Positions 1-34,810 of a stretch of 34,810 nucleotides of DNA are shown here, one piece after another. Both the position numbers and the translations under genes were made by a program. How positions within the stretch are numbered: the first letter of the stretch is position 1; every line of letters begins with the position of its first letter. The stretch lies in NCBI GenBank assembly GCA_012521615.1, contig JAAYMA010000099.1:1-34810 (forward strand). Reading direction: 5' to 3'. Below the pieces are notes generated by a model that was given only the letters and a program-made list of their open reading frames with translations, searched no databases and was not told the DNA's origin. This DNA is from Clostridiaceae bacterium (GTDB lineage Bacteria; Bacillota; Clostridia; DSM-8532).

Positions 1-73
1 CCTTCTGAGGGGTGGAATTTACTTTTTCGAATGAGGGAAAAATGAATGTACAAAAATAAATGCAAAAAAACTA

Positions 74-102
74 TTGTAGTTTTTCGAAATATGCATTATA
101 AT
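74..102 (+). promoter_or_regulatory. SigA-type promoter of tRNA-Pro
   Basis: A -35 box TTGTAG (74-79) and a perfect -10 box TATAAT (97-102) are separated by 17 bases. Transcription would start near 109, eight bases before the tRNA. Nothing else is recognisable in bases 1-73. Confidence 0.75.
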
Positions 103-116
103 ATGTTCTGGCACGG

Positions 117-192
117 CGGGGTGTAGCTCAGGTGGTAGAGTGCTTGCTTGGGGTGCAAGAGGTCGCTGGTTCAAGTCCAGTCACTCCGACCA
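117..192 (+). tRNA. tRNA-Pro (anticodon GGG)
   Basis: The full cloverleaf can be folded by hand. The acceptor arm is CGGGGTG (117-123) paired with CACTCCG (182-188), with one G-U pair. The D arm is GCTC/GAGT, the anticodon stem is CTTGC/GCAAG around the loop TTGGGGT, and the T arm has loop TTCAAGT. The three loop bases after TT are GGG, which reads proline codons CCC and CCU. The CCA end is encoded. It has its own promoter and a hairpin terminator 8 bases downstream. Confidence 0.95.
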
Positions 193-200
193 AGAGAAAT

Positions 201-235
201 AGCGGGTTTCAGAAATTGAAGCCCGCTATATTTTT
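201..235 (+). terminator. Intrinsic terminator of tRNA-Pro
   Basis: An 11-bp stem begins AGCGGGTTTCA (201-211) and closes with TGAAGCCCGCT after a 5-base loop, with one G-U pair. It is followed by ATATTTTTAT. The rest of 236-318 is plain AT-rich sequence before the stop of the convergent lipoprotein gene. Confidence 0.8.
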
Positions 236-318
236 ATGATTTGACCCAATTTGGACCTAATAATTTATGTTTCAAAGCGCAAAACAGCATTGATCTAATC
301 CATATAAAATTAATCTTC

Positions 319-912
319 TCAAAAATTATCCTTATATTTATTCCACCAGGCCATGGCTTTATCAATCATTTCCGGATGTGTTTCCGGATTAAAGTCAAGA
401 GTAACATCAATATATTCTCCATCTGTAAAAGCTTTTACCTCTTCATCCTGACTTGCAAGAAGAAGAGCGTACAGTACCAAAGCTCTTTCATAATCATCAT
501 CGGTGTCCAGTTTTTCTATCAGTCCCGGTATGCTTTTCTTACCTAACATACCCAGCTCCTCTGCTGCTGTATACCAGACCTTGGGTTCCTCTCCATCACC
601 ATAGGTATCTGTAAATGATTTGTCCTTAAGTTTTTCAAGATAAAAAGCCACCTTCTGATCTTCGTTATCAGTGATATCTTCTTCGGTCTGATCTTCTCTC
701 TTATCAGATTCCGGCATTATATCCGCTTCCCCGGAACTTTCATTGCCATCTTCAGGTCCGGCAGGCAGGATGGATATATCCAGGATTGCATCTGAATCCG
801 GATTGTTTTCTGTATTTTTCTTGTTTGATGCAGCATTACAGCCGACCAACAACGTCAACAACATTGCTGTAATCACTGCAATTGATGTCATTCTTTTAAG
901 TTTCGTAATCAT
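319..912 (-). CDS. Predicted lipoprotein of unknown function
   Basis: I do not recognise the family. The N-terminus has a basic stretch, a hydrophobic core and the lipobox LVGC, so Cys25 should be lipidated and the protein anchored on the outer face of the membrane. Residues 30-90 are acidic and low in complexity, probably a flexible tether. The C-terminal half, with motifs such as KKSIPGLIEKL and RALVLYALLLAS, is helical and faintly like a HEAT repeat. Start choice: an ATG at 918 touches the ribosome site, while the ATG at 912 lies 6 bases behind AGGAGG, so 912 (197 residues) is preferred. The gene stands alone and is divergent from the DUF3810 gene. The 167 bases between them hold no strong promoter for this strand. 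Confidence 0.75.
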   Translation of the reverse strand: MITKLKRMTSIAVITAMLLTLLVGCNAASNKKNTENNPDSDAILDISILPAGPEDGNESSGEADIMPESDKREDQTEEDITDNEDQKVAFYLEKLKDKSFTDTYGDGEEPKVWYTAAEELGMLGKKSIPGLIEKLDTDDDYERALVLYALLLASQDEEVKAFTDGEYIDVTLDFNPETHPEMIDKAMAWWNKYKDNF

Positions 913-1079
913 CGGCATCCTCCTTTTTTATTTTTATTTGATTTAAGAAGCATCCTGTTTTTTGGACATAAATTCCTGCTTCTGCTAATTAGACGCATCA
1001 TAGCCGGATAAAGTTCTGATAAATATTATAATTTTATTGTATAATAAAGAAGCATATATAAGCTATAGGGGGATTATAT

Positions 1080-2201
1080 ATGAGTTTCTTTAAATACAGC
1101 CCACCTGAAATGAAAAAACTCTGTATATATAGATATCTGTCCTTACTGCTTATTCCCGTTGCCTTTTTAATAAAATGGCTTATGTCACTAGACCCTGTTT
1201 TTACTGAAAAATATTATTCAAGAAAGATATATCCTTTTATTATGCAGCCCATAAGCAGATTCACCGGCTTATTTCCCTTCTCTGTTGCTGAGATTGCCGT
1301 AATTCTTATTGTTTTTTATTTTATTTATCAACTGGTTTCGGCCATTATAAAATCCATACGACGAAGAAAATGGGTTTTTATAATAAATTTTTTGAGTAAA
1401 GCTGCTTTTGCTGCCTCGATTTATATTTTTCTTCAGACAATTTTATGGGGAATTAATTACGAACGAATAACATTTGCAGAAAATGCCGGTATAATTGTTG
1501 AAAAGTATTCGGTTGATGAGCTTGAGGAACTGTGCAAAGAACTTATAAACAATGCAAATTCGATGAGAGAAAAAGTTACTGAAGATGAAAACGGAATTAT
1601 GTGTGTTGACGGAGGATTCAAATCCCTGGCCAGACGGGCCCATTTAGGATATGAAGAAGCGCAAAAAAAATATCCTTTTCTAAGTGGCAAATATGGAAAA
1701 CCAAAACCGGTTATATTATCAAAACTCATGTCCCACAGCAATATAATAGGCATTTATACAGGCATAACAGGCGAGGCCAATATCGATACGGATATTCCTG
1801 ATATGGAACTGCCCTCCACCATCATGCATGAGCTTGCTCATCAACGAGGATTTGCCAACGAGGATGAAGCAAACTTCATTGCATATGTAACATGCCTGCA
1901 CCATCCTGATATAGATTTTCAATACTCAGGAACTATTCTTGCCTTGCAGTATTCCATGAATGCTCTTTACAGAACAGAATCTGAAAGATATTTCAAATTG
2001 ATTGAATTTTATAGTCCCAAATTACTGAATGATTTCATGGACCAGAAAAAATACTGGGACCAGTATCAAGGTACTATAAAGAAGGTAGCTAATTCTATAA
2101 ACGATACATTTCTGAAAATTAACGGAGTAAAAGACGGCGTCCAAAGCTATGGACGTATGGTTGATCTGCTGCTGGCAGAAGCCAGGAGTAATTCGCAGTA
2201 A
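1080..2201 (+). CDS. DUF3810 family membrane zinc metalloprotease-like protein
   Basis: The N-terminal third has three hydrophobic segments (about residues 20-36, 67-90 and 101-124), so the protein is membrane bound. The C-terminal part carries HELAH at 250-254 followed by an acidic EDEANF at 261-266. This HExxH plus downstream Glu pattern binds catalytic zinc in gluzincin peptidases and is typical of DUF3810 proteins, which are described only by this motif. Substrate and role are unknown. The start ATG follows AGGGGG by 7 bases. A TATAAT at 1040-1045 with a CTGATA 18 bases upstream is a possible promoter. The gene ends in a hairpin that works on both strands. The family call is from memory of the motif and general layout. 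The peptidase activity is inference. Confidence 0.8.
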   Translation: MSFFKYSPPEMKKLCIYRYLSLLLIPVAFLIKWLMSLDPVFTEKYYSRKIYPFIMQPISRFTGLFPFSVAEIAVILIVFYFIYQLVSAIIKSIRRRKWVFIINFLSKAAFAASIYIFLQTILWGINYERITFAENAGIIVEKYSVDELEELCKELINNANSMREKVTEDENGIMCVDGGFKSLARRAHLGYEEAQKKYPFLSGKYGKPKPVILSKLMSHSNIIGIYTGITGEANIDTDIPDMELPSTIMHELAHQRGFANEDEANFIAYVTCLHHPDIDFQYSGTILALQYSMNALYRTESERYFKLIEFYSPKLLNDFMDQKKYWDQYQGTIKKVANSINDTFLKINGVKDGVQSYGRMVDLLLAEARSNSQ

Positions 2202-2238
2202 AATTTCTATGTCCGGGCAGCGCAATAAATCTGAAAAA

Positions 2239-2267
2239 AGAGACAGGGAACAGTTCCCTGTCTCTTT
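2239..2267. terminator. Bidirectional terminator between convergent genes
   Basis: A perfect stem AGAGACAGGGA / TCCCTGTCTCT closes on a 5-base loop. The + strand copy is followed by TTTCCT, and the - strand copy runs into TTTTTT (complement of 2233-2238). It sits between the stop of the DUF3810 gene and the stop of the SPFH gene and can end both transcripts. Confidence 0.85.
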
Positions 2268-2284
2268 CCTATCTCTTTTAAAAA

Positions 2285-3205
2285 TTAGTCTTTTGCCAGT
2301 TCCTTTACAGAGGTAACAATCGAAGCCAGGTTCTGAAGCTCTGAAGGAATAATTATCTTTGTGGACTGACCATCTGCGACCTTCTCCAATGCCTCCAGAC
2401 CTCTTATTGCTATAACTTCCTGGCTGAGCTCCTGTTCTTTTATCATTCTGAGACCTTGAGCAGTGGCGTTTTGAATTTTCAGGATAGCCTCAGCCCTGCC
2501 TTCTGCTTCTTTTATAGCAGCCTCTTTCTTGGCTTCAGCACGCAGAATGGCAGCTTGTTTTTCTGCCTCTGCCCCGAGGATAAGAGCCTGTTTTTTACCT
2601 TCAGCTACAAGGATATTGGATGTTTTTTCTCCCTCAGCTTTCAATATTGCTTCACGTCTCTCGCGTTCAGCCCGCATTTGTTTTTCCATTGCATTCTGGA
2701 TATCTGCAGGAGGAATAATGTTTTTGACTTCCACACGGTTAATTTTTATCCCCCATGGATCAGTAGCTTCGTCAAGTATAATACGCATTTTATTATTTAT
2801 GATATCTCTGGATGTAAGGGTTTCGTCAAGTTCCAGATCACCTATAATATTACGCAGGGTGGTTGCCGTTAATGTCTCTATTGCAAGAAGCGGTCTGTCT
2901 ACGCCATAAGTATATAATTTGGGGTCTGTAATCTGAAAGTATACAACTGTATCAATCTGCATAGTCACATTATCTTTTGTGATAACAGGCTGGGGAGGAA
3001 AGTCAAGAATTTGTTCTTTTAATGATACCCGGTTTGCAATCCGGTCAATAAAGGGTGTTTTTATGTGCAGACCCACACCCCATGTATCTTTATAAGCTCC
3101 CAGCCGTTCAATGATATAAGCATTGGCCTGAGGTACTACTTTGATGTTGGCTATAAAAACCAGAATCCCAAAAAGTATCAGAATAGCAAATAGAATCGGA
3201 CCCAT
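2285..3205 (-). CDS. SPFH/stomatin-like (slipin) membrane protein
   Basis: SPFH proteins form large membrane-attached rings or scaffolds linked to membrane microdomains and to protein quality control. One N-terminal membrane segment covers residues 2-20. The SPFH/band-7 domain follows (about 22-175), starting with VVPQANAYIIERLGAY. Then comes a long Ala/Glu/Lys-rich coiled coil with repeated AEGEK, AEGKK, AEAEK and AEAKK units (about 175-265), and the conserved end LSQEVIAIRGLEAL. Length (306 residues) fits the QmcA/paraslipin group. A TTG at 3220 is in frame but forms part of the ribosome site GGAGG, which lies 8 bases before the ATG at 3205, so 3205 is chosen. It follows nfeD by 29 bases, the usual NfeD-slipin pair. 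Confidence 0.92.
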   Translation of the reverse strand: MGPILFAILILFGILVFIANIKVVPQANAYIIERLGAYKDTWGVGLHIKTPFIDRIANRVSLKEQILDFPPQPVITKDNVTMQIDTVVYFQITDPKLYTYGVDRPLLAIETLTATTLRNIIGDLELDETLTSRDIINNKMRIILDEATDPWGIKINRVEVKNIIPPADIQNAMEKQMRAERERREAILKAEGEKTSNILVAEGKKQALILGAEAEKQAAILRAEAKKEAAIKEAEGRAEAILKIQNATAQGLRMIKEQELSQEVIAIRGLEALEKVADGQSTKIIIPSELQNLASIVTSVKELAKD

Positions 3206-3234
3206 AACAATTACCTCCAAAATAATTTTCTAGG

Positions 3235-3666
3235 TTATTTTAAAGCATTTACAACTAATTTAACCCCCTGAATTTCCTCAATTATTACTTCCGTATCTTT
3301 TTTTATGCTCTCACCAGTCTTGCTCACTGCTGTCCAAATCTGCCCCCTTACTTTAACCTGCCCTGTAGAATGCTCGGTTATATCCATTATTACGATGCCT
3401 TTCTCACCAATCAGCGAATCCACATTTGTCCTGTGATCGCCTACTTTGAGATATTTTACAGCAACAGGTCTTGTAAAAATCAAAAGCAGGATTGAAACTG
3501 CAAAGAAAACTGTTATTTGGGACCAAACCGGAAGATTAAGCATTGAAAAAATAAATGCGATTAAGGAACCGGCAGCAAGCCAGATTGTAGTAAGACTGAC
3601 GGTTATTGCCTCAATCACAATCAGTATTATGGTCAAAGCAATCCATATATAGGTGTAGACCTCCAT
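3235..3666 (-). CDS. NfeD-like membrane protein with OB-fold domain
   Basis: NfeD proteins pair with SPFH/slipin proteins and are thought to help them assemble. This is the short form, without the serine protease domain of NfeD1a. Three or four hydrophobic segments fill residues 5-68, and the soluble C-terminal part (about 80-143) has the NfeD OB-fold pattern with GEKGIV and GQVKVRGQIWTA. The start ATG at 3666 follows AGGAGG at good distance. It is first in a two-gene unit with the SPFH gene. A stable hairpin between it and the GNAT gene upstream suggests that the pair has its own transcript, though no clear promoter was found. Confidence 0.9.
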   Translation of the reverse strand: MEVYTYIWIALTIILIVIEAITVSLTTIWLAAGSLIAFIFSMLNLPVWSQITVFFAVSILLLIFTRPVAVKYLKVGDHRTNVDSLIGEKGIVIMDITEHSTGQVKVRGQIWTAVSKTGESIKKDTEVIIEEIQGVKLVVNALK

Positions 3667-3693
3667 AAACCTTCCTCCTGTAAAAAGAGTCCT

Positions 3694-3728
3694 CTCATAA
3701 TTTATTTGTCATTCAAACAAATTATGAG
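3694..3728 (-). terminator. AT-rich hairpin behind the GNAT gene (possible terminator)
   Basis: The arms CTCATAATTTATTT (3694-3707) and AAACAAATTATGAG (3715-3728) pair over 14 positions. The one imperfect pair is G-U in minus-strand RNA but A-C in plus-strand RNA, so the structure belongs to the minus transcript. A CTTTTT run follows after a few bases, so termination could be weak. It may instead be a processing or stability element upstream of nfeD. Confidence 0.5.
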
Positions 3729-3739
3729 CTACATTACCT

Positions 3740-4888
3740 TCAAGAAGTGCTTTCAGTGTTCCCGTTCAGATGTTTGATATAGCATCTTCTCCTGCGGTGG
3801 ACACGGGTACTGTAATTTCTCCACATGGACTGTACCGCGTAATTTGTTTCAAGCTCCGGTGAAGCAATAGCCCTCACAACTCCATTTTTTATGGCAGCCT
3901 TTGTGAGCTCATCCAACATAACATATGGTACGCCTTTCATCCTGAGCTCAGGTCTTATGGCAACCAGATACAAATCAAGAGTATCATTTTTCTTTATAGC
4001 TTTTAATAAATGTATAAACCCAAAGGGTAATATCCGCCCTTTACTTTTTCTCGCAGCTTCTGACAATGAAGGCATAATTATACCGAAACCAGCAAGTTTG
4101 CCCTCAGAGTCCTGGATGATATTAATATAATCAGGATTTACAAAGGAGAAATACTGTTTGACATATGTATCAATTTGTTTTTCTGTAATGGGTACAACAC
4201 CATACAGATGTTCATATGCCTCATTTATCAGATAAAATATGTCCCTTGCATATGGAAGTGCATCTTTGGGTTTTTTTATGGGCACAACACTCAATCCATA
4301 TTTTTCCTTAGCCTTTTCAGCCATGTCTGACAGTTTTTTAATGACACCTGCATCTTTAGGAGGAGTAATTTCTATTTCAATCCAGTCCACATCTTTGACA
4401 TACCCGTAAGACTCAAGGTGCTCGGAATAATAAGAATAGTTGTATATTGTAATAAAGGTTCCCATTTCATCAAAACCTTCAACCAGCATACCCTGCTTAT
4501 CCAGATCACAAAAACCAAGCGGACCGTGAACAGCATCCATACCTTTTTCTTTTGCCCATTCTTCAACCTTGTTAATAAGAGCGCGGGAAACTTCGTAATC
4601 ATCAATGAAATCTATCCATCCGAAACGGGCATAGCGCTGCTTCCATTTTTCTATGTAACTATGATTTATAATTCCTGCAATCCTGCCGGCTATTTTTCCA
4701 TCCTTATATGCCAGCCACATTTCAGCTTCACAGTATTCAAATGCCGGATTTTTTTCTTTATTGAGAGTAAACTTTTCATCTGCTATCAAAGGAGGTACCC
4801 AATAAGGGCTGTCTTTATAAAGTTCAAAAGGAAAGTTAATAAATTCTCTTAGCTGTCTCTTGTTTTCAACTCTAACGATTTCAACCAT
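3740..4888 (-). CDS. GNAT-like N-acetyltransferase family protein
   Basis: A soluble protein of 382 residues. The first part (about 1-110) contains WLAYKDGKIAGRIAGIINH, which has the beta-strand/turn pattern of GNAT acetyltransferases. The second part repeats this type of fold, with GKLAGFGIIMPS near residue 270 followed by LDLYLVAIRPELRMKGV, where the RxxGV stretch resembles a weak acetyl-CoA loop. Similar 370-390-residue proteins occur in Clostridia and Bacteroidetes without a known substrate. Start: the in-frame TTG at 4903 is part of TTGAGGAG, the ribosome site, and the ATG at 4888 lies 8 bases behind it. No TM segment or signal peptide. The GNAT assignment rests on local patterns, so substrate and activity remain open. 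Confidence 0.7.
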   Translation of the reverse strand: MVEIVRVENKRQLREFINFPFELYKDSPYWVPPLIADEKFTLNKEKNPAFEYCEAEMWLAYKDGKIAGRIAGIINHSYIEKWKQRYARFGWIDFIDDYEVSRALINKVEEWAKEKGMDAVHGPLGFCDLDKQGMLVEGFDEMGTFITIYNYSYYSEHLESYGYVKDVDWIEIEITPPKDAGVIKKLSDMAEKAKEKYGLSVVPIKKPKDALPYARDIFYLINEAYEHLYGVVPITEKQIDTYVKQYFSFVNPDYINIIQDSEGKLAGFGIIMPSLSEAARKSKGRILPFGFIHLLKAIKKNDTLDLYLVAIRPELRMKGVPYVMLDELTKAAIKNGVVRAIASPELETNYAVQSMWRNYSTRVHRRRRCYIKHLNGNTESTS

Positions 4889-4957
4889 AATTCTACTCCT
4901 CAAAAAGTTAAAAAATAGATTAAATAATAAATAATTAAAATATTTTAATACAAGACC

Positions 4958-4986
4958 ATTATACTATGTCATTGATAACAACTCCA
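4958..4986 (-). promoter_or_regulatory. Possible promoter of the GNAT-like gene
   Basis: A perfect -10 TATAAT (complement of 4958-4963) has only a weak -35 TGGAGT 17 bases upstream (complement of 4981-4986). The 135-base gap between phoH and this gene is AT-rich and shows no clear terminator for phoH. Confidence 0.35.
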
Positions 4987-5023
4987 CATTAAATTTTGCT
5001 TCAAAAAGAAACACCAGGCAATT

Positions 5024-6394
5024 CTACATATTTTTTTCTGCTATGCCCGCAAGTGGACTTCTTTCAACCTGTGCCAGAGTGACGTGACCAGTTATTTTAA
5101 ACTCCTTCATTTTTTCTACCGTATAAACAAGACCATTGCTTCTTGCATCCACCATGAAATTATCAATCTGGTTATCAGAAGGATCGCCAATGAAAACAAA
5201 TTTTGAGCCAAAACCTGCTCTGGTCAGCATAAGTTTTGCCAGATGCGGTGTAAGCTCCTGTGCTTCATCAACAATCACCATGGCATTGCTGAGGGTACGC
5301 CCTCTCATATATGTAAAGGTCTTTGTCTCAATAATTCCTTTTGACTTGTAGGTCTCAATAAAATTGTCAACTGAAAATGAGGGTTTTCTTGAGTATCTGT
5401 GCATTTTAATGTTCTCATCTTTTTCGGTGCTCCTGAAACTCATCAGTGTCTCTATTGCATCATAAAAACTGCCCATCCATGGACGCAGCTTCTCGTCCTC
5501 TGTTCCGGGAAGATAACCAATATCACTTCCGGCTGCTACGGTAGGACGGACAAACAAGATTTTACTGTACTCACCCTTTTCAATAACTTTTTCAAGTGCT
5601 ACTGCTGTTGCAAGAATAGTTTTTCCAGAGCCTGCCCCACCAGTAATAGACACGAAAGGTATACTGCTGTCCATAAGGAGTTCAAAGGCCATTCTCTGCT
5701 CCCTGTTGATGGGGGTTAAACCCCAGGCACTCTGCTTAGCATATTTAAGAGGTACAATATTTTCTCCGTCAAAACGGGCGAGTACTTTGTGATTTGTGTT
5801 ATCACTGCCGGTTAGATCCAAGAACTCATTGGGATAAAGAGGTGTAGCCAAATTAAGATCTTTTTCTTTTATACCGCCATTGTAGATTTGATTGATTAAA
5901 TCTGAAGAAGCATAAATTTCCCTGTATCCTCTATAAATTTCATCACACAATACTTTGTCGTTATGATAGTCCTGGGCAGGAATACCGAAGGCATCGGCCT
6001 TAATCGCCATGTAAACATCTTTAGTGACCAGGATGGTAGGGATATTCCTGTTCATTTTCTGCAGATTTTTGGCAATGGCCAGAATTTTTGTATCGTTTTT
6101 ATTGGTATCAATTCCCGGAGGCACAAAATCCATATCCATATGATTAAGTTCAATACGTATAAGCCCGCCATGCTCAGTCCTTATTCCTTCTGCAAGATTT
6201 CCCTTTCCTCTTAATTTGTTAAGTTCCCTTGCAGCAATTCTTGCGTGATACCCCACCATTCCCTCACGTCTTTTTATGTTGTCTAGTTCTTCGATAGTGA
6301 TAATGGGAATAATAACATTGTTATCCTCAAAATTATAAAAGCACAAAGGATCATGAACAATTACACTGGTATCAAGGATATAATTCTTTACCAT
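5024..6394 (-). CDS. PhoH family ATPase with N-terminal PIN domain
   Basis: This two-domain protein joins a PIN ribonuclease fold to a PhoH RNA helicase-like ATPase, the PhoH2/YlaK arrangement. PIN domain, residues 3-140: the acidic set D8, E36, D101 and D126 is visible in YILDTS, IEELDN, NKNDTK and VTKDVY. PhoH domain, about 225-456: Walker A GGAGSGKT (252-259), Walker B MVIVDEAQ, and the conserved FVRPTVAAGSDIGYLPG. The likely role is unwinding and cutting RNA; the substrate is unknown. The ATG at 6421 lacks a ribosome site, whereas the ATG at 6394 has AAGGGG 8 bases upstream, giving 456 residues. It starts 47 bases after yhaM with no promoter between, so the two are probably co-transcribed. 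Confidence 0.92.
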   Translation of the reverse strand: MVKNYILDTSVIVHDPLCFYNFEDNNVIIPIITIEELDNIKRREGMVGYHARIAARELNKLRGKGNLAEGIRTEHGGLIRIELNHMDMDFVPPGIDTNKNDTKILAIAKNLQKMNRNIPTILVTKDVYMAIKADAFGIPAQDYHNDKVLCDEIYRGYREIYASSDLINQIYNGGIKEKDLNLATPLYPNEFLDLTGSDNTNHKVLARFDGENIVPLKYAKQSAWGLTPINREQRMAFELLMDSSIPFVSITGGAGSGKTILATAVALEKVIEKGEYSKILFVRPTVAAGSDIGYLPGTEDEKLRPWMGSFYDAIETLMSFRSTEKDENIKMHRYSRKPSFSVDNFIETYKSKGIIETKTFTYMRGRTLSNAMVIVDEAQELTPHLAKLMLTRAGFGSKFVFIGDPSDNQIDNFMVDARSNGLVYTVEKMKEFKITGHVTLAQVERSPLAGIAEKNM

Positions 6395-6441
6395 GTTTCT
6401 GCCCCCTTTGTATACCTGCATTTATTGCGGCAATAAAGTAT

Positions 6442-7398
6442 TCATGGAATATCGGGCTTATATACGCTTCTTCTGTCCAAAGACCATACGGGATCTGAAA
6501 ACTCCCCGGGATTAATATTCTTTACTGCATTTTCATAATCATAAATTCTTGCATCCATTAAATCCAAGTAATGAAGTAATTCTGCTTCAAGGAACAAGGG
6601 TTTTTTAGGGCTTCCGTATTCAGCCTCATAATGATGACTTACTATCATATGTTTTAATAACAGCATTACTTCATTGGAGATATCCAGTTCTTTGCCTATC
6701 CGGTCAAGTTCTTCCACGCCCATAATGATGTGACCTAACATTTTTCCTTCTTTTGTATAGTCAGCCATACCGAGTGTATTGCTGGAAAGCTCTCCTATTT
6801 TTGCAAGGTCATGAATTATAACTCCAGCGTACAGCAAATCTGAATTAAGCCCTTCATATACCTTACAGAGAGCATCTGCAGCCCGCAGCATCCTTACAAT
6901 ATGAAATAAAAGCCCGCTTCTTATTGCGTGGTGGAGGCTCTTTGCCGCAGGCCAATAGAGAAGTTTTTCCTCTTTTTCATCCAGAAGTTTCATAACAACT
7001 GAGCGTATTTCAGTATTTCTGATTTCAGAGGCAAATAAATATATCTCGTTAAGCATTTCCTGTGGTTCAAGAGGGGCTGCCGGAACAAACTCGCCTATCC
7101 TTTTCTGATCTTCTTCATCTGCCAACTGTATTTTATTGATTGACAGTTGCATTGTTTCCCTCCACATATCAACCCGGGCATTTACATAATAAAGTTTATT
7201 TATTACAAGCGAGTCAAAATCCTCTTTATTTGCATCCCACCATTTGGCGGAAATATCACCGGTTTTATCAGAAAATACAATGTCCATGTAGTATTTTTTG
7301 TTGGTTGAAAGCTTAAAATCAGCACTTTTCAAAACATATATACCATTGATAATCTCACCAGCTTTTAAATCACTGATTTTTATTCCTTCAAATTTCAT
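6442..7398 (-). CDS. yhaM: YhaM-type 3'-5' exoribonuclease
   Basis: YhaM degrades single-stranded RNA (and DNA) from the 3' end with Mn2+ or Co2+ and trims mRNA ends in Firmicutes. The N-terminal OB fold (about 12-95) holds the typical DIVFSDKTGDISAKWWDA. The HD domain (about 150-285) shows HHAIRSGLLFHIVRM with H166, the metal pair H196-D197 in IIHDLAKIGE, and HMIVSHH further on. Length (318) matches the family. The start ATG follows GGGGG. It has its own promoter at 7445-7473 and leads into the phoH gene, forming a small RNA-metabolism unit. Both HD metal residues are intact, so it should be active. Confidence 0.93.
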   Translation of the reverse strand: MKFEGIKISDLKAGEIINGIYVLKSADFKLSTNKKYYMDIVFSDKTGDISAKWWDANKEDFDSLVINKLYYVNARVDMWRETMQLSINKIQLADEEDQKRIGEFVPAAPLEPQEMLNEIYLFASEIRNTEIRSVVMKLLDEKEEKLLYWPAAKSLHHAIRSGLLFHIVRMLRAADALCKVYEGLNSDLLYAGVIIHDLAKIGELSSNTLGMADYTKEGKMLGHIIMGVEELDRIGKELDISNEVMLLLKHMIVSHHYEAEYGSPKKPLFLEAELLHYLDLMDARIYDYENAVKNINPGEFSDPVWSLDRRSVYKPDIP

Positions 7399-7444
7399 TG
7401 GAACCCCCAGAAAATTACATAACTTTTATTTTTTCTATGAGTTA

Positions 7445-7473
7445 ATTGTATCCTAACGTTATAAAAAAATCAA
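7445..7473 (-). promoter_or_regulatory. SigA-type promoter of yhaM-phoH
   Basis: On the minus strand, TTGATT (complement of 7468-7473) and TACAAT (complement of 7445-7450) are 17 bases apart. The leader would be about 40 bases. The remainder of 7399-7546 is AT-rich with no clear terminator for the HD-GYP gene. Confidence 0.65.
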
Positions 7474-7546
7474 AAACTATTTATAATCATTTTAATTCTC
7501 ATTGGGGTTAATTATGAGTGAAATCTCCAGCCGCTGTTAAGCACAT

Positions 7547-8611
7547 TTATATGTTCCATACATCCTCAATAAAATAATCAGGTTTATGCGACAGGTCAAG
7601 TTCCCTGTACCGGGAAAGCTTTTGTCCGTTACTGTCAATTAATATACGTACAACAGGACGATTTGGACTATAAGAATTGTATTTGAACACCAGTCCCTTT
7701 TCACCGGTATTGAGTACCACGCCGGTTCCGACGGGATAATTGGTTACATGACGGAAAAAAGCCTCAAGAATCTTTTTATCGAAGTGTTTGCCGGAAAGAG
7801 ATAACATATAATCGACGACATGGGATATATGCATTTTTTTGCGATAGATACGATCAGTTGTAAGAGCATCAAAAACATCAGCTATAGCGACAATTCTCGC
7901 CTCAGCAGGAATTTCTTTACCCTTAAGCTTGTACGGGTAACCGCTTCCATCCATACGTTCATGATGATATAAAGCAATTTCTCTGGCAACAGAGGGAATA
8001 TTCTCTGAATTTCCGAGGATTTCATAACCAAAAACCGTATGTTTTCTCACTTCTTCATATTCTTCCACAGTAAGCGAGGTAGGTTTTTTCAATATTCTGT
8101 CATTTATCCTTACCTTCCCCACATCATGCAAAATGGCGCCTATACCTAAATTCTTCAATTCATCCTGTTCTAACCCCAGGGTGATTCCTGTCACCAGTGA
8201 GAAAACTGCAACATTAACAGAGTGGGTAAACATATAATCGTCGATGGATCGAATATCAGAAAGATTAACAATGACTTGATGGCTTTGCAATATTTCTTCA
8301 ATTAAGTTCTTAACAATTTCAAGAATAAATTCCCCATCAGTTGATGTCTTAATTGATAGATTGTCCATTATTTTTTTTATTTGATTTTTTGTCTCATGAA
8401 TAATCTCTTTTTTTATAAATTCGGGAACAGATATATTCTCAGAAACTCCGTCGTCGATATAAACCTCAGTAATACCGTACTGCTTAAGGTTATTAATTAT
8501 TTCCGGAGTGAGTTCGGATCCTCTGGCCAACAGAACAGAATTGTTTAGCGAAAATATAGGAAGAGCAATTCTATTTCCGACTTTAACATTATCCAAACTC
8601 ACTTTTCTCAC
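7547..8611 (-). CDS. HD-GYP domain protein (probable cyclic-di-GMP phosphodiesterase)
   Basis: HD-GYP proteins hydrolyse cyclic di-GMP, affecting motility, biofilm and sporulation decisions. Residues 1-60 form the small N-terminal module often seen in stand-alone HD-GYPs (KVGNRIALPIF ... LLARGSELTPEIINNL). The catalytic domain (about 120-300) has H130, the HD pair H162-D163 with K166, H191, H216-H217, the GYP motif inside HHERMDGSGYPYKL and D245. All expected metal ligands are present. There is no receiver domain or membrane segment, so its signal input is unclear. The start is GTG at 8611, 10 bases after AGGAGG. A sigma-D-like promoter lies upstream, see the separate entry. Confidence 0.92.
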   Translation of the reverse strand: MRKVSLDNVKVGNRIALPIFSLNNSVLLARGSELTPEIINNLKQYGITEVYIDDGVSENISVPEFIKKEIIHETKNQIKKIMDNLSIKTSTDGEFILEIVKNLIEEILQSHQVIVNLSDIRSIDDYMFTHSVNVAVFSLVTGITLGLEQDELKNLGIGAILHDVGKVRINDRILKKPTSLTVEEYEEVRKHTVFGYEILGNSENIPSVAREIALYHHERMDGSGYPYKLKGKEIPAEARIVAIADVFDALTTDRIYRKKMHISHVVDYMLSLSGKHFDKKILEAFFRHVTNYPVGTGVVLNTGEKGLVFKYNSYSPNRPVVRILIDSNGQKLSRYRELDLSHKPDYFIEDVWNI

Positions 8612-8665
8612 AGAGATTTATCCTCCTGTTTTTTGTCTTTGGTATAAATAGCTCTGTCACTTGAT

Positions 8666-8693
8666 TTATCGACAAAATGAGTCAAAAATTTTA
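8666..8693 (-). promoter_or_regulatory. Possible sigma-D (motility sigma) promoter of the HD-GYP gene
   Basis: On the minus strand TAAA (complement of 8690-8693) is followed after 16 bases by GTCGATAA (complement of 8666-8673). The sigma-D/FliA consensus is TAAA, about 15 bases, GCCGATAT, so six of eight -10 positions match. No good SigA pair was found in 8612-8720. Confidence 0.4.
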
Positions 8694-8720
8694 ATTAATA
8701 CATTTTTACTGTGTACATAA

Positions 8721-8751
8721 AAGAAAGACCGCTTAATCTAAAAGCGGTCTT
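8721..8751 (-). terminator. Terminator overlapping the pgcA stop codon
   Basis: The arms AAGACCGCTT (8725-8734) and AAGCGGTCTT (8742-8751) are perfect complements around a 7-base loop. The minus transcript continues with TTTCTTTT. The 5' arm encodes the last residues of pgcA and the TAA stop lies in loop and stem. It ends the rny-ymdB-spoVS-pgcA unit. Confidence 0.8.
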
Positions 8752-10466
8752 ATAACATTTAATATTTCATTCTTAAACTTTGAAAGTTTGTTTTCAGCGT
8801 TTTCCAGAGAATTTGAAGAGATACCGTAATAGATTTTTATCTTGGGTTCAGTTCCCGACGGCCTTATGCAGAACCAGTCTCCTGAAACCATCTTATAATA
8901 GAGAACATTTGATTTTGGTAAATTAATTTCGCTTGTGGTGCCATCTGAAAGATTTAAGCAATAACCCTTTTTATAGTCATATATGCTTGAAACTTTGAAC
9001 TCTCCGAAACTTTCGGGCGATTTTTCCCTCATTGTTTCCATTGCGTTAGAGATTTTTTCCAGACCCTCTTTTCCTTTCAGGGTAAAAGCATCTATTCCTT
9101 CTTTAACAAAACCATATTTATTGAATAGTTCAATTAACCCCTGATAAAGATTCATCGAACGGGATTTATACCAGGCGTAAACTTCAGCCAGGAGCATTGT
9201 TGCCACAACAGCATCCTTATCCCGTGCATGAGTGCCGGCAAGATAGCCATAACTTTCTTCAAAGCCAAAAAGGAATTTCTTTTTGCCTGTGTCATCCAGT
9301 TCACCGATTTTTTCACCAATGAATTTAAAGCCCGTAAGAACATCAAGGAGTTCGACATTGTAATATTCTGTGATTTTGCGGGCCAGCTCGCTGGAAACTA
9401 TGGTTTTTACTACAAAAGCATTTTCAGGCAATTCACCTTTTTCCTTCTTCTGAGAAAGTATGTATTCAAGAATCAGGCAGCCGATCTGATTACCTGTAAG
9501 GGTAATAAATTCACCACTGTCATCCTTAACAACCACACCCATTCTGTCTGCATCAGGATCAGTGCCAATTATCAGGTCAACCTCCTCTTTTTTCGCCATA
9601 TTAATAGCGATCTCGAAAACTGATTTTTCTTCAGGATTAGGATAATCTACAGTCGAAAACTCCGGATCCGGATGCTCCTGCTCAGGAACAACATATACAT
9701 TTTCGAAGCCAATTTCTTTAAGAATTCTTCTAACAGGCTTGTTACCCGTTCCGTGCAGCGGAGTATAAATTATCTTGACATCTTTTCCATATTTAATGCA
9801 TAAATCCGGGTTTATCTGAGCCTTCTTTATTTCCTGAATATAGGCATCATCAATATTTTTGCCTATCATTTCAATAAGCCCTTTTTCAATGGCTTCTTCA
9901 TATGAAATGGGATTAATTGAAGTAATATCTGTAACTGCATTAAACTCACAGGTTACGGCATCTGCCTCTTTTGGCGGAAGCTGGCACCCATCACTTCTAT
10001 AGGCCTTAAATCCGTTGTATTCCTTTGGATTATGACTGGCAGTTATAACAACTCCCCCGCCGCAATTCAGATATCTGACTGCAAAAGACAACTCAGGTGT
10101 GGGTCTTAAATCATCAAAAAGATAAGCTTTTATGCCATTTGAAGCCATGACCAGAGCTGTCTCCAAGGCAAATTCCTTTGATCCGCGGCGTGAATCGTAA
10201 GCAATAGCAACCCCTTTTTCAGATAAGCCCTGATTCTTGAGATAATTTGCAAACCCCTGTGCAGCCTTGCGCACAGTATATTTATTGATGCGGTTGGTTC
10301 CTGCACCTATAACGCCACGCATTCCACCTGTTCCGAATTCAAGGTCTTTATAAAAACGGTCTTCAATCTCTTTTTCGTTATTTTTGATAGAAAGAAGTTC
10401 ATTCCGCGTGTCTTCATCAAAGTATGTATTATTAGCCCATAAATCATAAGATTCTCTAAAGCCCAT
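8733..10466 (-). CDS. pgcA: Phosphoglucomutase / phosphomannomutase
   Basis: Alpha-D-phosphohexomutase that interconverts hexose 1- and 6-phosphates, mainly glucose phosphate, feeding UDP-glucose and cell-envelope sugars. All four family motifs are present: phosphoserine loop TASHNPKEYNG with Ser144, Mg2+ loop DPDADRMG (about 303-310), sugar loop GFEESYG (about 400) and phosphate loop RPSGTEPK (about 530). Length (577) fits the Firmicutes PgcA group rather than the shorter GlmM. The start ATG has AAGGTGATC upstream. It is the last gene of the unit that begins with rny, 44 bases behind spoVS, and its end doubles as the terminator stem. Substrate preference between glucose and mannose phosphate cannot be read from the sequence. 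Confidence 0.93.
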   Translation of the reverse strand: MGFRESYDLWANNTYFDEDTRNELLSIKNNEKEIEDRFYKDLEFGTGGMRGVIGAGTNRINKYTVRKAAQGFANYLKNQGLSEKGVAIAYDSRRGSKEFALETALVMASNGIKAYLFDDLRPTPELSFAVRYLNCGGGVVITASHNPKEYNGFKAYRSDGCQLPPKEADAVTCEFNAVTDITSINPISYEEAIEKGLIEMIGKNIDDAYIQEIKKAQINPDLCIKYGKDVKIIYTPLHGTGNKPVRRILKEIGFENVYVVPEQEHPDPEFSTVDYPNPEEKSVFEIAINMAKKEEVDLIIGTDPDADRMGVVVKDDSGEFITLTGNQIGCLILEYILSQKKEKGELPENAFVVKTIVSSELARKITEYYNVELLDVLTGFKFIGEKIGELDDTGKKKFLFGFEESYGYLAGTHARDKDAVVATMLLAEVYAWYKSRSMNLYQGLIELFNKYGFVKEGIDAFTLKGKEGLEKISNAMETMREKSPESFGEFKVSSIYDYKKGYCLNLSDGTTSEINLPKSNVLYYKMVSGDWFCIRPSGTEPKIKIYYGISSNSLENAENKLSKFKNEILNVIRPLLD

Positions 10467-10510
10467 AGAAAGATCACCTTCATACTTCCTTAGTTGTAGT
10501 TGTAAATAGT

Positions 10511-10783
10511 TTACTTTATTGGTCTTCTTGGTTCAACAATCATTTTTATTGCAGTACGGACCTCACCGTTTATTTCTATTTCGGAAAATGCCGGACTGCA
10601 GACAATGTCGATACCTAAAGGAGCCAAAAAGCCTTTGGCAATTGCAATGGCCTTAACAGCCTGGTTAAGTGCGCCAGCACCTATGGATTGTACCTCAGCA
10701 ATACCCTTTTCCCGGATGACTCCGGCAATCGCCCCTGCAACAGAATTGGGGTTGGATTTGGATGAAACCTTCAACAGATCCAT
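10511..10783 (-). CDS. spoVS: Stage V sporulation protein S
   Basis: SpoVS is a small Alba-like protein needed for normal spore coat and septum progression in Bacillus. This copy has 90 residues and is close to the known sequence over its whole length, with KVSSKSNPNSVAGAIAG, the block SIGAGALNQAVKAIAIAKG and a C-terminal AIKMIVEPRRPIK. An in-frame TTG at 10807 lies in TTGGAGG, the ribosome site. The ATG at 10783 is 8 bases behind it and fits the family start (M-[DE]-[LV]-LKVS). It lies 20 bases after ymdB and before pgcA in one transcript. It marks the host as a likely spore former, although non-sporulating relatives can also keep the gene. Confidence 0.96.
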   Translation of the reverse strand: MDLLKVSSKSNPNSVAGAIAGVIREKGIAEVQSIGAGALNQAVKAIAIAKGFLAPLGIDIVCSPAFSEIEINGEVRTAIKMIVEPRRPIK

Positions 10784-10803
10784 TTTAACAACCTCCAAAT
10801 AAA

Positions 10804-11589
10804 TCAACCTTTTACATATTCATTGATTCGCTTTATATTTATTGCTTTTTTAGTTTCCATGTTTACTGTTATCAAGACTGCGTTTAATTGTGCTCTCCCT
10901 TTAGCAATTTCATGCTGTGCAGGAAGACCCAATGTGAACTTTCGTAAAATATTTTCTTTTTCAACTCCTATAACTCCATCCGCGGGGCCAGTCATACCGA
11001 CATCCGTAATATAGGCTGTTCCATTATCGGATATTTTTTCATCAGCAGTCTGTACGTGGGTATGAGTACCTACAACACAAGTTGCTCTTCCGTCGAGATA
11101 ATATAACATGGCTATTTTTTCACTGGTTGCCTCGGCATGAAAATCCACAAATATAATATCGGCCTGACCTTTAAGATAACTAAGTTCCCTGTCTATAGTC
11201 TGAAAAGGACAATCTACGTTATTATCCATATATACACGACCCAAAAGGTTGATTACGGCAAGGCGAACACCATTTTTCTCTATTATCATTCTTCCTTTGC
11301 CGGGAACACCTTTCGGGTAATTAGCCGGTCTCACAATTTTTATACCTGTATCTATTATATTAAGAATCTCCTTGCGTGCCCAGGTATGGTTTCCCATAGT
11401 AATTACTTCAATACCACTGTCAAAAATTTCTCTGGCTGTATTGTAAGTTATCCCTCTGCCCCCTGCTGCATTTTCACCATTAGCTATACAAAAATCTGGT
11501 TTATATTTTTCCTTAAGTTCCTCCATTTTTAATTTCAGAGTTGCTCTGCCTATTTCTCCAAAAACATCTCCAATAAACAGGATTTTCAA
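10804..11589 (-). CDS. ymdB: YmdB-type metallophosphoesterase (TIGR00282)
   Basis: YmdB is a calcineurin-like phosphodiesterase active on 2',3'-cyclic nucleotides (and 2',3'-cAMP in Bacillus), needed there for biofilm gene expression; it influences RNase Y activity. Visible metal ligands are D8 in LFIGDVFG, E39 and N40 in ANGEN, N67-H68 in MGNHTW, and the later His residues in DFHAEATSEK and VGTHTHVQTADE. Start: there is no SD-placed ATG. A TTG at 11589 lies about 8 bases behind GAGGAAG and gives MKILFIGDVFG, the family N-terminus, with 261 residues. An ATG further up (11607) would add MRGRIF and has no ribosome site. It follows rny directly, a widespread gene order. Confidence 0.94.
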   Translation of the reverse strand: MKILFIGDVFGEIGRATLKLKMEELKEKYKPDFCIANGENAAGGRGITYNTAREIFDSGIEVITMGNHTWARKEILNIIDTGIKIVRPANYPKGVPGKGRMIIEKNGVRLAVINLLGRVYMDNNVDCPFQTIDRELSYLKGQADIIFVDFHAEATSEKIAMLYYLDGRATCVVGTHTHVQTADEKISDNGTAYITDVGMTGPADGVIGVEKENILRKFTLGLPAQHEIAKGRAQLNAVLITVNMETKKAINIKRINEYVKG

Positions 11590-11610
11590 AAAAATTCTTC
11601 CTCTCATAGC

Positions 11611-11636
11611 ACAGGAAGCGTTTTCACGCTTCCTGT
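11611..11636 (-). other. Strong intercistronic hairpin with GAAA tetraloop between rny and ymdB
   Basis: The minus transcript folds ACAGGAAGCGT against ACGCTTCCTGT, 11 perfect pairs, closed by a GAAA loop. It starts about 7 bases behind the rny stop. The next T-run is 16 bases away and is used as the ymdB start region, so it is not a standard terminator. It may stabilise or separate the rny and ymdB messages. Confidence 0.8.
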
Positions 11637-11642
11637 CCAAAA

Positions 11643-13220
11643 CTATTTTGCATATTCAACAGCTCGTGTTTCCCGAATAATATGGACTTTTATCTGACCT
11701 GGGTAGTCCATTTCATTTTCTATTCTCTTAACAATATCACGAGCAACCATTATCATACTTTGATCATCAACCATTTCAGGTTTAACCATAATACGAATTT
11801 CTCTTCCTGCCTGTACGGCAAAAGATTTCTCGACTTCCGGGAATGAATCTGCGATTTCTTCCAGTTTCTGAAGTCGTTTCACATAGGTTTCCAATGTCTC
11901 TCTTCTGGCTCCGGGTCTTGCACCTGACACGGCGTCAGCGGCCTGAACCAGTACAGCAATGATACTTTTAGCCTCTACGTCGCCATGATGAGCCATAACA
12001 GCATGGATAACCTCTTCACTTTCTTTATATTTTCTGCATATATCTGCGCCGATTGTTACATGAGTGCCTTCGACCTCATGGTCTATGGCTTTACCTATAT
12101 CATGCAACAGACCGGCCCGTTTAGCCAAATTCACATCTTCTCCAAGCTCTGCCGCCATTAAACCGGCAAGATGGGACACTTCAATGGAATGTGACAGGAC
12201 GTTTTGTCCATAACTGGTTCTGAATTTCAATTTACCTAACAATTTTATTATTTCAGGATGCAGTCCATGCACACCTGTTTCAAATGTTGCACGTTCACCT
12301 TCCTCGCGGATGGTATTTTCTACTTCTTTGCGCGCTTTTTCTACCATTTCCTCAATACGTGCGGGATGGATTCTTCCATCAATAATGAGCTTTTCTAAAG
12401 CAATACGTGCTACTTCTCTTCTTATGGGATCGAAACCTGACAGCACTACAGCTTCAGGGGTATCATCAATAATTAAGTCAATCCCTGTCAATGTTTCGAG
12501 GGTTCTGATATTTCTTCCTTCTCTGCCGATTATTCTGCCCTTCATTTCATCATTTGGCAGGTTAACAACAGAGACAGTAACTTCAGACACATGTTCGGCA
12601 GCACACCTTTGTATAGCGGTAGCCAGAACTTCCTTTGATTTTCGTTCGGCTTCCTCCTTGGCACGCTCATAAATATCTTTAACCATTATTGCAGCTTCAT
12701 GTCTGACCTCACCCTCAATACTGTTAAGCAGGTATTGCTTTGCTTCTTCAACAGTCAGGTTAGAGATGCTTTCAAGTTTTTCTATCTGCTTTTTGTAAAG
12801 TTCCTCCACTTCTGCCTGTCTTGCTTCGATTTCCTGGATTTGTATATTTAGTGCTTCCTCTTTTTTCTCGAGGACATCCATCTTCTTTTCCAGGGTTTCA
12901 TCTTTTTGCTGAAGTCTTCTTTCGGTACGCTGAATTTCAATTCTGCGTTCCCTGACTTCTTTTTCAAGCTCTACTCTGCTTTTGTGGATTTCCTCCCGCG
13001 CCACCATCAAGGCATCGCGCTTTTTTCTTTCTGCAATTTTCTCAGCTTCACTTATGATACGCTGGCTTTCTTTTTCAGCACTCTCGATTTCCGCTTCAGC
13101 CACTCGTTTTCTATGTTCAACTCCCTTTCGGAAGGAAATAAGTGAACTAATTAATGCAACAATAAGTCCCAGTCCCAAACCAATCAAAATTGATACAGCA
13201 TCGATTGTTATACTACTCAC
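11643..13220 (-). CDS. rny: Ribonuclease Y
   Basis: RNase Y is the membrane-bound endoribonuclease that starts mRNA decay in many Firmicutes. Counting from the best start, one membrane segment covers residues 5-25, a long charged coiled coil 30-195, a KH domain about 210-275 with IIGREGRN, and an HD domain with LLHDIGK (H370-D371). Length near 522-525 fits the family (520 in Bacillus). The start is unusual. The frame stays open up to an ATG at 13283, but that has only a weak ribosome site. A perfect AGGAGGTGA overlaps a GTG at 13220, and an ATA at 13211 sits 8 bases behind it. I report the GTG as the outer bound; the true start may be the ATA. It heads the rny-ymdB-spoVS-pgcA unit. Confidence 0.95.
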
Positions 13221-13344
13221 CTCCTGTTCCGCTTTTGTTTTTTCAAAGTCCAATTTCATATAACGAATCAATAAAGCAAACATTCCAATGGCATATAAAA
13301 TGCATTAAAAAAAATAGCGCATACTTTGATGCCGTTATGCAACC

Positions 13345-13373
13345 ATTGTATACAGTTTTAAAATTTATGTCAA
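13345..13373 (-). promoter_or_regulatory. SigA-type promoter of the rny unit
   Basis: On the minus strand TTGACA (complement of 13368-13373) and TACAAT (complement of 13345-13350) are separated by 17 bases. The -35 box overlaps the last codons of folD. The leader to the rny ribosome site is about 110 bases. Confidence 0.8.
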
Positions 13374-14233
13374 GAAAGACAAATGTTTTTGTGCATAATG
13401 CAAGCCTTTATAGTATTTTTTAAAAGCATGGCCCTTGTCATGGGACCTACTCCGCCTGGAACAGGGGTAATAGCTGAAGCTATTTTGCTCACCTCATCAA
13501 AGTCTACATCACCGGTCATTCCCCCGTCTTCAGTACGGTTAATGCCTACATCAATGACAATTGCACCTTCTTTGACATATTCTTTAGTGATAAATTCGGC
13601 TCTGCCAATAGCAGCCACGAGAATATCGGCATGCTTGCAGATATCTTTCAAGTTTTGGGTTTTTGAGTGGCATATTGTAACAGTAGCGTTGGCATGCAAC
13701 ATAAGCATAGACATAGGTTTGCCAACAATGTTGCTCCTTCCGACAATGACACAATTTTTGCCTTCAACCGAAAGACCGGCATCTTTTAAAAGTTCCATAA
13801 TTCCTGCCGGTGTGCAGGGGGCAAAAATATGGTTTCCAATCATAAGTTCGCCCACATTATACGGGTGAAAGGCATCAACATCCTTGGATGGATTAATTCT
13901 CCTGATAACCTTCTGTTCATCCAGATGCTTTGGAATTGGAAGCTGAACCAGAATTCCGTCAACATTTTCATCTTCATTGAGAACATCTATCAGTTCCAGA
14001 AGCTGCTCCTCTTTGGTATCTTCAGGCAGGGCATATTCAAATGATTTTATGCCAACCTCGGCACAGTCCCTTTTTTTGCTGTTTACATAAATTCTCGATG
14101 CCGGGTCATTGCCGACAATAATAACAGCAAGTCCGGGCACAACCCCCTTTTCAGCCAGTTTTGCAACTTCAGCCGACATTTCTTCCTTCATTCTTTTTGC
14201 CAAATCCTTACCGTTTAAAAGTTTGTATCCCAT
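13370..14233 (-). CDS. folD: FolD bifunctional methylenetetrahydrofolate dehydrogenase/cyclohydrolase
   Basis: FolD converts 5,10-methylene-THF to 10-formyl-THF in two steps, supplying purine synthesis and, in acetogens, the methyl branch. The catalytic pair Y49 and K53 lies in SRIYVNSKKRDC. Other family blocks are DGILVQLPIPKHL, the dinucleotide-binding VIVGRSNIVGKPM, and PVPGGVGPMTRAML near the end. Length (287) is typical. Its ATG has GTGGGG upstream, a moderate ribosome site. It is the last gene of the ftsK - TPR - ddh - folD run, 18 bases after ddh's stop. No terminator is visible behind it, so some transcripts probably run into rny. Confidence 0.96.
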   Translation of the reverse strand: MGYKLLNGKDLAKRMKEEMSAEVAKLAEKGVVPGLAVIIVGNDPASRIYVNSKKRDCAEVGIKSFEYALPEDTKEEQLLELIDVLNEDENVDGILVQLPIPKHLDEQKVIRRINPSKDVDAFHPYNVGELMIGNHIFAPCTPAGIMELLKDAGLSVEGKNCVIVGRSNIVGKPMSMLMLHANATVTICHSKTQNLKDICKHADILVAAIGRAEFITKEYVKEGAIVIDVGINRTEDGGMTGDVDFDEVSKIASAITPVPGGVGPMTRAMLLKNTIKACIMHKNICLS

Positions 14234-14259
14234 AACCCCACTCTCTTTCTGTTTTATTT

Positions 14260-15252
14260 TTATAACAATTCTTTGCGCAGCTCTTCCGGCGTTTTAGCCG
14301 AAAGGTAGCCCAAAGGAATATCGAATACTGTATATGCGCCTGTTTTACCTTCTTTATTTAGTCTTGCCACAGCTCTGGCGTAGGCTACCAGAACACTTGC
14401 TGTAAATTCCGGATTGCTTTCAAGTTTAAGAGAAAATTCAATGGTCTGCCTGTGCTCACCTTGGACACCTGTTTTACCTGTCCTGATGACAAACCCGCCA
14501 TGGGGCATTTTACTGTGGTTTTTTCTGAGCTCCTCTTCAGTTATGAAATGTATAATTGTTTTATAATCTGCAAAATAATTAGGCATGCTTTTTATTTCAT
14601 TTTCTATCCTCGACTTGTCCGCCCCTTCTTCGGCCACTACAAAACACTCACGCAAATGCCTTTCACCGGCAGAAAAATCCGCAGTATCGCCTTTTCGGAT
14701 CCGGTCAATGGTCTCCTCTATAGGTATGGTGTATTGTATGGCATTTTTAACTCCTTCAACTCTTCTCACTGCATCAGAATGACCCTGACTTACACCTTTG
14801 CCCCAAAAAGTATAATCTTTTCCTTCAGGAAGCACAGCACTTAAAAGCAGCCGGTTCATAGAGAACAATCCGGGATCCCATCCTATTGAAATTGCTGCAG
14901 TTTTACCCGCAGATTTGGATGCTTGATTCACACTTTCATAGTATTCCGGAATTTTTGAGTGAGTATCATAAGAATCCACACAATTAAACATCCCGGCATA
15001 TTTAGGTGCCTGCCGGGGCAGGTCTGTTGCAGAACCGCCGCATAATATCATCACATCAATTAAGTCTTTGTATTTGTCAATCTCAGCTACATTTAACACT
15101 TTGACATCTCTATAAACAGTTTTTACTCCTTCAGGACTTCTCCTTGTAAAAACAGCCACAAGCTCCATATCTGGATTTTGCCTTATTGCAAGTTCCACAC
15201 CTCTGCCAATATTTCCGTATCCAAGAATACCTATTCTGATTTTTTCCGCCAT
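14260..15252 (-). CDS. ddh: Meso-diaminopimelate D-dehydrogenase
   Basis: Ddh reductively aminates tetrahydrodipicolinate to meso-diaminopimelate with NADPH in one step, bypassing the acyl branches of lysine synthesis; the product cross-links peptidoglycan. The N-terminal Rossmann motif is GILGYGNIGRGVE, followed by VFTRRSPE, which holds NADP+ phosphate in this family. Further blocks are CGGSATDLP, DSYDTHSKIPEY and SIGWDPGLFSMNR, all characteristic of Ddh. Length (330) is right. Two ATGs are close together: the one at 15258 touches GGAGGG, while the ATG at 15252 has 6 bases of spacing and is chosen. It lies downstream of ftsK and the TPR gene, whereas dapA and dapB are transcribed divergently from the other side of ftsK. 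Confidence 0.95.
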   Translation of the reverse strand: MAEKIRIGILGYGNIGRGVELAIRQNPDMELVAVFTRRSPEGVKTVYRDVKVLNVAEIDKYKDLIDVMILCGGSATDLPRQAPKYAGMFNCVDSYDTHSKIPEYYESVNQASKSAGKTAAISIGWDPGLFSMNRLLLSAVLPEGKDYTFWGKGVSQGHSDAVRRVEGVKNAIQYTIPIEETIDRIRKGDTADFSAGERHLRECFVVAEEGADKSRIENEIKSMPNYFADYKTIIHFITEEELRKNHSKMPHGGFVIRTGKTGVQGEHRQTIEFSLKLESNPEFTASVLVAYARAVARLNKEGKTGAYTVFDIPLGYLSAKTPEELRKELL

Positions 15253-15277
15253 AAACATCCCTCCATTATATTGTTTT

Positions 15278-17107
15278 CTATGCTTTTTTACGTTCCGTCC
15301 TTAATGGAAGGCGGGTAAGTTCCATAAATTCAGGATGGGTTCTGAAAGCTGCAAAATCAAGGGAAGCTTTGGCCCTGAGTCTCAAGGCCGGATTAATTTC
15401 AATGGCCTGTCTAAGAAAAGCCAAAGTTGCATGGACATCGCCCGAAAGTGCAGAAACTTTAGCAAGCCCAAATAATATATCTTCATCATCAGGTTTGAAT
15501 TTCAAACCGTTTTTGTATAATTTCGCAGCCTCAGAATAATTCTTAAGTCCAATTTCAGCAGAAGCCCAATTGTAATACAGCGCAGGATCGTCTTCTGATA
15601 ATTTACGGGCTGTGCTGAAAACACGTGTCGCCTCCTCATACCGCCTCATCATCATTAAGGTGATACCGAGATTATAATGTAGAATATAAGAATCCGGATG
15701 TTCTCTGACTGCTTTTTGATAGACATGTATGGCCTCATTTATATTGTCATTGGATATATGGATTTCTGCAAGAAGGTTATAAGCCATTTCAAGTTTTTCG
15801 TTTCCTTCCAGGGATTTCTCCAAAAGTTCAATGGCTTTACTGCTTTTTGCCTGTGCATCATATATTGAGGCCATGCTGAACAGAGCCCTGCTGTGTTCAG
15901 GCATAATTTCAGCTGCATATTCAAAACTTGAATATGCTTCTTCTGTTTTCCCAAGTTCACGCTGCGCAATACCCAAACAATAATAAAAATCAGCGTTGTC
16001 GGGTACCAGTGAAGTAAGTTTCTTATAGGCTTTCTCAGCACCTTGCCAGTCTTTACTCTTTATATAAAGATCGCCCAGTAAAACCCATGCCTCAGTAAAC
16101 TCAGAATCTTTTTCTACAATAGTCTCCAGATGAAATTTACATTCCATATTCTCGTTTCTCTCATAGCAAATTCTTGCCAAAATGTAGCGCAATTTACTGT
16201 CGTCTTTGGATTTCAGTGCATTATTAATGTGTTTCTGGGCTTCTTCAAATTCCTTTATCGCAATATAGCAACGAGCTATATTAATTTCAACCTCCCTTAT
16301 AGCACCAGCATCCTTTTGTGCAAGTTCAAACTGATCAATGGCAAGCTCGTATTTCTTTTGATAATAGAGACATAATCCACAGGCAAAATAAAGTATTGGA
16401 CGCAAATTGAACTCTGTATCCTCTTTTTTGTCTTTTTTTGTATTTGCGTCCTCCCCTATCAGGTTAAGAGAGTTTTTGTACATTTTGATGGCATCATCAT
16501 ATTGCCCGTTCCTATAATACAGCCAGCCTGCGTTATATACAATATAAGGGTTATGGTTTAAGATACCTGTAAGTATCATATAATTATCCAAAGCTTTTTT
16601 ATAATCCCTGACATCTATAAGCTTGTGAACGGCTGAAAGCTGGTTGATCAAATTGGATTTCAACTGTTTATCGCCAATATTCAGAGTCTTTACTATGGTA
16701 TTATAAGGTATTTCTGTTTTCCATTCTTCTGCTGTTTCAACATATTCCTTATATGTCCAGTCCTTGTTGCTTTGTTTTTCAACCCTTTCAATCAATGGCA
16801 CATCAGCGTTGGAAATTTTTATTCTTTTCTTCATATTGACATAATCAAAAACTAAAAATGTGCCGGGGATCAATATACCAAAAAGTATGAGCGTTATCTC
16901 ATAAGCAGGTATTGTCATGACCCGTTTTGCAACAGTTAAAACACCGGTTGTAAGCATGCACAACTGAACAATAAATGCACCAACTGTAACCAGATCTATT
17001 CGCCTTATACACCGGACAGCCATATAAACAGTTAGTACTGCGACAATAAGAACAATAAAAGTAAGTGAAATATTATAGTTTGACGGTATATGTTCAAAAA
17101 AGCTCAT
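15278..17107 (-). CDS. Membrane-anchored TPR-repeat protein
   Basis: Three hydrophobic segments (about residues 14-31, 38-60 and 70-89) anchor the N-terminus. The long soluble part (about 165-590) is a run of tetratricopeptide repeats, with units such as PYIVYNAGWLYYRNGQYDDA, YYCLGIAQRELGKTEEAYSS and ALYYNWASAEIGLKNYSEAA. TPR arrays bind other proteins, so this is likely an assembly scaffold. I do not recognise a named family. Its ATG overlaps the ftsK stop in ATGA, with AGGGG in front, so translation is probably coupled to the DNA translocase. That tight link suggests, but does not prove, a role at the division or sporulation septum. The repeat region lies after the third membrane segment. 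Confidence 0.85.
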   Translation of the reverse strand: MSFFEHIPSNYNISLTFIVLIVAVLTVYMAVRCIRRIDLVTVGAFIVQLCMLTTGVLTVAKRVMTIPAYEITLILFGILIPGTFLVFDYVNMKKRIKISNADVPLIERVEKQSNKDWTYKEYVETAEEWKTEIPYNTIVKTLNIGDKQLKSNLINQLSAVHKLIDVRDYKKALDNYMILTGILNHNPYIVYNAGWLYYRNGQYDDAIKMYKNSLNLIGEDANTKKDKKEDTEFNLRPILYFACGLCLYYQKKYELAIDQFELAQKDAGAIREVEINIARCYIAIKEFEEAQKHINNALKSKDDSKLRYILARICYERNENMECKFHLETIVEKDSEFTEAWVLLGDLYIKSKDWQGAEKAYKKLTSLVPDNADFYYCLGIAQRELGKTEEAYSSFEYAAEIMPEHSRALFSMASIYDAQAKSSKAIELLEKSLEGNEKLEMAYNLLAEIHISNDNINEAIHVYQKAVREHPDSYILHYNLGITLMMMRRYEEATRVFSTARKLSEDDPALYYNWASAEIGLKNYSEAAKLYKNGLKFKPDDEDILFGLAKVSALSGDVHATLAFLRQAIEINPALRLRAKASLDFAAFRTHPEFMELTRLPLRTERKKA

Positions 17108-19596
17108 AATTCATCCCCTGATCTTGATAGCTTCATTTCTTCCCACTGTTCCCGGGATATAAGTACACGCCTTGGTTTACTGCCTTCATAGCCGCTTATG
17201 ATATTGCGTTCTTCCATCTGGTCTATAATCCTGCCTGCGCGGGCATAACCCACTTTAAACTTCCGCTGAATGAATGAAACAGATGCCTGACCGCAATCTA
17301 TAACAGCATCTATTGCCTGCTCCAGAAGTTCGTCGACATCGTCCTCCAATGATGCTTTATCTTCATTCTTGACATTTTCATTTATGTTTTCGATTATTTC
17401 CTCATCATAATGAGCTCTCACCTGGTTTTTAACAAATTCAACAACTTGCTCAACTTCCTTGTCACTTACAAAAACTCCTTTTACGCGGATGGGCTTGGGT
17501 ATACCTACCGGATAATACAGCATATCACCCTTACCCAACAATTTTTCAGCACCGGCCATATCCAAAATGGTACGGGAGTCTACCTGGGATGAAACTGCGA
17601 AAGAAATCCTGGATGGTATATTGGCCTTAATAACCCCGGTTATAACATTGACCGAAGGTCTCTGGGTTGCTATAACAAGATGCATACCTGCAGCTCTGGC
17701 CATCTGGGCAAGTCTGCAAATGGAATCCTCCACATCGTGCGGCGCAACCATCATAAGATCTGCAAGCTCATCTATAATTATAACAATTTGAGGAAGTTTC
17801 ATACCTTCCCCGGTTTCTTCAATAATAGCATTATATCCCAAAAGATCCCTTACACCCTTATCAGCAAAGAGTTTATACCGGGTTGTCATTTCTGACACAG
17901 CCCAGCGCAACGCTCCTGCCGCCTTATTAGGATCTGTCACAACAGGGATCAGAAGATGGGGAATTCCGTTATATACCCCCAGCTCAACTACTTTGGGATC
18001 TATCATAAGAAGCTTGACATCCTGAGGGGAAGCTTTATATAAAATACTTGTCACAATTGAGTTAATACATACACTCTTACCAGATCCGGTAGCGCCCGCA
18101 ATGAGAATATGAGGCATTTTTGCAAGGTCTATAACCACATTTTCGCCTGAGATATCCTTTCCCAGAGCCACTGCCAGGCAGGATGAATGTTCCTGGAACT
18201 CCCTGGATTCCAGCACACTTCTGATATTTATAGGTGCTACTTCCTTATTGGGAACTTCCACTCCTACGGCTGCTTTTCCAGGAATGGGCGCCTCTATTCT
18301 TATACCCGTAGCGGCAAGATTAAGGGCAATATCATCCGTAAGGTTCACTATACGACTTACCTTAACACCCGGTGCAGGTTGAAGTTCATACCTTGTAAAG
18401 GCAGGACCGACTGATACATTTATTACTTTTGCCCCTATACCAAAACTGCTGAGGGTTTCCTCCAATTTTTTTGCATTCTCTATTGCACTGGATCTTAGAC
18501 GTCTGATATTTTTTTCACTGTCTTTTGATCTCGTAAGGAGCTCAGTGGGCGGAAATATGTATGAGGTTTCTTTGTCCTCAGAATAACTGATTTCCGGATC
18601 GCCATCAGTAACATCGTTCCCGCCGGAATGGTCTGATGGATTTACACTGTTATTTGCATCATCATGACTATTAACCTGTTCGGTCTGTACTGCCTCATCA
18701 TCAACACTGGTTTCAGGTGCCAGAACTGTTAACTCAGGTTTCATTTCCTGGTTCCCGATGCTGACGTCATTTATTGTAAAATCTACATCATTTGTATTTT
18801 CACTTAAATCTGAAACATTCTCTTTTTCTTCTTTAATAAGAGGGAAGTCCAAAATTTTATTTTTTCTTCGCGATGAGCTTCTGGAAACAGGCTCAGAAGC
18901 TTCTTCGTATTCTTTCGTTCTGTTCAGGTTTCTTTTTTCAAGCTTTCTTTTTGCAGCGCCCACTACGCCATTTATTGCCTCGCTTGTATTCCTGGCAGCG
19001 CTTCTTGCAATTTCAGCTATTGAAAGTCTTGTAATCAGCATTCCATCAATTACGGCCAATGTAATAAGAATAACCATTGTACCCCATTTTCTGAATACCA
19101 TTAATAAAGGCACACCAACAATACCACCAAAAACACCGCCGCTGGCCATGAACTCATTGCCTTTGCCGATGGCAGCAACTCCCTCACGGTAAAAACTCTT
19201 TAAATATTGACCTAAATTCATATTTTCATAATGTGAAATATCATGGAGCCCTGATTGAAACATGGCGGAAAACAATATCAGAAGCACTAAAATAAGCGAA
19301 AACCTTCTGTCTTCAAAGAGAAATTCGGGTCTGAATATTTTAATGAGACCATGCAGAATTATTAAAAATGGAATAGCAAATGCCGAAAGTCCGAAAAGAC
19401 CTCCAACAATTTTACCCAATACTTCACCCATGGGTCCGGCTGAATTCTCAAAAAAAATGCTTAAGCCTAAAAGAATGCCTAATGCAATCAGAATTAACCC
19501 GGCAGCTTCACTTTTTAATCGAACCTGTGCCTTTTTGTTAGATGTTTTAGTTCTTTTTCTTCTCACTGTTTTCTTTTGTATTTTTCTCGGGGCCAC
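17104..19596 (-). CDS. ftsK: FtsK/SpoIIIE family DNA translocase
   Basis: A septal DNA pump that moves chromosomes through closing division or sporulation septa. The N-terminus is basic, followed by about four membrane segments (30-190) and a low-complexity acidic linker (about 230-355). The motor starts near 365 and includes Walker A GATGSGKS (501-508), DPKVVELGVYNGIPHL, Walker B IVIIIDE (604-610) and IATQRPSVNVITGVIKANIP. The C-terminal winged-helix gamma domain (about 762-825) has SFIQRKFKVGYARAGRIIDQMEE split across two helices and reads KOPS/SRS-type DNA sites. The start is GTG at 19596, 7 bases behind GGAGG. Whether it acts as FtsK or as SpoIIIE cannot be told from sequence, as a second copy may exist elsewhere. 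Confidence 0.95.
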   Translation of the reverse strand: MAPRKIQKKTVRRKRTKTSNKKAQVRLKSEAAGLILIALGILLGLSIFFENSAGPMGEVLGKIVGGLFGLSAFAIPFLIILHGLIKIFRPEFLFEDRRFSLILVLLILFSAMFQSGLHDISHYENMNLGQYLKSFYREGVAAIGKGNEFMASGGVFGGIVGVPLLMVFRKWGTMVILITLAVIDGMLITRLSIAEIARSAARNTSEAINGVVGAAKRKLEKRNLNRTKEYEEASEPVSRSSSRRKNKILDFPLIKEEKENVSDLSENTNDVDFTINDVSIGNQEMKPELTVLAPETSVDDEAVQTEQVNSHDDANNSVNPSDHSGGNDVTDGDPEISYSEDKETSYIFPPTELLTRSKDSEKNIRRLRSSAIENAKKLEETLSSFGIGAKVINVSVGPAFTRYELQPAPGVKVSRIVNLTDDIALNLAATGIRIEAPIPGKAAVGVEVPNKEVAPINIRSVLESREFQEHSSCLAVALGKDISGENVVIDLAKMPHILIAGATGSGKSVCINSIVTSILYKASPQDVKLLMIDPKVVELGVYNGIPHLLIPVVTDPNKAAGALRWAVSEMTTRYKLFADKGVRDLLGYNAIIEETGEGMKLPQIVIIIDELADLMMVAPHDVEDSICRLAQMARAAGMHLVIATQRPSVNVITGVIKANIPSRISFAVSSQVDSRTILDMAGAEKLLGKGDMLYYPVGIPKPIRVKGVFVSDKEVEQVVEFVKNQVRAHYDEEIIENINENVKNEDKASLEDDVDELLEQAIDAVIDCGQASVSFIQRKFKVGYARAGRIIDQMEERNIISGYEGSKPRRVLISREQWEEMKLSRSGDEL

Positions 19597-19635
19597 ACCA
19601 ATTCCTCCAATAATATTGGTTTAATATGCAAATTT

Positions 19636-19665
19636 ACTATATCACAAGAAAATACCCTTTGACAA
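19636..19665 (-). promoter_or_regulatory. Probable promoter of the ftsK-TPR-ddh-folD unit
   Basis: On the minus strand TTGTCA (complement of 19660-19665) is followed after 18 bases by TATAGT (complement of 19636-19641). The leader would be about 33 bases. Its -35 box overlaps that of the divergent dapA promoter. Confidence 0.6.
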
Positions 19666-19687
19666 TGTAAGTGAGAAATGATATCAT
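19659..19687 (+). promoter_or_regulatory. SigA-type promoter of the lysine riboswitch-dapAB unit
   Basis: TTGACA (19659-19664) and TATCAT (19682-19687) have a 17-base spacer. Transcription would begin near 19694, about 55 bases before the aptamer. A second TATAAT at 19738-19743 has only a poor -35 (TGGAGT) and would start at the aptamer itself. Confidence 0.75.
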
Positions 19688-19748
19688 TTACGATAATTTA
19701 GCCCGAAATTTTTATGGAGTCTGTACGGACAATAGAATATAATGTATA

Positions 19749-19910
19749 GATAGAGGCGCATTTTTCAATAGTAGCTTAGGTATGGGAATACGGTCCGTTC
19801 GCTTAAGTGAAAGGGAAAAATGCCGAAGGTGCAGGATGCCGTTTCATCCTTCACCTGGTTAACTGGTTAATAGCCTGTTAACTGTCGCTTAAATAAAGCG
19901 GAGTGCTATC
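19749..19910 (+). promoter_or_regulatory. Lysine riboswitch (L-box) aptamer
   Basis: The landmarks of the lysine aptamer are in order. Stem P1 pairs GATAG (19749-19753) with CTATC (19906-19910). The 5' core is AGAGGCGCA, then AGTA after 19770, then AAGGGAAAAATGCCGAAGG near 19811. A hairpin built on GGTGCAGGATG follows, and the 3' core is GGAGTGCTATC. The Bacillus lysC leader has the same flanking blocks (GATAGAGGTGCG and GGAGGGCTATC). With lysine bound, the downstream terminator should form and shut dapA-dapB. The assignment is by recognition of conserved blocks, and the alternative antiterminator pairing was not resolved. Confidence 0.92.
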
Positions 19911-19940
19911 GGAAAGTCCTGACTTATTACACAAAGTCTT

Positions 19941-19970
19941 ACTGCCGGTAGTATACGCGGCAGTTTTTTT
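19941..19970 (+). terminator. Riboswitch-controlled terminator before dapA
   Basis: The arms ACTGCCG (19941-19947) and CGGCAGT (19958-19964) flank a 10-base loop that can itself pair GTA/TAC. A run of seven T follows. It lies between the lysine aptamer and the dapA ribosome site, as expected for transcription attenuation. Confidence 0.9.
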
Positions 19971-20037
19971 CTTTAAAATACAGCCGAAAATTCAAAAGAT
20001 CTTATAGTTCATGCATATCTTGAAAGGAGTGCTATAA

Positions 20038-20916
20038 ATGAAAAAAACCCTCTTTACCGGTTCTTGTGTGGCTCTGGTCACGCCATTTACTGACACAGGA
20101 GTAAATTATGACAAACTTGAAGAACTCATTGAATGGCATATAGAAAAAGGAACCGATGCAATTCTTATTTGCGGAACTACAGGAGAAGCTTCCACCATGC
20201 CGGACGAAGAGCATATGGAAGTAGTAAAATTCGCAGTAGAAAAAATTAATAAGCGTGTGCACGTAATGGCAGGCGCCGGTAGTAACGACACAAAACACGC
20301 AATTAAGCTTTCAAAGTATTGTGAAGAAGTGGGTGCCGATTCAATTCTCTCAGTGACCCCTTATTACAATAAAACAACACAGGAAGGACTTTATCAGCAT
20401 TTCAAAGCAATAGCTGAAAGTGTCAATATTCCAATAGTGCTTTATAACGTACCTTCAAGAACCAATCTGAACATTAACCCTGAAACATTAAAAAGGCTGT
20501 CCAAAATAGAAAATATTGTAGCCTTGAAAGAATGTAATCTTATGCAGGCAGCCGAGGTGGTCCACCTGTGCGGCGACAATCTGCACCTGTATTCCGGCGA
20601 AGACGGCAATGTTCTGCCACTTCTTGCCCTCGGCGGTAAAGGTGTTATTTCAGTAATTGCAAATATTATTCCGGAAGATGTTCATAAAATGGTGGCTTCA
20701 TTCATGGCCGGAGATATAGAAACCAGCAGGGAACTTCAAATTAAATCAATACCTCTGGAAAAGGCTATCTTCTGCGAAACTAACCCCATACCCGTAAAAG
20801 CCGCAATGAATCTGATGGGCTTCAATGTCGGCTCTTGCCGTTTACCACTTGTTGATATATCCGAAAAAGGTCTGGCTCAGCTGAAAAAAGCCATGGAGGA
20901 CTATGGTCTTATATAA
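20038..20916 (+). CDS. dapA: 4-hydroxy-tetrahydrodipicolinate synthase
   Basis: DapA condenses pyruvate with aspartate semialdehyde, the first committed step to lysine, diaminopimelate and, in spores, dipicolinate. The Schiff-base lysine is K164 in VALKEC. The substrate motif GTTGE is at 46-50, Tyr110 lies in TPYYNK, and Tyr136 is in LYNVPSRT. Length (292) and the TIM-barrel pattern are canonical. The ATG follows GGAG by 8 bases. It is the first gene behind the lysine riboswitch and its terminator, so expression should fall when lysine is plentiful. dapB follows after 44 bases in the same transcript. No sign of truncation or transfer. Confidence 0.97.
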
Positions 20917-20960
20917 GAGCGGCATACTACCCTTAAGTTTTTATATTGGAGGTTTTACAA

Positions 20961-21716
20961 ATGATTCGTATACTATTGAACGGATGTAATGGCAAAATGG
21001 GTCAGGCAATTACTAAAGCATGTGAGCTGAATGATAATTTTAAAATTGTTGCCGGCATCGACCCTTCTGCAAGCAGCAATAATCCCTATCCTGTTTATTC
21101 CAATGCCTGGGACGTTAAAGAAACGGCAGATATAATAATTGATTTTTCTCATCCCAACGCTTTGGAAGGAATTTTGGATTTTGCTGTAAGTAATAAACTG
21201 CCCGCTGTAATAGCCACAACAGGTCTGGGCGAAAAACACAAGAAACTTATAGAAAAAGCGTCAGGGTCAATACCTGTTCTTCTTTCTTCAAACACTTCAC
21301 TGGGGGTTAACCTGCTGATAGATCTGGTCAAGCGTGCAACAAAAATTCTCAGTGAAACTTTCGATATAGAAATAGTTGAAAAGCATCACAACCAGAAAAT
21401 TGATGCCCCGAGTGGAACGGCTCTTGCTATTGCCGATGCCATCAACTCGGCATTGGACAATAAAATGAAATATGTCTATGACCGCCACTCAACAATGCAA
21501 AAACGTACCAGGGATGAGATAGGGATACATTCTGTCAGAGGCGGCACTATTGCCGGTGAACATTCAGTGATTTTTGCAGGAACTGATGAAATAATTGAAT
21601 TAAAGCATACAGCTATATCAAAAGATCTGTTCGCTGCCGGTGCCCTAAAGGCCGCACAGTTCCTGTACAATAAATCACCCGGATATTACAAAATGGAAGA
21701 TATTTTTGCGGAATAG
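20961..21716 (+). CDS. dapB: 4-hydroxy-tetrahydrodipicolinate reductase
   Basis: DapB reduces the DapA product to tetrahydrodipicolinate with NAD(P)H, the substrate of Ddh encoded on the other side of ftsK. The N-terminal nucleotide motif is NGCNGKMG (7-14). The catalytic stretch is EKHHNQKIDAPSGTA, with H142-H143 and K146, and the substrate loop DAPSGT at 148-153. SSNTSLGVN replaces the more common NxSxGVN form without loss of key positions. An in-frame TTG at 20946 is part of TTGGAGG, the ribosome site; the ATG at 20961 is 10 bases behind and fits the family N-terminus, giving 251 residues. A hairpin follows 20 bases after the stop. Confidence 0.97.
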   Translation: MIRILLNGCNGKMGQAITKACELNDNFKIVAGIDPSASSNNPYPVYSNAWDVKETADIIIDFSHPNALEGILDFAVSNKLPAVIATTGLGEKHKKLIEKASGSIPVLLSSNTSLGVNLLIDLVKRATKILSETFDIEIVEKHHNQKIDAPSGTALAIADAINSALDNKMKYVYDRHSTMQKRTRDEIGIHSVRGGTIAGEHSVIFAGTDEIIELKHTAISKDLFAAGALKAAQFLYNKSPGYYKMEDIFAE

Positions 21717-21735
21717 ATAGCTGACCTCGTTAAAT

Positions 21736-21766
21736 GGGGACATGGCTAAATAATCGCCATGTCCCC
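21736..21766. terminator. GC-rich hairpin between convergent dapB and DUF624 genes
   Basis: The arms GGGGACATGGC (21736-21746) and GCCATGTCCCC (21756-21766) are perfect over 11 pairs with a 9-base AT loop. It is placed where a shared terminator is expected, but neither strand has a proper T-run after the stem, so factor-assisted termination or mRNA end protection is equally possible. Confidence 0.6.
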
Positions 21767-21807
21767 TTGTGAGATAATTGGTCATGTTAACTTTAGTGCT
21801 ATTTCAC

Positions 21808-22725
21808 TTACTCATTCGTGTCAGGTCTTAAATACTTATCAATAACCGGATTGACATAAAAATTAATTATCAGGCCGGGTAAAGTAAATCCTAAAATTAT
21901 ATAGTACAAATAGGTAAGAAATACTACAATAAAGTTTCCAATCAGGTCTATCAGGATTATTGGTCCAAGTATCAGAATTATACAAAGAACCAGTATGCCG
22001 AGATTCGGCAGGAATTTGGCCAGCGCAAACAGAAATGCATTTTTGTATAAAGCCTTAAGATTCAATTCATAAGTTACCATCATAGGGTATATATAAAAAT
22101 TCATCATGATAAATATAATCAGCATCATAAAAAGTAAACTGTTGGCCACTGTAAATATTAAATCTGATCCGGTATTCATCTGGGAATAAATGTACAGATC
22201 AAAAATGAAAAACGCAGTTAATAACAGATTAATAATGCATACAATTGTTCCTTGTTTAAGGTTTTCTTTCATTTTATCCTTAAAATCTGACCATGTAAAA
22301 GTGGGAATCTCTAAACTATAACATCTGAGCAGATATGTCATACCGGCCTGAGCTGGTCCCACAGTTATAGCCGGGACAGCCAGAAATAAAAATGCAGCCG
22401 GGTAACCAAGAACTAAAAACAGCTCCCTTATAATCCGGGGATCCTGTACAGAAGATATAGAGGCAGGCAGTATTATTTCGAGCAAATAAGCAGCTGCTAA
22501 AAAAGCAACCGCCAACGCCGGAATATTGAAAAGCAAAAACATCAGATTGACAGTAATAAGCCTCCAGAACTTTCCCGTGAAAACCTGAAAGAAAATTCTT
22601 AATCTGCTCCGGTTATCAACATACTCTTCTCCGGGAGCAACATCAAAAATTTTTTCTTCTTCCTCTGTAATTCTTTTAGCTTCTAAATTTTTCTCTTCTC
22701 CTAAAATTTTTTCTTCTTCAGCCAT
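21808..22725 (-). CDS. DUF624 (YesL-like) integral membrane protein
   Basis: The first 45 residues are soluble and strongly charged (many Glu and Lys). The rest has about five or six membrane segments, for example LITVNLMFLLFNIPALAVAF, AFLFLAVPAITVGPAQAG, and a long stretch near LLFMMLIIFIMMNFYIYPMM. The pattern GPAQAGMTYLLRCY followed by WSDFKDKMKENLKQG is typical of DUF624/YesL proteins, which often sit beside sugar ABC transporters. Here it has no such neighbour, so its role is open. Two ATGs lie close together; the one at 22725 has AAGGA 6 bases upstream and is chosen (305 residues). Gene stands alone, convergent with dapB. Confidence 0.8.
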   Translation of the reverse strand: MAEEEKILGEEKNLEAKRITEEEEKIFDVAPGEEYVDNRSRLRIFFQVFTGKFWRLITVNLMFLLFNIPALAVAFLAAAYLLEIILPASISSVQDPRIIRELFLVLGYPAAFLFLAVPAITVGPAQAGMTYLLRCYSLEIPTFTWSDFKDKMKENLKQGTIVCIINLLLTAFFIFDLYIYSQMNTGSDLIFTVANSLLFMMLIIFIMMNFYIYPMMVTYELNLKALYKNAFLFALAKFLPNLGILVLCIILILGPIILIDLIGNFIVVFLTYLYYIILGFTLPGLIINFYVNPVIDKYLRPDTNE

Positions 22726-22826
22726 AATCATTCCTTGCCTTATCCGATTTTTAATAGGTATTGTTTAATGCATTCATAGAGAATATAATTTGATTATATA
22801 ATTATAACACAAAATTTCAATCGTAT

Positions 22827-22842
22827 TAAAGTATATACTTTA
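22827..22842. other. Perfect 16-base palindrome in a divergent intergenic region
   Basis: TAAAGTATATACTTTA reads the same on both strands. It lies in the 180-base AT-rich gap between the divergent DUF624 and LURP-one-like genes, a suitable place for an operator. In AT-rich DNA such palindromes also arise by chance. Confidence 0.35.
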
Positions 22843-22905
22843 TCGGTATAAAAAACAAACAATCAAAGACATTTATTTTTTATTCCTGCAGAAAGAAGGG
22901 TTATT

Positions 22906-23391
22906 ATGACTAAACTATATATTAAGCAGAAAGTCTTTTCCATTGGCGATAAATACACTATTACAAATGAATTTGGCCAACCTGTATTCTTTGTGGAGGG
23001 TGAAATTTTTACTTTTGGCGCCAAGATACATCTATACGATGCCATTGGAACAGAGCTCTATTTTATACAGCAGAAAGTATTCAGATTTTTACCCGAATAT
23101 CATATTTACAATGGCAAAGACCTGAGTGCTGTTGTCAAAAAAGAATTGTCATTTTTCAGACCCAGATTAAATATAACAAGTCAGTTCGGACATTTTACCA
23201 TTGAAGGAAATCTGTTTGCAATGGATTTTGCCATATTGAACAATGGAGTGGTGATAGGTGAATTACATAAAAAGTGGCTGTCCTGGGGAGACAGCTATGA
23301 ACTTATAATCCATGATGACAATCTTGCTGCTTTTTTCTGCGCCCTGGCTATCTCAATTGATCACTGTCTCCATAACGAAAATAACAGATAA
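22906..23391 (+). CDS. LURP-one-related (Tubby/scramblase-like fold) protein
   Basis: A small soluble protein of 161 residues made almost entirely of beta-strand patterns: LYIKQKVFSIGDKYTITNEF, PVFFVEGEIFTFGAKIHLYD, ELYFIQQKVFRFLPEYHIYN. This run is characteristic of the LURP-one-related/DUF567 family (YxjI in Bacillus), which has a Tubby-like barrel with a central helix. The late hydrophobic stretch NLAAFFCALAISIDHCLHN would be that helix. Its bacterial function is unknown. The ATG follows AGAAGGG at good distance. It is single, with a palindrome upstream and the tRNA-Leu promoter 35 bases downstream of its stop. Confidence 0.82.
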   Translation: MTKLYIKQKVFSIGDKYTITNEFGQPVFFVEGEIFTFGAKIHLYDAIGTELYFIQQKVFRFLPEYHIYNGKDLSAVVKKELSFFRPRLNITSQFGHFTIEGNLFAMDFAILNNGVVIGELHKKWLSWGDSYELIIHDDNLAAFFCALAISIDHCLHNENNR

Positions 23392-23425
23392 TGCCGGGCA
23401 GGCAAAATAAATTTTAAAAATGTTA

Positions 23426-23454
23426 TTGACAAGGTTCAAAACAGCCTGTATAAT
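23426..23454 (+). promoter_or_regulatory. Perfect consensus promoter of tRNA-Leu (and probably azlCD)
   Basis: TTGACA (23426-23431) and TATAAT (23449-23454) are both exact and 17 bases apart, so this should be one of the strongest promoters in the window. Transcription would start near 23461, 19 bases before the tRNA. Confidence 0.9.
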
Positions 23455-23479
23455 TAATTTTGCTGTCGCGAGAAAATAT

Positions 23480-23562
23480 GCGGTCGTGGTGGAATTGGCA
23501 GACACGTACGTTTGAGGGGCGTATGCGCAAGCGTACCGGTTCAAGTCCGGTCGACCGCACCA
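23480..23562 (+). tRNA. tRNA-Leu (anticodon GAG)
   Basis: The acceptor arm GCGGTCG (23480-23486) pairs with CGACCGC. The anticodon stem TACGT/GCGTA encloses loop TTGAGGG, giving anticodon GAG for CUC and CUU. A long variable arm (TGCGCAAGCG) marks it as a class II tRNA, and the T arm is ACCGG/CCGGT with loop TTCAAGT. CCA is encoded. Confidence 0.95.
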
Positions 23563-23565
23563 GGA

Positions 23566-23598
23566 CAAAACCCCATCGAGTAATTCGATGGGGTTTTG
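23566..23598 (+). terminator. Terminator between tRNA-Leu and azlC
   Basis: The arms CAAAACCCCATCGA (23566-23579) and TCGATGGGGTTTTG (23585-23598) form a 14-bp stem with a 5-base loop. The T-run is part of the 3' arm (GGGGTTTTG), and what follows is TACATAAAATTG. It starts 4 bases after the CCA and ends 30 bases before azlC. Confidence 0.75.
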
Positions 23599-23628
23599 TA
23601 CATAAAATTGTGTCAAGGTGAACCGCAA

Positions 23629-24345
23629 ATGGCTGTAGATACCTCGCTGAACTGTTATAGAAAAGGTTTCAGGGATGGAATACCAATAGGCCTTGGATAT
23701 CTGTCTGTGTCATTTACGTTTGGTATTATGGCTGTCAACACCGGCCTTCCCGTATGGCTTGCTGTATTGATTTCCATGACAAATTTAACTTCTGCAGGCC
23801 AATTTGCCGGGATTAACCTTATTTACAACCAGGTTCCTTACATAGAAATGGCTCTAACTCAATTAGTAATCAATATGCGATATGCACTCATGTCAGTAAC
23901 TCTCTCACAAAAAACAGATAAATCCTTTAATTTGTTACACAGGTTCTTAATCTCTTTTGGAATAACTGATGAAGTTTTTGCAGTAGCCAGCGGAAAAAAA
24001 TCTGAAATCGGCATCAGATATATGTACGGCTTAATTACTGCCCCCTATCTGGGCTGGACAACAGGTACATTACTGGGTGCAGTTGCAAGCACACTGCTTC
24101 CTGAAACAGTCAGTTCGGCTTTAAACATAGCAATATATGGTATGTTCATTGCAATAATAATTCCTCCTGCTAAATCCTCAGGACCTGTTCTTAAAGTCAT
24201 TTTAATATCGGTCGGCATTAGCTGCCTTATTTATTACCTGCCGATTTTTGATTTTATATCAGATGGTTTCGCAATAATTATCTGTGCCGTAGCATCCTCA
24301 GCATTGGGGGCTGTATTCCACCCTGTAAAGGAGGAAGTTAAATGA
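23629..24345 (+). CDS. azlC: AzlC-type branched-chain amino acid exporter, large subunit
   Basis: AzlC with AzlD forms an exporter of branched-chain amino acids (leucine, isoleucine, valine and the analogue azaleucine). The sequence FRDGIPIGLGYLSVSFTFGI at the start, SMTNLTSAGQFAG near residue 50, and QLVINMRYALMSVTLSQ are hallmark AzlC blocks. Several membrane segments are visible across the protein. An in-frame TTG at 23596 lies inside the tRNA terminator. The ATG at 23629 has AAGGTGA 7 bases upstream and is preferred, giving 238 residues. No separate promoter fits between the tRNA terminator and this start. azlD overlaps it by 4 bases. Confidence 0.9.
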   Translation: MAVDTSLNCYRKGFRDGIPIGLGYLSVSFTFGIMAVNTGLPVWLAVLISMTNLTSAGQFAGINLIYNQVPYIEMALTQLVINMRYALMSVTLSQKTDKSFNLLHRFLISFGITDEVFAVASGKKSEIGIRYMYGLITAPYLGWTTGTLLGAVASTLLPETVSSALNIAIYGMFIAIIIPPAKSSGPVLKVILISVGISCLIYYLPIFDFISDGFAIIICAVASSALGAVFHPVKEEVK

Positions 24346-24656
24346 ATCTGATATATATAGCAATAATGGCAGCTGTAACCTACTGTATACGAATGCTGCC
24401 CATGGTATTGATAAGAAGAAAAATTGAGAATAATTTTATAAAGTCATTTTTATTTTATGTACCATATGCAGTGCTGGGAGCAATGACATTCCCTGCCATT
24501 CTTTCTTCCACATCTTCCATATACTCAGCTGTTGCCGGAACCATAACAGCAATATTTACGGCGTTAAAAGAAAAAAGCCTTCTTATCGTGGCTTTGTCGG
24601 CCTGTTTCGCAGTCTATATCACAGAATGGCTGATTTACATAATAGCGCCGGCTTGA
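24342..24656 (+). CDS. azlD: AzlD-type branched-chain amino acid exporter, small subunit
   Basis: A 104-residue membrane protein with about four hydrophobic segments and the AzlD block AAVTYCIRMLPMVLIRRKIEN near the N-terminus, shortened here to its core TYCIRMLP. The start overlaps the azlC stop as ATGA, indicating coupled translation of the two exporter subunits, with GGAGG just upstream inside azlC. The stop codon lies in the 5' arm of a 14-bp hairpin, so termination of translation and formation of the 3' structure are linked. The assignment follows from the sequence and from the adjacent azlC. Substrate range is inferred from the family. Confidence 0.88.
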   Translation: MNLIYIAIMAAVTYCIRMLPMVLIRRKIENNFIKSFLFYVPYAVLGAMTFPAILSSTSSIYSAVAGTITAIFTALKEKSLLIVALSACFAVYITEWLIYIIAPA

Positions 24657-24695
24657 AATACACTGACCCAACACAGTATGCTTCAAGCCGGCGCT
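24644..24695. terminator. Long hairpin overlapping the azlD stop codon
   Basis: The arms AGCGCCGGCTTGAA (24644-24657) and TTCAAGCCGGCGCT (24682-24695) are perfect complements over 14 pairs with a 24-base loop. It lies between convergent azlD and the DUF1846 gene. No T-run follows on either strand, so it may act as an mRNA end barrier rather than a classic terminator. Confidence 0.6.
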
Positions 24696-24750
24696 GCAAA
24701 TGCTGTAATTATTTATTGCTTAAAATTAATTATTCGGTATGTTATTGCTG

Positions 24751-26235
24751 TTACTTATGATACAGCTTGTTAGTCTGATACTGAGGCTCACAGGTAATGT
24801 GGACACCAAGTTTCTGGAATATATTTTCGTCCACACGGGATAAAATAACCGATGAATGAGCTTCACAGCCTTTAAGTTTCGGGAGCTGCTGCATGGCCAG
24901 CTCTGCTGTTGGGTTTGTAGCAGCACAAATAGACAGGGCTATCAAAATCTCATCGGTATGAAGACGGGGATTCTGGTTACCCATGTGTTTTACTTTCAGA
25001 ACCTGAATAGGCTCTATTACAATGGGCGAAATAAGGTGCATATCATGATGAATTCCGCCAAGTTCTTTCAATGAATTCAATAAAACAGCAGCTGAAGCCC
25101 CCAGCAAATCACTGGTTTTTCCTGTGACAATGCGCCCGTCATTTAACTGTAAAGCTACTGCAGGACCTCCGGTAGCTTCTGCACGTTTTAAAGCAGCTTC
25201 CACTACAGGACGATCCTTTGAGGATATATTGAGTTGGTTCATTAAAAGTTCCAGCCTGTATACCTCAGCTTTTTCGGCAAATCCCTGCCGATGAGCACAG
25301 CGAGTATTGTAATACCTTCTGATGATTTCCTGTTCGGATGCCCTGCACACCACTTCATCATCAGTGATACAATACCCGACCATATTTACCCCCATATCAG
25401 TGGGACTCTTATAAGGAGACTCCCCTGCAATTTTTTCAAGCATGGCATTAAGTACCGGAAATATTTCAATATCCCTGTTATAGTTTACTGCAGTAATACC
25501 ATAGGCTTCCAGATGAAAGGGATCGATCATATTGACATCATTTAAATCAGTAGTAGCTGCTTCATAGGCAAGGTTTACCGGATGTTTCAGTGGCAGATTC
25601 CAGATGGGGAATGTTTCAAACTTTGCATACCCGGCCTTTCTGCCGCGTTTATATTCATGGTACAGCTGCGACAGACATGTGGCCATTTTGCCGCTTCCCG
25701 GTCCGGGAGCAGTCACAACTACAAGAGAACGGGAAGTTTCTATATAATCATTTTTCCCAAAGCCGTCATCGCTTGCTATAAGGGGAATATTTGAAGGATA
25801 ATTCGGTATGGGATAGTGTCTGTAAACCTTTATTCCAAGGTTTGTAAGCCTGTTTATAAATAAATCAGCCGCATGTTGAGAACGATACTGTGTGATTACC
25901 ACACTTCCTACATATAGGCCAATTTCACGAAATGCGTCTATCAGTCTTAATGTGTCCAGATCATAGGTAATTCCCAAATCTCCCCGGCGTTTGCTTTTTT
26001 CTATGTCATCAGCACTGATAGTAATTACGATTTCTGCCTCATCCTTAAGTTGCATCAGCATCTTCATTTTACTGTCAGGCTCAAAACCTGGCAGCACTCT
26101 TGAAGCATGATAATCGTCAAATAGTTTCCCCCCGAACTCAAGGTAGAGTTTTCCACCGAATAATTCTATTCTTTCAATGATTTTTTCGGATTGAAGCTTA
26201 AGATATTTTTCATTATCGAAACCAATTTTATACAT
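24751..26235 (-). CDS. DUF1846 family protein
   Basis: A soluble protein of 494 residues, closely matching the DUF1846 family of Firmicutes, known from structural genomics but without an established function. The N-terminus ([17 protein letters not shown]) and the segments [21 protein letters not shown] (core [16 protein letters not shown]), [19 protein letters not shown] and [20 protein letters not shown] are family signatures. Residues 175-184 (APGPGSGKM) look like a P-loop, suggesting nucleotide binding, and [17 protein letters not shown] lies in the C-terminal half. The frame is open 31 codons further up, but the ATG at 26235 has AGGAGAG upstream and fits the family start. It has its own promoter and is convergent with azlD. 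Confidence 0.9.
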
Positions 26236-26263
26236 ATTACTCTCCTGATTACTTTTGTAATTG

Positions 26264-26292
26264 TATATATTTGCTTTTTTCTTATTTGTAAA
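26264..26292 (-). promoter_or_regulatory. SigA-type promoter of the DUF1846 gene
   Basis: On the minus strand TTTACA (complement of 26287-26292) and TATATA (complement of 26264-26269) have a 17-base spacer. The leader is short, about 22 bases. The rest of 26293-26428 is AT-rich without a clear terminator for the EamA gene. Confidence 0.6.
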
Positions 26293-26428
26293 GTAAACAA
26301 GATAAATTCCGGACCATAATAAAATCAAGAAATAATTTTATTAAAGCCTATTATATTAAAGCAGTACTTTTGAATAAATTCAAGAGCAATTCTCCCTGAA
26401 GCTGATAAAATCTATATCTGGTTAACCT

Positions 26429-27289
26429 TTACAAAAGTAAAGTCAAAGTCCCTGCAGTAATCAGAATTAGTCCGGCAAAAGACTTTTTTGTCAGTTTTTC
26501 ACCCAGGAATATCCTTGAAAATGCTACAGTTAATACTATACTGAGCTTGTCAATGGGTACAACTATAGAAGCCTCCCCTGTTTGCAATGCCCTGTAATAA
26601 CAAAGCCAGGACAAGCCAGTGGAGACGCCCGACAGTATAATAAAGGTCCAGCTTTTCCTGTCTATGTTTTTAAGCTCATTTTGACTGCCGGTGATAAATA
26701 CCAGAATCCAGGCCATTATGAGAACTACAATTGTTCGAATAGCTGTGCCAAGATTCGAGTTGATGTTTTCAATCCCTATTTTGCCCAAAATGGATGTAAG
26801 GCTGGCAAATACAGCCGCGAGAAATGCATAGATTACCCAGCTACTGTTTGAACCTGCTTTTTCACTGCTTTTTTTCCTGGTAATCATCATATAAGTTCCA
26901 ACAGTGATTAAAATCATACCTGCCAGTTTATATACAGTTATTTTTTCACCAAGAATAATCAGGGCCAGGATCATGGTCATGACAGTACTTGACTTGTCAA
27001 TAGGAGTAACTTTATTTACATCACCCAACTGCAGAGCCCTGAAATAACACAGCCATGAAGCCCCGGTTGCAAATCCCGACAAAATAAGAAAAATCAAAGT
27101 GCGGGTCTCAACTTCAGCAAGACCTTCACTGGCTCCTGTAATAAACACCATCAGCCAGGAAAAAGCTAAAATAACTATGGTTCTTATGGCAGTGGCTACA
27201 TTGGAGTTAACATTTCTGATACCTATTTTGGCCAGAATAGCTGTCACTCCTGCAAAAAAAGCAGAAGCAAATGCAAATAAAACCCACAT
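26429..27289 (-). CDS. EamA family (DMT superfamily) transporter
   Basis: A 286-residue integral membrane protein with ten predicted membrane segments in two EamA halves (about 3-137 and 150-284). Drug/metabolite transporters of this type export amino acids or other small metabolites; the substrate cannot be read here. The two halves are unusually alike: TAIRTIV, VFITG, SWLCY-RALQ-G, PIDK-S and GEK occur in both at matching places. The second half ends at the C-terminus without a tail. The ATG follows AAAGGA by about 11 bases, a weak site. It lies 60 bases behind ftsX with no promoter or terminator seen between, so it could be the last gene of the FtsEX transcript. Confidence 0.88.
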   Translation of the reverse strand: MWVLFAFASAFFAGVTAILAKIGIRNVNSNVATAIRTIVILAFSWLMVFITGASEGLAEVETRTLIFLILSGFATGASWLCYFRALQLGDVNKVTPIDKSSTVMTMILALIILGEKITVYKLAGMILITVGTYMMITRKKSSEKAGSNSSWVIYAFLAAVFASLTSILGKIGIENINSNLGTAIRTIVVLIMAWILVFITGSQNELKNIDRKSWTFIILSGVSTGLSWLCYYRALQTGEASIVVPIDKLSIVLTVAFSRIFLGEKLTKKSFAGLILITAGTLTLLL

Positions 27290-27349
27290 AATTGTATTAA
27301 TCCTTTCTTTGTTGTGTTTTTAACCCAGACCGGTTGTATATTCCTGCTA

Positions 27350-28246
27350 TCAACGTTCTGCATCTTCTTTTATAGATGAAAGACCAAAAATGCTGCCGCC
27401 TGATCCCAGAATAATACTTGCAGTCATTATAATAACCACAACATGTTTCACAAGCTCATTTTTAGGAGGCAAAGGAATAAACGGAATCGTTCCTGAAAGC
27501 TGTCCAAATCCGATGTTTATAGCAATAACAGTTAGTACAGATGCAATTATTCCACCACATAAGATCATTAACAATCCTGCTATCAGGAAAGGGAAACCTA
27601 TAAATGAATTTGAAGCTCCCAAAAGTTGCAGCGTATTAATTTGAAACCGGTTTTCGTATATTCCCTGTCTTATCATATGAGAAATAATAATTATTGTAGT
27701 TATACCCACAGCAGCTGTTACAATATAACCCGCCATATTCAACGTTTTTACTATCCCTTCTATCCTATTTAATATTTCTCTGTTATCCCTTACATATTCT
27801 ATACCCTCTATATTTTCAATCCTGTCAATTACTCTTTCTGTCTCATCCAGGTGAATCCTTATCTCTATGTATTCTTCAAAGGGGTTTTCCTCAAAAAGTT
27901 CCAGAATCCCGGCTTCATTTCCTAATACATTTTCCATCCGGTTATAGGCTTCTGCCTGACTTACCAGGTTTACTTCAAGTACTCCGTCAATTTCTTCGAT
28001 AAGACCTATGAGATTATCTTTATCAATTTCATCCAGATTTTCTTCATAATACGCACTGATTTCTGCCTCTTCCTTAAGCATAAGAACCAGCCGGTTACTG
28101 ACATTCCATCCTGTGATAACCAGAGCAAAAATAAAAAGTATTAATACTGTACCTATAAATGAAAAAATATTGGAAAGCAGGTTAAGCCTGATAGTCTTGT
28201 ATGCCTCTTTCAAAAAATATCCCATATTGAATAAAACCGATTTCAT
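27350..28246 (-). CDS. ftsX: FtsX-like permease of the FtsEX complex
   Basis: FtsX is the membrane half of an ABC-type machine that switches on cell-wall hydrolases during division, elongation or sporulation. It has four membrane segments (about 25-48, 170-195, 218-245 and 268-290) and a large extracellular loop (about 50-165) containing AEISAYYEENLDEIDKDNL and the typical PFEEYIEIRIH. The C-terminal FtsX domain has QINTLQLLGASNSFIGFPF. Length 298 is normal. The start overlaps the ftsE stop by one base (TAATG), so the two are translationally coupled. The loop is where an EnvC/PcsB-type partner would dock, and such a coiled-coil protein is encoded just upstream of ftsE. Confidence 0.94.
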   Translation of the reverse strand: MKSVLFNMGYFLKEAYKTIRLNLLSNIFSFIGTVLILFIFALVITGWNVSNRLVLMLKEEAEISAYYEENLDEIDKDNLIGLIEEIDGVLEVNLVSQAEAYNRMENVLGNEAGILELFEENPFEEYIEIRIHLDETERVIDRIENIEGIEYVRDNREILNRIEGIVKTLNMAGYIVTAAVGITTIIIISHMIRQGIYENRFQINTLQLLGASNSFIGFPFLIAGLLMILCGGIIASVLTVIAINIGFGQLSGTIPFIPLPPKNELVKHVVVIIMTASIILGSGGSIFGLSSIKEDAER

Positions 28247-28920
28247 TATGCCCTGCCCCCTTGCTCCATAGTAATACGGCCACCATTAATTCTTATAAAA
28301 ACTGCATCTTTTTGATTATCAATAAGATGAGTAGCATGTGTTGTGATTAGAACCGACGTTTTATCATCCCTCAGCGAAGAAAGTAGTTCCAGAATGCTCA
28401 CTGCATTGTCCAGGTCCAAATTGCCAGTTGGTTCATCAGCCAAGATAAGAGCAGGTTTTCTGATTATAGCCCTTGCAATGGCGACTCTCTGACATTCGCC
28501 CCAGGAGAGATTTTCCACCAGACTCGAATACTTATGTTTTAATCCGACTTTTTCAAGAGCATTTAATGATTCGGATTTCATTTTTTTCGGAGAAAAGCCT
28601 AAGAAACGAACACCCATCATGACATTTTCCAAAGCTGTCCTTCCCTTTATCACCCTGAAATCCTGAAAAACAGGACCAATATTTCTCCTTAATCTTCTTA
28701 TCCTTCTCTTTTCTTCCTTAGCTATTTTTTGACCAAGTACCAAAACCTCTCCTTCGGAGGGATATTCAACACCCATAAGAAGCTTCAGCAGACTGGTCTT
28801 GCCCGAACCGCTGGGACCTGTTATATAGACCAATTCACCCGCTCCAATATTAAGATTTATGTCTTTTAAAGCAGTGGTTCCATCCTTGTATGTAAGAGTA
28901 GCTCCTTTTATTCTGATCAT
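28246..28920 (-). CDS. ftsE: FtsE ATPase of the FtsEX complex
   Basis: FtsE hydrolyses ATP to drive the FtsX permease. Walker A is GPSGSGKT (35-42), the Q-loop is in GPVFQDFRVI, Walker B is LILADEP (158-164) with D-loop GNLD, and the switch His is H195 in ITTHATH. The ABC signature is odd: residues 138-142 read LSWGE instead of LSGGE/LSGGQ, so the first signature glycine is a tryptophan (codon TGG), and the next residue is Cys where QQR is usual. The rest of the signature helix (RVAIARAIIRKP) is normal. Length (224) fits. It follows the coiled-coil partner gene by 42 bases and overlaps ftsX by one base. Confidence 0.94.
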   Translation of the reverse strand: MIRIKGATLTYKDGTTALKDINLNIGAGELVYITGPSGSGKTSLLKLLMGVEYPSEGEVLVLGQKIAKEEKRRIRRLRRNIGPVFQDFRVIKGRTALENVMMGVRFLGFSPKKMKSESLNALEKVGLKHKYSSLVENLSWGECQRVAIARAIIRKPALILADEPTGNLDLDNAVSILELLSSLRDDKTSVLITTHATHLIDNQKDAVFIRINGGRITMEQGGRA

Positions 28921-28962
28921 ATCTCAGTCTCCATTCCCGCCAAAAACCGGCTGAATTATTCT

Positions 28963-30078
28963 TTAAAAGAAAGAAATCTCAAATTCAATATATCCGTCCT
29001 TGATCTCAACAGACTTGACAGTAAAACTTCCAACAGGGTCTGTGAGATCTATAAGCAGATAACCTTCCCTGAACAATTCCCTTAAAGATGATGGTTCAAG
29101 AAACATATCGTAAAAAGTACCTTCCATGGGTTCAAACTTCAATGCCTTACCTTCAACAACAGCAAAGGTACCCGAAAGTTTAAGCTTCTTTTCTGGTATT
29201 TCCACCCGGGCGTTTCCGGGAAGAAATTCGAATTTGAGCTTTGGAAGTTTTGAATGTTTTTCAAGCACTTCGTTTATCCTGTCATCATACATTGCACCCT
29301 TTATGGAGGTCAGACCGATTTTTATATTAAAATCTTCAACGGTAAAATAGCCTTGATTAACTATCATAGTATATTCCTCAATTATTTGAGGAAAAAGTCT
29401 TTTAAGATCTTCCCATACAAGCTCCATACTTTTAAGCTGCTGCTCAAAATACTGTCTTTTTTCCTTCAGGGAATCAAGATATGCTTCCTGCTCATTTTTC
29501 AGTCTGATTTTATTTGCTATTGCCACCTGCAAATCTTGCCGCCTGGAATTTAACATATTTTGCTTTTCATTTAACTTATCTTTTTCCTGAACCAGCTGCA
29601 TTTTTTCTTCTTCCAGGGAATTCAGAAGCTCGCCGGTATTATGAGCCAGCTCCCTTATGATATTTACATTTCTTATGAATTCTTTAATATTTTTAGAATC
29701 CAACAGAGTTTCAATAAATGTCGCAGGCCCCCTTCTCTGGTATGACACAAGAACCTTTTTTAATATTTCAAGGTCTTGATCATATTTTTCCTGCCTCTCA
29801 CCTATCAACTCTTCCAGACTCAAAATATCGTTTTGTAATAATTCAATTTCTTCGCCAATCTCTTCTTCTTCGCGGATCATTCCCTCGATTTCCTGAGAAA
29901 GTATAAAGAGTTCTTCTACTATAGCCTTTTCGTCATCTGTGATCTGCTCAAGAGACTCTTCCAAGCCTGAAACAGTTTCTGTCTGTTCACCTGAACTTAT
30001 ATGGGGAAAAACGAGAAATAATATTAAAAAAAGTGAAATAAAAACTTTTAATACTCTTTTGATGCCGCCACAATTCAT
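28963..30078 (-). CDS. Exported coiled-coil protein, probable FtsEX partner without hydrolase domain
   Basis: An N-terminal signal or anchor segment (about 9-27) is followed by a long coiled coil (about 33-225). Within it, SYQRRGPATFIETLLDSKNI, EFIRNVNIIRELAHN and ELLNSLEEEKMQ match the pattern of the EnvC/PcsB/CwlO coiled-coil domain that docks on FtsX. Where those proteins carry an M23, CHAP or NlpC/P60 enzyme domain, this one has about 140 residues (230-371) rich in beta-strand patterns and without a recognisable catalytic motif: no His-x-His, no Cys/His pair. It might be a lipid-binding or adaptor domain, but that is a guess. It is the first gene of the unit with ftsE and ftsX. The ATG has GGTGG upstream. 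Confidence 0.8.
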   Translation of the reverse strand: MNCGGIKRVLKVFISLFLILFLVFPHISSGEQTETVSGLEESLEQITDDEKAIVEELFILSQEIEGMIREEEEIGEEIELLQNDILSLEELIGERQEKYDQDLEILKKVLVSYQRRGPATFIETLLDSKNIKEFIRNVNIIRELAHNTGELLNSLEEEKMQLVQEKDKLNEKQNMLNSRRQDLQVAIANKIRLKNEQEAYLDSLKEKRQYFEQQLKSMELVWEDLKRLFPQIIEEYTMIVNQGYFTVEDFNIKIGLTSIKGAMYDDRINEVLEKHSKLPKLKFEFLPGNARVEIPEKKLKLSGTFAVVEGKALKFEPMEGTFYDMFLEPSSLRELFREGYLLIDLTDPVGSFTVKSVEIKDGYIEFEISFF

Positions 30079-30107
30079 TTTTCCACCCCCATAGTTTCCT
30101 ATGAGGT

Positions 30108-30136
30108 ATTATATCACGGCATAATTTTTCTTTCCA
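30108..30136 (-). promoter_or_regulatory. Probable promoter of the coiled-coil/ftsE/ftsX unit
   Basis: On the minus strand TGGAAA (complement of 30131-30136) and TATAAT (complement of 30108-30113) are 17 bases apart, with an extended TG one base before the -10 box. The leader is about 25 bases. No convincing promoter was seen for the divergent activase gene in 30137-30292. Confidence 0.65.
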
Positions 30137-30292
30137 CGATTGTCCGCGTTCCATGTGCATCCTCTTCTTCTGTATTTATCAATAAAACATGGACATAATA
30201 TCTAAGGTTTAATTCTTTTCAAAATTTCATCTAAGATTTTTGCCATTGCTTGAAAACACTAAATAAAAAGGAGGAATTCCCACAATATACTT

Positions 30293-33200
30293 ATGAAAAA
30301 CACGGATACTTCTGAGACTGTTTATCACATGGGGATTGATGTTGGTTCCACTACTGTAAAAGTTGTGGTGACCGATAAGAACGATAACATAATTTTTGAT
30401 ATATACCGCAGACACTATTCTGATTTGTGGAAGGCATTAAGCGAGATCGCCCTTGATCTTAAAAATAAGTTTGGAAACACGAAAGTAACCCTGGCTGTTA
30501 CCGGTTCGGGAGGACTTGCAGTTTCTGAAAAATTGGGTTTACCCTTTGTCCAGGAAGTAATAGCAGGAAGCAAAGCTGTACGCAGATTTATGCCCGATGC
30601 AAATGTGGTTATTGAGTTAGGCGGCGAGGACGCCAAGATTACTTTCTTTGAAAATGGTGTCGATCAACGTATGAACGGTATTTGCGCAGGAGGTACAGGT
30701 GCCTTTATTGATCAGATGGCGGCACTTTTGGAAACTGATGCACAAGGGCTTGACAAACTGGCAGAAAATTATAATGTAATATACCCTATAGCAGCCAGGT
30801 GCGGTGTTTTCGCCAAAACCGACATACAGCCCCTGTTAAATGAAGGAGCCAGAAAAGAAGACATAGCAGCATCAATTTTTCAGGCTGTTGTAAACCAGAC
30901 AATCAGCGGACTTTCCTGTGGCAGGAAAATAAAAGGCAAGGTGGGGTTCCTGGGTGGCCCTCTCCATTTCTTGCCCCAGTTAAGAAAAAGATTTAAAGAA
31001 ACCCTGGATCTGAATGACAAAGATATGTTTGTCCCCGAAAAAGGCCAGGTCTATGTCGCACTGGGTGCCGCCCTTGCTTCCAAATCCCAGCTGTTAAGCG
31101 TGAAGTATGAAGATTTACTGACATTCACCGGTTTTTATGAAAAGGCAAAGTCAGATAAAAGAAACTTTATGTACGAAACAGCACATCTTGAGCCTCTTTT
31201 TGAAAATGAGAGCCAGTATTCAGACTTTTTGGAGAGGCACAGCAAGAATAAAGTCAAAAGAAAAGACCTGTCGTCTCACAGCGGAAACTGCTTTCTTGGG
31301 CTGGATATCGGTTCAACAACAAGTAAAGCGGTTCTGATAGATCAGGAAAATAATCTGCTGTATTCATGCTACATCAATAACCAGGGAAGCCCCCTGAATT
31401 CAGCAGTTAAAATGCTTAAAGTAATCTATTCCCAATTGCCCGGGAATGCCAGTATAGCATATTCTGCAGTCACAGGGTATGGTGAGCATTTAATAAAAGC
31501 TGCTTTATCCTGTGATATAGGAGAGGTTGAGACAGTAGCCCACTATACTGCAGCAGAATATTTCCTTCCTGGTGTAGAACTGATATTGGATATAGGCGGC
31601 CAGGACATGAAATGTATAAAAATAAAAGATGGCGTAATCGAAAATGTCATGCTGAATGAGGCCTGTTCCTCGGGGTGCGGCTCATTCATTGAAACCTTTG
31701 CCAAAACTTTGGATATGGATATTGAAGACTTTGCCATGGAAGGAATAAAAGCAAGGAAACCTGCAGACCTTGGCTCCCGCTGCACAGTTTTTATGAATTC
31801 CAAAGTAAAGCAGGCTCAAAAAGAAGGTGTCTCCATAGGTGATATTTCAGCCGGATTATGCTATTCGGTCATTAAAAATGCCCTCCATAAAGTAATAAAA
31901 ATCAGGGATGCTTCCGACCTGGGGGATAAAATTATTGTTCAGGGCGGTACTTTTTTGAATAATGCCATTTTAAGAAGCTTTGAGAAAATTATCGGAAGAG
32001 AAGTCGTAAGACCTGATATAGCAGGTTTGATGGGTGCTTTTGGCGCTGCCATTCTGGCAAAGGAAGCATATGCCAAAGATAATAAAAAGTCATCTCTTAT
32101 AGGTCCTGATAAATTAAATGATTTTAAAATCGGGACCACAACCTCGAGATGTAATGGCTGTACAAATAAATGCCTTCTTACTATTAACATATTTGATAAG
32201 GATAAAAAATTCATAACCGGAAACAAGTGCGAAAGAGGTTCGGGCAGCGAAAGACCAAAAGACATCCCCAATCTTTACGAATACAAATTTAACAGGCTTT
32301 TTGACTATAAGCCTCTGGATGATGAAAAAGCCCATCGTGGTGTAATTGGCATTCCAAGAGTTCTCAATATGTATGAAAACTATCCTTTCTGGTTTACTTT
32401 CCTGACAGAACTGGGTTTTAAAGTAGTTTTATCCCCAGTCTCAAACAGAAAAATATACGAACTTGGGATGGACACAATATCTTCAGACACAGCATGCTAT
32501 CCTGCAAAACTTGTCCACGGGCATATTGTCGCTCTTGTCAATCAGGGAATTAAGCATATTTTCTACCCCTGTATTCCTAAAGAAAGAATAGAGTTCAAAG
32601 GTGCCGACAACAGCTACAATTGTCCCATAGTAAACGGTTATGCTGAAGTAATAAAAGCCAATATGGACATTCTTGAAGAAAAGAATGTGAGATTTCATAA
32701 CCCATTTTTGCCTTACGATGATAAGAAAAGGCTCACAAAAAGACTTTATGAAGAATTCCGGGAATTTGGAGCAAGTTTTAACGAGATAGAAATGGCAGTT
32801 GACAAAGCCTGGCTTGAAGACATCAAAGTAAAAAAGGATATTCAGAGAAAAGGCGAAGAAACTATAAACTATCTTAAAAAAACAGGTCTGAAAGGTATTG
32901 TTTTATCCGGAAGACCCTATCACTTAGATCCGGAAGTTAATCACGGGATTCCCAACCTTCTGACTTCTTTGGGTCTGGCTGTATTAACCGAAGATTCAGT
33001 TTCACATTTAGGGAAACTTGAAAGACCTCTTCGAGTCCTTGATCAATGGATGTACCACTCCCGTCTCTATGAAGCAGCCGAATTCGTTTCAAAAAATAAT
33101 AATCTTGAGCTTGTACAGCTTAATTCTTTTGGCTGCGGGCCTGATTCCATAGCCATTGAGCAGGCCCAGGAGATACTGGACAAAACAGGAAAGATTTATA

Positions 33201-34567
33201 CCATGCTGAAAATTGATGAGGTTAACAATCTTGGTGCAGTCAAAATCAGACTCAGATCACTTAAGGCTGCTATGGACAGAAGAGCGGGTTTTGCGGATCT
33301 TGATGAGAATAATACAGAAAAATATAAAAGACCCCTTTTTACAAAAGAAATGCGTAAAAATCAATATACTATCCTTGCACCGCAAATGGCTCCCATACAT
33401 TTCGAACTTATTGAACAAGCCGCACTTTCTGAAGGTTATAATCTGAAAGTACTTAAAACAGCAGATAGATATGATATAGAAGAAGGGCTTAAATACGTAA
33501 ATAACGACTCCTGCTACCCTGCCATAATCGTTATAGGCCAATTAATAAATGCATTGAAATCCGGCGAATACGATCCCCGCAGTACAGCGGTAATAATAAG
33601 CCAGACAGGAGGTCCCTGCAGGGCCAGCAATTATCTTGCTCTTTTGAAAAGAGCCTTGGATGAGGCAGGGTTCCATAATGTCCCAATAATATCACTCAAT
33701 GTAGCCGGACTTGATAAAAGCCCAGGATTTAAAATTACTCTTCCCCTGGTAAAAAAAGCTATAATGGGCATGATATACGGAGATCTCCTTATGAGGGTTT
33801 TATACCGCACAAGACCATATGAAAAAAATAAAGGCGAGACAGACAGAATATTTGAGAAATGGATGGAAAGATGCAAGTCAGATTTATGCACTTTAAACCG
33901 CAATGTCTTCCGTCAGAATCTTACCGGTATAGTTGCAGATTTTGAAAGAATAAGCATTAAAAATGAAACCAGGCCTAAAGTCGGGCTTGTAGGTGAAATT
34001 TTGGTCAAATATCACCCCACTGCCAACAATAATATGGTTCAGTTTATCGAGAATTCGGGAGCAGAAATGGTTGTACCCGATCTTACAGACTTTTTCCTTT
34101 ACTGTGCTTATGGACGGGAAATGGACTGGCGTTATCTTGCAGGAAACAAAATACAGCGCGTATTGGGGAATCTTTTCATATCTATTGTTGAGGGATACAG
34201 AAACGACATGAGAACCGCCCTTAAAAACAGCAGAAGATTTAGCGCACCCAAGTCAATTTATCAATTGGCAGAAAACGTACGCCATATACTTTCCCTCTGC
34301 AATCATACCGGCGAAGGATGGCTTCTGACTGCAGAAATGGTGGATCTGATTGAAACTGGTGCAAACAATATTATCTGTATGCAGCCTTTTGCATGCCTTC
34401 CAAATCATATAACCGGGAAAGGAATGATTAAGAAACTTAAAAATTTATATCCCCATACAAATATTGTAGCGGTGGATTATGATCCCGGTGCAAGCGAGGT
34501 CAACCAGGTAAACCGGATAAGACTTATGCTTGAAAAAGCAAAGGGTAATCTGGGCATAAGTTATTAA
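30293..34567 (+). CDS. Double-ASKHA acyl-CoA dehydratase activase-related protein (BcrAD/BadFG, DUF2229)
   Basis: A 1424-residue cytoplasmic protein. Two BcrAD/BadFG ATPase domains are in tandem: domain 1 (about 12-265) with [23 protein letters not shown] (Cys131) and ARCGVF (Cys170), and domain 2 (about 335-592) with [25 protein letters not shown] (Cys458) and SRCTVF (Cys497). In 2-hydroxyglutaryl-CoA dehydratase activators the equivalent two Cys of each monomer hold one [4Fe-4S] cluster across a homodimer. Next comes a four-Cys module (C620, C623, C627, C646) and the DUF2229 part. The C-terminal portion ([33 protein letters not shown]) resembles the HgdB/double-cubane reductase partner. ATP-driven low-potential electron transfer is likely; the substrate is unknown. 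The AGGAGG lies 18 bases before the ATG, unusually far. Confidence 0.9.
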
Positions 34568-34684
34568 AGTTCATGGAGACTTTGATTACTCCATAAGTAA
34601 TAAGTATAGATTTAGAGATATTATATCCGATGATTTTTTAGTCTCAGACTGATTGTAAGAATAAATTTATCAAAAATCAGTAAC

Positions 34685-34810
34685 GAGACAGTAAAAAATT
34701 TTGTGTATGATAAATGCGGAAATACTCTTTTCTGGGAATGATTATCAATAACAAGCAGAAAGGAGTATTTTTTTATGGGAACATTACCTAAGAATGTAGT
34801 TCGGGAAATA
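34685..34810 (+). mobile_element. Possible left end of an IS256-like insertion sequence (cut by window edge)
   Basis: From 34685 the sequence GAGACAGTAAAAAATTTTGTG resembles the terminal repeats of IS256-type elements, which often contain GTAAAAAATT-TTGTGT. It is followed about 70 bases later by a well-formed ribosome site and ATG. The other end lies outside the window, so the match is from memory only. The stretch 34568-34684 between the activase stop and this point is AT-rich; a weak stem ATGGAG/CTCCAT (34573-34594) without T-run is all I see. Confidence 0.35.
34775..34810 (+). CDS. Start of an unidentified reading frame (partial)
   Basis: An ATG at 34775 lies 9 bases behind AAAGGAG and opens a frame beginning MGTLPKNVVREI that runs off the window. 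Twelve residues are too few to identify. Given the possible insertion-sequence end just upstream, a transposase is one option; an ordinary chromosomal gene is another. Confidence 0.5.
   Translation, partial: MGTLPKNVVREI

Follow-up and report, generated by a model that had tools for sequence, protein, structure and literature searches.

A second, diverged FtsEX-type system in Clostridia with a partner predicted to be secreted and to end in a TULIP-like domain

The textbook view of FtsEX is that it controls cell-wall hydrolysis only. The mechanism described for these systems is a mechanical stroke, in which the binding of ATP in FtsE moves the extracellular domains of FtsX, reshapes the coiled coil of a partner protein and thereby releases an effector (PMC7668044; PMC11627006). 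The docking site of EnvC in Escherichia coli is the X-lobe of FtsX, and FtsX-binding sites have been predicted in PcsB at residues 101-114 and 130-148 (PMC7668044). FtsEX-PcsB of Streptococcus, FtsEX-CwlO of Bacillus and FtsEX-RipC of Mycobacterium all consist of a type VII ABC pair, with an extracellular domain on FtsX, and a secreted partner with a CC_PcsB-type coiled coil, and the partners end in CHAP, NlpC/P60 or M23 domains. EnvC, the partner in E. coli and Vibrio, also has a coiled coil but is no hydrolase, its end being a degenerate LytM/M23 domain.

The system reported here shares the ABC pair, the extracellular domain of FtsX and the coiled-coil partner with these systems, and differs from those with PcsB, CwlO and RipC in that the partner has a predicted TULIP-like end, its gene comes first in the unit, FtsE and FtsX belong to a separate clade, and a canonical FtsEX coexists with them. 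It was found in a stretch of 34,810 nucleotides from a Clostridiaceae bacterium (contig JAAYMA010000099.1), referred to below as the window, where genes for an FtsE and an FtsX, here called FtsE2 and FtsX2, lie downstream of the partner gene on the same strand (Table 1). The open reading frame bounds of the partner gene are exact.

Table 1. Features of the partner-ftsE2-ftsX2 unit, in window positions.
Feature	Position	Strand	Details and basis
Partner gene	28963..30078	-	371 aa, ATG; signal peptide, PcsB-type coiled coil, linking helix and TULIP-like tail (predicted)
Predicted signal peptide, residues ~1-31	29986..30078	-	Sequence, alignment; helix 4-27 in model
Antiparallel coiled coil, residues 48-202	29473..29937	-	AF2 model; Foldseek coiled-coil matches
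Predicted CC_PcsB docking segment, residues 95-163, contains SYQRRGPATFIETLLDSKNIKEFIRNVNIIRELAHN	29590..29796	-	PF24568 E 1.8e-7
Helix 205-241, coiled coil to tail	29356..29466	-	AF2 model
Predicted TULIP-like domain, residues 250-371	28966..29331	-	AF2 pLDDT 91; VIA top rows
ftsE2, ABC ATPase, 224 aa	28246..28920	-	TIGR02673 below cut-off; separate clade
Variant ABC signature LSWGECQR (canonical LSGGEQQR)	28486..28509	-	FtsE alignment
ftsX2, permease, 298 aa	27350..28246	-	PF18075 3.1e-12
FtsX2 extracellular domain with X-lobe	27791..28063	-	PF18075, alignment
Sigma-A-like promoter TGGAAA-17-TATAAT with TG extension	30108..30136	-	Consensus match

The partner is most likely secreted, since its N-terminal signal-peptide-like helix ends near G30, a position that is glycine in 38 of 44 homologues, with GQ or GE next in most. 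Given 44 natural homologues as input, AlphaFold2 models the full partner at pLDDT 82, with two long helices, 48-115 and 131-202, that precede the linking helix, and the FtsEX partners EnvC, PcsB and RipC are among the Foldseek coiled-coil matches of this model. CC_PcsB is the sole Pfam family above its cut-off in the protein (PF24568, 31.4 bits; gathering cut-off 27 bits) and is matched, at E of at most 1, by all 26 homologues scanned. The linking helix may take the place of the restraining arm of EnvC or of the alanine-rich helix of PcsB (PMC7668044), a likeness by analogy that would extend the resemblance to EnvC beyond the coiled coil and the lack of a hydrolase. Matches of the whole model by Foldseek and VIA-align were mostly to unrelated coiled coils, such as the iSH2 domain of PI3K, and were set aside; the top two Foldseek rows for the full partner, both Tc-type toxins, had rmsd above 45 Å and were taken as chance.

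A search with FtsX_ECD revealed two FtsX genes in the source genome. The one outside the window is on contig C61, in an operon that runs ftsE-ftsX-coiled coil/M23-ctpA and whose hydrolase retains intact M23 motifs (HGGVD and HLHFE), and CC_PcsB is present in both partners. The C61 pair passes the NCBI cut-offs, with 291.6 bits for FtsE on TIGR02673 (cut-off 264.85) and 241.8 bits for FtsX on NF038347 (cut-off 225), whereas the window pair fails them, with 230.6 bits for FtsE2 on TIGR02673 and, for FtsX2, 130.7 bits on NF038347 and 140.8 bits on TIGR00439 (cut-off 255); the FtsEX of the window is therefore a second one that has diverged. A first-pass annotation, made from the sequence of the window alone, had rightly recognized a partner that keeps the FtsX-docking coiled coil and had proposed that FtsEX may work here through an adaptor, in place of a hydrolase. 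Given that a standard FtsEX-M23 system is present, this proposal does not hold for the organism taken as a whole; a true EnvC/CwlO-type partner, named there as counter-evidence if it binds the window FtsX, is indeed encoded elsewhere in the genome, next to an FtsX of its own. Two FtsX genes were also seen in each of two genomes without the tail protein (G040 and G104), and there may be further FtsEX duplications in Clostridia. At one locus (L028, G147:C27) two coiled-coil partner genes lie in tandem after ftsE-ftsX, at 1420-2631 and 2665-3579, the second running off the locus, and a similar pair of coiled-coil matches occurs on G125:C23.

In a quick, unrooted tree of 91 proteins, a single long branch with a support of 100 separates FtsE2 from canonical FtsE. 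Walker A, Walker B with the catalytic E163, and H195 are invariant in 70 FtsE2 rows, and for this reason ATPase activity is expected. The signature reads LS[W/F/Y]GE[A/C/S]QR, with S139 and G141 invariant and, between them at position 140, an aromatic residue in 68 of the 70 rows, compared with glycine in 38 of 39 canonical FtsE. The extracellular domain of FtsX2 scores above the PF18075 cut-off and its X-lobe segment aligns without loss; within it F123 is invariant and F118 nearly so, and the clostridial canonical FtsX consensus differs at both. Judged on sequence, FtsE2X2 is a type VII ABC system of the FtsEX type in the broad sense, outside the canonical FtsEX of NCBI. One FtsE2 from a contig labelled Anaerolineaceae (Chloroflexota; L093) groups with Lachnospiraceae such as Herbinix; this MAG contig has probably been misassigned.

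In a set of 148 relatives, about 27 genomes from several families encode full-length homologues that include the tail, with ftsE2 and then ftsX2 downstream wherever the contig permits. A scan of 84,980 species gave 43 related loci, and the carriers include Herbinix hemicellulosilytica, Petroclostridium sp. X23, Candidatus Formimonas warabiya, Geosporobacter, Lutispora thermophila, Natronincola, Anaerosolibacter, Anaerovirgula and Schnuerera. A few of the contigs stop inside the unit, and the order of tail gene, ftsE and ftsX, to which the first-pass annotation had drawn attention, is conserved at every locus that holds all three genes except L103, where positions 731-4500 run ftsE2-ftsX2-(small ABC-like ORF)-tail gene. 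The flanks of the 43 loci vary, with no additional gene conserved around the unit and neither a lipid gene nor a hydrolase gene conserved beside it; a search for plasmid carriage of the unit gave no match. In 391 Clostridia the FtsX2 profile is bimodal, with 33 genomes at 177 bits or above and canonical FtsX at 147 bits or below. The tail profile matches 36 of these genomes, including all 33 with FtsX2, so that FtsX2 is never found without the tail. Many Clostridia have this second machine in addition to a normal FtsEX. In two of the three tail-only genomes (G112 and G139) the unit is cut by the contig end, and the third (G379) has just a piece of the tail, covering 84 profile positions, where a contig begins; that fragment apart, the tail is always fused to an open reading frame of coiled-coil length. 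The partner gene, ftsE2 and ftsX2 make up a unit of three genes that are passed on together and are separate from the canonical FtsEX-M23 operon of the source genome. Internal stop codons were noted in one tail domain (TAA, G282:C15:195425-195886) and one FtsX2 (TAG, G183:C200:2470-3351), possibly decayed copies or assembly errors.

The tail itself is a beta-rich stretch of about 120 residues (approximately 250-371) in which P295, G303, G320 and L327 are invariant across 44 sequences, and this conservation argues that it is no degraded remnant. Searches of 20 tails against Pfam and 44 against NCBIfam returned no convincing hydrolase-family match and no C-terminal CHAP, NlpC/P60, M23 or LytM domain, and searches of Pfam, NCBIfam and PDB with the tail gave chance matches only. 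The EnvC model NF008644 scores 10 bits on the window partner where 270 are required, and, in contrast to the degenerate LytM/M23 end of EnvC, the partner has no M23 match. The absence of a hydrolase or M23-like domain claimed from the first reading is thus upheld by the family searches and by the structural matches, in which an M23, CHAP or NlpC/P60 fold was looked for and none was found.

Modelled alone, the tail is predicted confidently by AlphaFold2 (pLDDT 91, pTM 0.84). The model begins with a strand at 258-264 and a helix at 265-275, continues with strands at 282-286, 289-294, 299-308 and 312-322 and a helix at 329-335, and ends with strands at 353-360 and 363-369. Foldseek alone gave nothing significant against the PDB (best E 0.04). 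When the Foldseek candidates were re-aligned with VIA-align, TULIP proteins took ranks 1-5 and 7 with 114-128 residues aligned and Z from 7.1 to 4.1, all of them below 8, where a common arrangement may still account for a match. YceB (3l6i) comes first (Z 7.1, 116 residues, 3.8 Å), followed by BPI (1bp1; Z 7.0, 123 residues, 3.6 Å), CETP (2obd; 5.8), P47 (5wix; 4.9), a second BPI structure (1ewf; 4.6) and, in seventh place, LBP (4m4d; 4.1); the only non-TULIP row in the top seven is the bile-salt-binding protein 5kew (4.5), and small unrelated structures appear from Z 3.9 downwards. Bacterial TULIPs are described in PMC6791001 as having an alpha-beta core preceded by a single strand and followed by two, and the order of elements in the tail model is the same. 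Because the top VIA rows and the order of strands and helices both fit, we call the tail TULIP-like: on the model, it probably has this fold, with membership in the TULIPs unproven. Sequence homology is not significant in a profile comparison, since hhalign of the tail against a seven-row YceB profile gave a weak local match (P 0.018, probability 2.5%, 19 columns), located at the segment of helix 265-275. The tail thus compares with YceB/DUF1439, DUF2140 (YpmS), DUF2993 (LmeA), P47/OrfX2 and DUF4403 in predicted fold, element order and extracytoplasmic place, but differs from them in lacking a significant sequence match, in being fused to a coiled coil and in being tied to an ABC pair. DUF2140 and LmeA (PF09911 and PF11209) were considered as the source of the tail and rejected, as the tails give no such Pfam match; neither family was found at E 0.001 in 60 Clostridia including the source genome, where positive controls worked. 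The suggestion in the first-pass annotation that the partner perhaps binds lipid agrees with the predicted fold, from which lipid binding itself may be inferred.

All the parts that the FtsEX stroke requires are retained in the FtsE2X2 unit. The X-lobe is kept and the predicted FtsX-binding sites of PcsB correspond to the CC_PcsB segment, so docking is well founded by homology: a coiled coil of the PcsB/EnvC type is predicted, with good support, to dock the partner on the FtsX2 extracellular lobes. The reading that we favor, with little more than even confidence, is a second mechanotransmission system of the FtsEX type in which a dedicated partner handles a lipid or lipid-linked molecule by means of its TULIP-like domain. 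Binding of ATP by FtsE2 would squeeze the extracellular domains of FtsX2, their movement would reshape the partner coiled coil, and the TULIP-like domain would be freed or repositioned outside the membrane, where, at the outer leaflet, it could capture, gate or pass on an envelope molecule that is a lipid or is linked to one. A role in lipid capture or export has been suggested for the TULIPs of monoderms by the author of PMC6791001. Among the type VII ABC systems, LolCDE-LolA and YbbAP-TesA extract lipoproteins and other hydrophobic molecules for an extracytoplasmic partner (PMC12646458). An ambitious extension, offered tentatively and with rather less than even confidence, is that FtsEX duplication gave monoderms an ATP-driven lipid-handling machine, in which the stroke that usually sets free a wall hydrolase would open or shift a TULIP domain so as to extract or deliver a lipid-linked envelope molecule; it would be the Gram-positive equivalent of LolCDE-LolA, its carrier being tethered. 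YbbAP-TesA and LolCDE-LolA belong to other ABC subfamilies with other partners, and we know of no docking coiled coil of the PcsB type and no TULIP-like domain on those partners.

The strongest competitor, though in our judgement a less likely one, is that the TULIP-shaped tail binds a protein and, like EnvC, recruits or activates a separate wall enzyme as FtsE2X2 cycles, with lipids uninvolved. EnvC is a precedent for an FtsEX partner that acts solely by activating enzymes in trans (PMC7668044), and the alignment of homologues reveals a conserved motif, G-x-F-Y-x-M-x-L, that could form a protein interface together with the C-terminal strands of the tail. The neighborhood of the unit cuts both ways, as the want of a conserved lipid gene suits such an adaptor and the want of a conserved hydrolase gene does not, while the closest folds to the tail are carriers of lipids or hydrophobic ligands. 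It is improbable that the tail serves as an anchor to wall polymer or teichoic acid that positions FtsE2X2 at a wall site: an extracellular, conserved, beta-rich domain without a catalytic motif would suit this purpose, but the tails match no known wall-binding module in Pfam or NCBIfam and the structural matches are not wall-binding folds. We give still less credence to a brake on the normal system, in which the tail protein would dock on canonical FtsX and keep the M23 hydrolase off, for although CC_PcsB occurs in both partners of the source genome, the tail protein is tied to FtsX2 by gene order and occurrence (33 of 33 genomes) and the FtsX2 X-lobe has conserved phenylalanines of its own. 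That the tail is an unrecognized wall-cutting enzyme is barely credible, even though the FtsEX partners so far described from Gram-positive bacteria are hydrolases (PMC11627006; PMC7668044), given that strong conservation in it falls on P, G, L, F and N, that the tail alignment lacks any conserved grouping of Cys, His or Asp of known hydrolase type, and that no hydrolase family or fold was matched.

The lipid-handling reading suggests that a division ABC machine has been repurposed for work on lipids outside the cell. If this is true, FtsEX mechanotransmission is modular and can power other work outside the membrane, and the finding links two fields, those of division ABC systems and of TULIP lipid carriers. 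The literature searched, coverage of which was incomplete, yielded no account of a TULIP linked to FtsEX or of a second FtsEX whose partner is TULIP-like, and the novelty is provisional. Cultured carriers such as Lutispora thermophila and Geosporobacter make the system testable.

The promoter element lies about 30 bp upstream of the partner gene, and an equal or near-equal element is found upstream in four close relatives (L076, L077, L083 and L114). As it is sigma-A-like and kept in these relatives, it suggests vegetative expression of the unit, consensus matches alone being weak evidence. A sporulation-specific role was considered and set aside: most Clostridia have SpoIVA regardless of whether they carry the unit, and three carriers (G015, G021 and G043) yielded no SpoIVA; this pattern, together with the sigma-A-like promoter, leads us to claim no link with sporulation. 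Elsewhere in the window, positions 22906-23391 (+) encode a 161-aa LURP-one-related protein (PF04525, 8e-16), from a family related to the scramblase/tubby fold. A gene at 30293-34567 (+), oriented divergently to the FtsE2X2 unit, encodes a protein of 1424 aa that we take, from its sequence, to be two activase-type ATPase modules fused with a dehydratase-like part.
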